NCBI RefSeq assembly: GCF_028714775.1
Contig: NZ_JAQTLS010000001.1
Coordinates: 186,001 to 250,000, forward strand
Direction of reading: 5' to 3'
DNA from: Thiothrix sp.
GTDB lineage: Bacteria > Pseudomonadota > Gammaproteobacteria > Thiotrichales > Thiotrichaceae
DNA length: 64,000 nt
The translations under genes were made by a program, and so were the position numbers. The notes under the pieces were generated by a model. The model did no database searches. It saw only the letters and a list, made by a program, of their open reading frames with translations, and had not been told where the DNA came from. Position 1 is the first letter of the stretch; the number at the start of each line of letters is the position of its first letter. Shown here piece after piece: positions 1 to 64,000 of this stretch.

Positions 1-928
1 CGGTGATCTCGAACTGCATGGCGATGACTGCCGGGATGCCCTTTTGCAGCAGGCTTTGCCCCACCCCAGCAAACGGGTCGGTGACGGATGTCCTGCCGCC
101 GCTGCAAGAGTTCAACAGCACTAACTGAAGGGTAGTTTCGTCATACAGGATCGTACCAAGGTATTGCCCGCTGACCAGATGGCCTTTTTTCTGTTGGTCT
201 TCCAGCACCAACACGCCGTCATTGTTGGTGCGGTCAAACCCGCCATGCCCGATGTAGTGGAACACATGGTATTCGCCGCGCCGCAACTGCCGCTGCAAAG
301 CCACCAGCGATGGTTCCACCCGCGTCAAGACCATCCTGCCTTCTTTCTGCAAACTTAGGGTGGCGCTATTGATGCGATCCCATTCGCGTTCCACATCCAG
401 TTGCTGGTAATTGGAGGGGCTGGAAATCATCACCAGCACCTGCAACACGCCCTGCGCCTGCCGTATCTCCGGCAATGTCGCTAGGTCGAGCTTGCGGATA
501 ATGGGGGTGTTGACCGATAGGCCGATGTAGTTGTTGTTATCGGCGTCAAACAGCAATTCCCACGGGATGTCGATCAGCTTCGGCGCACCCGACAAACGCA
601 AACGGATGCGCAACCCGCAGCCTTCACGCCGCGCAATTGCCAGACTGGAGCGGAAACGTTCCGCTATTGCCCCACCAAAAAGCGCCTCATACAACGCCCC
701 ACCCAGTTTTTGGATGGATGGGACATCAATCCGCTCAATATACAGGCTACGCACACTGCCCCGGTTTTGCCCGATTTTGAGGATGAAGTTTTCCAGTTCC
801 ACTGCCGAGAAAGGCAGGGTAAACGTGCGGCTGGCCTGACCAGCAGGAGAATCAATCACATGTACCTGATAGTTGTCGCCTGCCTCGTTCAGCAACAAAT
901 CAAAATTGAGGTAGGATTTAGCAGACAT
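1..928 (-). CDS. CHAT-domain (caspase-like) protein, 3' end truncated by window edge
   Basis: The reading frame stays open from an ATG at 928 down to base 1, giving 309 residues with the C-terminus outside the window. Residues 220-230 carry a HYIGHGG motif with the catalytic histidine (H228), and residues 270-278 carry LLNSCSGG with the catalytic cysteine (C275). This dyad and spacing are those of CHAT proteases, relatives of caspases and separase. The first 150 residues look like the beta-rich lead-in seen in many bacterial CHAT proteins, including an IPWELLF motif (121-127). A GGGG stretch about 9 bases upstream could serve as ribosome binding site; an in-frame ATG two codons earlier (934) is an alternative start. 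No signal peptide is seen. Substrate and role are unknown. CHAT proteins often work with neighbouring effector genes, which here would lie beyond the left edge. Confidence 0.85.
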   Translation of the reverse strand, partial: MSAKSYLNFDLLLNEAGDNYQVHVIDSPAGQASRTFTLPFSAVELENFILKIGQNRGSVRSLYIERIDVPSIQKLGGALYEALFGGAIAERFRSSLAIARREGCGLRIRLRLSGAPKLIDIPWELLFDADNNNYIGLSVNTPIIRKLDLATLPEIRQAQGVLQVLVMISSPSNYQQLDVEREWDRINSATLSLQKEGRMVLTRVEPSLVALQRQLRRGEYHVFHYIGHGGFDRTNNDGVLVLEDQQKKGHLVSGQYLGTILYDETTLQLVLLNSCSGGRTSVTDPFAGVGQSLLQKGIPAVIAMQFEIT

Positions 929-1042
929 CAGCATCAGCCCCGTATTAATACACACACTCGCCAAAGTTATTTTATAAGCCAAAATAGCCGTGGCTGCACC
1001 GTCTTAAGTCATGAAAACACGTTAATTCATATCGTGCTTGCA

Positions 1043-1058
1043 TGGCACGGCATTTGCT
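1043..1058 (+). promoter_or_regulatory. sigma-54 promoter of hupK-hypA-hypB
   Basis: The sequence TGGCACG-N4-TTGCT matches the -24/-12 consensus of RpoN promoters at every conserved position. It lies 46 bases upstream of the hupK ATG, so transcription should begin near 1069. Hydrogenase genes in several proteobacteria use RpoN with an NtrC-type activator (HoxA/HupR). I found no convincing activator site in the 100 bases upstream. Confidence 0.85.
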
Positions 1059-1104
1059 TTACTATTTAGGACGATGTTCCTACTAAAAGCCAAGTATTCG
1101 CCCT

Positions 1105-2229
1105 ATGCAGCCTCTCGACAATTTTGCTGGTCAATTGCAACTTTCCCTGCGCTACAGCAATGAGGCGGGTATTTGTCGTGTCGAGCACGTGGACATTAGC
1201 TCCAACCGCCTGCGCTTAAGTTCGCGTTTTTTTGAGGGTAAGCCCGTCGCACTTGCCCCCAAGCTGGTGGGGATGCTGTTTAGCCTGTGCGGTACGGCGC
1301 AAACGGTCGCTTCCGCCCGTGCCTGTGGCGAAGCGGCGGATGCTGCCACCGAACACCAGCGCGATACCCAGATCAATATCGAAACCCTGTTTGAACACCT
1401 GTTGCGCCTGTCACAAGACTGGCCTGCGGCACTCGCCAACGAGCCACCGCCCGCCCAAGAATTACAAGCACTGTTCAAACTCAAACGCGAACTAGTACAA
1501 GCCCCCAACCCAGCGGTGATGGATGACATCCAGCAGTGGTTTGAAACCCGCCTCTTAGGGCTGTCACTGGAACGCTGGCTAGATTATTGCGCTCGCGGCG
1601 ATACCAAGAAGCTTTCCATTCGCGGCAAAATTGGCAATTTGATGACCAGCTTATGCCGTTACGATTGGGAACCCTTGGGTAATGGCGAACTTCACCCCTT
1701 GCCCGAACTGCCCCCCGCATGGTGGTTGGAACGTTTGGATGCCAGCGATGCTGCCCAATTCAGCGCAACCCCCACGCTCGACGGACAAGCCTGCGAAACT
1801 TCCAGCCTGACCCGCCAATGGGACAACCCCGCTTTACAAGTCTGGCGAAAAAAGTACGGCAGCGGCCTGATGACGCGCCTAATAGCACGGGTACTGGATA
1901 TGCTGGAATGCTGGCAAAGTTTGGCAGCACCGTTTTCTCCTCCCCTGATAAGGGGAGGCCGGGAGGGGTTTCTTCCCGAAGGGATTTCTACGCTACAAAC
2001 CGCCCGTGGCCTCCTAACCCACCGCGTGGTACAACACAATGGCCTGATCCAGCACTACCAAATCGTTGCCCCCACCGAGTGGAATTTCCACCCACAAGGC
2101 TCGCTTTACCAAATGCTATCCGGCCTGCAAGCGGCAAATGAAGCGGAATTGCGCCGCCAAGCCCAAGCGCTGATTACCGCCCTTGACCCGTGCGTGGCCT
2201 ATCAACTGGAGATTACCCCCGATGCATGA
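1105..2229 (+). CDS. hupK: HupK/HoxV-like [NiFe]-hydrogenase maturation protein
   Basis: This 374-residue protein resembles degenerate copies of the [NiFe]-hydrogenase large subunit (HupK/HoxV), thought to act as a scaffold during assembly of the Fe(CN)2CO unit. A relic of the N-terminal cysteine motif is visible (LFSLCG, about residue 54) and a relic of the C-terminal DPCxxC motif ends the protein (DPCVAY). The real ligand set is incomplete, so it should not be a catalytic subunit. It overlaps hypA by 8 bases and starts the hupK-hypA-hypB operon under the sigma-54 promoter at 1043. About residues 278-291 are encoded by a GC-rich palindromic repeat (PPLIRGGREGF) that appears to have inserted in frame. 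The assignment rests on recognition of these relic motifs and on the neighbours; it could also be called a large-subunit-like protein. Confidence 0.7.
   Translation: MQPLDNFAGQLQLSLRYSNEAGICRVEHVDISSNRLRLSSRFFEGKPVALAPKLVGMLFSLCGTAQTVASARACGEAADAATEHQRDTQINIETLFEHLLRLSQDWPAALANEPPPAQELQALFKLKRELVQAPNPAVMDDIQQWFETRLLGLSLERWLDYCARGDTKKLSIRGKIGNLMTSLCRYDWEPLGNGELHPLPELPPAWWLERLDASDAAQFSATPTLDGQACETSSLTRQWDNPALQVWRKKYGSGLMTRLIARVLDMLECWQSLAAPFSPPLIRGGREGFLPEGISTLQTARGLLTHRVVQHNGLIQHYQIVAPTEWNFHPQGSLYQMLSGLQAANEAELRRQAQALITALDPCVAYQLEITPDA
1936..1972. repeat. GC-rich palindromic repeat inserted within hupK
   Basis: CTCCTCCCCT and AGGGGAGG flank a short ATA spacer, followed by CCGGGAGGGG. The element is read in frame as PPLIRGGREGF. 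Elements encoding P-P-L-x-x-G-G-R-x-G-F are dispersed in many genomes. A related purine/pyrimidine-split element is intergenic at about 23640-23700. Confidence 0.6.
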
Positions 2230-2563
2230 AATGTCCTTGTGCGAAGGCGTATTGCAAGTGCTGGAAGACGAAGCCAAACGCCAAAACTTTACCAAGGTCA
2301 AAAGCGTGTGGCTGGAAATCGGCACGATGTCAGGGGTGGAAATCGAAGCCATGCGTTTCTGTTTTGATGCGGTTGTTGGCAACTCATTGGCAGATGGCGC
2401 TAAACTGGAAATTATTGAAATCCCCGCCGAAGCGTGGTGTTTGAACTGCGCCCAAAGCGTCGCCGTCAAGCAGCGTTTCGACGCTTGCCCGGTGTGCGGC
2501 AGCTACCAGTTACAGGTTATACGTGGGGATGAAATGCGCATCAAAGAATTGGAGGTAGAATAA
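2222..2563 (+). CDS. hypA: Hydrogenase nickel incorporation protein HypA
   Basis: HypA delivers nickel, together with HypB, to the large subunit of [NiFe]-hydrogenases in the cytoplasm. The start chosen gives the invariant MHEMSL N-terminus, in which His2 is the nickel ligand; a longer frame from 2183 would bury it. Two zinc-binding CxxC pairs are visible (CLNC and CPVC, about residues 74-93). At 113 residues it is the usual length. It overlaps the end of hupK, and its stop overlaps the hypB start (TAATG), so the three genes are translationally coupled. Confidence 0.95.
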
Positions 2564-3357
2564 TGTGTACTGTCTGCGGCTGTGGCGAAGGTGACACTAA
2601 ACTGGAAGGCCAAAGCATTCATCAACTCCCGCCCCATGCGTTTATTCGCGGCGCAGGTGGGCATCACCACCATGCACATACCCATTCCCACGCACCCGGC
2701 ATGACCCAAGCCCGCATGGTGCAAATTGAGCAGGACATCCTCGGCAAGAACAACCAATACGCGGCACGAAACCGCCAATGGTTTGCCGACCGCGCCATCC
2801 TCGCACTCAATCTGGTTTCCAGCCCCGGTTCCGGTAAAACCACCTTGCTGACTGAAACCTTGACCCGTTTGCAAGGCAACGTACCAATGGCAGTGGTGGA
2901 AGGCGACCAGCAAACCAGCAATGACGCCGACCGCATCCGCGCCACGGGTGTTCCCGCGTTGCAAATCAATACCGGTAAAGGCTGCCATCTGGATGCGCAC
3001 ATGGTCGGGCACGCACTCGAATCCTTACCCATCGACAACGGCGGCATTTTATTCATCGAAAACGTGGGCAATCTGGTTTGCCCCGCCGCTTTTGATCTGG
3101 GCGAAGCACATAAGGTCGTAATCCTTTCCGTCACCGAAGGCGAAGACAAACCGATCAAATACCCCGACATGTTCCACGCTGCCAACCTCATGATCCTCAA
3201 CAAAATCGACTTGCTGCCCTATTTGCGCTTTGACGTAGCGAAATGTGAGGAATACGCCCGTCGCGTAAACCCCAACATCCAAATTCTGCACGTCTCGGCG
3301 ACCAGTGGTGAGGGCATGGAAGGCTGGCTTAACTGGCTGCAACAGCAACGTCCATGA
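2563..3357 (+). CDS. hypB: Hydrogenase nickel incorporation GTPase HypB
   Basis: HypB is the GTPase that drives nickel insertion with HypA. The N-terminus MCTVCGCG carries the CxxCGC high-affinity nickel site. A histidine-rich stretch near residues 31-43 is a likely nickel store. The P-loop is SSPGSGKTT (about 86-94), followed by an [12 protein letters not shown] switch region and the NKID specificity motif (about 210). At 264 residues it is normal in length. It is the last gene of the operon; no other hyp or hydrogenase structural gene lies in the window, so they must be elsewhere or absent. Confidence 0.95.
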
Positions 3358-3428
3358 GCGCGGCCTAATACTGACAGCCCCGCCCGCTTATGGTGTAATG
3401 CACCTTTCATCAGCAACCGGATAGCGTA

Positions 3429-3629
3429 ATGGAAATACTCGTCAACGGCACACCCCATATCGTCCCTGAAAACACGACTGCTGCCCAATTGCTTGCCATC
3501 CTTGAGATACACGGCAAGCGTTTGGCATTGGAAGTGAACCAAGAACTCGTGCCGCGCAGCCAGTTTGAAACTACTCTGCTCAAACCCAACGATACGGTTG
3601 AAATCGTCCACGCCATCGGCGGCGGCTAA
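3429..3629 (+). CDS. thiS: Sulfur carrier protein ThiS
   Basis: This 66-residue ubiquitin-fold protein ends in the Gly-Gly tail that is adenylated by ThiF and then converted to a thiocarboxylate. It donates sulfur to the thiazole ring of thiamine through ThiG, whose gene begins 15 bases downstream. Length and the terminal GGG fit the family. No TPP riboswitch is evident in the 70 bases upstream. Confidence 0.93.
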   Translation: MEILVNGTPHIVPENTTAAQLLAILEIHGKRLALEVNQELVPRSQFETTLLKPNDTVEIVHAIGGG

Positions 3630-3644
3630 AACAAGGAACTAGCA

Positions 3645-4442
3645 ATGCAAAACCCCACCCTTCCTAGCGACACCCTCACTATTGCAGGCAAAGAATATTC
3701 CTCACGCCTGTTGGTCGGCACTGGCAAATACAAAGACCTCGCGGAAACCAAAGCTGCCACCGAAGCCAGCGGAGCGCAAATCATTACCGTGGCAATCCGC
3801 CGCACCAACATCGGGCAAAACAAGGACGAACCCAACCTGCTGGATGTGATCCCGCTCGACAAATACACCCTGTTGCCCAATACCGCAGGCTGTTACAACG
3901 TGGAAGATGCTGTGCGCACTTGCCGCCTTGCCCGCGAATTGCTCGACGGTCACGATCTGGTCAAGCTGGAAGTCTTGGGCGATGTAAAAACCCTTTACCC
4001 CGACACCATCCAAACCCTCAAAGCGGCTGAAATCTTGGTAAAAGACGGCTTCAAAGTCATGGTTTACACCAGCGATGACCCACTGATTGCCCGCCAATTG
4101 GAAGAAATCGGCTGTGTGGCGGTCATGCCCTTGGCTGCACCGATTGGTTCCGGCTTGGGTATCCGCAACCCGTACAACATCCTCGAAATCATTGAAAACG
4201 CTAAAGTGCCAATCATTGTCGATGCGGGCGTAGGTACGGCTTCCGATGCCGCGATTGCAATGGAAATGGGCTGTGACGGCGTGCTGATGAATACCGCGAT
4301 TGCAGGCGCGAAAAATCCGGTGCTGATGGCTTCTGCGATGAAAAAAGCTATTGAAGCCGGGCGTGAAGCCTTCCTTGCCGGACGGATGCCGCGCAAACGT
4401 TACGCTTCCGCGTCCTCACCATTGGACGGGACATTTTTCTAA
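3645..4442 (+). CDS. thiG: Thiazole synthase ThiG
   Basis: ThiG condenses 1-deoxy-D-xylulose 5-phosphate, dehydroglycine and the ThiS thiocarboxylate into the thiazole phosphate of thiamine. The 265-residue TIM barrel shows family signatures: [10 protein letters not shown] near residue 20, a VKLEVLGD segment holding the Schiff-base lysine, and the phosphate-binding stretches PLAAPIGSG and [11 protein letters not shown]. It follows thiS and is followed by trmB after 4 bases. The partner glycine oxidase gene thiO is 27 kb away, at 31774-32886. Confidence 0.96.
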
Positions 4443-4446
4443 GCCC

Positions 4447-5139
4447 ATGCGCAACGTACAACATCCCCGCACCATCAAGAGCTTCGTGCTGCGCCAAAGC
4501 CGCGTCACCAAAGGCCAAGGCGAAGCGCTCGCGGCACTGTGGCCTGTGTTCGGCATTGAAAAAGGCGATACCCCGCTGGACTTGCCCACCCTGTTCGGGC
4601 GCGACGCCCCCGTTACTGTGGAAATCGGCTTCGGTAACGGTGACTCGCTGGCACAAATGGCGCAAGAAGCCCCGGAACGCGATTTCTTGGGCATTGAAGT
4701 CCACACCCCCGGTGTTGGACATTTGCTCAAGCTGATCGGCGAAAAGGGTTTGCAGAACGTGCGGGTGATGAATACCGATGCCATCGACATCCTGCAAAAG
4801 CGCATTCCACCCAATGCGCTGGATCGGGTGCAACTGTTTTTCCCCGACCCGTGGCACAAGACGCGCCATCACAAACGCCGCATCGTGCAGCCGGAATTCG
4901 CCGCGCTGATCGCCTCGCGTCTGCGTGACGGCGGGGTATTCCACATGGCAACCGACTGGGAAAATTACGCCGAACACATGGCTGCCGTGATGCAAACCAG
5001 CCCCAGTTTCCAGAATTTAGCGGAAAATCCGCCCTATTCCCCGCGTCCTGACACACGCCCCCTGACTAAATTCGAGAACCGGGGGTTAAATTTAGGACAT
5101 GGGGTGTGGGATTTACTGTACCAAAGACAACCATCATGA
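4447..5139 (+). CDS. trmB: tRNA (guanine-N7-)-methyltransferase
   Basis: TrmB methylates G46 in the variable loop of tRNAs using SAM. The SAM-binding motif [10 protein letters not shown] lies near residue 58 and the family signature [14 protein letters not shown] near residue 134. The ATG at 4447 gives 230 residues, a normal length, and lies just after the thiG stop; a longer frame from 4351 would run inside thiG. The stop overlaps the purU start (ATGA). Confidence 0.93.
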
Positions 5140-6002
5140 CAGAACAAAAAACTTACATCCTCACCGTCACCTGCCCGGCGAAAACGGGCATTGTCGCCGC
5201 CATCACCGGCTTTCTGGCAGAACAACACTGTTACATCACGGAAATGGCGCAATACGACGATGAAATGACCCAGAAGTTTTTCTGCCGCATCATGTTCCGC
5301 CCCGACACGGTGCTATCACCCGACATTGGCAGCATCCGCAGCCAGTTTGAGGAGGCAGTTGCCAGCCATTTCACCATGCACTGGCGCATGACCAATGCCA
5401 GCCGCCCGATGCGGGTCGCACTGATGGTTTCTAAAGCTGATCACTGCTTAGTTGACCTGCTCTATCGCCGCAATAAAGGCGACCTGAACATGGACATTAC
5501 CTGCGTCATTTCCAACCATACGGATTTGCGCTCAATTGTGGAACGTGAAGGCATCCGTTTCATCTGCCTGCCCGTGGATAAAACCAACAAGCAGGCACAA
5601 GAAGCGCGGATGCTGGAACTGGTGAAAGATACCCAAACCGAACTGGTGGTGCTGGCGCGTTACATGCAAATCCTTTCGGACGACACCTGCCGCAAGCTAC
5701 AAGGCATGTGCATCAATATCCACCACTCGTTCCTGCCCGGCTTCAAAGGCGCTCGCCCTTACCACCAAGCCTTTGACCGTGGGGTGAAACTGATTGGCGC
5801 AACCGCGCATTACGTCACCTCAGACCTCGACGAAGGCCCGATCATTGAGCAATCCGTCGAGCGCGTTGACCACACTTACCACCCGGAAAACCTCGCCGCC
5901 CTTGGGCGTGACTTGGAAAACAGCGCCTTAGCCAAAGCCGTCAAGCTGCACACCGAGCACCGCGTGTTTGTCGACGGCAACAAGACGGTGGTGTTTAAGT
6001 AA
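5136..6002 (+). CDS. purU: Formyltetrahydrofolate deformylase
   Basis: PurU hydrolyses 10-formyl-THF to formate and THF, balancing one-carbon pools. An N-terminal ACT domain (about residues 6-80) precedes a formyltransferase fold. The catalytic Asn-His region is seen in [13 protein letters not shown] and the catalytic Asp in SDLDEGPI. The start at 5136 gives 288 residues and overlaps the trmB stop. The 3' end overlaps that of the convergent antitoxin gene by 8 bases. Confidence 0.95.
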
Positions 6003-6438
6003 AGGAAACCGCTGGCATGTGGAAAAAGATGGCAGGGTTCAACCTAAAGCGCGAAGACAGCGCCTGAATGTGCTCACGGGTCAAATTGCGTGAGCCATTC
6101 AGGATCATGGAAACCAGACTCTTGCTACCGATTTCATTTTTCAGGTCTTCGGCTTTCAGTTGGTACTGATCCATCAGCGTCCGAAGGACAGCTACCCCAT
6201 CATCCAATTGCGCAACCCGCTGATTGAATGCGGCGAATTCCGGGGCATTGTCCTCCCATTCCTCAATGGCATTGGCAAGGACGCTGATGAGCACACGATG
6301 TTCATCATAATCCTCAATCAATTCATCCATTAAGGCCAATGCATTTTCGTAATCCGCTTCGCCCCTGATCTGGCTGATGAAGCTGGCTTCAGCGAAAAGG
6401 TCTTTTGCTTTAGTTTTGACGGCAGCAAAGTTCATCAA
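5995..6438 (-). CDS. higA: HigA-type antitoxin
   Basis: This 147-residue protein follows the toxin gene with an ATGA overlap, the usual coupling of a type II pair. The C-terminal half (about 95-140) reads as a helix-turn-helix, with a recognition-like segment SKSLVSMILNGSRNLTREHI. The N-terminal half is acidic and helical and would bind the toxin. The toxin-first order is typical of HigBA. It should repress its own operon through the palindromes at 6761 and 6797. The name is based on order, the HTH and the partner. Confidence 0.8.
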   Translation of the reverse strand: MMNFAAVKTKAKDLFAEASFISQIRGEADYENALALMDELIEDYDEHRVLISVLANAIEEWEDNAPEFAAFNQRVAQLDDGVAVLRTLMDQYQLKAEDLKNEIGSKSLVSMILNGSRNLTREHIQALSSRFRLNPAIFFHMPAVSFT

Positions 6439-6746
6439 TCCGCCTCCTGTGCATATTTTTTACAAAGCTTATCGTATTCGGCGTGGGTAACGATGTGTTT
6501 CACATACATGCGGCTATCCCGAAACTCGATAAATGCCAGCAAGCGTAAATTATTACCACCGATGTCGATAACCCACCATTTATCCTTGTAGCGAAAATTA
6601 TCCAAGCTCGGAAAGACTGCTTTCAAGGCCAAAGGTGTTGCAAAATTACCGTTACGCAGTGTCTTGTAAGCCGACTCTATCGCAAGGGCATCATTGGGAA
6701 ATTTCCGGCTCGCCTCGTTAAACGGTTTTCTGGATATAACGTGCAA
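6435..6746 (-). CDS. higB: HigB-type mRNA interferase toxin
   Basis: This 103-residue protein matches the HigB toxin family with a RelE-like fold: an N-terminal MHVISRKPFNEA stretch, a central KDKWWVIDIGGNNLRLLAFI core and a C-terminal VKHIVTHAEYDKL. Such toxins cleave mRNA on the ribosome. The start is a TTG preceded by an AGGAG ribosome binding site 8 bases upstream; no ATG fits. The weak start may help keep toxin levels low. Confidence 0.85.
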   Translation of the reverse strand: MHVISRKPFNEASRKFPNDALAIESAYKTLRNGNFATPLALKAVFPSLDNFRYKDKWWVIDIGGNNLRLLAFIEFRDSRMYVKHIVTHAEYDKLCKKYAQEAD

Positions 6747-6760
6747 AATGACGCTCCTAC

Positions 6761-6775
6761 TTCACTATATGTGAA
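6761..6775. promoter_or_regulatory. Operator palindrome 1 of higBA
   Basis: The perfect inverted repeat TTCAC-N5-GTGAA lies 15 bases upstream of the higB start. A near-identical copy is at 6797. Together they are the likely binding sites for HigA. Confidence 0.65.
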
Positions 6776-6796
6776 CTATAGCAACACCCCCAATAA

Positions 6797-6811
6797 TTCA
6801 CAATATGTGAA
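6797..6811. promoter_or_regulatory. Operator palindrome 2 of higBA
   Basis: The second TTCAC-N5-GTGAA copy differs from the first at one spacer base. The centres are 36 bases apart. It also lies 86 bases upstream of the divergent gshA start, so HigA could influence that promoter. Confidence 0.65.
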
Positions 6812-6896
6812 TATTATGCATCCAGACATCCAAGGAAATTTGCACGGCAGCGGTTCTATGCTCTAATCCCCGTTTCACCCTAACAGGAAGCTATCA

Positions 6897-8495
6897 GTGT
6901 ACCACCTGCTGGAACAACGCCTGCGCGAGATTGATACCCACCAACTCCAGCCATTCCTGCGCAACGCCCGCACCGGGCTGGAAAAAGAAAGCCTGCGCGT
7001 CAACACTGCCGGGCGGCTTTCGCAACAAGATCACCCCAAGATACTCGGTTCCGCGCTTACCCACCCGTGGATTACCACCGATTACGCCGAATCGCTGTTG
7101 GAACTGATCACCCCACCGCAAGAACGCGCAGCACAAGCACTGGATTTCTTGCTCAATGTCGAAACCTTCGTCTACCAGCAACTCGGCGACGAACTGTTGT
7201 GGACAACCAGTATGCCCTGCGCCCTTGCCGGAGAAGACGACATCCGCATTGCTGAATACGGCACATCCAACGCCGGACGCATGAAACACATTTATCGCCA
7301 AGGGCTGGCGTGGCGCTACGGCAAAGCCATGCAGGTGATTGCGGGCATCCATTTCAACTACTCCATCGACGAAGCCTTCTGGCAACCGTGGCAAGCGCTG
7401 CAAGGTGATACGGGCGAACTGCGCCGCTTCCGTGATGCTGGTTACATGGCAATGGTGCGCAACTTGCAACGCTACGGCTGGCTGATCATTTACCTGTTCG
7501 GCACATCGCCCGCCATCTGCAAAAGCTTCCTCAACGGCAGACAGCCCCCCGCAGGCATGGAAGAATTCAACCGCTACAGCTTATACGAGCCTTACGGCAC
7601 ATCGCTGCGCATGGGCAACATCGGCTACACCAACAGCAAGGAAAGCAAAACCGGCGTCAAGGTCTGTTACAACACGTTGGAAACCTACGTCAACAGCCTG
7701 CGCCGCGCCATTTCCACACCTTGCCCGGAATACGCCAAAATCGGCATCAACGTCGATGGCGAATACCGCCAACTGAACGCCAATATCCTGCAAATCGAAA
7801 ACGAATACTACAGTACCGTGCGCCCCAAGCAGCCACTGAACCGTTTCGAGAAACCCACCGACGCCCTCGAGCAGCGCGGCATTGCCTATGTGGAATTGCG
7901 CTCGATTGACGTAAACGCCTTCCACCCCGCCGGACTGACCCGCAAACAACTGTTCTTCCTCGAAACCTTTATGCATTTTTGCCTATTACAAGAAAGCCCC
8001 TTGGTCACGGCGGATGAATACCGCGCCATCAACCAAAACCAAATGCTCACTGCCCACCGTGGGCGTGACCCCGAAGTGCGCTTGGAATGCCACGGCAACA
8101 GCGTGTTATTGCGCGATAAAGCCAAAGAATTGCTGCAAGCCATGCGCCCGGTCGCCGAACTGCTCAACGCCGTCCACAACGAAGACTGTTACACCGACTG
8201 CCTCGACAGCCAAGCCCAACTGGTGTGGAACCCAGACATCACCCCTTCCGCACGGATGCTGGAAGAAATGCGCAGCAACGATGAAAGTTTCTTCGATTTT
8301 GCCCAACGCAAGTCACTGGAACACCGTGACTATTTCCTCAATCGCCCGCTTTCCGCAGAGATCGCACAAGAATTTAGGCGCATGGCAGACGAGTCATTAG
8401 CACAACAGCAAGCGCTGGAGAGTGAAAAACAAATGCCACTGGATGCCTTTTTAGAGGCTTACTTTGCAGGCACTTCAAATGACACAAAAAATTAA
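6897..8495 (+). CDS. gshA: Glutamate-cysteine ligase
   Basis: GshA catalyses the first, ATP-dependent step of glutathione synthesis. The 532-residue protein is of the E. coli type: GLEKESLRV near residue 28, TDYAESLLELITPP near residue 60, and the TSLRMGNIGYTN stretch in the middle. The start is GTG with an AGGAAG ribosome binding site upstream. It stands alone and is followed by a 244-base spacer. Confidence 0.95.
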   Translation: MYHLLEQRLREIDTHQLQPFLRNARTGLEKESLRVNTAGRLSQQDHPKILGSALTHPWITTDYAESLLELITPPQERAAQALDFLLNVETFVYQQLGDELLWTTSMPCALAGEDDIRIAEYGTSNAGRMKHIYRQGLAWRYGKAMQVIAGIHFNYSIDEAFWQPWQALQGDTGELRRFRDAGYMAMVRNLQRYGWLIIYLFGTSPAICKSFLNGRQPPAGMEEFNRYSLYEPYGTSLRMGNIGYTNSKESKTGVKVCYNTLETYVNSLRRAISTPCPEYAKIGINVDGEYRQLNANILQIENEYYSTVRPKQPLNRFEKPTDALEQRGIAYVELRSIDVNAFHPAGLTRKQLFFLETFMHFCLLQESPLVTADEYRAINQNQMLTAHRGRDPEVRLECHGNSVLLRDKAKELLQAMRPVAELLNAVHNEDCYTDCLDSQAQLVWNPDITPSARMLEEMRSNDESFFDFAQRKSLEHRDYFLNRPLSAEIAQEFRRMADESLAQQQALESEKQMPLDAFLEAYFAGTSNDTKN

Positions 8496-8739
8496 CCGTA
8501 CAATCATCCGATTTTTGTTACCAGCGACAGAAAACTGGGGTACACTGCTAATAACTTGCCTGATACTTGAAAGTTTTCGTGCGCTGATGTGATGTTTTCG
8601 CTGCCACGTTTCACTCCAAGTCTCAAGAGCGCATAACCTATCGGGTCAACACTGGCCGATCGTTATCAGGTAATTCGTGTGACTGGTTGCCTTCTGACGT
8701 ATTTTTCAAACAGCACATGATTTTACGAGACGATAAACA

Positions 8740-9201
8740 GTGAATATCTACGTTGGTAATCTGCCCTACAAAATCACCGATACTGACATGCGCGAACTGT
8801 TCGCAGCTTATGGCGAAGTATCAAGCGTTAGCATGGTTAAAGACAAAATGACAGGGCAATCCAAAGGCTTTGGCTTTGTCGAAATGCCTGACGCTGCTGA
8901 AGCCAGTGCTGCTATCCAGGGGTTGAATGAAAAGCCGGTTCAAGGCCGCAACATCAAAGTTAACGAAGCAAAACCACGCGAAGACCGTCCACGTACCGGC
9001 GGCGGTGGTCGTAGCGGTGGCGGCGGCTTCGGCGGCGGCAGCCGTGACGGCGGCGGCTTCGGCGGCGGTCGTAGCAGCGGCGGCGACCGTGGCGGTTTTG
9101 GTGGCGGCAGCCGTGACGGCGGTGGTAGCCGTGGTGGCGACCGTGGCGGCTTTGGCGGCGGTAGCCGTGACGGCGGCGGTTTCCGCAAGCGCGAATTCTA
9201 A
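8740..9201 (+). CDS. RRM RNA-binding protein with glycine/arginine-rich tail
   Basis: Residues 1-80 form one RNA recognition motif with RNP2 (IYVGNL, from residue 3) and RNP1 (KGFGFVEM, about residue 47). The rest (about 85-150) is low-complexity GGGFGGGSRDGG-type sequence with several RGG/RDGG boxes, which bind RNA non-specifically and promote self-association. The start is GTG. Proteins of this design (RbpA/Rbp in cyanobacteria and proteobacteria) are often cold-induced. The 244-base upstream spacer could include a long 5' leader; I see no clear promoter in it. A strong terminator follows. Confidence 0.88.
   Translation: MNIYVGNLPYKITDTDMRELFAAYGEVSSVSMVKDKMTGQSKGFGFVEMPDAAEASAAIQGLNEKPVQGRNIKVNEAKPREDRPRTGGGGRSGGGGFGGGSRDGGGFGGGRSSGGDRGGFGGGSRDGGGSRGGDRGGFGGGSRDGGGFRKREF
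9000..9185 (+). repeat. Tandem Gly-Arg-coding repeats
   Basis: The 3' half of the RRM gene is built from imperfect repeats of GGCGGC, AGCCGTGAC and TTCGGCGGC units encoding SRDGGGFGGG-like blocks. Slippage here would change tail length. Confidence 0.75.
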
Positions 9202-9209
9202 TTCGCCTA

Positions 9210-9240
9210 GGCTGACAGGGTTTCCTGTCAGCCTGCTTTT
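9210..9240 (+). terminator. Intrinsic terminator of the RRM gene
   Basis: A 10-bp stem GGCTGACAGG/CCTGTCAGCC with a GTTT loop is followed by TGCTTTT. It overlaps the last codons of the convergent yggU gene. Confidence 0.8.
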
Positions 9241-9518
9241 AACACTCCTGCTGGTAGGTTAAGCGGGGCAATAATACATAAGTGTTTATTCCGCCCAGTT
9301 TCACCGTTCTTGATCTGTACGTTTGATTTGGCAATGCCACAAGCTTTCGCCACAAACTTAATCAGATACTCATTGGCTTTGCCATCCACTGGCGGAGCAG
9401 TAATCCTTATTCGTATACGATCTTCCTGCACTTCAGCAAATTCATCCTTGCTCGCTTTCGGCTGCACCCGCACGAACAGGTGCAACACATTCCCTTCCCA
9501 ACGGTAAAACCCCGCCAC
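9228..9518 (-). CDS. yggU: YggU family protein (DUF167)
   Basis: This 96-residue protein has the DUF167 core: RVQPKASKDEF near residue 17, ITAPPVDGKANEYLIKFVAK in the centre, and NVQIKNGETGRNK. Its function is unknown. It follows yggT after 3 bases and uses a GTG start. The proC-yggT-yggU order is widely conserved in Gammaproteobacteria. The 3' end runs into the shared terminator. Confidence 0.88.
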   Translation of the reverse strand: MAGFYRWEGNVLHLFVRVQPKASKDEFAEVQEDRIRIRITAPPVDGKANEYLIKFVAKACGIAKSNVQIKNGETGRNKHLCIIAPLNLPAGVLKAG

Positions 9519-9521
9519 CCG

Positions 9522-10070
9522 TTACAGCCCGTAGGACTGAAGCACAATCAAGACGATGTACAGCAGCAATAATGCCGCCATCGGCGCTAGGTCAACCATG
9601 CCAATCACTGGAACCACCCGGCGGATCGGACGCAACAACGGTTCGGTCAGGCTATTCAGCACATCTGCCAAGGGGTTGCCATAACTGTTCCCCACCCAAC
9701 TCATCACCGCTTGCACGATCAGGGCAAAAATGTAGATATGGATAACAGTGCGCAGCAATTCAAATACCGCATACAACACAATGCCGATAAGGCTGACAGG
9801 CTTCCCCATCAGGCCAACCAACAACAGCACTTGGATAACGGTCAAACCCAGCGCCAGCACAATCGCCGCCGTATCCACTTTTCCAGCAGGCGGAATCATG
9901 CGCCGCAACGGAACCAGCAAGGGGTTGGTGATTTTGACCAGAAATTGCGACAGCGGGTTATAAAAGTTTGCCCGCGACCAAGCCAGCAAAAAGCGGATGA
10001 CAACCGCCCCGATGTAAAGCGAGAACAGGGTTCCCACCAAAAAAATACCGACATTTTGTAAAGCAGTCAT
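9522..10070 (-). CDS. yggT: YggT family integral membrane protein
   Basis: The 182-residue protein has about four hydrophobic helices arranged as two YGGT repeats, each followed by a conserved basic segment (LLVPLRRMIPP and LLRPIRRVVP). Members have been linked to osmotic tolerance and cell-shape phenotypes, but the molecular role is unknown. The ATG at 10070 has AAGGA six bases upstream; the frame extends two codons to a TTG that I consider less likely. Confidence 0.88.
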   Translation of the reverse strand: MTALQNVGIFLVGTLFSLYIGAVVIRFLLAWSRANFYNPLSQFLVKITNPLLVPLRRMIPPAGKVDTAAIVLALGLTVIQVLLLVGLMGKPVSLIGIVLYAVFELLRTVIHIYIFALIVQAVMSWVGNSYGNPLADVLNSLTEPLLRPIRRVVPVIGMVDLAPMAALLLLYIVLIVLQSYGL

Positions 10071-10087
10071 GGGCAATCCTTAAGGGT

Positions 10088-10930
10088 TTAGCTATTGGCA
10101 GCGGCGAGTTCACGCGAGCGGTTTTCAGCAGCGTGCAACGCCTCGTCAAACAATGCAGGAAGGCCACCGTCATTCAGCACTTTCAGCGCCGCCTCGGTCG
10201 TACCACCTTTGGAAGTAACTTTGCGGCGTAATTCGGCGGGCGGGTCATTGCTTTCCAGTGCCAAACGCGCCGCGCCGAGGGCGGTTTGCACCACCAGCAA
10301 GTGGGCATCTTCCGCCGGAATGCCTAACTTTTCCGCCGCTGCTTGCATCGCTTCCATCACGAGGAAGAAGTAGGCGGGGCCACTGCCAGAAACAGCAGTC
10401 ACCGCATCGAGTTTACTTTCATCATCAAACCAGCGGGTAATGCCCACCGCCCGCAGGATACTTTCGGCTGAACTGCGCTGGGCTTCGGCTACATGCGGGT
10501 TAGCGTATAGACCCGTTGCGCCTGCTTGCACCAGTGCGGGGGTATTCGGCATACAGCGCACAATCGGCATATTACCACCCAACCAGTGGCTAAGGGCTTG
10601 TTCGCGGATACCGGCTGCGATGGAAATGAACAGCGGACGGTTGCGTTGCGCCTGTTCCGCCAGCGATTGTGTCACTTCGCGCATGACTTGCGGCTTGACC
10701 GCCAGCACGACCACATCCGCGCCCTGCATGGCTTCAAGATTGTCGGTGGAAGTATAAACCTCCGGCCAATGCTTGCGGATGGCATCCAATTGCAGCGGAT
10801 CAGGGTCAGCAACGCGCAAGGCGACGTTAGCCTGATCCTGCAATAAACCGACGATCAGGCTGCGTGCCATATTGCCTGCGCCGATGAAAGTGATGGTGGT
10901 TGGCTTTTGCACCAATTTAGGAGTTTCCAT
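10088..10930 (-). CDS. proC: Pyrroline-5-carboxylate reductase
   Basis: ProC performs the last step of proline synthesis, reducing P5C with NAD(P)H. The N-terminal Rossmann motif FIGAGNMARS (about residue 15) and the C-terminal family signature SGSGPAYFFLVMEAM are both present. At 280 residues it is slightly longer than the E. coli enzyme (269), from a short N-terminal extension. It begins the proC-yggT-yggU operon. Confidence 0.95.
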   Translation of the reverse strand: METPKLVQKPTTITFIGAGNMARSLIVGLLQDQANVALRVADPDPLQLDAIRKHWPEVYTSTDNLEAMQGADVVVLAVKPQVMREVTQSLAEQAQRNRPLFISIAAGIREQALSHWLGGNMPIVRCMPNTPALVQAGATGLYANPHVAEAQRSSAESILRAVGITRWFDDESKLDAVTAVSGSGPAYFFLVMEAMQAAAEKLGIPAEDAHLLVVQTALGAARLALESNDPPAELRRKVTSKGGTTEAALKVLNDGGLPALFDEALHAAENRSRELAAANS

Positions 10931-10998
10931 ATTCGTTTTGTGCCTACCGTTGAGTTTCCGTAATAATGGGCACTATTTTACAACCTCCAAGGGCAACA

Positions 10999-11325
10999 AT
11001 GGAAAATTTGCTTTTATTAGCCATTATCGGCGCAGGCGTGTGGTTCTGGATTGACTCCATGAATGCGCGGGAACGGGCTATCGCCGCCGCAGCACGAGCT
11101 TGCAGCGAAGTTAATGTGCAACTGCTAGACCAAACGGTGGTACTGGAAAGCCTCAAACCAGCACGAAACCGCCAAGGGCATCTGGTGTGGCGACGGACTT
11201 ACGGGTTTGAATACAGTGTACAAGGCGTGGAACGGCGCAGCGGGCGAGCAATCTTGCGCGGACGGGTGCTTGAGCAGGTGCAACTGGATGGGGATGAAGG
11301 GACTACGATTGAGCAGCACCATTAA
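10999..11325 (+). CDS. DUF3301 membrane-anchored protein
   Basis: This 108-residue protein has one N-terminal membrane helix (about residues 3-17) followed by a soluble domain with ARACSEVNVQLLDQTV and RRTYGFEYSVQGVERRSG, the hallmark stretches of DUF3301. Function is unknown. The ATG at 10999 was preferred over an earlier one because it begins the hydrophobic segment directly and has AGGG upstream. Confidence 0.8.
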   Translation: MENLLLLAIIGAGVWFWIDSMNARERAIAAAARACSEVNVQLLDQTVVLESLKPARNRQGHLVWRRTYGFEYSVQGVERRSGRAILRGRVLEQVQLDGDEGTTIEQHH

Positions 11326-11336
11326 ATAAGGCAAAG

Positions 11337-11367
11337 CCAGCAGGTACGCAGTGCACGTGCCTGCTGG
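11337..11367. terminator. Bidirectional terminator between DUF3301 and YadA-like genes
   Basis: A 12-bp stem CCAGCAGGTACG/CGTGCCTGCTGG (one G-U) with a 7-base loop lies between convergent genes. The T-tracts are weak on both sides. Confidence 0.6.
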
Positions 11368-11380
11368 TTTGATAGGAGAA

Positions 11381-12598
11381 TTAGAACTCCCACGTTGCGC
11401 CAACACCGCCGGATGTCGTGCTGCCGGATGCACCGAGGCTGGCCTTAATGACGACAGGTTTCATGGTGACAGGACGGTGGCTAAAGCCAATCGCCAAGCC
11501 CGATTTACCGCCTTGACCACCAGCAGCAATACCGAAGGTAGATTTTCCGGGCGTTTGCGCCTGCCCTAACTGGGCAAAGGCGGCACTGATTGCTCCCGTT
11601 TCATTAATTTTCTTGGTTAAATTCTTATCCAGATTATTCAACTGGCGGAAATTGACGGCATCGAAATCGGCTGCACCATCAGCAACGCCAGTGACACGTG
11701 CGGGCGCACCGCCTACACCGTTAAATTTCGCGCCGTTATCATCCAAGGTAAGCGTTGTTGAGTTAGTGCCGCCACTGAGGGTAGTGCTACTTTCGCCGAC
11801 GGTCAGGCCATGCGTGTTGCCAGCGGCGTTTCTGACAAGTACTGTCGCTTGCGTATTGCCAGCACCGCCGGAACGCCTAACCGCAATTTCCGCCCCGCTC
11901 GCACCTACACCACCATCCGTAGCTGTCACAACATCAAGGGTATCTTGGGTAACACGTGTTGCGTTCCCACCACCGTCATCTACCGTATTAGTTGTGCTGC
12001 CTATCAGTCGTGCCATTGTATTGGAACTTGCCCCCACGACCACGCTATCGGTTTGACCAAAACGGGTTTGATTACGAGAAGCAACGCTTCCGCCACCAGC
12101 CGCTTCGTTATATTGCGCAGTACCCGTTTGGTTACTAACCGTGGTGTTCGCACCATCGGCAACGTTTACACTTGAGCCTGTCTCATCAAAAAACCACGTA
12201 TTTGATTTTGGACCAACCGTATGGCTCCCGCTAGCTTTAGCATGATTGATGGTTGTATGGTTCGCTCCTGAAACTGATTTAATATCGGCAGCAGCTCCTG
12301 TCCCCGTAACATTCACTCCTCCAGTCGAGGTATGGGTTAATGTGGATGTGCCTGCAACAGAGCTAGGTCTACTAGAAAAACCATTCTCAGCATCGAAAAC
12401 CCATTGTCCAGGGTCAGCCCCTGCCGCCCCACTATCATTGACAATTACGCTACCAATAAAGCCACTATCCTGATTAACATTTAGAATAATGCTATCGTTA
12501 TCATTAGTTGTTGTATCGGCATATGCAGAAAAAGAACCAAGCAGACCAAGGCCGCTAGCAACGGAAAAATAAATTTTCTTCTGTGTAGTGCTTTTCAT
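11381..12598 (-). CDS. YadA-like trimeric autotransporter (adhesin-type) protein
   Basis: The 405-residue protein starts with a signal peptide ending near SAYA (about residue 27). A Ser/Thr/Asn/Gly-rich passenger with short beta-type repeats runs to about 300. The C-terminus has the YadA stalk-anchor pattern: RVTGVADGAADFDAVNFRQL, a short coiled coil, then beta strands ending in GVGATWEF with a terminal Phe for BAM recognition. Such proteins form trimeric surface fibres. The passenger is short for an adhesin and I recognise no binding head. A hairpin lies upstream at 12675. Confidence 0.82.
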   Translation of the reverse strand: MKSTTQKKIYFSVASGLGLLGSFSAYADTTTNDNDSIILNVNQDSGFIGSVIVNDSGAAGADPGQWVFDAENGFSSRPSSVAGTSTLTHTSTGGVNVTGTGAAADIKSVSGANHTTINHAKASGSHTVGPKSNTWFFDETGSSVNVADGANTTVSNQTGTAQYNEAAGGGSVASRNQTRFGQTDSVVVGASSNTMARLIGSTTNTVDDGGGNATRVTQDTLDVVTATDGGVGASGAEIAVRRSGGAGNTQATVLVRNAAGNTHGLTVGESSTTLSGGTNSTTLTLDDNGAKFNGVGGAPARVTGVADGAADFDAVNFRQLNNLDKNLTKKINETGAISAAFAQLGQAQTPGKSTFGIAAGGQGGKSGLAIGFSHRPVTMKPVVIKASLGASGSTTSGGVGATWEF

Positions 12599-12674
12599 AA
12601 GTGAAAACTCCTCATTACATATTTGATTACATTTATGAGTAAGGAGGATTCTGTGGCTTGCGTCTGTGAGATTT

Positions 12675-12709
12675 CCCCCTCGACCTGCTTAAAGGTGTAG
12701 TTGAGGGGG
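12675..12709. repeat. Inverted repeat between ubiK and the YadA-like gene
   Basis: CCCCCTCGAC pairs with GTTGAGGGGG (one G-U) around a 15-base loop. There is no T-tract, so it may be a dispersed palindromic element or leader structure rather than a terminator. Confidence 0.45.
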
Positions 12710-12747
12710 CTTGAAGATGTGGTGTGCAGCAGGACGAGCGGAATTCT

Positions 12748-13017
12748 TTACTGGATAGAGGGCGTGTGACCGCTGGACTGTTGCGATTCGAGTACCGCTA
12801 GCCGCTGTTCCAACGCTTCCAGCTTCTCGCGGGTGCGCAACAGCACTGCCGACTGGATGTCGAACTCTTCCCGCGTCACCAGATTCATCTTCTGCAAACC
12901 CCCTTCCAGCAGACCGCGCATGTTCTTCTCCATATCTTCCTGCATGTGACGTACAGGTTCGGGGAGAAGTGCGGAAAGCTTCTTCGCCAGATCATCCAGA
13001 TTGCCAAAGTTTTGCAT
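12748..13017 (-). CDS. ubiK: Ubiquinone biosynthesis accessory factor UbiK
   Basis: This 89-residue protein matches UbiK (YqiC). It has the N-terminal NLDDLAKKLSALLPEPVRHMQEDMEKNMR amphipathic region split by family landmarks, VTREEFDIQSAVLLRTREKL, and a C-terminal coiled coil LEALEQRLAVLE. UbiK helps the late, oxygen-dependent steps of ubiquinone synthesis in the Ubi metabolon. It appears monocistronic. Confidence 0.9.
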   Translation of the reverse strand: MQNFGNLDDLAKKLSALLPEPVRHMQEDMEKNMRGLLEGGLQKMNLVTREEFDIQSAVLLRTREKLEALEQRLAVLESQQSSGHTPSIQ

Positions 13018-13116
13018 GGGAGATTCCTCGTATCGGTGGTTTATGTGCCCCAGATTGTAGCACTACAGCAAGCCTGCGATGGCTGATCTTTGATTTAGTG
13101 CATCAGCGATAACTAA

Positions 13117-13133
13117 TGCACTTTTATCGTGCG
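13117..13133 (+). promoter_or_regulatory. NtrC binding site (enhancer-like)
   Basis: GCAC-N7-GTGC, here as TGCAC-TTTTATC-GTGCG, matches the half-site spacing of the NtrC consensus (GCAC-N7-GTGC). It lies about 110 bases upstream of the sigma-54 promoter at 13229, the expected position for an activator site. No second site of equal quality was seen. Confidence 0.65.
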
Positions 13134-13228
13134 CCACACAAGCAAGATACGGCACAAAAAACAAACAAATGCAGCTTTTTCACCACAGTGTATGTATTCA
13201 TCACGCTGTCATCAGCCATTTCGATGGT

Positions 13229-13244
13229 TGGCACGGCAATTGCT
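13229..13244 (+). promoter_or_regulatory. sigma-54 promoter of the porin-glnK-amtB operon
   Basis: TGGCACG-N4-TTGCT is a perfect RpoN -24/-12 element 47 bases upstream of the porin ATG. With the NtrC site and the glnK-amtB genes downstream this indicates induction under nitrogen limitation. Confidence 0.9.
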
Positions 13245-13291
13245 AGATAGTCACTGTTAAACACAAAGTTTTCTTAACAGGAGATATTGAG

Positions 13292-14002
13292 ATGAAAATT
13301 CGCGTTTTGTTGACTGCAACTGTACTGGGCTCTTTGTTTGTCAGCACGCAAGCGCTGGCTGGTGCTAGTGCAAACATCGGTGCAACCAGCAACTATCTGT
13401 GGCGTGGCATCACCCAGACACAAGATGGCGGTGCAGTGCAAGCTGGTCTCGATTATAAAGCTGACAATGGCTTCTACGTAGGCACATGGACATCCAATGC
13501 CAAATTTGCTGGCGTGGCAGGCACAGAATTGGACTTGTACGCAGGTTATGCAAAAGAATTGGAATCAGGATTGAGCTACGACGTGGGCGTCGTCAATTAC
13601 GGGTATCACCCAAAGGCTGTCTCTCGGGAGTTTGCGGAAGCCTATGGCAAAGTGGCTTATAAGGGTGTAGGTGCTGAAGTTGACTACACAATCAGCAAAA
13701 AAAGTTTAACGACTGATCCTGTCGATTACAAAAAGAAAGATGTTTACTACGGGATCGGCTACAACGGCAAGCTGGCAAATGATTGGTCATACGCGATCAA
13801 AACGGGCAAATACAATTTTGATGACCCAACCGGGGATGATTATGGCAATACGCAACTGTCACTGACTAAAACTGTTGGCAAAGCCGGAGATTTCACATTA
13901 GCGGTAGACAAAACTAGCGGTCAAGACGCTATAGCGTTAAATGACACCAAGGCCAACGATGCCAAAGTCAGTCTGAGCTGGAAAAAATCTTTCGATTTCT
14001 AA
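13292..14002 (+). CDS. TorF-family putative porin (TIGR02001)
   Basis: The 236-residue protein has a signal peptide cleaved after QALA (about residue 23). The mature part begins with SANIGATSNYLWRGITQTQDGGAVQAG split over the first strands, the landmark of the TIGR02001/Gcw_chp outer-membrane family. Alternating hydrophobic strands end with a terminal Phe (KKSFDF). Relatives often neighbour glnK-amtB. It is probably an outer-membrane channel that supplies nitrogen compounds to AmtB under nitrogen starvation; the substrate is inference. A small hairpin (14014-14033) between this gene and glnK could lower downstream expression. Confidence 0.85.
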   Translation: MKIRVLLTATVLGSLFVSTQALAGASANIGATSNYLWRGITQTQDGGAVQAGLDYKADNGFYVGTWTSNAKFAGVAGTELDLYAGYAKELESGLSYDVGVVNYGYHPKAVSREFAEAYGKVAYKGVGAEVDYTISKKSLTTDPVDYKKKDVYYGIGYNGKLANDWSYAIKTGKYNFDDPTGDDYGNTQLSLTKTVGKAGDFTLAVDKTSGQDAIALNDTKANDAKVSLSWKKSFDF

Positions 14003-14055
14003 GCCCATCCTGTCGCCCTGCCTGCTAAGGGCGGGGCATTTAAAGCAAGGAGTAA

Positions 14056-14400
<345 letters not shown>

Positions 14401-14410
14401 GGGGGTTACT

Positions 14411-15805
14411 ATGAATTTTCGTCTAGGTTTGATGATGCTGGTCGCCTTGCTGGGCTTGTCCGGCATCGCAATGGCTGATCCGGCTGCTGATGCTGCCGCT
14501 GCTGCGGTTCCTGTGCCTGACAAAGGCGACACCACGTGGATGCTGGTTTCCACCTTGCTGGTTATTATGATGACCATTCCGGGCTTGGCACTGTTCTACG
14601 GCGGTTTGGTACGCGCTAAAAACATGCTGTCCGTATTGGCACAAGTGTTCACCATTTTCTGCGTCATCGCCATTCTGTGGGTGGTGTACGGTTACTCGCT
14701 GGCCTTTACTGATGGCGGCGGCATGAACAGCTTTATCGGCGGCTTCAGCAAGCTGTTCCTGAAAAGCGTCGATACCGCCATCACAGTAGAAACTTTCAGC
14801 AAGGGCGTGGTTATCCATGAAATGCTGTTCATGGTGTTCCAGTTGACCTTTGCTGCCATCACTACCGCGCTGATCGTGGGTGGTTTTGCGGAACGTATCA
14901 AGTTCTCTGCACTGTTGGTGTTCTCTGTATTGTGGTTCACCCTGTCTTACCTGCCTATGGCACACATGGTTTGGTTCTGGGGCGGTCCATCGGCGTATGA
15001 CGCTCCGGCTGGCTTCCTGTTTGCTAAAGGTGCGTTGGACTTCGCTGGCGGCACGGTCGTCCACATCAATGCGGCAATGGCAGCACTGGTTGGCTCCATC
15101 GTGGTTGGCAAACGTGTTGGTTACGGTCGTGACCCTATGACCCCGCACTCACTGGTAATGACCATGGTCGGTGCATCCTTACTGTGGGTTGGCTGGTTCG
15201 GTTTCAACGCTGGCTCCAACTTGGAAGCAACTGGCACGGCAGTACTGGCAATGGTTAACACCATTCTGGCAACCGCTGCGGCTGGCTTGTCATGGATGTT
15301 CGCAGAATGGTTGCTGCGCGGCAAACCTTCACTGCTGGGCGTCACTTCCGGTGCAGTTGCTGGTTTGGTTGCCATCACACCAGCGGCAGGTTTCTCAGGC
15401 CCGATGGGCGCTATCGTACTGGGCATGATCACAGGTGTTGCTTGCTTGTGGGGTGTTACTGGCCTGAAACACATGCTGGGTTATGACGACTCCCTCGACG
15501 TATTCGGCGTCCACGGTATCGGCGGCATGATCGGTGCAATCGGTACAGGCATTGTGGTTAACCCGGCACTGGGCGGTACTGGTATTTTTGACTATGCCAC
15601 GGGTGCAGTAGCTACTGAGTTTGACATGGCGCACCAAGTTTGGGTGCAAATGCAAGGCGTTGGCACTGTCGTGATCTGGTCTGGTCTGGTCAGCTTCGTA
15701 CTGTTTACCCTGATTAAATACACGATGGGTCTGCGTGTTACGCAAGACGAAGAACGCGAAGGTCTGGACACTGTGTCCCACGGCGAACGCGCTTACTCCC
15801 TATAA
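14411..15805 (+). CDS. amtB: Ammonium transporter AmtB
   Basis: The 464-residue protein has a cleavable signal peptide (ending near AMADPA) and about 11 membrane helices. Family signatures are GLALFYGGLVRAKN, DFAGGTVVHINAAMAALVG and DDSLDVFGVHGIGGMIG split over helices, the latter holding the pore histidine. AmtB conducts ammonium and is blocked by GlnK. The ATG at 14411, after a GGGGG stretch, was chosen over a frame start inside glnK. A terminator follows at 15870. Confidence 0.95.
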   Translation: MNFRLGLMMLVALLGLSGIAMADPAADAAAAAVPVPDKGDTTWMLVSTLLVIMMTIPGLALFYGGLVRAKNMLSVLAQVFTIFCVIAILWVVYGYSLAFTDGGGMNSFIGGFSKLFLKSVDTAITVETFSKGVVIHEMLFMVFQLTFAAITTALIVGGFAERIKFSALLVFSVLWFTLSYLPMAHMVWFWGGPSAYDAPAGFLFAKGALDFAGGTVVHINAAMAALVGSIVVGKRVGYGRDPMTPHSLVMTMVGASLLWVGWFGFNAGSNLEATGTAVLAMVNTILATAAAGLSWMFAEWLLRGKPSLLGVTSGAVAGLVAITPAAGFSGPMGAIVLGMITGVACLWGVTGLKHMLGYDDSLDVFGVHGIGGMIGAIGTGIVVNPALGGTGIFDYATGAVATEFDMAHQVWVQMQGVGTVVIWSGLVSFVLFTLIKYTMGLRVTQDEEREGLDTVSHGERAYSL

Positions 15806-15869
15806 GGGCAGTGTGGTGGCACGCCATTCGATTGGCGTGCTGCAACTGACTTCTCCTCCGAGTCGACTT

Positions 15870-15900
15870 GAGGCGGGTAACAACCCGCCTCTTTTCTTTT
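15870..15900 (+). terminator. Intrinsic terminator of the porin-glnK-amtB operon
   Basis: A 9-bp stem GAGGCGGGT/ACCCGCCTC with an AACA loop is followed by TTTTCTTTT. Confidence 0.88.
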
Positions 15901-16010
15901 TAGCCCCTATCACCATTCGGTAACAAATTAGAAAATAAATTCAGCTTAGGTATTGCTTCACAATCCCAGAATGACCGCTGGGAATAACTGGGCAAACTAA
16001 CTTCATCCAA

Positions 16011-17573
16011 ATGCGGAAAATAATCTGGTTACTGCTGGGATGCGTCGTTATGGTTATCGTCGCAGGCTTGGGGATTGCATCCGTGCACCGAGCACCACTT
16101 GACACCATTACTGGCAAAACACTCGCTAATGGCGCACGTTTCGTACCGGAAACTTGCTGGTTCGACACGGGCGACAATACCGCTATCCAATGCGGCTGGC
16201 TGCACACTGCCCCTGCTGATAGCAAACACCCCTCCGCTTTCCAACTACCCGTCGTTATCATGCGCCACACTGGCATGGAGCATCAGCCTGATCCCTTGGT
16301 TTATCTGGCGGGTGGACCGGGCGCTGCTGCCGGTTTGGACAAGCAAGGTATCGAAAGCTATTGGCTAGACTGGTTTAAACAAAAAGCGGACATGAAACGC
16401 GACCTGATCCTGTTTGACCAACGCGGCACTGGCTTGAGCAAACCCGCTCTGAATTGCGACGAATACCGCGCATTAAGCGCCAGCATCTTATCCAACCCCG
16501 GTACACCGGAAGAAAACGCCAGCCGTTACCGCACCGTCAGCCAACAATGCCACGACCGCCTGACGCAAGCCAACCTGCCCTTGGCAGCACTCGGAACGGG
16601 CTATAGCGCCCAAGATGTCAACGACCTGCTGGAACTGCTTGATTACCCACAAGGCAATTTACTCGGCATATCTTACGGAACCCGTTTAGCGCTGGAAGTC
16701 CAACGCCAATTCCCGCAACGAATACGCAGCCTGTCACTGGATTCGCTTTACCCACCCGGCGAACACCTGTTCCGCGATTGGCCTGAGTTACTGGATAAAA
16801 GCATCCAACGCATTTTCCAATATTGCGACCAGCATGAACGTTGCCAACTGGAAAATGGCGACATCCGCCAACGCTATGCAAGCCTCATGGCAAAATTACG
16901 TGCCGAACCACTGCTGATTCCTGTCACCGACAAATACCCTGGGAACCTGCAAACCTTACGTTTGAATGATGAAATCCTGTTGGCAATCCTGTTCGATGCG
17001 CAATACACCAGTCATGCGTTGGCGAGCTTGCCGGACATGATCCGTCACTTGCAGGAAGGCCACCCGGAACTTGCCCAAGAGCCTATCGAAAACTATTTGC
17101 ACCACCAGTTTGATGACGCCTTCCGCGAGCCAGTATTCTGGTCGGTCGAATGCCGCGATAACCCGGCAGTTCCGCGTGAAAATAGGGATGCCAAAATCAA
17201 CGCCTACCCTGAATTGCGCTATTACCTGCCGCACGATTACGATGTTTGCGATGTGTGGAACGCAGCCCCCCAAGAGCAGGGCTTGCAAGCTCCCCAAGCG
17301 CCGCGCCAGACGCCAAGCCTGATCTTTTCGGGTGAAGATGACCCGATCACGCCAACTGCGTGGGCAGTCAAAGCCGCCGCACAGCAATTTTCCGAAAATA
17401 CCACCCATTTGTTCCGCTTCGCCGGGGTTGCCCACAGCGTTATGGACAGCAAGGAATGCGCCAATGCCTTGTTTATCCAGTTCCTGAACAATCCTACTGA
17501 ACGCCCCCGCGCCGATTGCCGTTTTGATGCAGAGGAACACCCCAAGCATACTGTCGCAGCCAGCTCCGACTGA
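16011..17573 (+). CDS. Alpha/beta hydrolase, tripeptidyl/prolyl aminopeptidase-like
   Basis: The 520-residue protein begins with a membrane helix or uncleaved signal (about residues 5-25). Alpha/beta-hydrolase landmarks are the oxyanion GGPGAAAG (about 102), FDQRGTGLSKP, the nucleophile elbow GISYGT, and a C-terminal TAP-like segment with the acid in SGEDDPITP and the histidine in GVAHSVM. The family includes secreted tripeptidyl aminopeptidases and proline iminopeptidases. The likely role is periplasmic peptide cleavage; the exact substrate cannot be read. It stands between the amt operon and comM, apparently monocistronic. Confidence 0.82.
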   Translation: MRKIIWLLLGCVVMVIVAGLGIASVHRAPLDTITGKTLANGARFVPETCWFDTGDNTAIQCGWLHTAPADSKHPSAFQLPVVIMRHTGMEHQPDPLVYLAGGPGAAAGLDKQGIESYWLDWFKQKADMKRDLILFDQRGTGLSKPALNCDEYRALSASILSNPGTPEENASRYRTVSQQCHDRLTQANLPLAALGTGYSAQDVNDLLELLDYPQGNLLGISYGTRLALEVQRQFPQRIRSLSLDSLYPPGEHLFRDWPELLDKSIQRIFQYCDQHERCQLENGDIRQRYASLMAKLRAEPLLIPVTDKYPGNLQTLRLNDEILLAILFDAQYTSHALASLPDMIRHLQEGHPELAQEPIENYLHHQFDDAFREPVFWSVECRDNPAVPRENRDAKINAYPELRYYLPHDYDVCDVWNAAPQEQGLQAPQAPRQTPSLIFSGEDDPITPTAWAVKAAAQQFSENTTHLFRFAGVAHSVMDSKECANALFIQFLNNPTERPRADCRFDAEEHPKHTVAASSD

Positions 17574-17664
17574 GTAGCCGCCTCCTTTTGTCGACATATC
17601 CTTGAGCAGGCGCGGCGCTGACGGCACAATCGGTACGCAACCAAACTATAACAATGAGCCAGCC

Positions 17665-19173
17665 ATGAGCCTTGCAATCGTTTACAGCCGTACCAACAGC
17701 GGATTAGATGCACCTTTGGTCAGCGTGGAAGTCCACCTCGCTAACGGGATGCCCCAGTTTTCCATCGTCGGCTTGCCGGAAACCGCAGTAAAAGAAAGCC
17801 GCGACCGGGTGCGGGCCGCGCTGGTCAATTCCGGCTTCAATTTTCCGCTCAAACGAATTACCGTCAACCTTGCCCCGGCGGACATTCCCAAAGATGGCGG
17901 GCGTTTCGACTTGCCCGTTGCTATCGGAATGCTGGCAGCGAGCGACCAAATTCCCGATGAAGCCCTGCAAAACTACGAATTCATCGGCGAGTTATCGTTA
18001 GGTGGGCAATTGCGCCCCGTGCGTGGGGTGTTACCCACTGCGTTTGCCGCCCTGCAAGCCGGACGCGCTTTGATCGTGCCGCAGGAAAATGCCGCCGAAG
18101 CCAGCCTGATCCGTGGCTTGAAAGTCTACGCTGCCAACACCATCAGCGACGTGGTGGAACACCTGCACGGCAGCGAACCGCTGGTGCGTTGGGAACAGGA
18201 CATCAAAACGGCAGAAACCCATTACCCCTTTGACCTCAGCGATGTGAAAGGGCAATTCATGGCTCGCCGGGCGCTGGAAATCGCCGCTGCCGGAGGCCAC
18301 AACCTGCTGATGGTCGGCCCACCGGGAACCGGCAAAACCATGCTCGCTAACCGCCTTGCCACCATTTTGCCGCCACTGGACGAAACTGAAGCGCTGGAAT
18401 CCGCCGCGATTGCTTCCATCAGCCACCACGGTTTCGACGCCAGCCGCTGGGGGCAACGCCCGGTACGCGAGCCGCACCACACCTCCTCCGGCGTGGCTTT
18501 GGTTGGCGGTGGCTCGCAAGTCAAACCGGGGGAAATTTCACTTGCCCACCACGGCATTTTGTTCCTCGACGAACTGACCGAATTCGACCGCAGCGTACTC
18601 GACGTGCTGCGCGAACCGCTGGAAACCGGCAAGATCACGCTATCCCGTGCTGCCCGCCAAGCAACATACCCCGCCAAATTCCAGTTGGTGGCGGCAATGA
18701 ACCCTTGCCCGCAAGGCCGCGCCTGTGATTTACGCGATAACTGCGAATGTTCGCCGGAACAACAACGCAAGCACCGCAGCCGCATTTCCGCACCATTCCT
18801 CGACCGCATCGACCTGCAAATCGAAGTGCCTCGGGTGAAACAAGAAGACCTGCAATCGCTCAAACACGGCGAAAGCAGTGCGGACGTGCGCCAACGGGTG
18901 GAAGCTGCCCGCAAACGCCAGCACGCCCGCCAAGGCAAGATTAATAATTCGCTGAGCGGACGTGAAGTCGACCACCATTGCGTTCTCGCAGAAAAAGACC
19001 AAAAGCTGCTGAACCACGCAATGGAACGTTTCAAACTGTCAGCACGCGCTTACCACCGCATCCTCAAAGTAGCGCGGACAGTGGCGGATTTGGCGGAAAG
19101 CGGTGACATCCGTACCGCGCACTTGACCGAAGCACTCAGTTATCGGGCGCTGGATCGGTTAGCGGCGATGTAA
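17665..19173 (+). CDS. comM: Competence protein ComM (YifB family AAA+ ATPase)
   Basis: ComM is a hexameric helicase that promotes branch migration during natural transformation. The 502 residues comprise an N-terminal Lon-protease-like fold (ChlI domain, VGLPETAVKESRDRV and PADIPKDGGRFDLP) and an AAA+ domain with Walker A GPPGTGKTM (about 219) and Walker B GILFLDELTEF. A Mg-chelatase C-terminal domain closes it. The ATG at 17665 starts the canonical SLAIVYSRT. The 3' end overlaps the convergent DUF3293 gene by 38 bases. Confidence 0.93.
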   Translation: MSLAIVYSRTNSGLDAPLVSVEVHLANGMPQFSIVGLPETAVKESRDRVRAALVNSGFNFPLKRITVNLAPADIPKDGGRFDLPVAIGMLAASDQIPDEALQNYEFIGELSLGGQLRPVRGVLPTAFAALQAGRALIVPQENAAEASLIRGLKVYAANTISDVVEHLHGSEPLVRWEQDIKTAETHYPFDLSDVKGQFMARRALEIAAAGGHNLLMVGPPGTGKTMLANRLATILPPLDETEALESAAIASISHHGFDASRWGQRPVREPHHTSSGVALVGGGSQVKPGEISLAHHGILFLDELTEFDRSVLDVLREPLETGKITLSRAARQATYPAKFQLVAAMNPCPQGRACDLRDNCECSPEQQRKHRSRISAPFLDRIDLQIEVPRVKQEDLQSLKHGESSADVRQRVEAARKRQHARQGKINNSLSGREVDHHCVLAEKDQKLLNHAMERFKLSARAYHRILKVARTVADLAESGDIRTAHLTEALSYRALDRLAAM

Positions 19174-19597
19174 GGCTCGCTGTAGCTAACCACTCCAACC
19201 GAGGCACGGCATCTTCCCCCATCCACAAGATAGCGTTTTGCCGATACTGCCTACCCAAGCGTTGTGCATCCGCCAACCCTAAGCCAATAGCAAGGAAACT
19301 TTCCTCACCCATCCATAGCCCCGCCGGATCAAGGCCAATACCGGGAATGATCCAGCAATCGTGGCGTTCTAAGTCTGCCAACAGGGCTTGTTGTGCGGCG
19401 TGGTTTTCGGCGGGGCTAGCAAGTTGGCTGTACGGATTCCAAGCTGTCAGGAAAGCCGCGCTGTTGTAACCACGCCGCGCATACAACGCCGCTAGCGACG
19501 GGCAGTATTCGCCCACCCGCAGCATGAATGCGCCTTCCACCCAGTGAATGTGGTAATGGGTGGCAGCATACGCGGCAATGAGTTCAGCTTTGCGCAA
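19136..19597 (-). CDS. DUF3293 protein
   Basis: This 153-residue protein shows the DUF3293 pattern: a YAATHYHI start, SAAFLTAWNPYSQ in the middle, the PGIGLDPAGLWMGEESFLAIGL stretch split over two blocks, and QNAILWMGEDAVP near the end. No function is known. Its start overlaps the end of the FAH-family gene by 14 bases, suggesting coupling. Confidence 0.78.
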   Translation of the reverse strand: MRKAELIAAYAATHYHIHWVEGAFMLRVGEYCPSLAALYARRGYNSAAFLTAWNPYSQLASPAENHAAQQALLADLERHDCWIIPGIGLDPAGLWMGEESFLAIGLGLADAQRLGRQYRQNAILWMGEDAVPRLEWLATASLTSPLTDPAPDN

Positions 19598-20465
19598 TGT
19601 GGTTCCTCAATACGCCGACACCTGCCACTTCGCACTCGACCACATCGCCGGGAAGCAAGTATTCTGGCGGTTCACGCACGAAACCCACCCCACTCGGCGT
19701 TCCCGTGGCAATCACATCCCCTGCTTCCAGCGTCATGCCCCGCGACAGCCATTCGATAATGCTGGCAACGTCGAAAATCATATTGCGGGTGTTGGACGCT
19801 TGCTTGGTGACGCCATTCACGCGGCAGGTAATGTCCAAATCCTGCGGGTCGGCAATTTCATCTGCCGTCACAATCCACGGCCCCATCGGGCAACCACCAT
19901 CAAGGCTTTTACCAAGGAAATACTGCTTGTGGTTCAACTGGATGTCCCGCGCACTCAAGTCATTGATCACGGTGTAACCGAAAACGTGTGCCAACGCATT
20001 TTCGCGGGTAATCTTTTTGCCACCTTTGCCCAATACCACGCCCAATTCCGCCTCCCAATCGAGTTGGGAACAGGTATCGGGGTCGAAAGGAATGTCTGCT
20101 TCATGCCCAGTCACGCTGGTAGGACATTTGGTAAACACGATGGGGTATTGCGGCGCTTTGCCCGTGCGCCCGATTTGGCTGGCAGTTTCTTCGGCGTGTT
20201 CCAGATAGTTCAGACCGAGGCACATCACGTTTTTGCGTGGGCGTGGAATCGGCGCAAGCAAGGTAATATCCGTCGCTGCTACGTGCATCGCGGCACTAGC
20301 GTGGTCAAGCAGAGCGTGTAAATCCGTATTGCTGCCGATCAGCACCAACATATCGCGCCATGCTGCGTGGTCGAAAGTGGGGTCAAGTGCAGGGATCAGC
20401 ACCCCATCCGTTTGGGCGATACAGACGAAAATTTGATTTTTGTACAGGCACGTTCCAAGTTTCAT
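19584..20465 (-). CDS. Fumarylacetoacetate hydrolase family protein
   Basis: The 293-residue protein has the FAH-superfamily metal and substrate motifs: LGLNYLEHAEE (about residue 87), the metal-binding DWEAELGVVLG, and YTVINDLSARDIQ. Members are acylpyruvate hydrolases, oxaloacetate decarboxylases or hydratases of aromatic degradation; the specific reaction cannot be assigned. The ATG at 20465 begins the usual MKLGT; an upstream in-frame ATG at 20501 lacks a clear ribosome binding site. Confidence 0.86.
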   Translation of the reverse strand: MKLGTCLYKNQIFVCIAQTDGVLIPALDPTFDHAAWRDMLVLIGSNTDLHALLDHASAAMHVAATDITLLAPIPRPRKNVMCLGLNYLEHAEETASQIGRTGKAPQYPIVFTKCPTSVTGHEADIPFDPDTCSQLDWEAELGVVLGKGGKKITRENALAHVFGYTVINDLSARDIQLNHKQYFLGKSLDGGCPMGPWIVTADEIADPQDLDITCRVNGVTKQASNTRNMIFDVASIIEWLSRGMTLEAGDVIATGTPSGVGFVREPPEYLLPGDVVECEVAGVGVLRNHIAQS

Positions 20466-20560
20466 ACTTTTCTCTATTGGAATATTGTGGAAAATCATCA
20501 AAATAGTATCAACCGATAGTACAATCTTGCCATCACTTTCAATAATAGGATTCTTAAACT

Positions 20561-21874
20561 GTGGATATTGCCATTTTGTTTGGCCTGATCTTGCTCAATG
20601 GCTTTTTCGCCATGTCGGAAATTGCGCTCGTCGCAGCCCGCAAAACACGCCTGCAAAACCTTGCCGGACAAGGTGACAAAGCGGCTGCCACCGCGCTGCG
20701 CTTGGGGTCTAACCCCACGTATTTCATGTCGGCAGTGCAAATCGGCATCACCTCCATTGGGGTACTGAATGGTATCGTGGGTGAGGCCGCACTCAGCCCG
20801 CCGTTCAGCACTTGGCTGCAAAGCTGGGGCATGGCTGCCGACATTGCCAATCCGCTCGCCATCGGGCTAGTGGTCGTCAGCATCACCTATTTTTCCATCG
20901 TGCTGGGTGAACTTGTCCCCAAACGCATTGGGCAAATCAGCCCGGAAGCCATCGCCCGTTTCGTTGCCCGCCCAATGTTGTGGCTGGCGATCATTGCCAA
21001 ACCGTTTGTCATGTTGCTATCAGGTTCCACCCACTTACTGTTGAGCCTGCTAGGCGTGAAAGATGATGGCAGTGCCAGCGTGACTGAAGAAGACATCCAT
21101 TTACTGCTAAGTGAAGGCTCCGACGCTGGCGTGATCGAAGCACAAGAACACCAAATGGTGCGTAACGTATTCCGCCTAGACGATCGCCAAATCGCCTCAT
21201 TCATGGTTCCGCGCAACGATGTGGTGTATCTGGACGTGGAAAAGTCGCTGGAAGACAACCTCAGCCATGTGGAAGCAAGCCGTTATTCGCGCTTCCCGGT
21301 AGTACGCGGCAATTGGGAAGAAGTCTTGGGCATTGTCAGCACCAGCCAATTACTTAACCAGATGCTGCGCGGCGAACAGCCCAGCCTTACCGAAAACCTC
21401 AAACCGGCGGTATTCGTCCCCGAATCGCTCACGGGCATGGAATTGCTGGAAAATTTCAAGGATTCTGGCGGGCAACTGGTGTTCATCATCGACGAATACG
21501 GCGAAGTACAAGGCATCGTCACCCTGCACGACATGATGGAAGCGATTACCGGCGAATTCAAACCGCAACACTTGGAAGATGCATGGGCGGTGCAGCGTGA
21601 AGACGGAAGCTGGTTGCTGGATGGCCTGATTCCCGTGCCGGAACTCAAAGACCGCCTCGGCTTGCGCAGCGTCCCCGAAGAAGACAAAGGCCGCTACCAC
21701 ACCTTAAGCGGCATGTTGATGCTGCTGCTGGGGCGTTTACCCCAAACCGCCGACCACTGCGAATGGGAAGGCTGGCGGCTGGAAGTTGTGGACATGGATG
21801 GCACACGCATCGACAAAGTGCTCGCCAGCGTCATTGTGGTAACAGGGGAACCACCAGCAAGCGAGCAGCCCTAA
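20561..21874 (+). CDS. CNNM/CBS/CorC-domain membrane protein (hemolysin family)
   Basis: The 437-residue protein has an N-terminal CNNM (DUF21) domain with three to four helices, opened by LILLNGFFAMSEIALVAARK. A pair of CBS domains (about 205-330) and a C-terminal CorC_HlyC domain follow, the latter with WLLDGLIPVPELKDRL. Such proteins are linked to magnesium or cobalt efflux; the older hemolysin label is unlikely to describe the role. The GTG start has AGGA 9 bases upstream. The 3' end overlaps the convergent SH3 gene by 4 bases. Confidence 0.9.
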   Translation: MDIAILFGLILLNGFFAMSEIALVAARKTRLQNLAGQGDKAAATALRLGSNPTYFMSAVQIGITSIGVLNGIVGEAALSPPFSTWLQSWGMAADIANPLAIGLVVVSITYFSIVLGELVPKRIGQISPEAIARFVARPMLWLAIIAKPFVMLLSGSTHLLLSLLGVKDDGSASVTEEDIHLLLSEGSDAGVIEAQEHQMVRNVFRLDDRQIASFMVPRNDVVYLDVEKSLEDNLSHVEASRYSRFPVVRGNWEEVLGIVSTSQLLNQMLRGEQPSLTENLKPAVFVPESLTGMELLENFKDSGGQLVFIIDEYGEVQGIVTLHDMMEAITGEFKPQHLEDAWAVQREDGSWLLDGLIPVPELKDRLGLRSVPEEDKGRYHTLSGMLMLLLGRLPQTADHCEWEGWRLEVVDMDGTRIDKVLASVIVVTGEPPASEQP

Positions 21875-22368
21875 AAACTCCAACTCCCCAGATAACGCCG
21901 CCCGACCCAGCCGCGCTTACCTTGGTAGTTAATCGGACACCACGTGGCGGAACATTCCCCCGTGCCTTGCAAGCCAGTTTCTTCAGGCGGGATTGTGCCC
22001 ACCACAGCGGCGCTGGTACTGGGGGTTTTACGGATATTGAGCCGGTCGGTGTAACCGTGGGTCGCGTAATAGCGGTTGCCATCCGATTCCGCCAAATATT
22101 TGCACGCTGCCCAGCCCGTTTTACCGGCATAAGCGACTTTGCACCAACCATTACTGCGTTCCACCTTGTTTTGCACCTTCACGGCATTGAACGGGATGTA
22201 CGTCAGTACCCGTCCACTGCTGGCAGGTGAGCTGCGCAATGCCAAACTGTCAGTCCCCATCACCCGTGTGACGGCGTAGAAATCAGGGCCATCGGCGGTG
22301 GCATAAGCATTAAATGCGCTGGCACTAAGTGCTAAACCCAGCACCACTGTAAGTATACGGATTTGCAT
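21871..22368 (-). CDS. Secreted protein with two bacterial SH3 domains
   Basis: The 165-residue protein carries a signal peptide cleaved after AYA (about residue 24). Two SH3b repeats follow. The first has SLALRSSPASSGRVLTYIP and NGWCKVAYAGKTGWAACKYL; the second has RLNIRKTPSTSAAVVGTIP and WCPINYQGKRGWVGRRYL. Bacterial SH3 domains usually bind cell-wall peptides. No catalytic domain is attached, so it may be a wall-binding or scaffold protein in the periplasm. Confidence 0.85.
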   Translation of the reverse strand: MQIRILTVVLGLALSASAFNAYATADGPDFYAVTRVMGTDSLALRSSPASSGRVLTYIPFNAVKVQNKVERSNGWCKVAYAGKTGWAACKYLAESDGNRYYATHGYTDRLNIRKTPSTSAAVVGTIPPEETGLQGTGECSATWCPINYQGKRGWVGRRYLGSWSF

Positions 22369-22438
22369 GATTCACTCCTTGTGTTGATGTCCTACAAGGT
22401 TGGACTCCGCACACAAGGGAACGTTCACGCCATCGCCC

Positions 22439-23620
22439 TTAACGGCAAGCTTGATACTTACCGTTAGGCCAGCACGGTGCGGAAATCGCCTCACCCAGAT
22501 TGGCTGCCAGCAAACGTTCACGCACTTCCAGCAAACGACTGACCAAACCTTCCTCAACGGCAGCATAGGCATCCGAATCCACTTGGCGTTTCACCACGAT
22601 CCCCAGCAATTCGGTGATGGCATTACCTACCGAGTTCTGCGAAATGGTCACGATCAAGCGTCCATTATCGTCGCGGAACAGGATTTGTTTGTAAGCAGGC
22701 CGCCAGCGGATTTCATTGGCAAACTGCGGGTCTTGGATCACGCGCTCGCGTAAATCCCGTGCTACCCGCAGGAAGCGCGAGTTGCCCAACAGCACATCAT
22801 CAATCTGGTTGGGGAAATTGGAATTTTCAGGCACACGCTCTTCCCCGGTCGCCACCAGTGAGAAGAAAGTGCGGTAGAAATCGAGGAAACCGCGTAACAC
22901 TTGCTCGTATTCATACCAGAAATACTGGTCTTTGAGCTTATCGTTACCACCTTTGACCTCCCAGCACGGCAAACCTTGTGGGTAGCCTGTCAGGTTAAGC
23001 GCGGCATCTTCCGCCGGTAACAGGCTGAGGATTTGCAAATCCAACACTTCCAAAAACTTGCGGTAGACCTCACTCAACTGGCGCAAGAACAGGGTGTTAT
23101 GCCCGCTGTCGGTCAGGTTGGGGTTGCTGGGGTCAGCTTCTTTCGCATTGCGCAACTGCTCCATGGGGAATGCCATAAAGTGGTTGTGGATCATGCGGAT
23201 GCTGGGCACACCCGGCTTGTTCAAAGGCCAAGTGGAATCAAGGCTAGCCTCCCCGCAGAGGATCAGGTGTTCCGCCGGATCGGGGTATTTCTCAAACATG
23301 TAATCGCAGATGATTTGCGTCATCTTCGACCAGACTTTCTTTTCTTGGCGCTTCATTTGGTCGCGGCGTACCGGGCGACCCAAGGGGTCAAGGATGCGGC
23401 GCGAGGTGTCAAGAATGATGGACGTGTCAAATTCCACGCTATGCCCAACCAGCTTGCGGTACATCAGCAAGTCTTCGGGGGTGCGGAACAGGCCATTTTC
23501 CTCCGCCAGATTTTTCAGGTTGGCAGGGCTGTTGAAGAATTCCACCTGCGTCATCCCTTGCGGAACATTCAGGCTCATTTGTGGGCAAGGTGTGGCGATT
23601 TCGCGAGGTGCTGTTTTCAT
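22439..23620 (-). CDS. Unrecognised 393-residue cytoplasmic protein
   Basis: I do not recognise this family. The protein has no signal peptide or membrane segment. Visible landmarks are LCGEASLDSTWPLNKPGVPS (about residue 121), the histidine-rich IRMIHNHFMAFP, and FWYEYEQVLRGFLDFYRTFF. The IHNH motif loosely recalls HIT-type nucleotide-binding enzymes but the full HxHxH triad is missing. Codon use looks like that of its neighbours, so recent transfer is not suggested. It lies 109 bases downstream of hppA on the same strand, separated by a GC-rich repeat, and could be read through from it. Confidence 0.75.
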   Translation of the reverse strand: MKTAPREIATPCPQMSLNVPQGMTQVEFFNSPANLKNLAEENGLFRTPEDLLMYRKLVGHSVEFDTSIILDTSRRILDPLGRPVRRDQMKRQEKKVWSKMTQIICDYMFEKYPDPAEHLILCGEASLDSTWPLNKPGVPSIRMIHNHFMAFPMEQLRNAKEADPSNPNLTDSGHNTLFLRQLSEVYRKFLEVLDLQILSLLPAEDAALNLTGYPQGLPCWEVKGGNDKLKDQYFWYEYEQVLRGFLDFYRTFFSLVATGEERVPENSNFPNQIDDVLLGNSRFLRVARDLRERVIQDPQFANEIRWRPAYKQILFRDDNGRLIVTISQNSVGNAITELLGIVVKRQVDSDAYAAVEEGLVSRLLEVRERLLAANLGEAISAPCWPNGKYQACR

Positions 23621-23639
23621 GGAATCTTATTTAGTTGGG

Positions 23640-23705
23640 TGGAAGGAGGCTTCCCCCATCCCCAGCCCTTCCCCCGCAAAGGGGGGAAGGGAGTAAGAGG
23701 GGAAA
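23640..23705. repeat. GC-rich palindromic repeat between hppA and the 393-aa gene
   Basis: A C-rich tract (CCCTTCCCCC) and a G-rich tract (GGGGGGAAGGG) face each other around GCAAA. The element resembles the one inside hupK and is probably a second copy of a dispersed repeat. On the minus strand it could also act as a weak terminator for hppA. Confidence 0.55.
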
Positions 23706-23729
23706 TAGGGAGAACGGTATTGTGGAAGA

Positions 23730-25751
23730 TTACGCCAGCAATGGCACAATCAGCAAGGCAACAATGTTGATGATTTTGATCAGCGGGTTAACCGCAGGAC
23801 CTGCGGTATCTTTGTACGGGTCACCAACGGTATCGCCCGTCACGGCAGCTTTGTGCGCTTCGGAACCTTTGCCACCGAAGTTACCTTCTTCGATGTACTT
23901 TTTGGCGTTATCCCATGCGCCACCGCCTGTGGTCATGGAAATGGCAACGAAGATGCCGGTTACGATTGTACCGACCAGTACGCCACCCAATGCTTGCGCC
24001 CCGAGGAAATAGCCCACCAGCACCGGAACCGCGACAGGCAGCAAGGACGGAATGATCATTTCCTTGATCGCCGCTTTGGTCAGCATATCAACGCAAGTAC
24101 CGTATTCCGGCTTGCCCGTACCTTCCATAATGCCGGGAATCTCTTTGAACTGACGACGAACTTCCACCACCACGGAACCAGCGGCACGCCCAACTGCTTC
24201 CATGCCCATTGCCGCGAACAGGTAAGGAACCATGCCGCCGATGAACAAGCCGATAATGACCATGTGGTTAGACAGGTCAAAGGTCAAGCCGGGGTGGTTG
24301 GTGGAAAGCGCATGGGTGTAATCCGCAAACAGCACCAGTGCCGCCAAACCTGCCGAACCGATAGCGTAACCTTTCGTAACCGCTTTGGTAGTATTACCGA
24401 CTGCATCCAGTGGGTCAGTGATGTTACGGATTTCTTCCGGCAAGCCCGCCATTTCCGCAATCCCGCCCGCGTTGTCAGTAATCGGGCCGTAAGCGTCGAG
24501 CGCCACGATAATCCCTGCCATTGACAGCATGGAAGTTGCAGCAACCGCGATCCCGTACAGACCTGACAAGGAATACGCGCCCCATATTGCCAAACACACC
24601 GCTAATACTGGCGCTGCGGTCGCTTTCATGGAAACACCCAAACCGGCGATGACGTTTGTGCCATGCCCCGTGGTGGAAGCTTGCGCAATGTGGCGTACCG
24701 GGGAATATTCCGTAGCCGTGTAATATTCAGTAATCCACACCATTGCGGCGGTCAGCACCAAACCAATGACGGCAGAACCGTACAGGGCATTGACAGAATA
24801 AAGAGGATCAGGGTTTCCGCCCATCATGATGTAGGTAATCGGGTAGAACAGTATCAGTGAAGCGCCAGCCGCCACTGCCAAGCCCCGGTACAGCGCATTC
24901 ATGATTTTGCCGCCATCACGTGCCTTGACGAACATTGCCCCTAAGATGGAAGCCAAAATGGAAAAGCCGCCCAGCACCAGTGGGTAAACGATGGCATTTG
25001 AGCTACCCAGCATCAAGCCACCTAGCAACATGGTGGCAATGATGGTAACAGCGTAAGTCTCAAACAAGTCAGCCGCCATACCTGCGCAGTCACCGACGTT
25101 ATCACCCACGTTGTCGGCAATAACTGCCGGGTTGCGCGGGTCATCTTCCGGGATACCAGCTTCCACTTTACCCACAAGGTCAGCACCCACGTCAGCACCC
25201 TTAGTAAAGATACCGCCACCCAAACGGGCAAAGATGGAGATGAGGGAACCGCCGAACGCCAGACCAACCAGCGCATGGGTTGCTTCGTCAGCAGGTGTGC
25301 CGATCATGATCAGGGCAGCGTAATACCCAGCCACACCGAGCAGCGCCAAACCAACGACCAACATGCCGGTAATCGCACCACCTTTAAAGGCCACATCCAG
25401 TGCCGCATTCAGGCCATCTTTCGCCGCTTCCGCCGTGCGCACATTGGCGCGGACTGAAACGTTCATGCCGATGTAACCCGTCGCACCGGACAGGAGCGCA
25501 CCGATGGCAAAGCCAACAGCCGTTTTCCAACCCAAGGTGATAAAGATAACTGCGAAAAGTAAGATACCAACCACGCCGATGGTGGTGTATTGCCGGTTCA
25601 GGTAGGCTTGCGCCCCCTCCTGAATTGCCTGCGCAATGCTGCGCATTTTCTCGCTACCATCGGGTTTTGCCAGCACCCATCGGATCGTGAATACACCGTA
25701 AACCAGCGCTGCGAGCGCACATAAAATAGCAACTGCCAATCCTGTCGACAT
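23730..25751 (-). CDS. hppA: Membrane-bound H+-translocating pyrophosphatase, K+-independent type
   Basis: This 673-residue protein has about 16 membrane helices and couples pyrophosphate hydrolysis to proton pumping. The catalytic motif [18 protein letters not shown] and the [19 protein letters not shown] block are intact. In the diagnostic [10 protein letters not shown] segment the lysine replaces the alanine of K+-dependent enzymes, marking it as K+-independent. It would recover energy from pyrophosphate released by, among others, sulfur metabolism and biosynthesis. A GGAGGTG ribosome binding site precedes the ATG. Confidence 0.93.
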
Positions 25752-25779
25752 CAGTACACCTCCATAAACTATGGTAATA

Positions 25780-25785
25780 ATTATA
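25780..25785 (-). promoter_or_regulatory. Candidate -10 element of hppA
   Basis: A perfect TATAAT on the minus strand lies 28 bases upstream of the hppA ATG. No good -35 hexamer is present 16-18 bases further upstream, so an activator may be needed. Confidence 0.4.
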
Positions 25786-26151
25786 AGAGACCTGATGCGC
25801 CTACTGTGATGACTGAACGCAACAGGCTAGCTCCTAGACAATCATAGGCCAGCATTTGGCGTCAAGACATATTTTTTCTTACATTTCAGGGCAAAACACC
25901 AGACAAATTAAGGCCGCACCGAAGGGTATATGACATTAATCAAGTTTTGTTGCATCTATAAAATAAATTTATTTGAAAATTAAAAATTACACATATCCAC
26001 AAGGTGGTAGGCGGTGGTATCCGGGGCAAAAAATATAGTATCCTCACTGCCCAGTATTTTCTGTACTTGCTGCCTCTACGTACACGCTGGGGCTGGCGGA
26101 TACTGAATGAAAGAATCCGAGAATAACCTGTCGTTTGACGGAGGAGCCTCA
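25786..26151. other. Divergent hppA/qmoA intergenic region
   Basis: About 370 bases without a gene. The part from 25920 to 26000 is AT-rich with a palindrome AAATAAATTTATTT at 25961-25974. A TATAGT at 26034-26039 is a possible -10 for qmoA, giving a leader of about 105 bases. No terminator, RNA gene or clear operator was found. Confidence 0.5.
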
Positions 26152-27432
26152 ATGACGGATGTCGTTGCAACAAACCAGACCATTATCGTCGTCGGTGGCG
26201 GTATCAGCGGGATGACCGCTGCGCTCGAAGCTGCTGAAACAGGTAAGCAGGTCATCCTGCTGGAAAAACGCCCTTACTTGGGCGGTCGTGTTTCCCAGCT
26301 TTACAAGTACTTCCCTAAGATGTGCCACCCGACCTGTGGGCAAGAAATCAACCAGCGCCGCATCAAGTTCAACAAGAACCTGACCGTACTGACGCAGGCT
26401 GAAGTTTCCAACATCAGCGGTGACAAAGGCGATTACAGCCTGACTGTTACCCTGACTCCACGTTACGTGAACAACAACTGTACGGCGTGTGGCGACTGTA
26501 ACAAAGCGGTCAGCACTGAATTCGACGACGAATACAACTACGGGCTGGGCAAGCGTAAGGGTGCATACATCCCTAACGAAATGGCGTTCCCACAATGGTA
26601 CGTGATTGACTCGCGCATTGCTGGCACTGACGAAGGCCAGAAAGCCAAAGCCGCTTGCAAATACGGCGCTATCGACCTCGACATGCAGGAAGAGAAGCTG
26701 GAGCTGAAAGCAGGCGCAATCATCTGGGCAACCGGCTGGCAGCCATACGACGCGAACAAGATTCAAGCTTACGGCTATGACCGTTACGCCAACGTCATTA
26801 CTAACGTTGAATTTGAGCGCCTAATGGATCCACGCGGCCCAACAGGTGGCAAACTGCTGCGCCCTTCCGATGGCAAAGAAGCGAAAAACATCGCTTTCAT
26901 CCAGTGCGCCGGTTCGCGGGATAAAAACCATCTGGCACATTGCTCACGCATTTGCTGCATGGCTTCCCTCAAGCAAACCAACTACGTGACCGAGAAATTC
27001 GGTGACGAAGGCAAGTCCACCGTTTACTACATCGACATCCGTGCGATTGACCGCTTTGAAGACTTCTACAAAGCCGTACAAGCCAATCCGAATGTCAGCT
27101 TCATCAAGTCCAAAGTGGCGAAGATTGAAGAAGACCGCGCTACTGGCAACCCAGTACTGCACGGCGTCAATACGGAAGGCTACCACCGTTATGCCAACCA
27201 GCACGATCTGGTGGTATTGGCAGTCGGTATGCAGCCGAGCGTGGACGTTTCCACCTTCCCGATCAAACTCTTGGTCAACGCGGAAGGCTTCATTGAACAC
27301 GACGAAAGCAACGGCGGCATTTTCGCAGCCGGATGCGCAGCGGATGCCTATGACGTAAACCGCTCAGTGCAACACGCCACTGCCAGCGCCTTGCGTGCGG
27401 TGCAGGTCGTCAACCAGGTAGCAGGAGCATAA
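26152..27432 (+). CDS. qmoA: QmoA, HdrA-like flavoprotein of the quinone-interacting complex
   Basis: QmoA is an FAD-binding HdrA homologue that with QmoB passes electrons to or from APS reductase. The 426-residue protein has the dinucleotide motif VVGGGISGMTAALEA (about residue 14) and the cysteine-bearing KMCHPTCGQE near residue 57. NNCTACGDCNK (about 120) is a half ferredoxin motif. The C-terminal FAAGCAADAYDVNRSVQHA closes the flavin fold. The ATG at 26152 was chosen because GGAGGAG precedes it by 5 bases; an ATG at 26107 lacks one. qmoB follows after one base. aprBA are not in the window. Confidence 0.9.
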   Translation: MTDVVATNQTIIVVGGGISGMTAALEAAETGKQVILLEKRPYLGGRVSQLYKYFPKMCHPTCGQEINQRRIKFNKNLTVLTQAEVSNISGDKGDYSLTVTLTPRYVNNNCTACGDCNKAVSTEFDDEYNYGLGKRKGAYIPNEMAFPQWYVIDSRIAGTDEGQKAKAACKYGAIDLDMQEEKLELKAGAIIWATGWQPYDANKIQAYGYDRYANVITNVEFERLMDPRGPTGGKLLRPSDGKEAKNIAFIQCAGSRDKNHLAHCSRICCMASLKQTNYVTEKFGDEGKSTVYYIDIRAIDRFEDFYKAVQANPNVSFIKSKVAKIEEDRATGNPVLHGVNTEGYHRYANQHDLVVLAVGMQPSVDVSTFPIKLLVNAEGFIEHDESNGGIFAAGCAADAYDVNRSVQHATASALRAVQVVNQVAGA

Positions 27433-27433
27433 G

Positions 27434-29647
27434 ATGAAAGTAGGTGGTTATCTGTGTACAGGTTGCGGCATCGGCGACCGTTTGAATGTCAAAGCCCTTG
27501 AAACCGTAGCGGTGCGCGAAGGCCGTATCGCCTTCTGCAAAACCCACGACTTCCTGTGCGGTAGCGCAGGCGTGGAAATGATCAATGCGGACTTAGCTGC
27601 CGCAGGCGACGACAAAGTTGACCGCGTAGTGGTTATCGCTTGTTCCCGCCGTGCCAAGACAGAAAGTTTCAACTTCGGCGCTACCCCGCTGTCCCGCGTC
27701 AACTTACGCGAAGGCGTGGTCTGGGTTCGCCCTGAAGGCTCTGATGACGAAATGACCCAAGAAATGGCAGCAGACTACGTGCGCATGGGTTGTGCCGAAA
27801 TCAAGGCCATGAACCAAGCTGAAGCCAGCGGTGAACAGCAGCTCAACAAACACATCATGGTGGTTGGCGGCGGCATCACTGGCATGACCGCAGCACTGGA
27901 AGCGGCTAAAGCCGGTTACTTTGCCACCATCGTGGAAAAAAGTGACAGCTTGGGCGGCGTAATGGGGCAACTCAAACAACGCCATCCAGAACACAGCCCT
28001 TTCAAAGACCCGCAAGACACCGGCGTGGCAGCACTGATTGCGGCGATTGAAGCAAACGACAAAATCACGGTTCACCTGAACGCCAAAGTTGCTAGCACCA
28101 GCGGCGCACCGGGGCGTTTCAATGTGGTTATCGCTTCCACCGTTGGCGCAGGCACACAAGCTGAATTCGGTGCGATTGTGCAAGCCTCCGGCTTCACCCC
28201 TTACGACGCCAACAACCTGCCTGAACTCGGCTACGGCAAATCTGCCAATGTTGTGACCCAGCTTGAGCTGGAAGCACTAGCCAAAGCCGCAGGCGACGGC
28301 CCGATCAAACGTGCCGACGGCAAAGTGGTCGAAAACGTGGTGTTTGTACAATGTGCAGGCCAACGTAGCGACAAGGAAGGCCAACTGTCTTATTGCTCAG
28401 GCCACTGCTGCTCCACCAGCATCAAGCAGGCGATGTACTTCAAAGACAGTAACCCTGACGTTGAAACCACCATCCTGTTCGATGACCTGCGTACCCCCGG
28501 TGCTGGCGGTGAAAACTTCTACCGTAGCGCCCAAGACAAGATGGTTACATTCCGCAAGGGTAAGGTTTCCACCGTTGATGCTAACGGCAGCGAACTGAAG
28601 GTCAACTTCAAAGACCTGATCCTTGACGAAGACGCTAACCTCGGCGCTGACCTCGTGGTATTGGCAACCGGCATGGTTCCTAACTCCGGCGTCAACATCG
28701 AAACCATGGCTGACAAGGACGAAAACGGCGAAGTCAAAATCCCAGTCGAATCCATCCTCAACCTGCAATACCGTCAGGGGCCGGATGTACCACAACTGGT
28801 GAGCGGCTTTACCGATTCGCACTTCATTTGCTTCCCGTATGAAACCCGCCGTACTGGTATCTACACCGCAGGCCCGGTACGCCGTCCAATGGATGGCAAC
28901 CAAGCGCAAACGGATGCGATGGGTGCGGGGATGAAAGCCATCCAAGCCATCGAAAACGCAGCAGTAGGCCGTGCAGCCCACCCACGTTCCGGTGACTTGA
29001 GCTTCCCGTCTTTCCGTAAGGAAGGTTGCACCCAGTGCAAACGCTGTACGGTAGAATGCCCATTCGGCGCAATCAACGAAGACGAGAAAGGCTACCCGCA
29101 GTACAACGAAGCCCGCTGCCGCCGTTGTGGTACGTGTATGGGTGCTTGCCCAGTACAGGTCATTTCCTTCAAGAACTATTCCATTGAAACCGTTGGCGCA
29201 CAGCTTAAAGCGGTTGAAATCCCGGATGAATTCTCCGAAAAGCCACGTATTCTGGTACTCGCGTGCGAAAACGATGCCTACCCGGCACTCGACATGGCAG
29301 CGATGAACCGCACGGAAAGCAACGTCTTTAGCCGCGTTATCCCTGTGCGTTGCTTAGGCTCGGTCAATACCATCTGGATCAAGGATGCCTTGGGCTGTGG
29401 TTATGACGGCGTGGTCATGATGGGTTGCAAAAAAGGCGTAGAATATCAGTGCCATTTTGTCAAAGGCTCAGAAATGGCGCATGTTCGCATGTCAAAGATT
29501 GGGGACACCTTGTCAACTATGGGGCTTGAGTCCGAGCGCGTAGCCGTGCATGAAGTGGCGATTACCGACATTGAACGCGCCCCGCGTTTGATCGAAGAAA
29601 TGGCTGAAACCATTCAACGTGTCGGTATGAGCCCGTTCAAGTTCTAA
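27434..29647 (+). CDS. qmoB: QmoB, HdrA/MvhD-like iron-sulfur flavoprotein
   Basis: The 737-residue protein opens with a cysteine motif (YLCTGCGIGD). An HdrA-type FAD domain follows from about residue 138 (IMVVGGGITGMTAALEAA). Two [4Fe-4S] ferredoxin motifs are at about 533-570 (CTQCKRCTVECP and CRRCGTCMGACP). A C-terminal MvhD-like domain (about 605-720) has LACENDAYPALD, GVVMMGCKKGVEYQCHF. This is the QmoB layout. It probably forms the electron-bifurcating or confurcating core with QmoA, next to APS reductase in the cytoplasm. hdrC begins 14 bases downstream. Confidence 0.9.
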   Translation: MKVGGYLCTGCGIGDRLNVKALETVAVREGRIAFCKTHDFLCGSAGVEMINADLAAAGDDKVDRVVVIACSRRAKTESFNFGATPLSRVNLREGVVWVRPEGSDDEMTQEMAADYVRMGCAEIKAMNQAEASGEQQLNKHIMVVGGGITGMTAALEAAKAGYFATIVEKSDSLGGVMGQLKQRHPEHSPFKDPQDTGVAALIAAIEANDKITVHLNAKVASTSGAPGRFNVVIASTVGAGTQAEFGAIVQASGFTPYDANNLPELGYGKSANVVTQLELEALAKAAGDGPIKRADGKVVENVVFVQCAGQRSDKEGQLSYCSGHCCSTSIKQAMYFKDSNPDVETTILFDDLRTPGAGGENFYRSAQDKMVTFRKGKVSTVDANGSELKVNFKDLILDEDANLGADLVVLATGMVPNSGVNIETMADKDENGEVKIPVESILNLQYRQGPDVPQLVSGFTDSHFICFPYETRRTGIYTAGPVRRPMDGNQAQTDAMGAGMKAIQAIENAAVGRAAHPRSGDLSFPSFRKEGCTQCKRCTVECPFGAINEDEKGYPQYNEARCRRCGTCMGACPVQVISFKNYSIETVGAQLKAVEIPDEFSEKPRILVLACENDAYPALDMAAMNRTESNVFSRVIPVRCLGSVNTIWIKDALGCGYDGVVMMGCKKGVEYQCHFVKGSEMAHVRMSKIGDTLSTMGLESERVAVHEVAITDIERAPRLIEEMAETIQRVGMSPFKF

Positions 29648-29660
29648 GGAGGATGAGGTT

Positions 29661-30293
29661 ATGACGGATACCAATCAAGCGATGGTTGCCAAATACAAAG
29701 GCAACTTCCTGAAAGAAGTGACGGATAACGTCGAAGAAGGCTCTTGGGTCAAGATGTGTATGCAGTGCGGGGTCTGTTCAGGCTCCTGCCCTCTGGGGCC
29801 GCACTGGGATCATCCGCCACAAGAAATTTTCATGATGATCCGCGCAAACAAGCGTGAAGAAGTGCTGTCTTCCACCTCCATGTGGATGTGCACCTCGTGC
29901 TACAACTGTATCGCCCGCTGCCCACGCGGCTTGCCGATTACCCACATCATGCACGGCTTGGCGCACTACTCCAAGCGTCTGGGCTTGAAGGCACAAAACC
30001 AGCCAACTGAACGTTTCGGTCAGATGTTCTGGAACAACTTGGTCAAGAAAGGCCGGGTCAACGAACTCAAGCTGGGTCTGGGGCTGTACTTCAAAGACGG
30101 TTTCGCTGAAGGCGTGAAAGTTGCCATGGCAAACCAAAAGCTCGGCATGAACATGATGAAAGCCAAGCGCATGTCCGCGATGGAAATCCTCGGCGGGCAT
30201 GGCGTCAGCGATGCGTCAGGTTTCCATGCAATGCTGAAAAAGGCCGAAGAACTGGAAGCAGCGCGTGTCGGCGCTAACGCAGACGCGAAGTAA
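29661..30293 (+). CDS. hdrC: HdrC-like iron-sulfur protein
   Basis: This 210-residue protein carries two [4Fe-4S] motifs, CMQCGVCSGSCPLGP (about residue 33) and CTSCYNCIARCPRG (about 74). It is the HdrC module that with HdrB replaces QmoC in some Qmo loci, including Gram-positive sulfate reducers and some sulfur oxidisers. No membrane helix is present, unlike QmoC. GGAGGATGAGGTT upstream gives a strong ribosome binding site. hdrB follows after 14 bases. Confidence 0.88.
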   Translation: MTDTNQAMVAKYKGNFLKEVTDNVEEGSWVKMCMQCGVCSGSCPLGPHWDHPPQEIFMMIRANKREEVLSSTSMWMCTSCYNCIARCPRGLPITHIMHGLAHYSKRLGLKAQNQPTERFGQMFWNNLVKKGRVNELKLGLGLYFKDGFAEGVKVAMANQKLGMNMMKAKRMSAMEILGGHGVSDASGFHAMLKKAEELEAARVGANADAK

Positions 30294-30307
30294 GGAGCGA
30301 GATTCAA

Positions 30308-31207
30308 ATGGCAAAACGTCAATATTCCTATTACCCCGGCTGTTCTTCACAGAAGGGCGCGTCCTCTTCCAACCTTGACCGTTCGGTGCAAACCCTGTGT
30401 CAGGAATTGGACATCCAGTTGAATGAAATTCCAGACTGGAACTGCTGCGGCGCATCCATCGGCTATGCAGGCGGTGGTGAACTGCCGCGCATGACCCTTT
30501 CTGCCCGTAACTTGGCCTTGTCCGAAAAGCACCACCCTGACCAAGACGTGGTGGCAAGCTGTGCAGCGTGCTGGCTCAACACCCGCGAAGTGCAGGAACG
30601 CCTCAACCACAACCCAGCACTGAAAGCAGAAACCAACATTGCTTTGCAGTCGGTCAAGCTGGAATACAGCGGCAACAAGAAAGTCCGCCACATGGTCGAA
30701 GTGCTGATCGAAGACATCGGTTACGACGTACTGGCTGGCAAGGTCAAGAAACCACTGGAAGGTCTAAAAATTGCTGGGTATGTCGGTTGCCAAACCAACC
30801 GTCCATTCGGTATCAACGGTGAATCGTTCGAGAACCCGATGTATCTGGACAAAATGGTGGAAACCCTCGGTGCAGAACCCCTGACCAAGTACGAGAAGAA
30901 AGTTGCCTGCTGTAGCGGTGCGCTGATGTTCTCCGAACCGGCAAAAGGCCAAGCACTGGTGAAAGACATCATCGAATCCGCCTACGACCACGGCGCGAAC
31001 ATGATCGTTACCCCATGCCCACTGTGCCAAGCGAACGTTGAAATCTACCAAGATGACATCAACGCCCGTTTCAACACTAACTTCAGTATGCCGGTCATGT
31101 ACTACAGCCAGTTGATGGACGTAGCATTTGGTCGCTCTGCAACCGATTCCGCGCTGGATGGCAACATCATCCAATCCAAGGAATTGCGCGGGATTGCTGA
31201 CAAATAA
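30308..31207 (+). CDS. hdrB: HdrB-like protein with two CCG domains
   Basis: The 299-residue protein has two complete CCG motifs (C-x(n)-CC-x(n)-CxxC). The first runs from YPGC through NCCGAS to CAAC; the second from YVGC through ACCSGA to CPLC. In HdrB these bind noncubane [4Fe-4S] clusters that handle disulfides. No membrane segment is seen. The protein should receive electrons from HdrC within a QmoAB-HdrCB complex; its terminal acceptor is unknown. It ends the operon, with a terminator at 31242. Confidence 0.88.
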   Translation: MAKRQYSYYPGCSSQKGASSSNLDRSVQTLCQELDIQLNEIPDWNCCGASIGYAGGGELPRMTLSARNLALSEKHHPDQDVVASCAACWLNTREVQERLNHNPALKAETNIALQSVKLEYSGNKKVRHMVEVLIEDIGYDVLAGKVKKPLEGLKIAGYVGCQTNRPFGINGESFENPMYLDKMVETLGAEPLTKYEKKVACCSGALMFSEPAKGQALVKDIIESAYDHGANMIVTPCPLCQANVEIYQDDINARFNTNFSMPVMYYSQLMDVAFGRSATDSALDGNIIQSKELRGIADK

Positions 31208-31241
31208 GCGGTAAATAAGCATTTATCGCACGTTTAGGGAG

Positions 31242-31268
31242 AAAGGGGCATAATGCCCCTTTTTCTTT
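31242..31268 (+). terminator. Intrinsic terminator of qmoAB-hdrCB
   Basis: A 9-bp stem AAAGGGGCA/TGCCCCTTT with a TAA loop is followed by TTCTTT. Confidence 0.88.
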
Positions 31269-31296
31269 GGTTAAAAAATAGCAGGAAATAATCCAC

Positions 31297-31767
31297 GTGA
31301 AAGCATTCATCCTTCCGCTGGCTTTGGCATTATCCACCAGCGTTTTCATGGCAGGCTGTTCCGACAAAGCGAAAAGCCCCGAAGCAGAAGCAAAACCCGC
31401 AACAACTGAGGCAAGTAAAATGGCAGAATTGGTTAAAACCGATGTAAAAGTAGGCGATGGCGCAGAAGCAGTCGCTGGTAAAATGGTCGCTGTGCATTAC
31501 ACCGGCTGGCTGTATGACGAAAAAGCTGCCGACAAGCACGGCATGAAATTTGACAGTTCCCGTGACCGTGGCGAACCGTTCCAATTCCCATTAGGCGGCG
31601 GTCGCGTCATCCAAGGTTGGGATCAAGGCGTGCAAGGCATGAAAATCGGCGGTCAACGCACATTGGTTATCCCGCCAGAAATGGGTTACGGCGCTCGCGG
31701 CGCGGGTGGCGTGATTCCACCAAACGCCACGCTGGTATTTGATGTCGAGTTACTCGGCATCCAATAA
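31297..31767 (+). CDS. FKBP-type peptidyl-prolyl isomerase lipoprotein
   Basis: The 156-residue protein has a lipoprotein signal peptide with lipobox FMAGC (Cys21). A short charged linker leads to a single FKBP domain (about 55-156) with [41 protein letters not shown] and [16 protein letters not shown]. It should assist folding of periplasmic or outer-membrane proteins. The start is GTG with AGGA upstream. It converges on thiO with a 6-base gap. Confidence 0.9.
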
Positions 31768-31773
31768 AGTACC

Positions 31774-32886
31774 TTACACCCACTCTACCGTTGGGGTGCG
31801 CACGGCATCCAAACGGTAGGGCGTCGGGTCAATCTCAGGCGCTTTCCCCAACATCATATCGGTCAGCATCTGCACGGACGCCAGCCCCATCGTAACACCG
31901 TAACGGTAATGCCCCGCATTCACATACAAGCCAGCAATATCCGGGTGTTCGCCCACATACGGCACGCCATCCGGGGAGCCGGGGCGCAAACCGCTCCAAT
32001 GGTTTTGGATTGGCAAATCACGCAAGGCGGGCATCACATTACAGGCAATTTCCCGTAAGGTTTCGCGTGCCTCGTCGGTAGTGTGCTTGTCGAAACTGTT
32101 CATTTCCAGCGTGGAACCGCACAGGATGCGCCCGTCCTTACGCGGGATCAGGTAGCGCCCCTCGTGCAGCACGATACGTTTCAGCAGACCTTTTGGCCCT
32201 CGGAACAGGATCATTTGCCCCAATACCGGGCGGACATTGATGTTTACCGCCTGCATTTCCGGGAACAGCCCCGTCCACGCCCCGCTCGTCACCACCACTT
32301 TGCGGGCTTTGAATACCTCATCGCCGACACGCACCCCCACAATCCGCCCGTCACTGCTTTCCAAGCCGGTAACACGGGTAAATTCCGCCAAGGTAATGGG
32401 TAACATGCGCAAGCTGGTGCGCATCGCGTGGGCAATACGTGGGTTACGCATTTGCGCCACTTCCGGCAAGAACATGCCACTTTGGAAAATATCCGCCAGT
32501 TGCGGCTCGCATTCGTGCAAGGCAGCGCTAGTAGCTAAGTGTTGCAGGTCGTAACCGAAGGTTTGCGCCCATGCTTGCGCGGCTGGCAATTCACGGTCAT
32601 CGGTGAAAACGAGGCCGGAACGTATCCACTGCGGGTCAATGTCCGTTTCCGCTTGCACCGCCTTACACAACGCGGGGTAACGCTGCTGACCGTAGCGCGA
32701 TAAGGTTGAAATCGCGGGGCTGTAACGCCACGGGTACAAGGGGGACAAAATGCCGCCGCCCGCCCATGTGGATTCGTGGCCAAGCTCACCTTGCTCAACC
32801 AACATGACATCTAGCCCCGCATCATGCAGGAAACGGGTGGTCAGCATACCAATAATGCCGCCGCCGACAATGATCACATCTTTCAT
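31774..32886 (-). CDS. thiO: Glycine oxidase ThiO
   Basis: ThiO oxidises glycine to dehydroglycine for thiazole synthesis by ThiG. The 370-residue flavoprotein has the N-terminal FAD motif VGGGIIGMLTTRFL (about residue 7), GHESTWAGGGILSP, and a C-terminal SGLRPGSPDGVPYVG with GHYRYGVTMG. This is the DAO-family glycine-oxidase pattern. It is separated from thiS-thiG by 27 kb. Other DAO enzymes are similar, but the presence of thiSG without a thiH in the window supports ThiO. Confidence 0.88.
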   Translation of the reverse strand: MKDVIIVGGGIIGMLTTRFLHDAGLDVMLVEQGELGHESTWAGGGILSPLYPWRYSPAISTLSRYGQQRYPALCKAVQAETDIDPQWIRSGLVFTDDRELPAAQAWAQTFGYDLQHLATSAALHECEPQLADIFQSGMFLPEVAQMRNPRIAHAMRTSLRMLPITLAEFTRVTGLESSDGRIVGVRVGDEVFKARKVVVTSGAWTGLFPEMQAVNINVRPVLGQMILFRGPKGLLKRIVLHEGRYLIPRKDGRILCGSTLEMNSFDKHTTDEARETLREIACNVMPALRDLPIQNHWSGLRPGSPDGVPYVGEHPDIAGLYVNAGHYRYGVTMGLASVQMLTDMMLGKAPEIDPTPYRLDAVRTPTVEWV

Positions 32887-32958
32887 CGCTTCTCAATCTA
32901 CCGGGAACAAGAGCGTCAAGTATACGAAGTGGTTACAGGTGCATCCAGCGCTTATTGC

Positions 32959-34530
32959 TTACCAAGCCCCGGAAGTTGACTGTTGCTCAGCGGATGCTAC
33001 CAAACTGTGCTGGATGCGCTCCCACAATTGGCTGGCAGGGGCATGGCGGCTTTCCATTTGCGTGGCAACCCGGTCAACCGCTTGCCCCAGCGTGCGGATG
33101 CAACCCTGACAATCTTCCGCGCGGCAATGCCCGGTCAATTTACCAAAGGTTTCCCACCCACCTAACTGACGAAAACTTTCCGCATCTTCAGACGCGCTGA
33201 TGAAATTGCCCTGCCGGAAATAATACAAACAAGGAATGCTGCGGAAAGGCTCGGGGTGGCGTGATTCCGTACCCAATACATCACCGAGCATCATGAAAGA
33301 TCGCTCCCAACCCCGCAGCGCACACAAACCAACTGCCAACAAATGCCCACAAGCCGTATCAAACGGGTTAGTTTGGCGGGCAGTATTCATTTCTACCTGA
33401 CACAACTCCAAATCACCGCGTTGGTAACACTCCAGCGCAAAAACACCGTGGGCAAGGGCGTTACCTGGGTTTAACGCGAGGGCTTTCAGGGTCAATTGCC
33501 GCCATTGGTCGGTCAGTAAGGTGCAGCCTTCAAACGCCAATAGCCGCGCATACAAGCACAGTACCGCGAAATGCAGGTGCGCCAAGGCATCGTCGTGGTA
33601 CTGGCGGGTACGTTCGCGGCAAGCTTGCAAAAACGCCCGGAAGCTGCGCTCGGATACGTCTTCCTGCAAGAAATGGATGTGTTCGACCAACACCTGATAA
33701 TGCGCAGGCATGGTGTCTTGGCTACGCCAGTAACGGCTCCAATACGCCAACGCCGCGCCCCGGTTGAGGCTGAAGGCTTCCATCACCATTTGCGCGGAGA
33801 TAGTTTCCAGCAATTTGGGATCATACAGACGCGGGATAGAAAAACTGCCCGACCACACCACTTCGTGGGTCAGGGTATGCAGCAACACTTGGCTGGCAAG
33901 GAACCCATCCGGCTCAATCTGTAAGTCACACTTGAGGATGAACTCTGCCCGATGGTGCTGCCAAGCGTATTCCAGCTCATCTTCAGCATGACGGGAAGTG
34001 TGCGCATGATCCGCCAGCGCAATCCGTACTTCGCGGAAGCGCCCTAAAATCACGGGTAGGCCAGAGTACAGGCTGTAAACCAGATTACGCGCCGTATCAT
34101 CGCGGATCGACGCCGGATTTTGGCAACTGATGTAAACGCGCGGGCCGACTGACTGGATACTTTTTTCTTCCCAACCCGGCTGCTGCGCAATGCGTGGTGC
34201 TCCCACTTGAAGGAATACCGGCTCATAACTGCCCACAGGTAACTGGATGCGTAACAGGCTGCCTTCGCCGTCAGCAAGGTAATATTCTTCCAGCAACTTG
34301 CGTACACGCCCCGCTTCGACACGCACCGCCGGGTTTTCCGTGGGGCAGTAATCCGTTGGCTTGCCCAAAGCCTCAACGGCGATACCGTATTGGGTGATTT
34401 TGCTGCCACGTCCTGCCAATTTTTCGGCAACGACATACTCCAGAAAATTACACGCTTGTTTTTTCGCCTCGAATACGCGGCTTGCCAGTAACTTTTCGAG
34501 TTCCTGACGAACACTATCCTTGTTAACCAT
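32959..34530 (-). CDS. Winged-helix-like N-terminal domain protein with helical-repeat region
   Basis: Residues 8-105 match the N-terminal segment common in bacterial TolB-N or adenylate-cyclase-type regulators: FLEYVVAEKLAGRG, YGIAVEALGK, NPAVRVEAGRVRKLLEEYY and IQLPVGSYEPVF. This segment is thought to be a DNA-binding winged helix. The middle (about 130-250) resembles a TolB-N domain, and the C-terminal half contains alpha-helical repeats of TPR style (ALALNPGNALAHGVFALECYQRGD). No cyclase or kinase domain is attached. It is probably a transcriptional regulator or signalling scaffold, divergent from the roadblock/protoglobin pair 259 bases away. Confidence 0.65.
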   Translation of the reverse strand: MVNKDSVRQELEKLLASRVFEAKKQACNFLEYVVAEKLAGRGSKITQYGIAVEALGKPTDYCPTENPAVRVEAGRVRKLLEEYYLADGEGSLLRIQLPVGSYEPVFLQVGAPRIAQQPGWEEKSIQSVGPRVYISCQNPASIRDDTARNLVYSLYSGLPVILGRFREVRIALADHAHTSRHAEDELEYAWQHHRAEFILKCDLQIEPDGFLASQVLLHTLTHEVVWSGSFSIPRLYDPKLLETISAQMVMEAFSLNRGAALAYWSRYWRSQDTMPAHYQVLVEHIHFLQEDVSERSFRAFLQACRERTRQYHDDALAHLHFAVLCLYARLLAFEGCTLLTDQWRQLTLKALALNPGNALAHGVFALECYQRGDLELCQVEMNTARQTNPFDTACGHLLAVGLCALRGWERSFMMLGDVLGTESRHPEPFRSIPCLYYFRQGNFISASEDAESFRQLGGWETFGKLTGHCRAEDCQGCIRTLGQAVDRVATQMESRHAPASQLWERIQHSLVASAEQQSTSGAW

Positions 34531-34639
34531 CTATCCTGCTTCGCCTGAAAAGGCATTATGACGATTTTGTGACACTAAGCTTACCCGTGGGCGCAAATAT
34601 AATACGCACAAGGTAACAGCCACAATGCAAATTAAGTAA

Positions 34640-34656
34640 CTGATTGTAACAATCAG
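34640..34656. repeat. Palindrome in the divergent regulator/roadblock spacer
   Basis: CTGATTG-TAA-CAATCAG is a perfect 7-3-7 inverted repeat about 133 bases upstream of the roadblock-like gene. A second repeat, GCGTTAC-GG-GTAACGC, follows at 34658-34673. Both are operator candidates. Confidence 0.5.
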
Positions 34657-34789
34657 CGCGTTACGGGTAACGCCGTGATTTTACTTCTATCCCTCCCGCA
34701 ACCCGCTATCATGCGCCCCCCATCAGAACACAACGTCACCCAGCGTCAATAACACGCTACTTTTACAAACCGATAAGGGGAAATACGCC

Positions 34790-35164
34790 ATGCTGACACA
34801 ACAAACTGTTAACCAATTTGCACGCAACCTGCAACAGCACGCGCCGTTCGTGGAAAACATGCAAATCATGACCGTAGACGGGCTGACCTTGCACGCCGAT
34901 ACCCCCGTGCGCAATGAAGATACCGTTTCCGCCTTGACCGCGATGCTGTATAGCGCGGCGCGTAACCTTGCCAGCCATTTGGATGCCAACATCCCCCAAG
35001 GCATGATCATTTGCATGGGCGAGCACTACTACGCGATTGCACGGGTCAACGATGATTGCGTCATGGGTTTTCATGTACCAGTACAGATGAACACGCCACA
35101 AGCCTTGCAAGCGGTATGCGATTTCATCGACGCCAACGAACACCAACTGCGCATCACCCACTGA
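34790..35164 (+). CDS. Roadblock/LC7-like small protein
   Basis: This 124-residue protein has the size and strand pattern of roadblock/LC7 proteins: an N-terminal helix, VENMQIMTVDGLTLHAD (self-regulating hairpin), a long helix ALTAMLYSAARNLASHL, and strands GMIICMGEHYYAIARVND and CVMGFHVP. Such proteins bind small GTPases or serve as dimeric signalling platforms; no GTPase gene is near. AAGGGG lies about 9 bases upstream of the ATG. The protoglobin gene follows after 24 bases. The family call is from pattern only. Confidence 0.5.
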   Translation: MLTQQTVNQFARNLQQHAPFVENMQIMTVDGLTLHADTPVRNEDTVSALTAMLYSAARNLASHLDANIPQGMIICMGEHYYAIARVNDDCVMGFHVPVQMNTPQALQAVCDFIDANEHQLRITH

Positions 35165-35188
35165 TAGCACCGCACAGAGGAATTCCCT

Positions 35189-35797
35189 ATGGATTTATCC
35201 ACAATGACCGCTGAGATTCTGAGTAAGATTCCTCAGGCGATGATCCCAACAGCAGCGGATGGCGACCTGATCCGCCGTTACCAAAAGTTTTTCAAGCAGC
35301 ACGAAGAGGCTGTGGTAAAAGGCTTCTATGATGTTGCTTTCAGTGATGCCAGCACCAAAGGACACCTGAACCCAGCGGAACGTCCGGCGCGGGAAAACAC
35401 CTTGCGCGAGTGGTATAAAATCACCACCAGCGGGCATTTCGATAACCATTACTGGACGTGGCAGGCACTGGTCGGCATTGTCCATGTCAAACACAATATC
35501 CCCAACTCCGCGATGCTGAGCATGTGGGGCTGGATCATCAACTTCCTGCAAACCCGTTTGCTGGAGGAGTTGCCCGCAGCAGAAGCCTTGGCAGCCATCC
35601 AAATCTTGCAGAAAGTACAGGCGACCGTCTGTAGCCTGATTGTGGAAAGTTTCATCCTCACCCAGCAAGAAGCCATCACCCGTGCATCAGGGCTAAAGCC
35701 CGCGATTCAGAAGCGTTTCATCTACATCGAAATCGACAGTATGCTCAAGCAAGGCCGCGCCACCCTGCAAGCCAATATGCAGCAAGCCGCCGCCTGA
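35189..35797 (+). CDS. Protoglobin-domain haem protein
   Basis: The 202-residue protein resembles protoglobins and the globin domain of globin-coupled sensors. The haem ligand is probably H99 in VGIVHVKHNIP, following the WTWQALVG helix, and the C-terminal helices LLEELPAAEALAAIQILQKV fit the fold. No methyl-accepting, GGDEF or other output domain is fused, so it acts alone or with a partner. The roadblock-like protein just upstream is the obvious candidate. It could sense O2, NO or CO, or be enzymatic. Confidence 0.75.
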   Translation: MDLSTMTAEILSKIPQAMIPTAADGDLIRRYQKFFKQHEEAVVKGFYDVAFSDASTKGHLNPAERPARENTLREWYKITTSGHFDNHYWTWQALVGIVHVKHNIPNSAMLSMWGWIINFLQTRLLEELPAAEALAAIQILQKVQATVCSLIVESFILTQQEAITRASGLKPAIQKRFIYIEIDSMLKQGRATLQANMQQAAA

Positions 35798-35813
35798 TAC
35801 CCCGCACCAATTA

Positions 35814-35980
35814 GCACCGCTTATCCGGTCAGGCCAGTGTTTTACACCGTGCTTGACCGTCCATCCGCAATTTTCGGCCTTTTTTGCACCGCTTATCCCC
35901 GCCAAACCACCACTTGTTCCGGTTATCGCCTCTATTTTCCCAGTTATCTCCGTCGGTCGTTCTTATCGAACCGGCTTATG
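35814..35980 (+). repeat. Array of six TTATC/TTATG-centred motifs upstream of a small secreted-protein gene
   Basis: TTATC occurs at 35821, 35893, 35923, 35944 and 35963, with TTATG at 35976. The first two are in the same longer context GCACCGCTTATCC (35814-35826 and 35886-35898). Spacings are 72, 30, 21, 19 and 13 bases, several near whole helical turns. A reverse copy of CCGCTTATC lies at 37961-37969 upstream of lemA. These may be binding sites for one regulator. Confidence 0.45.
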
Positions 35981-36028
35981 GGAATATAAGACTCATCAAG
36001 TAACAAAAACAAAGACGAGGACGAAACC

Positions 36029-36343
36029 ATGAAAAACAACAACAAAACCAAATTGTTAGCAAAAGCTGCCGGGGTTGCACTGGTGCTTTTTCAAATGATT
36101 TCTAACAGCGCATCTGCCGATTATCGTGGTTACTGGATGGATGCCGTACAAAATTACCAAGGCCAATCTGCCGATTATCGGAGTTACAACGAACCGATGG
36201 AACCCGTTTATCAGGAACCCCAATACCAAGCAGCGGCGCAGTATCGTGACAACTACGCACCAGCGCCAGCAAGCTACCCAGTAATGGCAGTCCGTGCTTC
36301 CTACGACACCAACCAATATCAGGATCGCCCCACTGCCCAGTGA
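36029..36343 (+). CDS. Small secreted Tyr/Gln-rich protein
   Basis: This 104-residue protein has a clear signal peptide, with cleavage predicted after ASA (about residue 30). The mature part is low in complexity and rich in Tyr, Gln, Pro and Ala, with a duplicated ADYRGYW/ADYRSYN segment. GACGAGGACG upstream is a modest ribosome binding site. I do not recognise a family. It is preceded by the TTATC motif array. Confidence 0.7.
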   Translation: MKNNNKTKLLAKAAGVALVLFQMISNSASADYRGYWMDAVQNYQGQSADYRSYNEPMEPVYQEPQYQAAAQYRDNYAPAPASYPVMAVRASYDTNQYQDRPTAQ

Positions 36344-36416
36344 AACTGAGGCGTACAGAATTTCTCGACTCTCTTTGTAGATGGATTAGCCGGGTTCGCC
36401 CGGCTTCTTTTTGGCT

Positions 36417-37298
36417 TTAAAAGCCGATTTGCACTATAAGCATCAAGCCCAACCACGCCAGCGTATGCAGCAATGACGCCCAGCGATACCGCGCTGCCAA
36501 TACTTCCGGCAAGATGTTGGTAATCAGGAACAGTTGCCCCGCGTTTGCCCCATCCATGATGTGCATCCCCGGCGCGAGCTTTTGTTCGTGAATATCTTCC
36601 TCTACCCAACGCTCAGCAGCCGTGCGCACGCTTTGCCATTCCTCAGGATCAATCTGCCCATTGCTGTTGGCGTCAAAAGATTGCAGTAACAGTTGGGGTT
36701 TGGCTTTCCATTCCGCCAGCACCTCCACCAAGCGGGCGCTGCGGTTAACGCGGATATTGTCGCCACCGTGGGTGCGTAATTCGCCTAAGGCATACAAGGT
36801 TTGACCGGGGTAAATGGCGTGCAGCCAAGAGAAATGCGTATTGCCGGGGCGGGTAATGATTTCAGCTTTTTGTGGGAACAGCAGGCAACGCCCGTAACCA
36901 TCATCCAGCACGAAGGGTTCGTTTTCCACATAACCGGGCAGCCACACCGTCGCAGGCAAATTCGGCAAACCCCGGTAGCTTTCCCCTTCCGGCAAATGCA
37001 CAGTCCCCGCCAATTCCACGTAACCTTGCGCACTGCTGCTTAGGCTGGAAGTTGGGGTATCCACAATCAGGCGGTAACGACGAAACAAGCCTAAGGCAAA
37101 CCACAAACTGATCGTGGCGGGCAGTAACAGCCATGCATGTTCAAGTTTGGTGTAGACCAGCAGGCAAACCGCCCCCCAAACCAAGGCAAAACTGGGTAAG
37201 GCCGCAAGGTTCATCAAGCCACCGCGACGTAAGACCGCGTAACGCTGGTGATCCGCGATTTGGAACCAGTCGAAATTACTAGCCGCTTGTGGTAACAC
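36417..37298 (-). CDS. GIDE-like membrane protein with an EF-hand
   Basis: The 293-residue protein has two N-terminal membrane helices (about 30-70) and one at the C-terminus. Its central domain (about 90-205) resembles the GIDE domain of bacterial homologues of mitochondrial E3 ligase MUL1, with LYALGELRTHGGDN. A canonical calcium loop, DANSNGQIDPEEW (about 209-221), is inserted between this domain and the C-terminal helix. It follows lemA after 12 bases; LemA-GIDE pairs are recurrent in bacteria. The start is GTG. The role, perhaps membrane stress handling, is unknown. Confidence 0.65.
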   Translation of the reverse strand: MLPQAASNFDWFQIADHQRYAVLRRGGLMNLAALPSFALVWGAVCLLVYTKLEHAWLLLPATISLWFALGLFRRYRLIVDTPTSSLSSSAQGYVELAGTVHLPEGESYRGLPNLPATVWLPGYVENEPFVLDDGYGRCLLFPQKAEIITRPGNTHFSWLHAIYPGQTLYALGELRTHGGDNIRVNRSARLVEVLAEWKAKPQLLLQSFDANSNGQIDPEEWQSVRTAAERWVEEDIHEQKLAPGMHIMDGANAGQLFLITNILPEVLAARYRWASLLHTLAWLGLMLIVQIGF

Positions 37299-37310
37299 GG
37301 TCGCGCCTAG

Positions 37311-37886
37311 TTAGGAGCTGAAATGCGCGGCGACATCCACATCGCGGGTTTCCTCAACACTAAAGCTCATCAGGCGGAAATGCTTGAAGCTAAATGCCTT
37401 GGCGATGATGACATCGGGAAACTGTTCAATACGGGTATTATTGTTGTTGGCGAAATCATTGTAGAACTCGCGCCGGTCAGCAATGCTGTCTTCCAAGCCA
37501 GTGACACGCTCGCGCAAGTGTTGGAAGGACTCGCTGGCCTTTAATTCTGGGTAGGCTTCCGCCACCGCAAACAAATTACCTAAACCGATACGCAACTGGT
37601 CTTCCGCCGCACCCAACGCATTCATATTGCCGGACTGGAGGGCACTGGCAACCAAGTTGCGGGCTTCCATGACTTTTTGCAGGGTTTCCTGTTCGTATTG
37701 CATGTGTTCTTTACACACAGCTACCAGTTTGGGCAGTTCCTCATTGCGCTGCTTGAGCAGGATGTCGGTATTGCTCCACGCCTTCTGGGTATTGTTTTTC
37801 AGCACCACAAGTTGGTTGTACAACAAGATGCCCCACAGCAGCAGGCCACCCAACAGGGAAAAGAAAATGATGAGTCCGGTATTCAT
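37311..37886 (-). CDS. lemA: LemA family protein
   Basis: This 191-residue protein has one N-terminal membrane helix and a LemA helical bundle: YNQLVVLKNNTQKAWSNTDILLKQRNEELP split across the first helix, YPELKASESFQHL, and the C-terminal RREFYNDFANNNNTRIEQFPDVIIA. These are strong family marks. The ATG at 37886 was chosen because it begins the membrane helix; the frame extends upstream without support. It is followed by the GIDE-like gene. Confidence 0.9.
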   Translation of the reverse strand: MNTGLIIFFSLLGGLLLWGILLYNQLVVLKNNTQKAWSNTDILLKQRNEELPKLVAVCKEHMQYEQETLQKVMEARNLVASALQSGNMNALGAAEDQLRIGLGNLFAVAEAYPELKASESFQHLRERVTGLEDSIADRREFYNDFANNNNTRIEQFPDVIIAKAFSFKHFRLMSFSVEETRDVDVAAHFSS

Positions 37887-38125
37887 GGCATTATTGTTAT
37901 CAATGGTTAATCGGGCTTTGTCCAGTTTAGCAAAGGAAGGGGGTAACGCAGGCATCAACCGATAAGCGGCAACCGTTTATAGGGCAAAACCCTACCGCCT
38001 GCTCATTCTTCCCCCGACAAGCAGCCAAGCATTACCTACACTCTATACCGAAGACACCAGTGCAAAATGAGAAGAATGTCAACGACAATGGAACAATACC
38101 CCTAAGCGTAAGGAAGCGGACATTC

Positions 38126-38161
38126 ATGAGCACAAAAAGTATTTTGGCACTGGCGAATTAA
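38126..38161 (+). CDS. Candidate 11-codon peptide (MSTKSILALAN)
   Basis: An ATG preceded by AAGGAAG at a spacing of 9 bases opens a frame of 11 codons ended by two stops (TAATAA). The terminator begins 31 bases after it. It could be a small protein or a translated part of a regulatory RNA. There is no homologue I recognise and a chance ORF is possible. Confidence 0.35.
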   Translation: MSTKSILALAN

Positions 38162-38191
38162 TAAAAGCGTATCTCTCTCAGTCTCCCTCAC

Positions 38192-38224
38192 GCCCCGCAT
38201 CCCCCTGCGGGGCTTTTATTTTTC
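38192..38224 (+). terminator. Intrinsic terminator of an unassigned plus-strand transcript
   Basis: An 8-bp stem GCCCCGCA/TGCGGGGC with a TCCCCC loop is followed by TTTTATTTTT. On the minus strand no T-tract follows the stem, so it does not serve gpmI well. Confidence 0.85.
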
Positions 38225-38228
38225 CGCC

Positions 38229-39791
38229 TTAGTACACGCCAGCACCTTGTCCGGGAGCCAATTCTTCCAGCAACAAGGTTTTGCCTTTCATACTTTCTGG
38301 CTTAGAAATACCCATCAATTGCAGCACGGTCGGCGCAAGGTTGCTCAAACCGCCATCCGTGGAAAGCCGCCAATTGGACTTGTCGATGATCAAGCAAGGC
38401 ACAGGGTAAACCGTGTGTTGGGTATTCGGCTCCCCGGTCAACGGATCAACGTATTCGTCGCAGTTGCCGTGGTCAGCGGTCAGGATCACGGAATACTCAT
38501 TCGCCATTGCCGCATCCAGCACCCGCCCGACTTCATGGTCAAGCGCTTCCACTGCCTTAATCACAGCGGCCGGAACCGCCGTGTGCCCCACCATGTCACC
38601 GTTGGCAAAATTCACCACGATGAAACAATGCTGCTGTTGCCCCATCGCCGTAATCACGGTATCCGCGACTTCTTTGGCACTCATTTCCGGTTGCAAGTCG
38701 TAAGTTTCCACCTTGGGGGATTCGATCACGATGCGGTCTTCACCCGCATAGGTACGCTCACGCCCGCCGTTGAAGAAGAAGGTGACGTGGGCGTATTTCT
38801 CGGTTTCCGCGCAATGTAACTGTTTCAACCCCACCAGACTGATGGTCTGCGCCAAATTGGTCGCAGGGCGCTCGGGTGGGAACATGACCCGCACCAGCAA
38901 ACGCTTGTCGTATTCGGTCATGGTGGTAAGCGCGACTGTCTCGAAATCACCCCGGTCGAATTCATCGAACTCTTCCATCGCCAAGGCTTTAGCCAATTCG
39001 CGCGGGCGGTCATTACGGAAGTTGAAAAACAGCACCGGATCGCTGCTCTGGATCAATTCGGCATTCGGCAGGATACGCGGCTTGATGAATTCATCAGCTT
39101 CACCCGCAGCGTAAGCATCTTCAATCGCCTGTAAGGGGCTAGCGGCTGGCACGCCAATACCACGCACCATTGCATCCCACGCGATTTTGATTCGATCCCA
39201 ACGGTTATCCCGATCCATTGCGTAAAAGCGTCCGCTGATGGTGGCAATTTCACCGCCTGTCCTTTCCATCAAATCCGTGATTTGCTTGATGAACTGGCGG
39301 GCAACCTTCGGGGAGGTATCACGTCCGTCGGTAATCGCGTGCAATACCGGCTTGACGCCGTGTTCCATGCAGGCTTTCAACAGTGCGGCAAGGTGATTAA
39401 TGTGGCTGTGGACACCACCATCAGATACCAGCCCAATCAGGTGTAGGGGACGGTTTTCGCGTTTCGCCTCAGCCAATACATGCAAGAGCGAATGGTTTTT
39501 GTAGAAACTGCCATCGTCAATGGCATCGTCAATGCGCACCAAATCCTGCTTGAGGATCATGCCGCAACCGATGGTCATGTGACCCACTTCGGAATTGCCC
39601 ATTTGCCCGTCCGGCAAGCCGACCGAACGCCCTGATGCTTGCAAGGTTGTGTGTGGGTGCTTACCGAAATATTCATCCAGCCGGGGCGTGTTGGCCTCAT
39701 AAACGGCGTTGAATTTTTTGCTGGGATTCACCCCGAAACCGTCGAGAATGACTAAGATCGTCCGACGGCGGGGAACGGTTGAGTGTCTCAT
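38229..39791 (-). CDS. gpmI: 2,3-bisphosphoglycerate-independent phosphoglycerate mutase
   Basis: GpmI interconverts 3- and 2-phosphoglycerate using two manganese ions. The 520-residue protein has the catalytic serine in GQMGNSEVGHMTIG (about residue 70) and the metal-binding LVILDGFG at the start. SDGGVHSHINHL, HAITDGRDTSP and TADHGNCDE are also present. Length is typical. It is monocistronic, facing the small transcript region downstream. Confidence 0.96.
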   Translation of the reverse strand: MRHSTVPRRRTILVILDGFGVNPSKKFNAVYEANTPRLDEYFGKHPHTTLQASGRSVGLPDGQMGNSEVGHMTIGCGMILKQDLVRIDDAIDDGSFYKNHSLLHVLAEAKRENRPLHLIGLVSDGGVHSHINHLAALLKACMEHGVKPVLHAITDGRDTSPKVARQFIKQITDLMERTGGEIATISGRFYAMDRDNRWDRIKIAWDAMVRGIGVPAASPLQAIEDAYAAGEADEFIKPRILPNAELIQSSDPVLFFNFRNDRPRELAKALAMEEFDEFDRGDFETVALTTMTEYDKRLLVRVMFPPERPATNLAQTISLVGLKQLHCAETEKYAHVTFFFNGGRERTYAGEDRIVIESPKVETYDLQPEMSAKEVADTVITAMGQQQHCFIVVNFANGDMVGHTAVPAAVIKAVEALDHEVGRVLDAAMANEYSVILTADHGNCDEYVDPLTGEPNTQHTVYPVPCLIIDKSNWRLSTDGGLSNLAPTVLQLMGISKPESMKGKTLLLEELAPGQGAGVY

Positions 39792-39978
39792 TGATTGGCC
39801 TCGTTATTTCTACAAACCTTCATGAAGCGGCGCATTGTAACAGAACGTTGCTTAATTTTCGCAGCACAATTGACTTTCAGGTTTTTTTACGTTACCAAGG
39901 ACGGCATAAGAACTATTACCTTAAAATTTATTATCCATACAACTATTACAAGCAATCTTAACGGTAAAGGGCTACATC

Positions 39979-40761
39979 ATGAAAATACAATTGGTTGCTT
40001 TCAGGCAATGCTTCGTCTGGCTTGGGGCGGGCTGGTTTGCGTTCAAATCCAATCTGGGCGCGTGGCTGGTGCTGTCGATCTTATTTTTAATCACGTTAAT
40101 GCTGCTGGGCATTCTGCCTTTCGTGGGAATTCTGTTCGTGGCATTGTTCATGCCCTTCTTGTTAACCGGATTGCTGGTGTCTGCGCACCGTTCGCTGGTT
40201 GGCTCGCTCGCACGTGTTGAAGACATGCTGATGGGCTTCAACGATGACCGCTTGCGCCGCCCACTATTGCAACTCGGGAGCTTTATGGCGCTGGGCACAC
40301 TGTTGATTTTTATCGCCTTATACCCGCTGAGCCTAGAGGCACTCAAAGCCACTTACACCACGCAAAGCGACACCCACCTCGCGGCAACATTAGTGGCAAT
40401 GGAACAATCATCGCCGGTCAGCCTGTTGTTACAAATGGGGGTAATTGCGCTGGTGCTGATGGCTTTCTTTTACGCCACCCCGCTCGTATTGTTTGAAGAC
40501 CAAGCACCACTGGATGCCGTCACCAACAGCTTGCTGGCTTGCCTGAAAAACATTATCCCACTGACCCTGTTTGGCGTGATGGTGCTGATATTGGGATTCA
40601 TAGCGTCGTTTGCTTTCGGGCTGGGGTATTTGGTGTTGATCCCGGTATTAGCGAGCGCTAATTACGCAAGCTTCCGCGACACGTTCGATCCGGTGGAACC
40701 CCCTGAGGATGAACCACCGAATAATACACGGAAAATGCCCCGCGCCCGTTCTTCCGCTTAA
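39979..40761 (+). CDS. BPSS1780-family membrane protein
   Basis: The 260-residue protein has about six membrane helices and the family features AFRQCFVWLGAGWFAFKSN near the N-terminus, LPFVGILFVALFMPFLLTGL, and FYATPLVLFEDQAPLDA. A charged Pro-rich tail ends it. The function is unknown. It converges on tatC with a 6-base gap. Confidence 0.8.
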   Translation: MKIQLVAFRQCFVWLGAGWFAFKSNLGAWLVLSILFLITLMLLGILPFVGILFVALFMPFLLTGLLVSAHRSLVGSLARVEDMLMGFNDDRLRRPLLQLGSFMALGTLLIFIALYPLSLEALKATYTTQSDTHLAATLVAMEQSSPVSLLLQMGVIALVLMAFFYATPLVLFEDQAPLDAVTNSLLACLKNIIPLTLFGVMVLILGFIASFAFGLGYLVLIPVLASANYASFRDTFDPVEPPEDEPPNNTRKMPRARSSA

Positions 40762-40767
40762 GGCACG

Positions 40768-41793
40768 CTACGGGTCTTTTTTATCTTCAGCTTCTTTGCG
40801 GAAGTTTTCTTCCATGCGTTTGAATTCGGCATCCATACGCTCCAATTCCGCCTCCATTTCCGCTTCGGTCAAGGGGCGGAATTCCTCGTCATCGGTGGAT
40901 TGCACATCAACCGTTTCTTCAAAAACGTGCTTATCATCTTCCCACGCAGTGCCTGTCGTCGCTGCGGCGGCTGCACCTGCGGCAACTACCGGCAAGTTGC
41001 TACCACTGTTTTGTTGCGCTTCATGCGCTTCCTTTTCCACATGGAAGCGTTCCAAATGCTTGGCAAATACGCGGCTCAGGAACAAGCCCAACTCAAACAA
41101 CAACCAAACTGGCACTGCCATCAGCGTTTGTGACACCACATCCGGCGGCGTCAGGAACATAGAGACCGCGAATGCCCCCACGATAATATAGGGGCGTGCT
41201 TTGATAAGTGTTTCGGCACTTACCACACCCATACCGATCAGCAGGATGGTTGCCACGGGCGTTTCAAAACTAAGACCAAAGGCCAAAAACATCGCCACAG
41301 TAAAATCTAGGTAGGTGGCAATATCCGGTGTAGGGTTGACATTACTCGGTGCAAACGCCACCGCTGCCTTGGAAATCATTGGAATAACAACGAAGTAGGC
41401 AAACGCCATGCCAATATAAAACAGCCCCACACTGGAAACCAGCAATGGCGTTATCAACCGCTTCTCATGCTGATACAGGCCGGGAGCAATAAACCCCCAT
41501 ATTTGGTAGAAGGTATAAGGTAAGGTCAGCAAAAACGCGACCATCAGCGCCAGTTTGAAAGGGATCAGGAACGGGGACGCAATCCCGATAGCGATGAGCT
41601 TTTCGCCATGCGGCAACTGGCGGACGAGTGGATCAGATAACCAGTTGTATAAGTCTTGGGCAAAAGGGCTTAATGCGATAAAAACCACGCCCAACACGAT
41701 AACAATACGCAGCAGGCGGTCACGCAGCTCAATCAGGTGTTCCAGAAACGCCTTAAAACCGACCTCTTGAGCATTATCACTGGGGTTTGTCAT
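40768..41793 (-). CDS. tatC: Sec-independent translocase subunit TatC with acidic C-terminal extension
   Basis: TatC is the twin-arginine receptor. The first ~245 residues hold six membrane helices with FLEHLIELRDRLLR near the start, which is the TatC N-terminal signature. The remaining ~95 residues are absent from typical TatC (about 250 aa). They consist of an Ala-rich linker and an acidic, Glu/Met-rich helix predicted to be coiled coil (TEAEMEAELERMDAEF). The tail is cytoplasmic. SoxB, encoded at 61020, is a likely Tat client. The gene overlaps tatB by 17 bases. Confidence 0.92.
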   Translation of the reverse strand: MTNPSDNAQEVGFKAFLEHLIELRDRLLRIVIVLGVVFIALSPFAQDLYNWLSDPLVRQLPHGEKLIAIGIASPFLIPFKLALMVAFLLTLPYTFYQIWGFIAPGLYQHEKRLITPLLVSSVGLFYIGMAFAYFVVIPMISKAAVAFAPSNVNPTPDIATYLDFTVAMFLAFGLSFETPVATILLIGMGVVSAETLIKARPYIIVGAFAVSMFLTPPDVVSQTLMAVPVWLLFELGLFLSRVFAKHLERFHVEKEAHEAQQNSGSNLPVVAAGAAAAATTGTAWEDDKHVFEETVDVQSTDDEEFRPLTEAEMEAELERMDAEFKRMEENFRKEAEDKKDP

Positions 41794-42064
41794 GCTGCTC
41801 CAATGCCTTACGCACCGCGTCGCTCTTCTCTTCCATCATGCCGCGCAGATTGCGCAATTCTTCTTCTTGTTTGTAGAGCATGGTGCGCAATTCTTCCGTG
41901 TGCAGCTCACGCTCAATATCTGCGCGGGTGGTTGCCACGAAACGGCGAACTTTGCCAATCCATTTGCCAATCGTCCGTGCTACGGTTGGCAAGCGTTCCG
42001 GCCCGATTACCAGCAAGGCAACCACGCCGATCATGACCATTTCGAGAAAGCTGCTTTCAAACAT
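41777..42064 (-). CDS. tatB: Sec-independent translocase subunit TatB
   Basis: The 95-residue protein has an N-terminal membrane helix starting MFESSFLEMVMIGVVALLV with the conserved GPERLP hinge (about 21-26), then an amphipathic helix and charged tail. It forms the receptor complex with TatC. It lies between tatA and tatC in the his-tat operon. Confidence 0.92.
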   Translation of the reverse strand: MFESSFLEMVMIGVVALLVIGPERLPTVARTIGKWIGKVRRFVATTRADIERELHTEELRTMLYKQEEELRNLRGMMEEKSDAVRKALEQHDKPQ

Positions 42065-42073
42065 GGGGGGTCT

Positions 42074-42310
42074 TTAGACCTTATCCTTTTCTTTAGCTTC
42101 CGAATCAATTACCCGGCCTTGCGGGGTTTGTTGGGAAACTTGCTGGTCAACCTTGGACGTTTCAGCATCATCCCCATCCTTGATGGCTTTCCTGAAATTT
42201 TTGAAGGCTTCGCCCAAGTCACCGCCCATGTTGCGCAGCTTTTTAGTGCCAAACAGCAGGATAACAATGATCAACACCACGAGCAGTGGGAAAATACCGG
42301 GAGCGTGCAT
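42074..42310 (-). CDS. tatA: Sec-independent translocase subunit TatA
   Basis: This 78-residue pore-forming subunit has a membrane helix ([14 protein letters not shown]) followed by the [23 protein letters not shown] amphipathic motif split around the hinge. The ATG at 42310 gives the usual short N-terminus. The tail is charged. It follows hisE by 19 bases. Confidence 0.92.
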
Positions 42311-42329
42311 AGTCTTTCTGTCCTTTTTG

Positions 42330-42653
42330 TTACGAGGGTCGGTTGGCTTTTTCCACCAGACCTGACATGCCGAAACGGCGTGCGAGTTCATTCAGCACAT
42401 CGTCGGGGTGTAGGTTCTGCTGTGCCAGTAATACCAGCGTATGAAACCACAAATCCGCGACTTCATACACAATCTTGTCTTTTTCGCCGTCTTTCGCCGC
42501 CATCACGGTTTCGGTGGCTTCTTCGCCGATCTTTTTCAGGATCGCATCCAGCCCCTTGGCGTAGAGCTTGGCGACGTAAGAGCTATCCGGTTCCGCCTGT
42601 TTACGGCTTTCCAGTACGGCGGCGAGTTGGGTGAGTACGGTATCATTCATCAT
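42330..42653 (-). CDS. hisE: Phosphoribosyl-ATP pyrophosphatase
   Basis: HisE removes pyrophosphate from PR-ATP in histidine synthesis. The 107-residue MazG-like protein has [31 protein letters not shown] broken over the metal-binding helices (EExxE and ExxD). It is a stand-alone HisE, not fused to HisI. No hisI lies between hisF and hisE or elsewhere in the window. Confidence 0.93.
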
Positions 42654-42659
42654 GCGGCA

Positions 42660-43433
42660 TTATAACCTCATTTCAATCCCTTGTGCCGCCATGTAGCGTT
42701 TAGCTTCCCCAACGGTATATTCGCCGAAATGGAAAATGCTCGCCGCCAGCACGGCATCCGCACCGCCTTTCAGCACGCCATCCGCCAAATGCTGCAAATT
42801 ACCCACCCCGCCGGAGGCAATCAGCGGGATACCCACGCGGTCAGTAATAGCACGGGTAAGGCCAAGGTCAAATCCGACCTTTGTCCCATCACGATCCATG
42901 CTAGTCACGAGCAATTCGCCCGCGCCGTATTGCGCCATTTTTTCTGCCCATTCGACCGCATCAATGCCAGTACGTTTGCGTCCGCCGTGGGTGAATACTT
43001 CCCAACGGTCAGGTTCGCCCGGTTCGTTGACACGTTTGGCATCTATAGCTACTACGATGCATTGCGAGCCAAAATAATCCGTACATTCTCTAACCAATTC
43101 GGGATTAAACACAGCAGCAGTATTGATGCCGACCTTATCCGCCCCCGCGTTAAGCATCCGGCGCACGTCTTCGGGCTTGCGGATGCCGCCACCGACAGTC
43201 AGTGGAATGAAAACTTGCGAAGCCACCGCTTCTACCACATGGATAATGGTGTCGCGGTTGTCGGAACTGGCGGTGATGTCGAGGAAGGTGATTTCGTCTG
43301 CACCTTCGCGGTTGTAGCGGGCGGCGATTTCCACCGGGTCGCCTGCGTCACGGATGTCGACGAAGTTCACGCCTTTGACGACACGACCGTTGTCCACGTC
43401 AAGGCAGGGGATGATGCGTTTGGCTAAGCCCAT
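42660..43433 (-). CDS. hisF: Imidazole glycerol phosphate synthase, cyclase subunit
   Basis: The 257-residue TIM barrel begins [21 protein letters not shown], with the catalytic Asp in CLDV and a second Asp in TSMDRDGTK. It works with HisH, whose gene is now 11 kb away. It follows hisA after one base. Confidence 0.95.
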
Positions 43434-43434
43434 A

Positions 43435-44169
43435 TCATTTCACCGAATCAACGTATTGTTGCGCTGCCGCCAGATCAATCGTGCCTTCGTAGATCGACCT
43501 GCCGAGGATTGTGCCCATAATGCCCGTACTTTCCACCGCACACAGCGCAGTAATGTCATCCATATTGGTCACACCACCGGATGCCACCACGGGAATGCTG
43601 ATGCTGGAGGCCAGTTTTGCGGTTTCTTCCACATTCACGCCCTTCATCATGCCATCGCGGGAAATGTCGGTGTAAACAATGGCACTGACGCCTGCTTGCT
43701 CAAACTGCTTGGCGAGTTCTATTGCAGAAACGCTAGACACTTCCGCCCAACCATCGGTTGCGACCATGCCGTTTTTCGCATCAATACCGACGATGATGTG
43801 ACCGGGGAATTGCTTGCACAGGTCAATGACGAATTGCGGCTCTTGCACTGCTTTCGTACCGATGATGCAGTATTGCACGCCCGCATCCAGATACGCCGCC
43901 ACGGTTGCTGCATCACGGATGCCACCGCCGATTTGCACGGGAACATTGGGGAAACGCGCAGCCACGGCACGAACCACATCACCGTTGACTGGTTTTCCTT
44001 CAAATGCACCGTTCAAATCAACCAGATGCAGGCGGCGAGCGCCTAAATCGACCCAGCGTTGCGCCATATCGACGGGGTTGCTGGCGAATACGGTGGTGTC
44101 TTCCATCCGGCCTTGGCGCAAACGCACACATTGGCCGTCTTTCAAATCAATAGCGGGGATCAGCAGCAT
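43435..44169 (-). CDS. hisA: Phosphoribosylformimino-5-aminoimidazole carboxamide ribotide isomerase
   Basis: HisA isomerises ProFAR to PRFAR. The 244-residue TIM barrel starts [20 protein letters not shown], with catalytic Asp in AIDLKDG and a second in YTDISRDGM. It now begins the hisA-hisF-hisE-tatA-tatB-tatC transcript. The block upstream (44.3-54.3 kb) separates it from hisB-hisH. Confidence 0.95.
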
Positions 44170-44346
44170 CGTTCAATCCTTGGTTGTGAAGGCTGAATGC
44201 TACCGCAAAACGGGGCAAGCGTCAGGCTTTTGTGTGCGGCGACATGCTGCTAGAAATTTGTCGCTAACCAACGCGCGTTTTCGATCTATTATCAAAGCTA
44301 GCGTCAGCCACTTCCTTGACTAGATTCCACGAGTTAGCGGAAAAAT

Positions 44347-44673
44347 ATGGACAACCACACCAATAGCCAAAACACGACTGAGCTTATGAATCAATTGGAT
44401 AGATTACTTACCCTATTACTATCCGTACCCGAATCAGAACGACCGAGCAATGCGGCCTACTACCTTGCCAAACTTGCACGATATACGATCAATCGTGGAG
44501 CCGATTACCCAATGATTGCCAGCGTTTGGTCTCATGGTGACTTTGAAGACTTAACCGAGGAAGAAATTAGCAGCGACAGAGCTAGAAAGCTGTTCGCGCT
44601 CATTGATCGAACTCATAATGCGGAAATTGGCATCAATTGGGATGTGTTGAATGCTGCACTGGATGTATATTGA
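44347..44673 (+). CDS. Small hypothetical protein, 108 aa
   Basis: I do not recognise this protein. It is helical and mildly acidic, with LDRLLTLLLSVPESERPS and NAAYYLAKLARYTINRG. No signal peptide or membrane segment is seen. It begins at an ATG after a weak purine-rich stretch (GCGGAAAA). It converges on the PLD-helicase gene with a 22-base gap and is the first gene of the block that separates the his genes. Confidence 0.6.
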   Translation: MDNHTNSQNTTELMNQLDRLLTLLLSVPESERPSNAAYYLAKLARYTINRGADYPMIASVWSHGDFEDLTEEEISSDRARKLFALIDRTHNAEIGINWDVLNAALDVY

Positions 44674-44695
44674 GTACAGCACTCTTATGCCAAAA

Positions 44696-47600
44696 TCAGC
44701 CATCACGTAACACGCTGAACTCTCTAAATAACCGCACCGGGAGTGGTGTCTGTAATTTCCAGCGAATACTCATTGGTCGATCACCTTTCACATCCACCAA
44801 CGTGACAGCACCGCAAGCCCGATAGGGGCTGGTTTTGTCCTTGCGCACAAAGAGTTGGAACTGCCAGCCATTATCAGGGCTTTCTAGGTAACGCCGCCCT
44901 GTTTTAGTATCTGCCCCCGCCGTATTTTGAGTCTGCCAATGAAACAACTCACTACTAATAGCGTAATCATGATACGCAATGCTGGCATGATAGCCGCTAC
45001 TTTTATCAATCGTCACAAACAGAAGCTCAGTTTTACGTGTTTTCAGAGGTAGAACACCAGACTGAAACGGGGAACGACGTTCCGCCGTCAACCAGCCTAC
45101 AGCCGTCAGAATTTCACGCACACCATACGCAGCGTGTAAGCAAAGTGGTGTATCTTCCAAACCTGCGATGGGTCGATTAGGTAAATGACTACGTGCTTGC
45201 AGGACTTCTGATAGCTCCTGTAAATCTTCGCAAAGGACAGGGTGTGATGCTAAACGTTGTAGGAAATCACGGTAGTGTCCAACCCGCGTCTGTTGTCCAT
45301 CAACTTGGTAAGCCAACATTTGTAAACGGCGTTCTTCCTGCTCATTTTGTACCGTGTAGCACCCACTGCTTTCAGCAATGCGTTGCAGCAAATCTAGCTG
45401 TATCGGGTCATCAATATGCAGTAGATCAGCAAAACGCTCACTAAAATAGCTTTCCTCACCACCTTGAGGTTGTTGAAGTAAGCCCGCACCACGCTTCAAG
45501 CTAGTCCAGCCACTGGGTTTTGTTGAGCGATAAATATCTGATAAATCAATAAGCTGTTCACGCAGAAAATCTTTCAATAAAACGTGGCGATTACTGTGCA
45601 AAGCAATGTAAGCCTGTAATTCACGGCGTAAGTTACGCCACCCTTGCTGTGTCAATAAGCGCAAGCTATGCAGAACTTGATCGCGAGCGCGTTTCTGTAA
45701 ATGGATATGGCATCCGACAGGTAATGAACCGAAGCCATTTTCCACAGAATCCATCAACTGGCGACGTGATTGCCCTGTTAGGCTACCCAGCAATTTGTCA
45801 AACCGAAACTCCACACGATGTTGCCCCACAAAATCCAATATCAAGCAGCTTTCTTTGCCGGGCGAGAGGCGTAAACCCCGGCCAATTTGCTGCTGAAACA
45901 ATACCGGACTTTGTGTCGGACGCAACAACAGCAACGTATCCACCATGGGTAAATCAACACCTTCGTTATAAAGGTCAACCGTCACCAAAGCGCACAATTC
46001 GCCACGATTTAAACGCTGAGGGGCTAAGCGCCGTTCCTCAGTGGGTGTTTCGCCCACCACGCAAGCAGCAGGGAAACCGGCTGCATTCAAGAAACTTGTC
46101 ATGAATTGGGCATGAGCAACCGATACGCAGAACACCAAGGCTTTGCATTCGCGAGGATTAGCGGTTAAACGACGCCATTCGTTGATAACCAAGCGGGCAC
46201 GGACATGATCACCTGTTAGCAACTTATCCAATGCACTGGCTTCCCCACTTTGCTGCCAAGGTATCTGGCTAAAATCAGTCTCATCGTCGCAAGCGTAATA
46301 CTCAAACGGGGCAAGCAGTTGTAAATCCAAAGCGTGCCACAAACGTAATTCGACGGCAGGACTCCCATCGGGGCGACAGTCGAAATAAGGCAAAATCGGC
46401 TTCCCGTCACTACGTTCGGGAGTAGCGGTCAAACCAAGCAGTATCGACGGATGTATAGCACGCACGAAAGCATCAAACCGATCTGCCGCCAAACGATGAC
46501 ATTCATCCACCACGACGGTATGCCAATAATCTGCGCCGTAGCGCTCGACCAAGCGGCGACTGGTTAGGCTATCTATCGTGGTGAAAAGATGATCGTATTG
46601 ATCAGCTTCTTGCCCACCACCTAATAGCTCGCCGAAACTCTGATCACGTAAAACTTCTCGGTAAGTCCGCAATGACTGCCGTAGGATTTCCTCCCGATGC
46701 GCTACAAACAACAGGCGCGGACGCCCACCGTGTTTCCGACAGGTAGCGTGGTAGTCAAAGGCTGCTACCACCGTTTTGCCGGAGCCAGTCGCGGCAACCA
46801 CCAGATTCTTCATCCGGCCATGTTCGCGCTCGTATTGCAATTGCTCCAACATCTCTTCTTGATAGGGTTTTGGCTGTAGATCAAAAAAAGTGGGCGTTGC
46901 TAATAGACTGGTACCTGCTTCACGTGCCAAAGCCACTTTCAAGGCTTGTTGGTGAACGGGGTTTTCTGGGTCATATGTTTGAAACTCGCCATCTTCCCAC
47001 AGCGTTTCAAAATGGGCTTGGGCACGAATAAACAAGTCGGCTTGACCATGCTCGGTAAATTTCGTCGTCCATTCCAAGCCTCCCAGCAAGGCTGCGCCGG
47101 AAAGGTTCGCACTTCCAACGTAGGCAGACCCAAAGCCAGTATTACGTTTAAAAATCCAGGCTTTGGCATGAAGTCGAGTGCGGCGTCCATCCAAGGAAAC
47201 TTTCACTTCGCAACCCGCTAAACGTGCCAAGTCATTGAGTGCTTGCTGATCTGTTGCCCCGGTATACGTTGTGGTGAGAATGCGGATCTGGGTGCGACTT
47301 GTTCCTCTCGCATCAACAGCCGTAATCGCTTGTAAGACATCGTATAAGCGTCGAACACCGGAAACAGTTATAAAACTGACCAAAATATCAACTTGATCAC
47401 AATTGGCGAGTTCCCGCCTAAGCTCATGGAGCAATGACGGTGTATCTTTTCCTGCTGTGAATAACCATGGGGTAGATAACCCGGTTTCAGGTGCTTGTGG
47501 TGTTTGGTGCTGCGAATGTATGGATGTTAAGCGCTGTACGGGGCTTGCCAACAACTCAACTACTTCAGCAGAACCGGATAATCGCTGGCGTAAATCAAGC

Positions 47601-47836
47601 AACAGGTCATTGACGAGTGCGAGTTGGTTCAGTAGCTTCTGATCATCTTGTCCTGAAATGTCTTCCAGAATTAACGCCAACTGCCGTCCAACAGCTTCAG
47701 CGAGTCGTTCATGACTATTAGCAGTATCCAGATTTTCCAAGCTGGCTTGTTGAGATGTAACCGCTTGTATTTTCTGCTTAAGTACATCCGTTAGGATGAG
47801 GTCATATAAGCCAGAACGGAGAGGCTGGAGTGGCAT
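44696..47836 (-). CDS. Superfamily 2 helicase with N-terminal PLD nuclease-like domain and DUF3427
   Basis: The 1046-residue protein has a PLD-like domain (about 140-290) with RLHAKAWIFKRNTGFGSAYVGS, in which HxK and a downstream GSAN form the usual half-site. The SF2 helicase core (about 320-690) has motif I VAATGSGKTVV, motif II VVDECHRL, motif III LTATPERSD and motif VI QQIGRGLRLS. DUF3427 forms the C-terminus. This combination occurs in genome-defence and DNA-processing loci; the role here is unproven. The ATG at 47836 has AGGAA upstream, preferred over a TTG one codon earlier. Confidence 0.85.
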   Translation of the reverse strand: MPLQPLRSGLYDLILTDVLKQKIQAVTSQQASLENLDTANSHERLAEAVGRQLALILEDISGQDDQKLLNQLALVNDLLLDLRQRLSGSAEVVELLASPVQRLTSIHSQHQTPQAPETGLSTPWLFTAGKDTPSLLHELRRELANCDQVDILVSFITVSGVRRLYDVLQAITAVDARGTSRTQIRILTTTYTGATDQQALNDLARLAGCEVKVSLDGRRTRLHAKAWIFKRNTGFGSAYVGSANLSGAALLGGLEWTTKFTEHGQADLFIRAQAHFETLWEDGEFQTYDPENPVHQQALKVALAREAGTSLLATPTFFDLQPKPYQEEMLEQLQYEREHGRMKNLVVAATGSGKTVVAAFDYHATCRKHGGRPRLLFVAHREEILRQSLRTYREVLRDQSFGELLGGGQEADQYDHLFTTIDSLTSRRLVERYGADYWHTVVVDECHRLAADRFDAFVRAIHPSILLGLTATPERSDGKPILPYFDCRPDGSPAVELRLWHALDLQLLAPFEYYACDDETDFSQIPWQQSGEASALDKLLTGDHVRARLVINEWRRLTANPRECKALVFCVSVAHAQFMTSFLNAAGFPAACVVGETPTEERRLAPQRLNRGELCALVTVDLYNEGVDLPMVDTLLLLRPTQSPVLFQQQIGRGLRLSPGKESCLILDFVGQHRVEFRFDKLLGSLTGQSRRQLMDSVENGFGSLPVGCHIHLQKRARDQVLHSLRLLTQQGWRNLRRELQAYIALHSNRHVLLKDFLREQLIDLSDIYRSTKPSGWTSLKRGAGLLQQPQGGEESYFSERFADLLHIDDPIQLDLLQRIAESSGCYTVQNEQEERRLQMLAYQVDGQQTRVGHYRDFLQRLASHPVLCEDLQELSEVLQARSHLPNRPIAGLEDTPLCLHAAYGVREILTAVGWLTAERRSPFQSGVLPLKTRKTELLFVTIDKSSGYHASIAYHDYAISSELFHWQTQNTAGADTKTGRRYLESPDNGWQFQLFVRKDKTSPYRACGAVTLVDVKGDRPMSIRWKLQTPLPVRLFREFSVLRDG

Positions 47837-47918
47837 CAACTATTCCTGTGGCATCACAATTGTTAGATAGGTTTTGCGAGTGTCGCCTATAGTTGCTTTC
47901 TTGATCAAGAAGAAAACT

Positions 47919-48455
47919 CTACCGTGCCTGCAACACTTCCCAGTGAACCTCCACCTCGCCCTTATCACCCGCGATATAAGCGGAATCGCCAGTAATCGTG
48001 ATCGACAAATCCATGGTGCGGCTCACTAAGGCAGCCAATGCTTCGATTTCCTCCCACCGGAAGCGGTAAAAAGAGGCGTTCAACTGGCTAAACTTTTTCA
48101 CATTTTGTGACCACCAGACATCCGACTTGCTGTTAAAGCTGTAGACGCTTACTTTTCTCGCCCGGTTAGTCGCCTTTTTTACCCGTTCTGGGGTCGGCTC
48201 GCCCAAGTCAATCCACAGCGCGGTTTGCTCATCCATCGTGCGTACCCAGACTGCTGGTTCTTCGGCATCTTCCAGCCCTTTGGTCAGCTCAATCCCTTCC
48301 TGTGCATTGAGGCAATAGGCCAGAATACGCACCATCATGCGTTCAATGGTTTCGGATGGATGCTGGGCAATGGTCAGATTCAGGGAGTCATAGTAATCCC
48401 GTTCCATATCCGATAACGCAATTCTGGCTTTATAGATGGTTGGTTTGATTGCCAC
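47919..48455 (-). CDS. yaeQ: YaeQ family protein
   Basis: The 178-residue protein starts VAIKPTIYKARIALSDMERDYY from a GTG with AGGGG upstream, and continues with LTIAQHPSETIERMMVRILAY and WIDLGEPTPERVKKA, the YaeQ hallmarks. The fold is PD-(D/E)XK nuclease-like, though YaeQ activity has not been established as far as I know. A longer frame from 48566 is less likely as it would not fit the family N-terminus. Confidence 0.9.
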   Translation of the reverse strand: MAIKPTIYKARIALSDMERDYYDSLNLTIAQHPSETIERMMVRILAYCLNAQEGIELTKGLEDAEEPAVWVRTMDEQTALWIDLGEPTPERVKKATNRARKVSVYSFNSKSDVWWSQNVKKFSQLNASFYRFRWEEIEALAALVSRTMDLSITITGDSAYIAGDKGEVEVHWEVLQAR

Positions 48456-48577
48456 GGTTACCCCTGTTTGCTGTGCTGTTGAGAAGAAATGCCCGGATAC
48501 TAACACGAATGAATAAGCCACCATCACCGTGTAATGGTCTAATGCTTTTGGACGGAGCCTACCCAAAATTCGTCATA

Positions 48578-48604
48578 CACAAAAACGCCCGCAATCGCGG
48601 GCGT
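48578..48604 (-). terminator. Intrinsic terminator of soeABC
   Basis: On the minus strand an 8-bp stem ACGCCCGC/GCGGGCGT with a GATT loop is followed by TTTTTGT, 28 bases after the soeC stop. Confidence 0.85.
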
Positions 48605-48631
48605 CCTATCCTGACCAAGCAAGCACGCGGC

Positions 48632-49609
48632 TTACGTTGCCTGATAATAAATATTCTGCGGATGGTTAGCCTGTGCGAAGAAGAACCAGCGTTCCGCCAA
48701 CAGCCCCAAGTATTGCACCACAAACGCCAGTGCCAGCAGCAGCACGCTGCCATTGCCCCAACCGATCACCAGCAAGGCCACTGGCAACACAAATACCGCA
48801 ATCGGGAACAGCGTCTTGATCATGCGCATGAATTGCGGCGTTTGATGGTGGAAAAATTCGCGGGTATTGAACGAGCCACCCATTGCCCCCTGCGAAATCT
48901 GTTTGATTTTCGGGTGGCGCACACCAATTGCGGTGCAAGCGCTGCTTTTCATTTTCAGCTTGGCATTCCGGCGCAAGGAATACATGCGGGTAACAAAACC
49001 GATCAGGGTAATGATCACCGCCCACATTGCATAAAATGTCACCAACCCGCTGTCTTGTGAGCCTGCCAACGCCGCCGACAGCGTAAAGCCAGACGCGCCG
49101 CCCAGCAGCAGGTAATTCACCACCGTCAACGGCGTTGCCCATTCCTGAATGAAACGGATTGCGGCGTAAATCATCCCCGTGCACAGGTACAACAAAAACG
49201 CCAGCGCCGTCGCCAACGCCCCCACCACCAAAGACAAATGGATGGAAACCGCCCCCGCCACCAACACCACCGGGTCAATACCGAAGTAATACAGTGCGCC
49301 CCAGATAACCGCTATGCCGCTAAACGCAGGCAACACGATCACCTCACGCGCCAGCCACGACGTGCGCCATTTAGTCGCCGCACGCCATGCGCGTTCCGGT
49401 CGCCCCAGATGGAAAAAGGATGCAAACAACCCCAAGCCCATCAACAAAGCCACCAGCAACGAACCCGTCACGTACAGCGCTACCGGCGGCATTTCCCCGC
49501 CCAATACGCCGAATGTCGCGTAAACCTGACCCGTGTACAGCGCCAGAAACAAGCCCTGACCCGCGCCAATCAGCGTGGTCAGAAAAATTACCGAAAATGC
49601 AGGATGCAT
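48632..49609 (-). CDS. soeC: SoeC, membrane anchor of sulfite dehydrogenase (DmsC/NrfD-like)
   Basis: The 325-residue protein has about eight membrane helices and belongs to the DmsC family; FFHLGRPERAWRAATKWRTSWLAREV is its signature region, here split over a loop. It anchors SoeAB to the cytoplasmic face and passes electrons to quinone. The ATG at 49609 starts the first helix; upstream extension would run through soeB sequence. It is the last gene of soeABC. Confidence 0.88.
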   Translation of the reverse strand: MHPAFSVIFLTTLIGAGQGLFLALYTGQVYATFGVLGGEMPPVALYVTGSLLVALLMGLGLFASFFHLGRPERAWRAATKWRTSWLAREVIVLPAFSGIAVIWGALYYFGIDPVVLVAGAVSIHLSLVVGALATALAFLLYLCTGMIYAAIRFIQEWATPLTVVNYLLLGGASGFTLSAALAGSQDSGLVTFYAMWAVIITLIGFVTRMYSLRRNAKLKMKSSACTAIGVRHPKIKQISQGAMGGSFNTREFFHHQTPQFMRMIKTLFPIAVFVLPVALLVIGWGNGSVLLLALAFVVQYLGLLAERWFFFAQANHPQNIYYQAT

Positions 49610-49623
49610 AAAACCAAATCTCC

Positions 49624-50355
49624 TTAGAACAGGAAGTCGTCGAGCGTCGGCAGGTCGGAACTGACCGGGGCACGCTGTTCTTCTTTCTTCAATGGGTTGT
49701 CTACGCGGTGCAGCGCTTCGTCGCTCACGTTCGCCTTGGTCTTGCGCCGTGGCAAGTAATGGTTGGCAGGGCGCGTACCCCATTCCGGTTGCAACTGGTA
49801 GCCGCCGCGTTCATTGATCGCCACCGACACCGCAGAATCCGGGTCATGCACATCGCCAAACAGCCGCGCACTGGTCGGGCAAGCCAGCACGCACGCCGGT
49901 TTGCGCCGCGATTCCGGCAAACTCATGTCGTAAATGCGGTCAACGCAAAGGGTGCATTTTTTCATCACCTTCTGCTTTTCGTCGATTTCACGCGCACCGT
50001 AAGGGCAAGCCCACGAGCAGTACTTACAGCCGATGCACTTGTCGTAATCGACCAGCACGATGCCGTCTTCCTTGCGCTTGTAGCTTGCCCCTGTGGGGCA
50101 CACCGGCACACACGGCGGGTCTTCGCAATGCAGGCAGCTTTTGGGGAAATGCACCGTCTCGGTTTTGGGGTATTCGCCCACTTCAAAGGTCTGCACGCGG
50201 TTGAAGAATGTCCCGGTCGGGTCTTTGCCATACGGGTTCTTGTCAGACATCCCGCCGCCACTTTCGCCGGAGGTATTCCATTCCTTGCAACTGGTCACGC
50301 AGGCGCTACAGCCCACGCACACATTCAGGTCAATAACCAATGCCAACTGGGTCAT
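49624..50355 (-). CDS. soeB: SoeB, iron-sulfur subunit of sulfite dehydrogenase
   Basis: The 243-residue protein has four [4Fe-4S] motifs: CVGCSACVTSCKEW, CLHCEDPPCVPVCP, CIGCKYCSWACPYG and CTLCVDRI with the final CVLACP. It relays electrons from SoeA to SoeC. The ATG at 50355 was chosen because it starts the usual MTQLALVIDLN; the frame continues upstream into soeA. It begins 2 bases after the soeA stop. Confidence 0.9.
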   Translation of the reverse strand: MTQLALVIDLNVCVGCSACVTSCKEWNTSGESGGGMSDKNPYGKDPTGTFFNRVQTFEVGEYPKTETVHFPKSCLHCEDPPCVPVCPTGASYKRKEDGIVLVDYDKCIGCKYCSWACPYGAREIDEKQKVMKKCTLCVDRIYDMSLPESRRKPACVLACPTSARLFGDVHDPDSAVSVAINERGGYQLQPEWGTRPANHYLPRRKTKANVSDEALHRVDNPLKKEEQRAPVSSDLPTLDDFLF

Positions 50356-50357
50356 GA

Positions 50358-53258
50358 TTAACGCCCCCCCTTGAACATATTCTTGAATTTGCCGCTCCCA
50401 CCGATGAAAGTCAGCCACTTACCCACAGGTTTCGCCATGCCGGGGTAACGCGGTTGGGTCGGGAACTGCGGGAAGGTGGAACCCTGTTCCGCTTTGCTGG
50501 CTTTGTACACTTTCACGCGCACGTCAAACCACGCCGCCTGCCCGGTAATCGGGTCGGAGTTGGAAAGGTGTTCACCTTCCGCTTGGTTGGGCAGCTCTTC
50601 ACCGATGATGTGATTGAGCAGGAAGCCACGGGTGCATTCGTTGGCGTCCTTTTCCAGACCCCACGCGCCGGAGGCTTTACCGATGGCATTCCACGTCCAC
50701 ACCGTGTTAGGTTCGACCGATTGCGAGTAACGCGCTTGGCAGCGCACGCGCCCGTGGACAGATTCCACCCACACCCAATCGCCGTCTTCAAAGCCGTTTT
50801 TCTCGCCCACACTGGGGTGCATGTGCAAGTAGTTGTGCGCATGGATTTGGCGCAACCACGCATTCTGCGAATCCCACGAGTGGTACATCGCCATCGGGCG
50901 CTGGGTCAACGCGCTCAGCGGATAATCACGCTTGTTGATCATCTCGTTTTCGAGCGGCTCATGGTAAAACGGCAGCGCATCGAAGAAACGTTCCACCCGT
51001 TTACGCAAGCGATCCGGCGGCTGTTTGCCGTGCGAAACGCCCTGTGCGGCGCGGCGGAACTTGTGCAACACCTCGGAATACAGGTGGATATTGATCGGCT
51101 CAGCATGACGGGTCAGTCCATTAGATTTTGCCCACTGCAAATACCCCATGTTCCAGTTGCGCATGTATTGGTAAGAACGCGGCATCACGTGGTGGTGCAT
51201 ACAATTGTTCTTGGCGTACTGTTCCCACTGGTTGGGGTTGGGTGCGCCGCGCATGGTCTTTTCACCGCTCTGCCCGCGCCAGCCACTCAAGAAGCCGATA
51301 CCGGAACCCGGTGCGGTTTCAAAATTGACGATGAAATCCGGGTAGTCGCGGAATTTACGCTTGCCTTCCTTATCCACAAACGCGGGGAAACCAAGGCGTG
51401 AACCCAATTCGATCAGCACTTCTTGGAACGGCTTGCACTGCCCAGTCGGTGGCAAAATCGGGATACGCACGGAATCCACCGGGCCGTCGAATTCGGAAAT
51501 CGGACGGTCGAGCATCGACATAACATCGTACCGTTCCAGATAGGTGGTATCCGGCAAAATCAGGTCAGCGAAGGAAGTCATTTCCGAATGGAAGGCATCG
51601 CAGACCACGAGGAACGGGATTTTGTACTCGCCGTTTTCGTCCTTATCCTTGAGCATGTCGCGGACTTCGGTGGTGTTCATGGACGAGTTCCACGCCATGT
51701 TTGCCATGAAAATCAGCAAGGTATCGAGTTTGTACGGGTCGCCGCGCCACGCATTGGTGATGACGTTATGCATCAAGCCGTGTACCGACAGCGGGTATTC
51801 CCACGAAAAGCCCTTGTCGATGCGCACGGGTTCACCCGCATCATCGACGAACAGATCATCCGGGTCAGCAGGCCAGCCCAACGGCATCCCTTCCAGCGGC
51901 GTGTTTGGTCTTACATCTTCTGGCGAAGTCGGGGTTTTAGGGCAAGGCGGAATCGGGCGCGGGTACGGCGCTTTGTGGCGGAAACCACCCGGACGGTCAA
52001 TCGTCCCCAGCAGTGACATCAAAATACTCAACGCACGGATGCTTTGGAAGCCGTTGGAATGCGCCGCCAAACCCCGCATGGCATGGAACGCCACAGGGTT
52101 GCCGGTCACATGATCGTGTTCATTGCCCCACGTATCTGTCCACGCAATCGGCAATTCGATTTTCTGGTCACGTGCGGTGATACCCATCTCATGTGCCAAA
52201 CGGCGGATGGTCGCAGCCGGGATGCCGGTAATGTCTTCCGCCCATTCCGGGGTATATTCTTCTACCCGTTCACGCAGCAATTGGAAAGAGGGCTTCACGG
52301 GCGTGCCGTCTTTCAATTTGAATTCGCCGGTCAGGAACGGGTCAGCGCCGGGGGTATGAGTAGAAATCGGCTTGTTCAGCTCCCTATCCCACCACAGCTT
52401 GTTTTGCGGGTCGAAACAGCCCTCTTCCAACGGCACTTCAAAGCGCAGGAACATGCCGTATTCGCTGTTTTTCGGATCCATATTGACCAGTTCAGGGCCA
52501 TTGGTGTAATTCACCACGAAGTCGCGGTCATACAGACCCTGCGCAATGATTTCGCGGATAATCGCCAGCAACAATGCGCCATCCGTCCCCGGACGGATCG
52601 GAATCCACTCATCCGCCACCGCCGCATAGCCAGTACGCACCGGATTGATCGCAATCATGCGCCCGCCGTGGCGTTTGAAATGCCCCAACTCGATTTTCAT
52701 CGGGTTGGAATGGTGGTCTTCCGCCGTACCGATCATCACAAACAGCTTGGCATGTTCCAGATCGGGGCCGCCGAATTCCCAGAAGGAACCGCCGATGGTA
52801 TAGATCATCCCCGCCGCCATGTTCACCGAGCAGAAACCACCGTGTGCCGCGTAGTTCGGCGTACCAAACTGCTTGGCGAACAAGCCCGTCAGCGCCTGCA
52901 TCTGGTCACGCCCGGTGAACAGGCCGAAGCGCTTCGGATCAGTCGCGCGGATGTGGCGCAACCGGGTTTCCAGCGTATCGAAAGCCTCTTCCCACGTAAT
53001 CGCCTCAAACTGGCCTTCACCACGGGTTGCATTGGCTTTGCGGCGCAACGGCGTGGTCAGGCGGGCGGGGGAATATTGCTTCATGATGCCGGAAGAACCC
53101 TTGGCGCAGATAACGCCCCGGTTCAACGGGTGGTCGGGGTTGCCTTCAATGTATTTCACCTCGCCATTTTTGAGGTGGACATTGATGCCGCAACGGCACG
53201 CGCACATATAGCATGTGGTGCTTTTGATTTCTGTCGACTGGTTTGCTTGTGTGGTCAT
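50358..53258 (-). CDS. soeA: SoeA, molybdopterin subunit of cytoplasmic sulfite dehydrogenase
   Basis: The 966-residue molybdopterin oxidoreductase has the N-terminal [4Fe-4S] motif CYMCACRCG (about residue 17) with the fourth Cys in ICAKG. Long MGD-binding domains follow. No Tat signal is present, so it works in the cytoplasm. Together with the DmsC-type anchor and the sulfur-oxidising context this points to SoeA, which oxidises sulfite directly to sulfate, rather than to periplasmic Psr/Phs or Dms enzymes. Its start lies 55 bases from a possible FNR-like site. Confidence 0.87.
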   Translation of the reverse strand: MTTQANQSTEIKSTTCYMCACRCGINVHLKNGEVKYIEGNPDHPLNRGVICAKGSSGIMKQYSPARLTTPLRRKANATRGEGQFEAITWEEAFDTLETRLRHIRATDPKRFGLFTGRDQMQALTGLFAKQFGTPNYAAHGGFCSVNMAAGMIYTIGGSFWEFGGPDLEHAKLFVMIGTAEDHHSNPMKIELGHFKRHGGRMIAINPVRTGYAAVADEWIPIRPGTDGALLLAIIREIIAQGLYDRDFVVNYTNGPELVNMDPKNSEYGMFLRFEVPLEEGCFDPQNKLWWDRELNKPISTHTPGADPFLTGEFKLKDGTPVKPSFQLLRERVEEYTPEWAEDITGIPAATIRRLAHEMGITARDQKIELPIAWTDTWGNEHDHVTGNPVAFHAMRGLAAHSNGFQSIRALSILMSLLGTIDRPGGFRHKAPYPRPIPPCPKTPTSPEDVRPNTPLEGMPLGWPADPDDLFVDDAGEPVRIDKGFSWEYPLSVHGLMHNVITNAWRGDPYKLDTLLIFMANMAWNSSMNTTEVRDMLKDKDENGEYKIPFLVVCDAFHSEMTSFADLILPDTTYLERYDVMSMLDRPISEFDGPVDSVRIPILPPTGQCKPFQEVLIELGSRLGFPAFVDKEGKRKFRDYPDFIVNFETAPGSGIGFLSGWRGQSGEKTMRGAPNPNQWEQYAKNNCMHHHVMPRSYQYMRNWNMGYLQWAKSNGLTRHAEPINIHLYSEVLHKFRRAAQGVSHGKQPPDRLRKRVERFFDALPFYHEPLENEMINKRDYPLSALTQRPMAMYHSWDSQNAWLRQIHAHNYLHMHPSVGEKNGFEDGDWVWVESVHGRVRCQARYSQSVEPNTVWTWNAIGKASGAWGLEKDANECTRGFLLNHIIGEELPNQAEGEHLSNSDPITGQAAWFDVRVKVYKASKAEQGSTFPQFPTQPRYPGMAKPVGKWLTFIGGSGKFKNMFKGGR

Positions 53259-53312
53259 ATCAGTACGTAACTAAATAAGGAATTACTGAAATACAGTATA
53301 ACCCGATAGTGC

Positions 53313-53326
53313 TTGATGTAGGTCAA
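53313..53326 (-). promoter_or_regulatory. Possible FNR/Crp-type site upstream of soeA
   Basis: TTGAT-N4-GTCAA is one base from the FNR consensus TTGAT-N4-ATCAA, about 61 bases from the soeA ATG. The nearest TATACT is not at the usual class II distance, so support is weak. Confidence 0.3.
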
Positions 53327-53436
53327 GTAATCAATAAAAAGATTTATTGCCTTTTATAGATTTTACTTATCAACAAGGAAGGCGCTCTAATGGCAGCTTA
53401 GGCATTAACCGAAAGGCGTTGTTGGCGGGGAAAACC

Positions 53437-53469
53437 GGCAAACGCTGGTGGCTTGGGCAACCACCAGCG
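53437..53469 (-). terminator. Intrinsic terminator of the acidic-repeat gene
   Basis: On the minus strand a 9-bp stem CGCTGGTGG/CCACCAGCG with a 9-base loop is followed by TTTGCCGGTTTT. Confidence 0.7.
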
Positions 53470-53483
53470 GCTAGGTCGATGCG

Positions 53484-54308
53484 TTATGCTACTTCAAGCT
53501 TGTTAGCGAGTGATTCAACGATCAGGTCAATGTCCAGCAAACGGTCTTGCAATGCCATACCCGTTTTTACATTTTCCAGTAATTGCTCAATGCCCCGGAC
53601 GTGTTGCAGGCGCAAGTCCAACAGCTCGACGCTGGCTTTGAGCGGAGCCAACAATGATTCGGCATGACCACTGTTGTTGTAAATGTGTTCGCGGATTTGC
53701 TCAGCCTGACTGATCAACGTACCGCAACTGTCATGCTGAACCAGCAACTTGCCGTTATGCAACTCGTCTTCGCCATCGTGTGAGTCAGCTTGGCTATCAG
53801 CAGCTAGCTCCCGCATCCGGCTGCGTAAGGCAGCGATTTTGGTGCGGTTTTCCTGAATGACTTGCTGGTTGCCAGTAAGCTTGCCTTGCAATGTGTGATA
53901 AGCCGCCTCAACCCGTGACAACAGCGATGGCTCGGGAACGGCTTCTGGTTCTGGCTCTGCGGCGGCAACAGTTGGTTCTGCGGCGGGCTGCTCAGGCTCA
54001 ACCACTGTTTCCTCTACCACATCAGTTTCAGCGGGTGGAGCGTCAGTTGATGCTTCTTCAACAACATTTTCAGTGGGTGGAACGTCGGTTGATGCTTCTT
54101 CCACGACAGTCTCGGTGGGTGGAACATCGGCTGACTCTTCTTCCACAACAGTCTCAGTGGATGGAACGTCCGTTGATTCTTCCACGACAGTCTCAGTGGA
54201 TGGAACGTCAGTTGGCGCTTCCACCACATTGTTTTCTGCTGGCAGGGTATCGTTAACTTCTGGTGTATCGTGCGTTTCTACCGCATTGGAAGGGTGTTCG
54301 TTTTCCAT
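53484..54308 (-). CDS. Acidic repeat protein with coiled-coil C-terminus
   Basis: This 274-residue protein is unrecognised. Residues about 27-100 consist of five to six tandem copies of a 15-16-residue unit of the form ESTDVPSTETVVEE, strongly acidic. A Pro/Glu/Ala-rich linker follows, then a helical segment (about 135-270) that is likely coiled coil (QENRTKIAALRSRMRELA). It has no signal peptide. GGAGGAAT before the ATG is a good ribosome binding site. It may be a cytoplasmic scaffold; repeat number could vary by slippage. Confidence 0.7.
   Translation of the reverse strand: MENEHPSNAVETHDTPEVNDTLPAENNVVEAPTDVPSTETVVEESTDVPSTETVVEEESADVPPTETVVEEASTDVPPTENVVEEASTDAPPAETDVVEETVVEPEQPAAEPTVAAAEPEPEAVPEPSLLSRVEAAYHTLQGKLTGNQQVIQENRTKIAALRSRMRELAADSQADSHDGEDELHNGKLLVQHDSCGTLISQAEQIREHIYNNSGHAESLLAPLKASVELLDLRLQHVRGIEQLLENVKTGMALQDRLLDIDLIVESLANKLEVA
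54008..54230 (-). repeat. Tandem 45-48-bp repeats in the acidic-repeat gene
   Basis: Imperfect units encode (E/V)EESTDVPSTETVVEE-like blocks. The units are most similar in their GTTTCCGTTGA-type cores when read on the minus strand, and diverge at the third codon positions. Confidence 0.6.
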
Positions 54309-54411
54309 GGATTCCTCCTTAATTTTTGATGCCTAGACGTATGGCGTGCTCGATTCTTAGGCTCGCCGCAGCCATCGTCAAGACAAAGCAGATAAGAGGA
54401 TTACACCAGCA

Positions 54412-54441
54412 GAAAAGCGGGATGTTTGCTCACACCCCGCT
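54412..54441 (-). terminator. Intrinsic terminator after hisH
   Basis: On the minus strand a 10-bp stem AGCGGGGTGT/ACATCCCGCT (one G-U) with a GAGCAA loop is followed by TTTCT. It ends the hisB-hisH transcript before the next gene. Confidence 0.7.
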
Positions 54442-54445
54442 AAGC

Positions 54446-55084
54446 CTACACCTGCCAGTTCACGAAGTTTTCCAGCAGCTTTAAACCATCATCGGCGGAT
54501 TTTTCTGGATGCGCTTGGATCGCAAACACATTGTCTTTAGCAATCGCAGAGGCGTAACTGATACCGTATTCGGTGGAACCTGCAATCAAGTCGGGCGTGA
54601 CAGGTTCAACGTAATAACTGTGGACGAAATAGAACCGTGCCCCGTCAGCAATGCCTTTCCAAAGCGGATGTTCCATTTGCTGCCAAACTTGGTTCCAACC
54701 CATTTGCGGAATCTTCAAACGCACGCCGATTTCCTGATGGACGTTGCCGAAATAGCGCACGTTGCCTTCGTACAGGCCGAGGCATTCGATGCCGCCATTT
54801 TCTTCTGAGTGTTGCATCAACACCTGCATCCCCATGCAAATACCGAGGAAAGGTTTGGTGCGGATGACTTCGCGCACTACTTCCGCCATGCCACGGGTTT
54901 CGAGTTCGCGCATACAGTCACGCGCAGCACCCTGCCCCGGAAATACCACGCGGTCGGCTTTAAGGATGAAATCCGGGTCGGCGGTGATCGCAACTTTGGC
55001 ATTCGCACCGGCAACGTGCGCGACGGCGCGTTCCACGGAGTGCAAGTTGCCCATGTTGTAATCAATGATGGCGATGGTTTGCAT
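54446..55084 (-). CDS. hisH: Imidazole glycerol phosphate synthase, glutaminase subunit
   Basis: HisH supplies ammonia to HisF. The 212-residue class I amidotransferase has the nucleophile Cys in KPFLGICMGMQVL (about residue 83) and the catalytic His/Glu in FAIQAHPEKS. Its start overlaps the hisB stop by one base (TAATG). Confidence 0.95.
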   Translation of the reverse strand: MQTIAIIDYNMGNLHSVERAVAHVAGANAKVAITADPDFILKADRVVFPGQGAARDCMRELETRGMAEVVREVIRTKPFLGICMGMQVLMQHSEENGGIECLGLYEGNVRYFGNVHQEIGVRLKIPQMGWNQVWQQMEHPLWKGIADGARFYFVHSYYVEPVTPDLIAGSTEYGISYASAIAKDNVFAIQAHPEKSADDGLKLLENFVNWQV

Positions 55085-55677
55085 TACAAGCTCCCTTTGG
55101 TGGATGGCATGATGCCCGCCATGCGCGGGTCGAGTTCCTGCGCCATGCGTAACGCCCGCCCGAAGGCTTTGAAAATGGTTTCGGCAATGTGGTGCGCGTT
55201 ACGCCCACGGATATTATCGACGTGCAACGACACCAGCGCGTGGTTGACGAAACCTTGGAAAAATTCGTAAAACAGGTCGGTGTCAAATGCACCGATGTGC
55301 GAACGCAGGTAGTCAGCGTGATGTTCCAACCCCGGTCTGCCGGAAAAGTCGATGACCACGCGGGAAAGTGCCTCGTCCAATGGCACATAGGCGTGCCCGT
55401 AACGGCGGATGCCTTTCTTGTCGCCGAGGGCTTTGGTGAAGGCTTGACCCAAGGTAATGCCAATGTCTTCCACACTGTGGTGGTCGTCAATGTGCTTGTC
55501 GCCCTTGCATTCGATGTCGAGGTCGATCATGCCGTGGCGGGCGACCTGATCCAGCATGTGTTCGAGGAAGGGAATGCCGGTGTCAAAGCGGGCTTTACCC
55601 GTGCCATCGAGATTGATGGTGACACGGATTTTGGTTTCGAGCGTGTTGCGTTCCACGCTGGCAGTACGTTCGGTCAT
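55084..55677 (-). CDS. hisB: Imidazoleglycerol-phosphate dehydratase
   Basis: This 197-residue monofunctional HisB has the two metal-binding signatures [11 protein letters not shown] (about 71) and the downstream [14 protein letters not shown] (about 166), plus [13 protein letters not shown]. It lacks the phosphatase domain of the bifunctional enterobacterial form. It begins the hisB-hisH transcript. Confidence 0.95.
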
Positions 55678-55732
55678 AGCTAAACCTGTAACAGTGAGTT
55701 TGCTTGGATTCTAACACAGTGGGCGCGATGAT

Positions 55733-56977
55733 CTATCCCAACAACCACGCAAATGGCACTGCCGTTACCGCCCCCCACTGGTGGATTTGCGGATCATTCG
55801 AGACGACCAAAGCATGGAGCAAGGGCTTATCCAGCAAACTGTCCAAGTCGTGTAAATGCCGCGCATCACTGTGGCTCACATGCTGGCTTGCCTTGATTTC
55901 CAGCGCAACGTAACCGTTTTCCAGTTCCAGCAGCAAATCCACCTCACGCCCATCCACCGTGCGCAAGTGATAACAATCCACGGGCAAAGCATGGGTTTTA
56001 ATTTGCTTATAAACCTCGGCAACCACCGCACTTTCCAATTCATTGCCCGTCAACGTACCCGTGCGGTTGAGCAACACGCGCTGGATGCCGGGGTCGAGAA
56101 AATGCACTTTGGGCGATTTCGCTAAGCGCTTATTGAGGTTGCGGAACCACGGTGCAAGCGTGATGACCTGATAACTGACTTCCAAGTAAGTAATGAACCG
56201 TTTGGCAGTCGCGGTGGCAATCCCCGCCTGTTTTGCCAGTTCGCTGATGTTGAGCAACTGCCCGCTCAATGCCGCCAGCGATTTCTGGGCGCGGACAAAC
56301 GGTTCAAGTTCGCGCAAATTGCCCAGATCACGCACATCGCGTTGCAGGTAAGTACGGATGTAGTCGTGTAACCATTCGCGTTTGTCGGTGACGGTAAGGT
56401 TGGCATCCACAATCGCAGGCATTGCGCCGTATTCCAGATAATCCGACCACGCGCTTTCCGCCTTAGCATAGGCCGTATCGGTGCGCGGAATGCCCTGCAA
56501 AATACCGGCAGGCTCCCCCTGTAACAAATGCACCAAGCGTGACGGTGGGATGGCGTCACTCCAATCCATGGTTTGGCGCTCGGGCAAGGTCAGCGGGTAC
56601 AACTCCACCAAGGCCGCGCGTCCTGCCAAGGTTTCCCGCACTTTTTCCAACAACAGAATCTGGCTTGAACCCAGCAGGATGTAGCGGGTGTGTGGATACA
56701 CATCGTAAGTGGCCTTGATGGAATCAATCAGGGCAGGCAGTTTTTGCACCTCATCCAGAATCGCCAGCGGGTAACGTTCCTGCCATTGCGCGGCGGCAAT
56801 GCGGGCATAATCGGGGCGCGTTACCGGGTCATCCAAGGTGATGTAGGTGTAATCGGGAAACAGTTGGCGCACCAGCGTGGTCTTGCCAGTCTGGCGTGCG
56901 CCCGTCAGTACCGTGATACGCCCGAAACGGGAATTGGCTTTCTGTTGCAGGTATTGGCTGATGATCCGGTTATGCAT
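55733..56977 (-). CDS. AAA ATPase with DUF4143
   Basis: The 414-residue protein has a Walker A GARQTGKTTL (about residue 26), a Walker B LAILDEVQ and a sensor-type YILLGSSQ. The C-terminal half carries DUF4143, ending with LALELENGYVALEIKASQHV-like strands (LLLELENG, EIKAS) of a restriction-nuclease fold. Such proteins are common, mobile and of unknown function. The start at 56977 (MHNRII) fits the family; an ATG at 57007 is an alternative. It lies 55 bases downstream-facing of hisB. Confidence 0.82.
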   Translation of the reverse strand: MHNRIISQYLQQKANSRFGRITVLTGARQTGKTTLVRQLFPDYTYITLDDPVTRPDYARIAAAQWQERYPLAILDEVQKLPALIDSIKATYDVYPHTRYILLGSSQILLLEKVRETLAGRAALVELYPLTLPERQTMDWSDAIPPSRLVHLLQGEPAGILQGIPRTDTAYAKAESAWSDYLEYGAMPAIVDANLTVTDKREWLHDYIRTYLQRDVRDLGNLRELEPFVRAQKSLAALSGQLLNISELAKQAGIATATAKRFITYLEVSYQVITLAPWFRNLNKRLAKSPKVHFLDPGIQRVLLNRTGTLTGNELESAVVAEVYKQIKTHALPVDCYHLRTVDGREVDLLLELENGYVALEIKASQHVSHSDARHLHDLDSLLDKPLLHALVVSNDPQIHQWGAVTAVPFAWLLG

Positions 56978-57043
56978 ATAACTAATTTCAACGTAATATT
57001 GATACATTGAGTATAGGATATTACGCCAATTATTGTCATATAC

Positions 57044-58186
57044 TTAGCTTTCCACCACTACCTGCTGATTACGCACGCGGATAGCAGCTTTGCCAGACAG
57101 CACCTCCCCGAACATATCGTTGACCAATGCACCGCGCCAATCGTCGGAAAGCGTAGTGCGCCCCTCTTCCAGCATCTTTTCAACCTGCTGGCGGGTGGCG
57201 ATCATCTGTGCGGAAATGCCGTTTTCGTTGGCGATTTGGTTGAGCAAAGTCATCAGCAGGTCGGCAACCACGCTCATGTTGGCGTCAAGCTTACGGCGGC
57301 GGGGGAGTTGTGGCCATTCGCTTTTCGGGATGGCTTTACCGCGTGCAATGCAAGCCAGCCATTCGCCGGAACCGCGCTCGATCTGTTCGTCGCTCAAGCC
57401 GCGAATCTGACGCAAGTCGGCGGCGCTTTCGGGTTGCATCCGAGCCATATCGAGTAGGATTTCGTCGGAAAGTATCCAGCGGCGCGGAATGTCTTTGCGT
57501 AAGGCACGCTGCTCGCGCCATGCTGCCAGTTCGCGCAAGATAGCAAGGTGGTGCGACTTGAGGATTTGCAGCCCCTTAACGCGCTCCCACGTCGTCTGCG
57601 GGTCAACGGTGTACGTTGTCGGATCTGCCAATTTCTGGAACGGTTTTTCCAGCCATTTCATGCGCCCCAAGGTTTCCAGTTGCTCGCGCAACATCAGGTA
57701 CACCTCGCGCAAATGGCGCACATCGTCGATGGCGTATTCCAATTGCGCCTTGGTCAGCGGACGGCGCGACCAGTCAGTGCGCGACTGAGATTTATCCAAC
57801 GTCAGCCCCAATGTCGCTTCCACCAAACGCGCATAACCCAACTGGTCGCCCATGCCCAACACCGCTGCTGCCACTTGGGTATCGAAAATCGGCGCAGGCA
57901 CTTTGCCATTCCCCAAATAGTGGAAAATTTCCATGTCCTGCCACGCGGCGTGCAGCACTTTCAAACGCTTGGGGTCTTGTAGCCAATCCAAAAACGGTTG
58001 CAGGTCGGAGATTGCCAGCGGGTCGATACAGGCAAGGGTATCCGCGCTGGCAATCTGGATCAGGCACAAGCGCGGGTAATAAGTCTTTTCGCGGATAAAC
58101 TCGGTGTCGAGCGTGACCCATTCGGCCTTATCCAGACGGGTCAGCAAATCAGTGAGCTTAGCGGCATTGTCGATATAGTCAAACAT
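57044..58186 (-). CDS. rnd: Ribonuclease D
   Basis: RNase D trims tRNA 3' ends. The 380-residue protein has the DEDDy residues: VTLDTEFIRE (Exo I), HAAWQDMEIF (Exo II) and YAIDDVRHL (Exo III), followed by HRDC domains (about 215-370). The ATG at 58186 was chosen; the frame extends 21 codons upstream without family support. Confidence 0.94.
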   Translation of the reverse strand: MFDYIDNAAKLTDLLTRLDKAEWVTLDTEFIREKTYYPRLCLIQIASADTLACIDPLAISDLQPFLDWLQDPKRLKVLHAAWQDMEIFHYLGNGKVPAPIFDTQVAAAVLGMGDQLGYARLVEATLGLTLDKSQSRTDWSRRPLTKAQLEYAIDDVRHLREVYLMLREQLETLGRMKWLEKPFQKLADPTTYTVDPQTTWERVKGLQILKSHHLAILRELAAWREQRALRKDIPRRWILSDEILLDMARMQPESAADLRQIRGLSDEQIERGSGEWLACIARGKAIPKSEWPQLPRRRKLDANMSVVADLLMTLLNQIANENGISAQMIATRQQVEKMLEEGRTTLSDDWRGALVNDMFGEVLSGKAAIRVRNQQVVVES

Positions 58187-58427
58187 CGTAGGCGGTTTCT
58201 GTTTAAAAGTGGCAAGCTGGATTCTACGGGAAAACGCGCATGAATACATTTTTAGCTAGCGAAAACCCATCAACATCATACGGCTTTTGTGCAGCGCAAC
58301 GTTAGAAAATCATAATATTTTAAATATCAACTACTTGTTGACATTCGCCCGGCAATTCTGCACATTGACAATTATCAATTTCCACAAAACATTGATCACC
58401 GCTTCCAACCGCTAGAGAGGGTAGTCT

Positions 58428-58497
58428 CCACGATAAGAAAGCTAGGCTTGTCGTGGTATATGGCGGTAAGCCCGACGTAGAGTCGGGCTTTTTTTTG
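58428..58497 (+). ncRNA. Candidate structured small RNA, 3' portion
   Basis: Two hairpins follow each other. The first has a 10-bp stem CCACGATAAG/CTTGTCGTGG (one G-U) with a 9-base loop (58428-58456). The second is a terminator (58468-58490) followed by seven T residues. The element precedes yqiA but ends before it, and no gene upstream on this strand explains the terminator. A 5' end somewhere in 58360-58420 is likely. I recognise no known RNA family. Confidence 0.5.
58468..58497 (+). terminator. Intrinsic terminator of the candidate small RNA
   Basis: A 9-bp stem AAGCCCGAC/GTCGGGCTT with a GTAGA loop runs into TTTTTT. Confidence 0.9.
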
Positions 58498-58554
58498 CCA
58501 TTTTTCCGGCAGGAGGCTACTCCCGGTTTCCAGCAACCTTGTTATACTGCCTGC

Positions 58555-59112
58555 ATGATACTGTACATCCACGGCTTTAATTCATCCTCGCTTTCCGGCA
58601 AAGCGCAGGAAACCAAACGTTGGCTAACGGCACGCGGGCGCGGGCACGAATGGGTTTGCCCCGACTTGCCGCACCGTCCGGCGCAAGCCATTGCCATACT
58701 GGCTGACATCATCCGTTCCGCTGAGATCACGCCCAAACTGGTAGGAAGTTCACTCGGCGGTTTTTACGCGACCCATTTGGCGGGTGCGTTTGGCCTGAAA
58801 GCCGTATTGGTTAATCCGGCGGTGCATCCCGCACTTCTCTTCCGCCCGGCCTTGGGAACTGAACAAAAGAACTGGCACGGCGATAGCACTTACCGCTTTA
58901 CCCAAGCACATCTGGATGAATTGGCTGCACTCGACCAATCCGCGCCTGCCCACCCTGCGAATTTGCTGGTCATGTTGGAAACAGGTGACACCACACTGGA
59001 TTGGCGTGATGCCGCCAGCTACTACCGTGATGCACATCAATTGGTGTTTCAGGGCGGGGATCACGGCTTCACCCGCTTCCCTGATGTGCTGGAACTGATC
59101 GACCGATTTTAA
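58555..59112 (+). CDS. yqiA: YqiA-type esterase (UPF0227)
   Basis: The 185-residue alpha/beta-hydrolase begins MILYIHGFNSSSLSGKAQE. The nucleophile elbow is GSSLGGFYATHLA (about residue 62) and the histidine lies in GGDHGFTRFPD. E. coli YqiA hydrolyses acyl esters. The ATG at 58555 is clearly the family start. The next gene follows after 15 bases. Confidence 0.9.
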   Translation: MILYIHGFNSSSLSGKAQETKRWLTARGRGHEWVCPDLPHRPAQAIAILADIIRSAEITPKLVGSSLGGFYATHLAGAFGLKAVLVNPAVHPALLFRPALGTEQKNWHGDSTYRFTQAHLDELAALDQSAPAHPANLLVMLETGDTTLDWRDAASYYRDAHQLVFQGGDHGFTRFPDVLELIDRF

Positions 59113-59127
59113 CTGCGAGGAATACCG

Positions 59128-59592
59128 ATGACTTACACGAAATCAACCTTTGCTGCCCTGCTCGTAGGCGCAATCCTAAGCAACAGTGCTTACGCGGCTT
59201 GTACTGGCGGCAGCAAAACCCTGTTCCACTGCATCGCACAGAAAAATGGCAAGCAAATTGAAGTTTGCGACGCAGGCAAAACCATTGATTACTCTTTCGG
59301 CAAACCGGGTAAAAAAGCGGAACTGGCACTTTCTGTCCCACGTGATGACGTAACAACGTGGCAGTGGAATGGGGTTGGACGCTATATGTCCTACACCGTC
59401 AACATCCCTAACGGTGATCACCTGTACCGGGTATTCTGGGGCGTTGACCGCATGACCGATGAGCACGCTGTTGAAGCAGGCGTGCATGTGGAAAAAAATG
59501 GCGAATTGCTGGCAACCGTGGACTGCAAAGCCGATACGGTTGAGCAAAATCTGGAAGGCGTCGACCTGAAACCGGAACCAGAAGCCGAATAA
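59128..59592 (+). CDS. Secreted hypothetical protein, 154 aa
   Basis: The protein has a signal peptide with cleavage after AYA (about residue 23). The mature domain has four cysteines (ACTGG, FHCIA, EVCDA, VDCKA), so two disulfides are possible, and a beta-rich pattern (YSFGKPGKKAELALSVP, GRYMSYTVNIPNGDHLYRVFWG). I do not recognise a named family. GCGAGGAAT provides a ribosome binding site. It may be cotranscribed with yqiA. Confidence 0.72.
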   Translation: MTYTKSTFAALLVGAILSNSAYAACTGGSKTLFHCIAQKNGKQIEVCDAGKTIDYSFGKPGKKAELALSVPRDDVTTWQWNGVGRYMSYTVNIPNGDHLYRVFWGVDRMTDEHAVEAGVHVEKNGELLATVDCKADTVEQNLEGVDLKPEPEAE

Positions 59593-59611
59593 CGGCAGCC
59601 TGACCCAACAT

Positions 59612-59637
59612 CCGGTCACATCAATGGGTGTGACCGG
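59612..59637. terminator. Hairpin between the secreted-protein gene and the anti-sigma gene
   Basis: CCGGTCACA and TGTGACCGG form a perfect 9-bp stem with an 8-base loop between the convergent genes. No T-tract follows, so termination is not certain. Confidence 0.5.
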
Positions 59638-59646
59638 AGTACAGGA

Positions 59647-60348
59647 TTAAATCGAAATATAGCGCCAGCCATCACGCATGTGTTGCACCACAAATTCGAC
59701 CGCAGACGGAACAACTTCGGCCTCATCCACCAAGGCCACCAATTCACCGCGCTGCTTAAAGGAATACAGGGTATTGCTGCACGCCACGAAGCGCAGATGC
59801 GGATAGGCGTGGCTCATGTGCAGGATGCGGCCTTCGTGCTCGGACGTGCCCAAACGCAGTAAATCAATGCCATCCGCACTGGTCACAACATAAACACTGC
59901 CATCCTTATCCGCCACTTGCGCAGCGAGGTTTTCGGCCTTACTTAAGGCTTTTTCCAGCTTGACGGGTTCGTGTGAATCCAAGAACACAATGAAACGGTT
60001 ATCGTGTGCCGCAGATGCTCCTGCCAAGGCGACGCCTTCCGGTTCCCACCAGCGTGGCAAGTATTGGCTACCAGCGCCTGCAAGGAAAGTCAGGGCAAAC
60101 GCCAACACATACACCGCCGCCCGTTGCCAAACCTGTGGACGGTAGCGGGCAACAGCAACATTACTCGCCGAGGGCAGCGGGTAAGCTGATTGCACCAAAT
60201 GTTTGAGGCGCTGGATTTCACACAGCTCCTTTTGCAAACCCAAGTCGGTTTCCAGCAACGCCAGCACGTCGCGGCTTTGCGCGGCATCCAATTGCCCATC
60301 GGCAAAAGCGTGCAGCATTTCATTGGCAGAATATTGTTCTTGTTTCAC
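59647..60348 (-). CDS. Transmembrane anti-sigma factor with C-terminal DsrE-like domain
   Basis: The 233-residue protein has three parts. Residues 1-55 are an anti-sigma-like cytoplasmic region (MLHAFADGQLDAAQSRDVLALLE) without a zinc motif. Residues 77-97 form one membrane helix. Residues 117-233 read like the DsrE/DsrF sulfur-carrier fold: RFIVFLDSHEPVKLEKALSKAEN split over strand and helix, GIDLLRLGTS, LRFVACSNTL with C190 at the usual reactive-cysteine site, and EVVPSAVEFVVQHMRDGWRYI. The topology would put this domain in the periplasm. The GTG start overlaps the sigma factor's stop (GTGA), with AAGGAG upstream, so the two are coupled. The DsrE call is from pattern memory and would need a profile search. 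Confidence 0.78.
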   Translation of the reverse strand: MKQEQYSANEMLHAFADGQLDAAQSRDVLALLETDLGLQKELCEIQRLKHLVQSAYPLPSASNVAVARYRPQVWQRAAVYVLAFALTFLAGAGSQYLPRWWEPEGVALAGASAAHDNRFIVFLDSHEPVKLEKALSKAENLAAQVADKDGSVYVVTSADGIDLLRLGTSEHEGRILHMSHAYPHLRFVACSNTLYSFKQRGELVALVDEAEVVPSAVEFVVQHMRDGWRYISI

Positions 60349-60884
60349 TTCACTCTCCTTAGATAGTGAACATTGTCCTGATTGCGCGTATTTTGCAGGC
60401 GTTTTTTCATCGTTTCCCGCGCACGGCTGAGGCGGCTCATGACCGTTCCTTGTGGAATGTCCAAAATCAGCGCCACTTGTTCGTAACTGCACCCTTCCAG
60501 ATCAACCAGCGTAATGACTTGGCGTTGCGTCAAGGGCAAAGACTCAATCGCCACTTGCACTTGCTCAATGATTTGGTGCTCAGAAAAACGCCGTTCCGGG
60601 CAATCGGTACACGTCAGCTCAATGTCGTCGATGTCCACTTCCGGCTTACGGGTGCGCAAGTATTCCATCCAACAATTGTGCATGATCTTGTATAACCACG
60701 CCCCCAAACGCTCCTCATCTTTGAGCTGATCTTGCTTTTCCAAGGCTTTGGCGAGCGTGTCCTGCACCAAATCATCAGCTAATGCGGGATCGCTGCACCA
60801 TGCCAAGGCCATGCGATGCAATCTGGGGCGGTGTTCCCCCAATTTATTGCCGAAGCGGTTAAAACGGAAATAGTGGCTGAACAT
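60345..60884 (-). CDS. ECF-type RNA polymerase sigma factor
   Basis: The 179-residue sigma-70 family protein has a sigma-2 region (about 20-80) with ADDLVQDTLAKALEK and WLYKIMHNCWMEYLR, and a sigma-4 region (about 112-165) with LPLTQRQVITLVDLEGCSYEQVALIL and GTVMSRLSRARETM. The ATG at 60884, with GGGGA upstream, gives the usual length; the frame extends upstream into the soxB spacer. It is the first gene of the sigma/anti-sigma pair and is divergent from soxB. Confidence 0.9.
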   Translation of the reverse strand: MFSHYFRFNRFGNKLGEHRPRLHRMALAWCSDPALADDLVQDTLAKALEKQDQLKDEERLGAWLYKIMHNCWMEYLRTRKPEVDIDDIELTCTDCPERRFSEHQIIEQVQVAIESLPLTQRQVITLVDLEGCSYEQVALILDIPQGTVMSRLSRARETMKKRLQNTRNQDNVHYLRRVK

Positions 60885-60929
60885 GCGTGTCCCCGGTATT
60901 TCATTGCTTATAGGATGCAGAAAGTAAAA

Positions 60930-60955
60930 AAATATTCCATAAATACGGAATATTT
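60930..60955. promoter_or_regulatory. Inverted repeat in the sigma factor/soxB spacer
   Basis: AAATATTCC-N8-GGAATATTT is a perfect 9-8-9 palindrome 45 bases from the sigma factor ATG and 64 bases from the soxB ATG. It resembles ArsR-type operators (ATTC...GAAT), the class that includes persulfide-responsive SoxR/SqrR/BigR. No such regulator is encoded in the window. Confidence 0.6.
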
Positions 60956-61019
60956 CGTTGGCTACCCCGTCATGCACCCATAGCGCACATCATAACGAAC
61001 CGTTTGAGGAAGAAAAGAA

Positions 61020-62765
61020 ATGAGTTTGACCCGCCGTGAGTTCCTGCAAATATTGGCAGCCGCCAGTGCCGTTGGTTTCGGGCTGAACACTGCTTTTGCG
61101 GATGATGCCAAACAAGAAGGTAGCAAAACCGACACCAAGGCCCCCACCAACCCGTATGAATTGCCCGCATTCGGTAATGTGTCAGTGATGCATTACACCG
61201 ACTGCCACGCACAATTGCTACCGATTTATTTCCGCGAACCTAACGTCAACCTTGGCCTTGGCAGCATGAAAGGCGTAGCCCCGCACTTGGTCGGCGAGCA
61301 CTTCCTGAAAAAGTACGGCATTGCGCCGGGTTCGATGGATGCCCACGCTTTCACCTATCTGGACTTTGCGGAAGCGGCGAAAAAATACGGCAAGGTCGGC
61401 GGCTTTGCCCACTTAAAAACACTGGTTGACCAAATCCGAGCGCAACGCCCCGGCAGTTTACTGTTAGATGGCGGCGATACGTGGCAAGGCTCATGGACAG
61501 CGCTGAAAACCAATGCGCAAGACATGGTGGACGCACAACTTGCCTTGGGTGTAAACGTCATGACCCCTCACTGGGAAATGACTTTCGGTGCTGACCGCGT
61601 GAAGGAAATCGTCGAGAAAGATTTCGCGGGCAAGATCGACTTCGTGGCGCAAAACGTGTTCAGCAACGACTTTGACGAGCGCGTGTTTGAACCGTTTGTC
61701 ATCAAGGAAATAAACAAGGTTCCGGTAGCCATTATTGGGCAAGCCTTCCCATATGTACCCGTTGCCAACCCCAAGCATTTAGTGCCTGACTGGAGCTTCG
61801 GCATCCGCGACGATGATATGCAGAAAGTGGTCGACGAAGCCCGTGGTAAAGGCGCGAAAGTGGTTATCGTGCTGTCCCACAACGGCATGGATGTTGACCT
61901 AAAAATGGCCAGCAAAGTCAGCGGCATTGACGCGATCATGGGCGGTCACACCCATGACGGCGTATTCCAACCCGTGGTGGTAGAAAACAAGGGCGGCAAA
62001 ACACTGGTTACGAATGCCGGTTCCAACGGCAAATTCCTCGGCGTGCTCGACCTTGATGTGAAAGATGGCAAAGTGGCGGATTACCGTTACAAATTACTGC
62101 CAGTCTTCTCCAACCTGCTCGAACCACACAAGGACATGCAAGCGCTGATCGACAAAATCCGCGAACCGTACAAGAAAGAATTGGCGGAAGAACTCGCCGT
62201 GTGTGACGACACTTTGTACCGCCGGGGCAATTTCAACGGCACATTCGACCAATTGATCTGTAACGCGCTGATGGAAGGCTTGGATGCGCCGATGGCATTT
62301 TCACCCGGCTTCCGTTGGGGCACGAGCGTATTGCCGGGGCAACCGATTACCTTTGAGCATGTGGCTGACCAAACCGCGATCACCTACGGCACGGTTACGC
62401 GCAATGAAATGTCGGGCGAGCAAGTCAAAAACATCCTTGAAGACGTGGCGGATAACCTCTTCAACCCTGACCCGTACTACCAACAGGGCGGCGACATGGT
62501 GTGCGTCGGTGGCCTGAAATTCAGTTTCGACCCCACCGCGAAGATGGGCAGCCGTGTATCCGACATGGAACTGGATGGCAAACCGCTTGACCCGAAGAAA
62601 ACCTATCCGGTCGCGGGTTGGGCGAGCGTGCAGGAAGAAGTGCCGAAGAATAAGCAAATCTGGGAAGTGGTCGCGGATTACCTGCGCAGCAAAAAGACCA
62701 TCGGCAAAGTGGAGCTGAACACCCCGAAATTGAAAAACGTGGATGGCAACGAAGGTCTGGCGTAA
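61020..62765 (+). CDS. soxB: Thiosulfohydrolase SoxB
   Basis: SoxB is the dimanganese hydrolase that releases sulfate from SoxYZ-bound S-sulfonate groups in the periplasm. The 581-residue protein has a Tat signal (TRREFLQILAAASAVGFG, about 4-21). The metal site is built from MHYTDCHAQ, GGDTWQGS, SHNGMD and GGHTHDG. A 5'-nucleotidase C-terminal domain follows. The start has GAGGAAG 8 bases upstream. The other sox genes are not adjacent, as is common in rDsr-type sulfur oxidisers. It is divergent from the ECF sigma factor pair. Confidence 0.96.
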   Translation: MSLTRREFLQILAAASAVGFGLNTAFADDAKQEGSKTDTKAPTNPYELPAFGNVSVMHYTDCHAQLLPIYFREPNVNLGLGSMKGVAPHLVGEHFLKKYGIAPGSMDAHAFTYLDFAEAAKKYGKVGGFAHLKTLVDQIRAQRPGSLLLDGGDTWQGSWTALKTNAQDMVDAQLALGVNVMTPHWEMTFGADRVKEIVEKDFAGKIDFVAQNVFSNDFDERVFEPFVIKEINKVPVAIIGQAFPYVPVANPKHLVPDWSFGIRDDDMQKVVDEARGKGAKVVIVLSHNGMDVDLKMASKVSGIDAIMGGHTHDGVFQPVVVENKGGKTLVTNAGSNGKFLGVLDLDVKDGKVADYRYKLLPVFSNLLEPHKDMQALIDKIREPYKKELAEELAVCDDTLYRRGNFNGTFDQLICNALMEGLDAPMAFSPGFRWGTSVLPGQPITFEHVADQTAITYGTVTRNEMSGEQVKNILEDVADNLFNPDPYYQQGGDMVCVGGLKFSFDPTAKMGSRVSDMELDGKPLDPKKTYPVAGWASVQEEVPKNKQIWEVVADYLRSKKTIGKVELNTPKLKNVDGNEGLA

Positions 62766-62806
62766 CGGCGTTTCCTAACTCCTGCTGGGTACATTGCCAG
62801 CAGTTT

Positions 62807-62835
62807 GGGCGAACCTTAGGTTCGCCCTTATTTTT
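62807..62835 (+). terminator. Intrinsic terminator of soxB
   Basis: A 9-bp stem GGGCGAACC/GGTTCGCCC with a TTA loop is followed by TTATTTTT. Confidence 0.88.
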
Positions 62836-63145
62836 AGCCGCATTGCCCCGGCGCATACCCACGCACACGCGGATCAGCGCAGGCTGTGCAGTCATTCGAG
62901 AACATCACTTGCTCTTCCGACGGACAGGGCGCGGTAATGCAACGGATGCCGGTATCCCGCGACGCACACACTGGCGCGTAGATTTCGTAGCAGATTTCTG
63001 GGCGTGGTTCGCGGCATTCCGTAAAGGCATTCAGCGCCCTATTCGCGTTGGGGACAGTAGTTTCCTGCGCGTCTGAGCGGCTGCAACCTGACAACAAGAT
63101 TGCCAGTAACATGCTCCCCGCCAGCAGCATTCCTGACTTTTTCAT
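62834..63145 (-). CDS. Lipoprotein with Kazal-like cysteine-rich domain
   Basis: The 103-residue protein has a lipoprotein signal with lipobox LLSGC (about residue 17-21). The mature part has eight or so cysteines in a Kazal-like arrangement: CREPRPEICYEIYAPVCASRD, then FSNDCTACADPRVRGYAPGQC. Kazal-type domains inhibit serine proteases. It converges on soxB and its stop lies in the soxB terminator. The ATG at 63145 follows GAGGT by 5 bases. A protease-inhibitor role is inference. Confidence 0.72.
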   Translation of the reverse strand: MKKSGMLLAGSMLLAILLSGCSRSDAQETTVPNANRALNAFTECREPRPEICYEIYAPVCASRDTGIRCITAPCPSEEQVMFSNDCTACADPRVRGYAPGQCG

Positions 63146-63246
63146 AACGACCTCGCAGATGGATTTGTTTTTGATAACACTCAATAGCTTGCGGCAAACC
63201 GCAGTAATCCGTACCCTTACCGCATCCTTTTGTCTGGAGCCTGCAC

Positions 63247-63900
63247 ATGAACTTGGAACAAGCCCGCTTTAACATGATCGAACAACAGATACGTCCTTGG
63301 GATGTACTGGATGAGACAGTCCTAGCAACATTTGGTTTTATCCCCCGCGAAGCATTTGTGCCGCCCCAGTGGAAAAACCTTGCATTTGCCGACATCGAAA
63401 TCCCGTTAGGCAACGGCGAATTCATGATGCATCCCAGAGTAGAAGCGCGGATGTTACAGGCTCTGACCATTTCCCCCGACGACCGTTGTCTGGAAATTGG
63501 CACAGGCAGCGGGTTTGTCACTGCTTGTCTTGCGCATCTTAGCAAACATGTGGATAGCGTCGATATTTATGAGGACTTTACCCGACAGGCGGAAGAGCGC
63601 CTGCTGAGCCGGGAACTGACCAATTACAGCCTGCACACGGGTGATGCGCTACGCGGCTGGGTTTCCACCCAACTGTACAATGTCATCGTGGTCACGGGTT
63701 CTGTCCCTGCTTACTTGCCGCGTTTTGAAGAGCAACTGGCTCCCGGTGGACGGCTGTTCATCGTGGTCGGCACGGCTGCTTCGATGCAGGCAATGTTGGT
63801 AACGCGCCAGCCAGAGGGTGATTTCAGCCGTACCATGCTGTTTGAAACCGGCCTGAAGCCTTTGGTTGGGGCAGCTAGCGGAAGCAGCTTTACCTTCTAA
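63247..63900 (+). CDS. Protein-L-isoaspartate O-methyltransferase-like protein
   Basis: The 217-residue protein belongs to the PCMT family: MIEQQIRPWDVLDETVL at the N-terminus, PREAFVP, and SAM motif I LEIGTGSGFVTACLA (about residue 81). FDEEQLAPGGRLFIVVG-like segment (EEQLAPGGRLFIVVG) is motif III. The MIEQQIRPWDV form is the variant commonly found next to a rhodanese gene and tolC in Gammaproteobacteria, and may not repair isoaspartate. The rhodanese gene starts one base after its stop. Confidence 0.85.
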   Translation: MNLEQARFNMIEQQIRPWDVLDETVLATFGFIPREAFVPPQWKNLAFADIEIPLGNGEFMMHPRVEARMLQALTISPDDRCLEIGTGSGFVTACLAHLSKHVDSVDIYEDFTRQAEERLLSRELTNYSLHTGDALRGWVSTQLYNVIVVTGSVPAYLPRFEEQLAPGGRLFIVVGTAASMQAMLVTRQPEGDFSRTMLFETGLKPLVGAASGSSFTF

Positions 63901-63901
63901 C

Positions 63902-64000
63902 ATGCGTCACTGGACACCCCAAGAGCTGGACGAATATTTCTCAAATACCCAACAGCCATTACAAATACTGGATGTGCGCGAGCCTTGGGAATACGATATT
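63902..64000 (+). CDS. Rhodanese-like domain protein, 3' end truncated by window edge
   Basis: Thirty-three codons are visible: MRHWTPQELDEYF, then LQILDVREPWEYDI, the first strand and conserved DVREPWE of rhodanese domains. The active-site cysteine would be beyond the edge. It is coupled to the PCMT-like gene. The predicted role is sulfur transfer or a regulatory domain. Confidence 0.75.
   Translation, partial: MRHWTPQELDEYFSNTQQPLQILDVREPWEYDI

Follow-up and report, generated by a model that had tools for sequence, protein, structure and literature searches.

In switches of the RseA/MucA type, the gene of an ECF sigma factor lies behind its own type of promoter and beside the gene of a single-pass anti-sigma factor that has an N-terminal sigma-binding-type segment. 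The Thiothrix locus described here is alike in these respects. It differs on the far side of the membrane, where the anti-sigma protein carries a DsrE-like domain with an invariant cysteine, and the similarity of its N-terminal domain to those of RseA and MucA is non-significant. To our knowledge, neither RseA nor MucA has a DsrE-like domain with a cysteine. The DsrE/DsrF-like proteins (MTH1491, ST0148 and DsrEFH) resemble the Thiothrix domain in sequence, fold and the position of the cysteine. Unlike these proteins, the Thiothrix domain is fused to an anti-sigma segment and is predicted to lie beyond the inner membrane, whereas DsrEFH works in the cytoplasm. The Thiothrix pair is a known kind of switch with a proposed new sensor.

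Other regulators of sulfur oxidation have been described. ECF sigma2 and sigma7 control sox genes in Arcobacter butzleri, as established by transcriptomics, RT-PCR and mutant assays; in contrast to the Thiothrix locus, their regulons include nap and tct, the main text does not mention DsrE, and its accessible portion names no sulfur sensor (PMC3445524). RpoE1 and RpoE4 of Sinorhizobium meliloti are ECF factors that answer sulfite-generating compounds and drive periplasmic SorT. Here the signal is sulfite, and no DsrE domain is described in the available part of that paper (PMC3511301). In Hyphomicrobium, sulfane sulfur controls sox genes via the repressors SoxR and sHdrR with SoxT1B (PMC11582611, PMC10451225, PMC12423496). 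As far as the accessible text of these papers goes, this system consists of ArsR-type DNA-binding repressors with SoxT1B as a membrane signal unit, and has neither a sigma switch nor a DsrE sensor. The sox regulators that we found in the literature are thus a cytoplasmic-type repressor system (Hyphomicrobium) and ECF factors of unknown signal (Arcobacter), and a 2024 paper, in its available part, calls the sensing of external sulfur by sulfur-oxidation regulators poorly understood (PMC11582611).

Full-text searches of an open-access library found no paper on a DsrE domain in an anti-sigma factor. The available parts of papers on Ifremeria and Riftia symbionts, Beggiatoa, and ECF/anti-sigma coevolution likewise contained nothing on DsrE anti-sigma factors. 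The original prediction that no regulator of this design has been described stands as far as these searches reach; the 2021 ECF reclassification may list such a group. We propose that the pair works as an ECF sigma/anti-sigma switch that turns on periplasmic sulfur oxidation and senses through the DsrE-like domain, and give this whole chain a probability of roughly 0.6 from sequence comparison. If true, a sigma switch with a sulfur-carrier-like sensor would couple periplasmic sulfur directly to transcription.

The sigma/anti-sigma pair and its DsrE-like domain

The window, that is, the whole stretch of 64,000 nucleotides of Thiothrix sp. DNA that was analysed, contains the following features:

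60345..60884 (-): ECF sigma factor gene, 179 aa, with Sigma70_r2 and Sigma70_r4_2
59647..60348 (-): gene of the anti-sigma factor, 233 aa from a GTG, with the DsrE-like domain at the C-terminus
60175..60336 (-): anti-sigma segment, about residues 5-58, weakly similar to the N-domains of MucA and RseA
60064..60120 (-): predicted membrane helix, about residues 77-95, from the hydrophobic segment and the positive-inside rule
59653..60003 (-): DsrE-like domain, about residues 116-232, from PDB matches, profile and model
59779..59781 (-): codon of C190, cysteine in 90/90 fusions
60914..60938 (-): ECF-type promoter-like site facing the sigma gene, 30 nt upstream of its start codon, GGAATATT...CATC
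60947..60971 (+): ECF-type promoter-like site facing soxB, 49 nt upstream of its start codon, GGAATATT...CGTC
61020..62765 (+): soxB, thiosulfohydrolase (TIGR04486), predicted target

The original prediction of an ECF sigma factor and a membrane anti-sigma factor divergent from soxB was borne out. In the short sigma protein, both Sigma70 domains exceed the Pfam cut-off, and TIGR02937 is matched at 90.8 bits against 42.9. The divergent gene is a true soxB, with 858.5 bits for TIGR04486 at a cut-off of 550. As the GTG start of the anti-sigma gene overlaps the sigma stop codon, translational coupling of the two genes is likely. Among named genomes, six relatives have 69-72% identity, five from Thiothrix and one from a gammaproteobacterial MAG.

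The strongest hydrophobic 19-residue segment of the anti-sigma protein begins at residue 77. Pfam returned zero matches for the whole protein up to E 10, and thus none to DsrE (PF02635), and NCBIfam matches were all far below cut-off, such as PRK13920 (putative anti-sigmaE, E 1.8e-4, 21.2 bits versus 225). A phmmer search of the single protein against the PDB matched 1l1s (MTH1491) over residues 116-231 at E 1e-6, and in this alignment C190 falls in the aligned ACSNTL, opposite a cysteine. We built a profile from 43 fusions, picked from the 90 examined below and the window's own. Its C-terminus matched 1l1s at E 2.3e-22, ST0148 (2pd2) at E 7.9e-12, and 8uja, an engineered DsrE-like design, at E 9e-11. 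Positions 6-53 gave non-significant matches to MucA (6in7, E 0.13) and the RseA N-domain (8z6g, E 0.19), ranked behind unrelated proteins. Pfam searches of the 43 relatives at E 0.01 found DsrE PF02635 in 11, zf-HC2 in 7 and DUF3379 in 2.

The structure model of the domain alone (residues 112-233; pLDDT 77.5, pTM 0.72) has the element order E-H-E-H-H-E-H-E-H-E and places C190 as the final residue of the third strand, with a helix directly after it. The top PDB match of this model in Foldseek was 2fb6 (E 1.1e-4, TM 0.69/0.72), which is titled as of unknown function and which we take to be DsrE-like; 3mc3, a DsrE/DsrF-like protein, followed at E 1.3e-3. The model of the whole protein was poor (pLDDT 59.9) and its Foldseek matches were weak, the best having E 5e-3, with 2fb6, 3mc3 and 3pnx as the first three. 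By sequence homology and predicted fold, the C-terminal domain is DsrE-like, as had been proposed for residues 110-233.

Conservation of the fusion and its link to sulfur oxidation

A full-length fusion occurred in 65 of an even draw of 369 gammaproteobacterial genomes, the window's own included, with up to three copies per genome. The 90 fusions that we examined comprise 81 from this class draw outside the window's genome (on 79 stretches), 5 from other genera of the family and 4 from Thiothrix; partial and domain-only matches of the class draw were left out. In a family sample of 60 genomes, the full-length protein was present in 12 of 13 genomes of the same genus (own included) and in 5 of 47 from other genera, and the remaining matches at E 0.01 span the DsrE part only. 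Among 398 genomes of the phylum, drawn unevenly across families, no full-length fusion was found outside the class, the three full-length proteins all being in-class. In genomes outside the class (G624, G695, G790 and others), the profile matched from about position 60-120 to 240, a DsrE-like part that lacks the anti-sigma part.

We also made a quick tree from the 61 neighbouring stand-alone DsrE proteins and the domains of 45 fusions, taking every second of the 90. In it, one branch separates the two kinds (SH-aLRT 97). This suggests that the fusion had one origin. As the tree program cautions that the columns are few and that long branches meet, one origin is likely rather than proven.

C190, which had been expected to be conserved among orthologues, is a cysteine in all 90 fusions, and Trp228 is likewise a tryptophan in 90/90. 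C43 had appeared invariant in the first 17 sequences but is kept in only 62 of the 90. The motif HxxxCxxC, which marks the zinc-binding anti-sigma (ZAS) redox switch, is present in 0/90 fusions, and 18 of the 90 have one cysteine only and so cannot work by an internal disulfide switch. On these two counts we rejected an internal disulfide or zinc switch for the family. The single cysteine of the 18 fits a one-cysteine carrier that would be loaded with sulfur. A 19-residue segment with a mean hydropathy of at least 1.4 is present in 88 fusions, and K/R residues are commoner before the helix than after it in 88, with ties in 2. This positive-inside pattern supports the predicted periplasm-facing orientation, which means that the DsrE-like domain is apparently placed outside the inner membrane. 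The domain could have a structural role only, dimerising or positioning the protein, while the state of the membrane or envelope is read by proteolysis. Single-pass anti-sigma factors are often under proteolytic control, but this explanation leaves both the cysteine in 90/90 fusions and the sulfur genes as targets unexplained, and we regard it as very improbable.

Nearly all genomes with the fusion also have SoxB. Calling SoxB at E 1e-100 and DsrA at E 1e-60, and counting genomes with partial fusion matches as fusion-free, we found SoxB in 64 of the 65 fusion genomes (63 when the curated cut-off is applied) versus 86 of the 304 others, and DsrA in 52/65 versus 65/304. All 65 fusion genomes had SoxB or DsrA, versus 97 of the 304 others; tests on these counts are uncorrected for kinship. 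As 86 of the 150 SoxB-bearing genomes have no fusion, the fusion switch is one way among others. These figures also bear on the idea of a thiol-stress sensor, in which an oxidant, an electrophile or a metalloid, for instance arsenite, would react with C190, and the cell would use the sulfur genes for repair or detoxification. The fusion has a single cysteine of reactive type, and the available part of a study of Thioalkalivibrio reports that DsrE/F-like genes, perhaps not of the same module, change under arsenite (PMC6620896). We nevertheless consider such a sensor improbable, as 64 of 65 fusion genomes have SoxB and the predicted targets in Thiothrix are core Sox genes.

Promoter-like sites in Thiothrix and the proposed switch

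In 11 other Thiothrix loci, TGGAAT-N17-CRTCA is directed towards the sigma gene and TGGAAT-N16-CGTCA towards soxB, the two sites lying back to back at their -35 elements. In the window, the sigma side has GGAATATT-...-CATC and the soxB side (C)GGAATATT-...-CGTC; its variants are CATCC at the sigma site and a C that precedes GGAAT at the soxB site. Across 13 genomes of the genus, the pattern GGAATATT-N13/14-CRTC was matched 72 times, versus 8 times when read backwards. A second site, before soxY, DsrE or yeeE-sox, was found in 10 of the 12 fusion-bearing Thiothrix genomes. In eight (G001, G009, G022, G028, G045, G049, G053, G056), it lies 42-115 nt before a second soxY, which is followed by soxZ where tagged, a metallohydrolase in some genomes, and a stand-alone DsrE; in G015 it lies before a stand-alone DsrE. 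In the window's own genome, the site lies 47 nt upstream of a transporter gene of the YeeE/SoxT type (PF04143) that heads soxX-, soxY-, soxA-, soxY- and soxZ-type genes. This genome lacks the operon DsrE of Thiothrix, which is present in 8 of 10 congeners searched. A membrane protein gene follows the stand-alone DsrE in Thiothrix (L012 12993-13724(-), L188 6552-7319(+)), and the L012 copy matches DUF4395.

Three of the seven pattern matches in the own genome are those at sigma, soxB and yeeE-sox. Two others (C1:251896 and C15:51947) sit within long reading frames, one (C16:1832) lies between frames, and one (C20:28694) resembles a match in the fusion-free congener G034. A match in G040 has the same letters as that of G001, and in G058, of whose four other matches three were read in context, no sox gene was tagged around these three. 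G034 has soxY, soxA and soxB together; the stretches that surround its soxB and DsrE contain no site, and all three of its matches are elsewhere. A stand-alone DsrE-like gene is convergent with its soxB and directly after it (L255 3261-3740(-)). The soxB stretches of three further fusion-free genomes of the family (G003, G005, G007) have no site before soxB. Chance adjacency of the pair to soxB was rejected: the divergent pair of sites is kept in 11 other Thiothrix loci and the window, and the motif marks other sox genes. The expectation of sigma-type sites upstream of sox genes thus held for soxB and, in 10/12 genomes, for soxY, DsrE or yeeE-sox. We hold the regulon part alone, an ECF switch with predicted sox/dsrE targets, to be very probable.

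Taken together, the placement of the domain, the predicted targets and the cysteine are most simply explained by a periplasmic sulfur signal. We infer that C190 takes up sulfur and thereby frees the sigma factor. When oxidisable sulfur is missing, the cytoplasmic anti-sigma segment would keep sigma at the membrane. Thiosulfate, polysulfide or sulfide chemistry would produce sulfane sulfur in the periplasm, with which C190 would be loaded, either directly or via a carrier (SoxYZ or a stand-alone DsrE). The loaded DsrE-like domain or its oligomer would change, and sigma would be freed by conformational change or proteolysis. Freed sigma would transcribe its own operon and soxB, as well as the soxY-DsrE operon in Thiothrix or a DsrE-porin operon in other genera. 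The induced proteins would consume the sulfur and so reset the switch. This mechanism makes sharp predictions as to C190, the motif, and soxB and soxY as targets.

Neighbouring genes and a shared motif across the class

The sigma gene adjoins 89 of the 90 fusions, the exception (L175) being at a contig end. The commonest neighbour across the class, which the original prediction did not mention, is a stand-alone DsrE gene, found no further than 3 kb from 57 of the 90 fusions. There is none within this distance at the other 33, of which 28 have at least 2 kb of sequence on both sides. DsrE accounts for 60 of the 320 genes nearer than 2.5 kb and for 1 of the 539 further away. The N-terminus is hydrophobic over a stretch in 57 of these 61 stand-alone proteins, and the loop C-x-N-[ST] is present in 59. 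The Thiothrix protein P0003 matched PF02635 above cut-off, and another one that was tested fell just below. In the usual order, a porin and DsrE are divergent from sigma and the fusion; in other loci DsrE follows the fusion. The porin cluster was found in 32 loci with DsrE beside the pair (e.g., L156 1-1049(-)). Its representative matches Porin_O_P (E 3.3e-7), and Pfam gave no match for another member (L126). The Porin_O_P-like protein is possibly an uptake channel for a sulfur anion, and in the accessible part of a Beggiatoa paper, thiosulfate is suggested to enter by a candidate porin. On our proposal, the neighbouring genes for stand-alone periplasmic DsrE and porin gain a candidate role.

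A true soxB as the immediate divergent neighbour of the pair was seen in Thiothrix. In three other families (L143, L151, L161), the pair has a SoxB-like neighbour that was not called SoxB, with 100.9 to 180.2 bits versus the cut-off of 550. These neighbours encode phosphoesterases of up to 724 aa (L151 3050-5224(-), L161 4494-6626(+), and L143 1-1362(-), cut by the contig end). These genes are divergent from the pair and have the same motif, and their genomes have a SoxB match elsewhere.

We enumerated pairs of 5-mers and 3-mers upstream of 85 sigma genes, excluding the four Thiothrix stretches. The top-ranked pair was GGAAT-N16/17-CGT, and the consensus of ECF-type promoters is GGAAY-N16/17-CGTC; the window's own sigma site ends in CATC. 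The form GGAA[TC]-N15-18-C[AG]TC occurs upstream of 67 of the 85 sigma genes versus 14 of 744 other genes, and Fisher tests on such counts ignore kinship. It also occurs upstream of 26 of 59 stand-alone DsrE genes overall. By orientation, it is found at 26 of 42 divergent genes (62%) and at 1 of 17 on the same strand, which can be read together with sigma. Among the other genes with the motif are the SoxB-like gene (L143, L151, L161) and, in loci that lack DsrE (L126, L140), the porin gene. Sulfur genes, which the original prediction placed near orthologous pairs, are present there as the DsrE genes of the 57 fusions, and also lie under the shared motif.

These neighbourhoods raise the question whether the DsrE-like domain itself reacts with sulfur. 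DsrE-type proteins assemble into oligomers, and the domain might be unreactive and bind a stand-alone periplasmic DsrE or SoxYZ, with the loaded or empty state of the partner deciding sigma release. As the commonest neighbour and a predicted target, the stand-alone DsrE is a candidate for such a partner, and the tandem loci described below have one on each side. The invariant cysteine suggests chemistry in the sensor itself, however, and a neighbouring partner DsrE is missing at 33 of 90 fusions, as is the operon DsrE in the window's genome. We therefore consider this explanation unlikely, if less so than thiol stress.

Returning to a sensor that is itself loaded with sulfur, the fusion may be a single ancestral invention and an undescribed sensor class of gammaproteobacterial sulfur oxidisers. 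The anti-sigma factor would join a periplasmic sulfur relay, receiving sulfur from SoxYZ and periplasmic DsrE or competing with them, and would read sulfur flux directly; genomes with several copies (up to three) may tell sulfur species apart. We put this wider proposal forward tentatively, at somewhat less than even odds.

Some loci have further arrangements. Two sigma/fusion pairs are in tandem at L130 5998-8952 and L136 5998-8884, flanked on either side by one DsrE, with a porin further out. This tandem, from two genomes of one genus, is a duplicated module. At L180 5470-8538, one sigma/fusion pair lies amid three stand-alone DsrE genes. Downstream of the fusion at L026 2425-2778 is an ORF in which FLSCLCGSE is repeated several times, and which looks like a translated CRISPR array.
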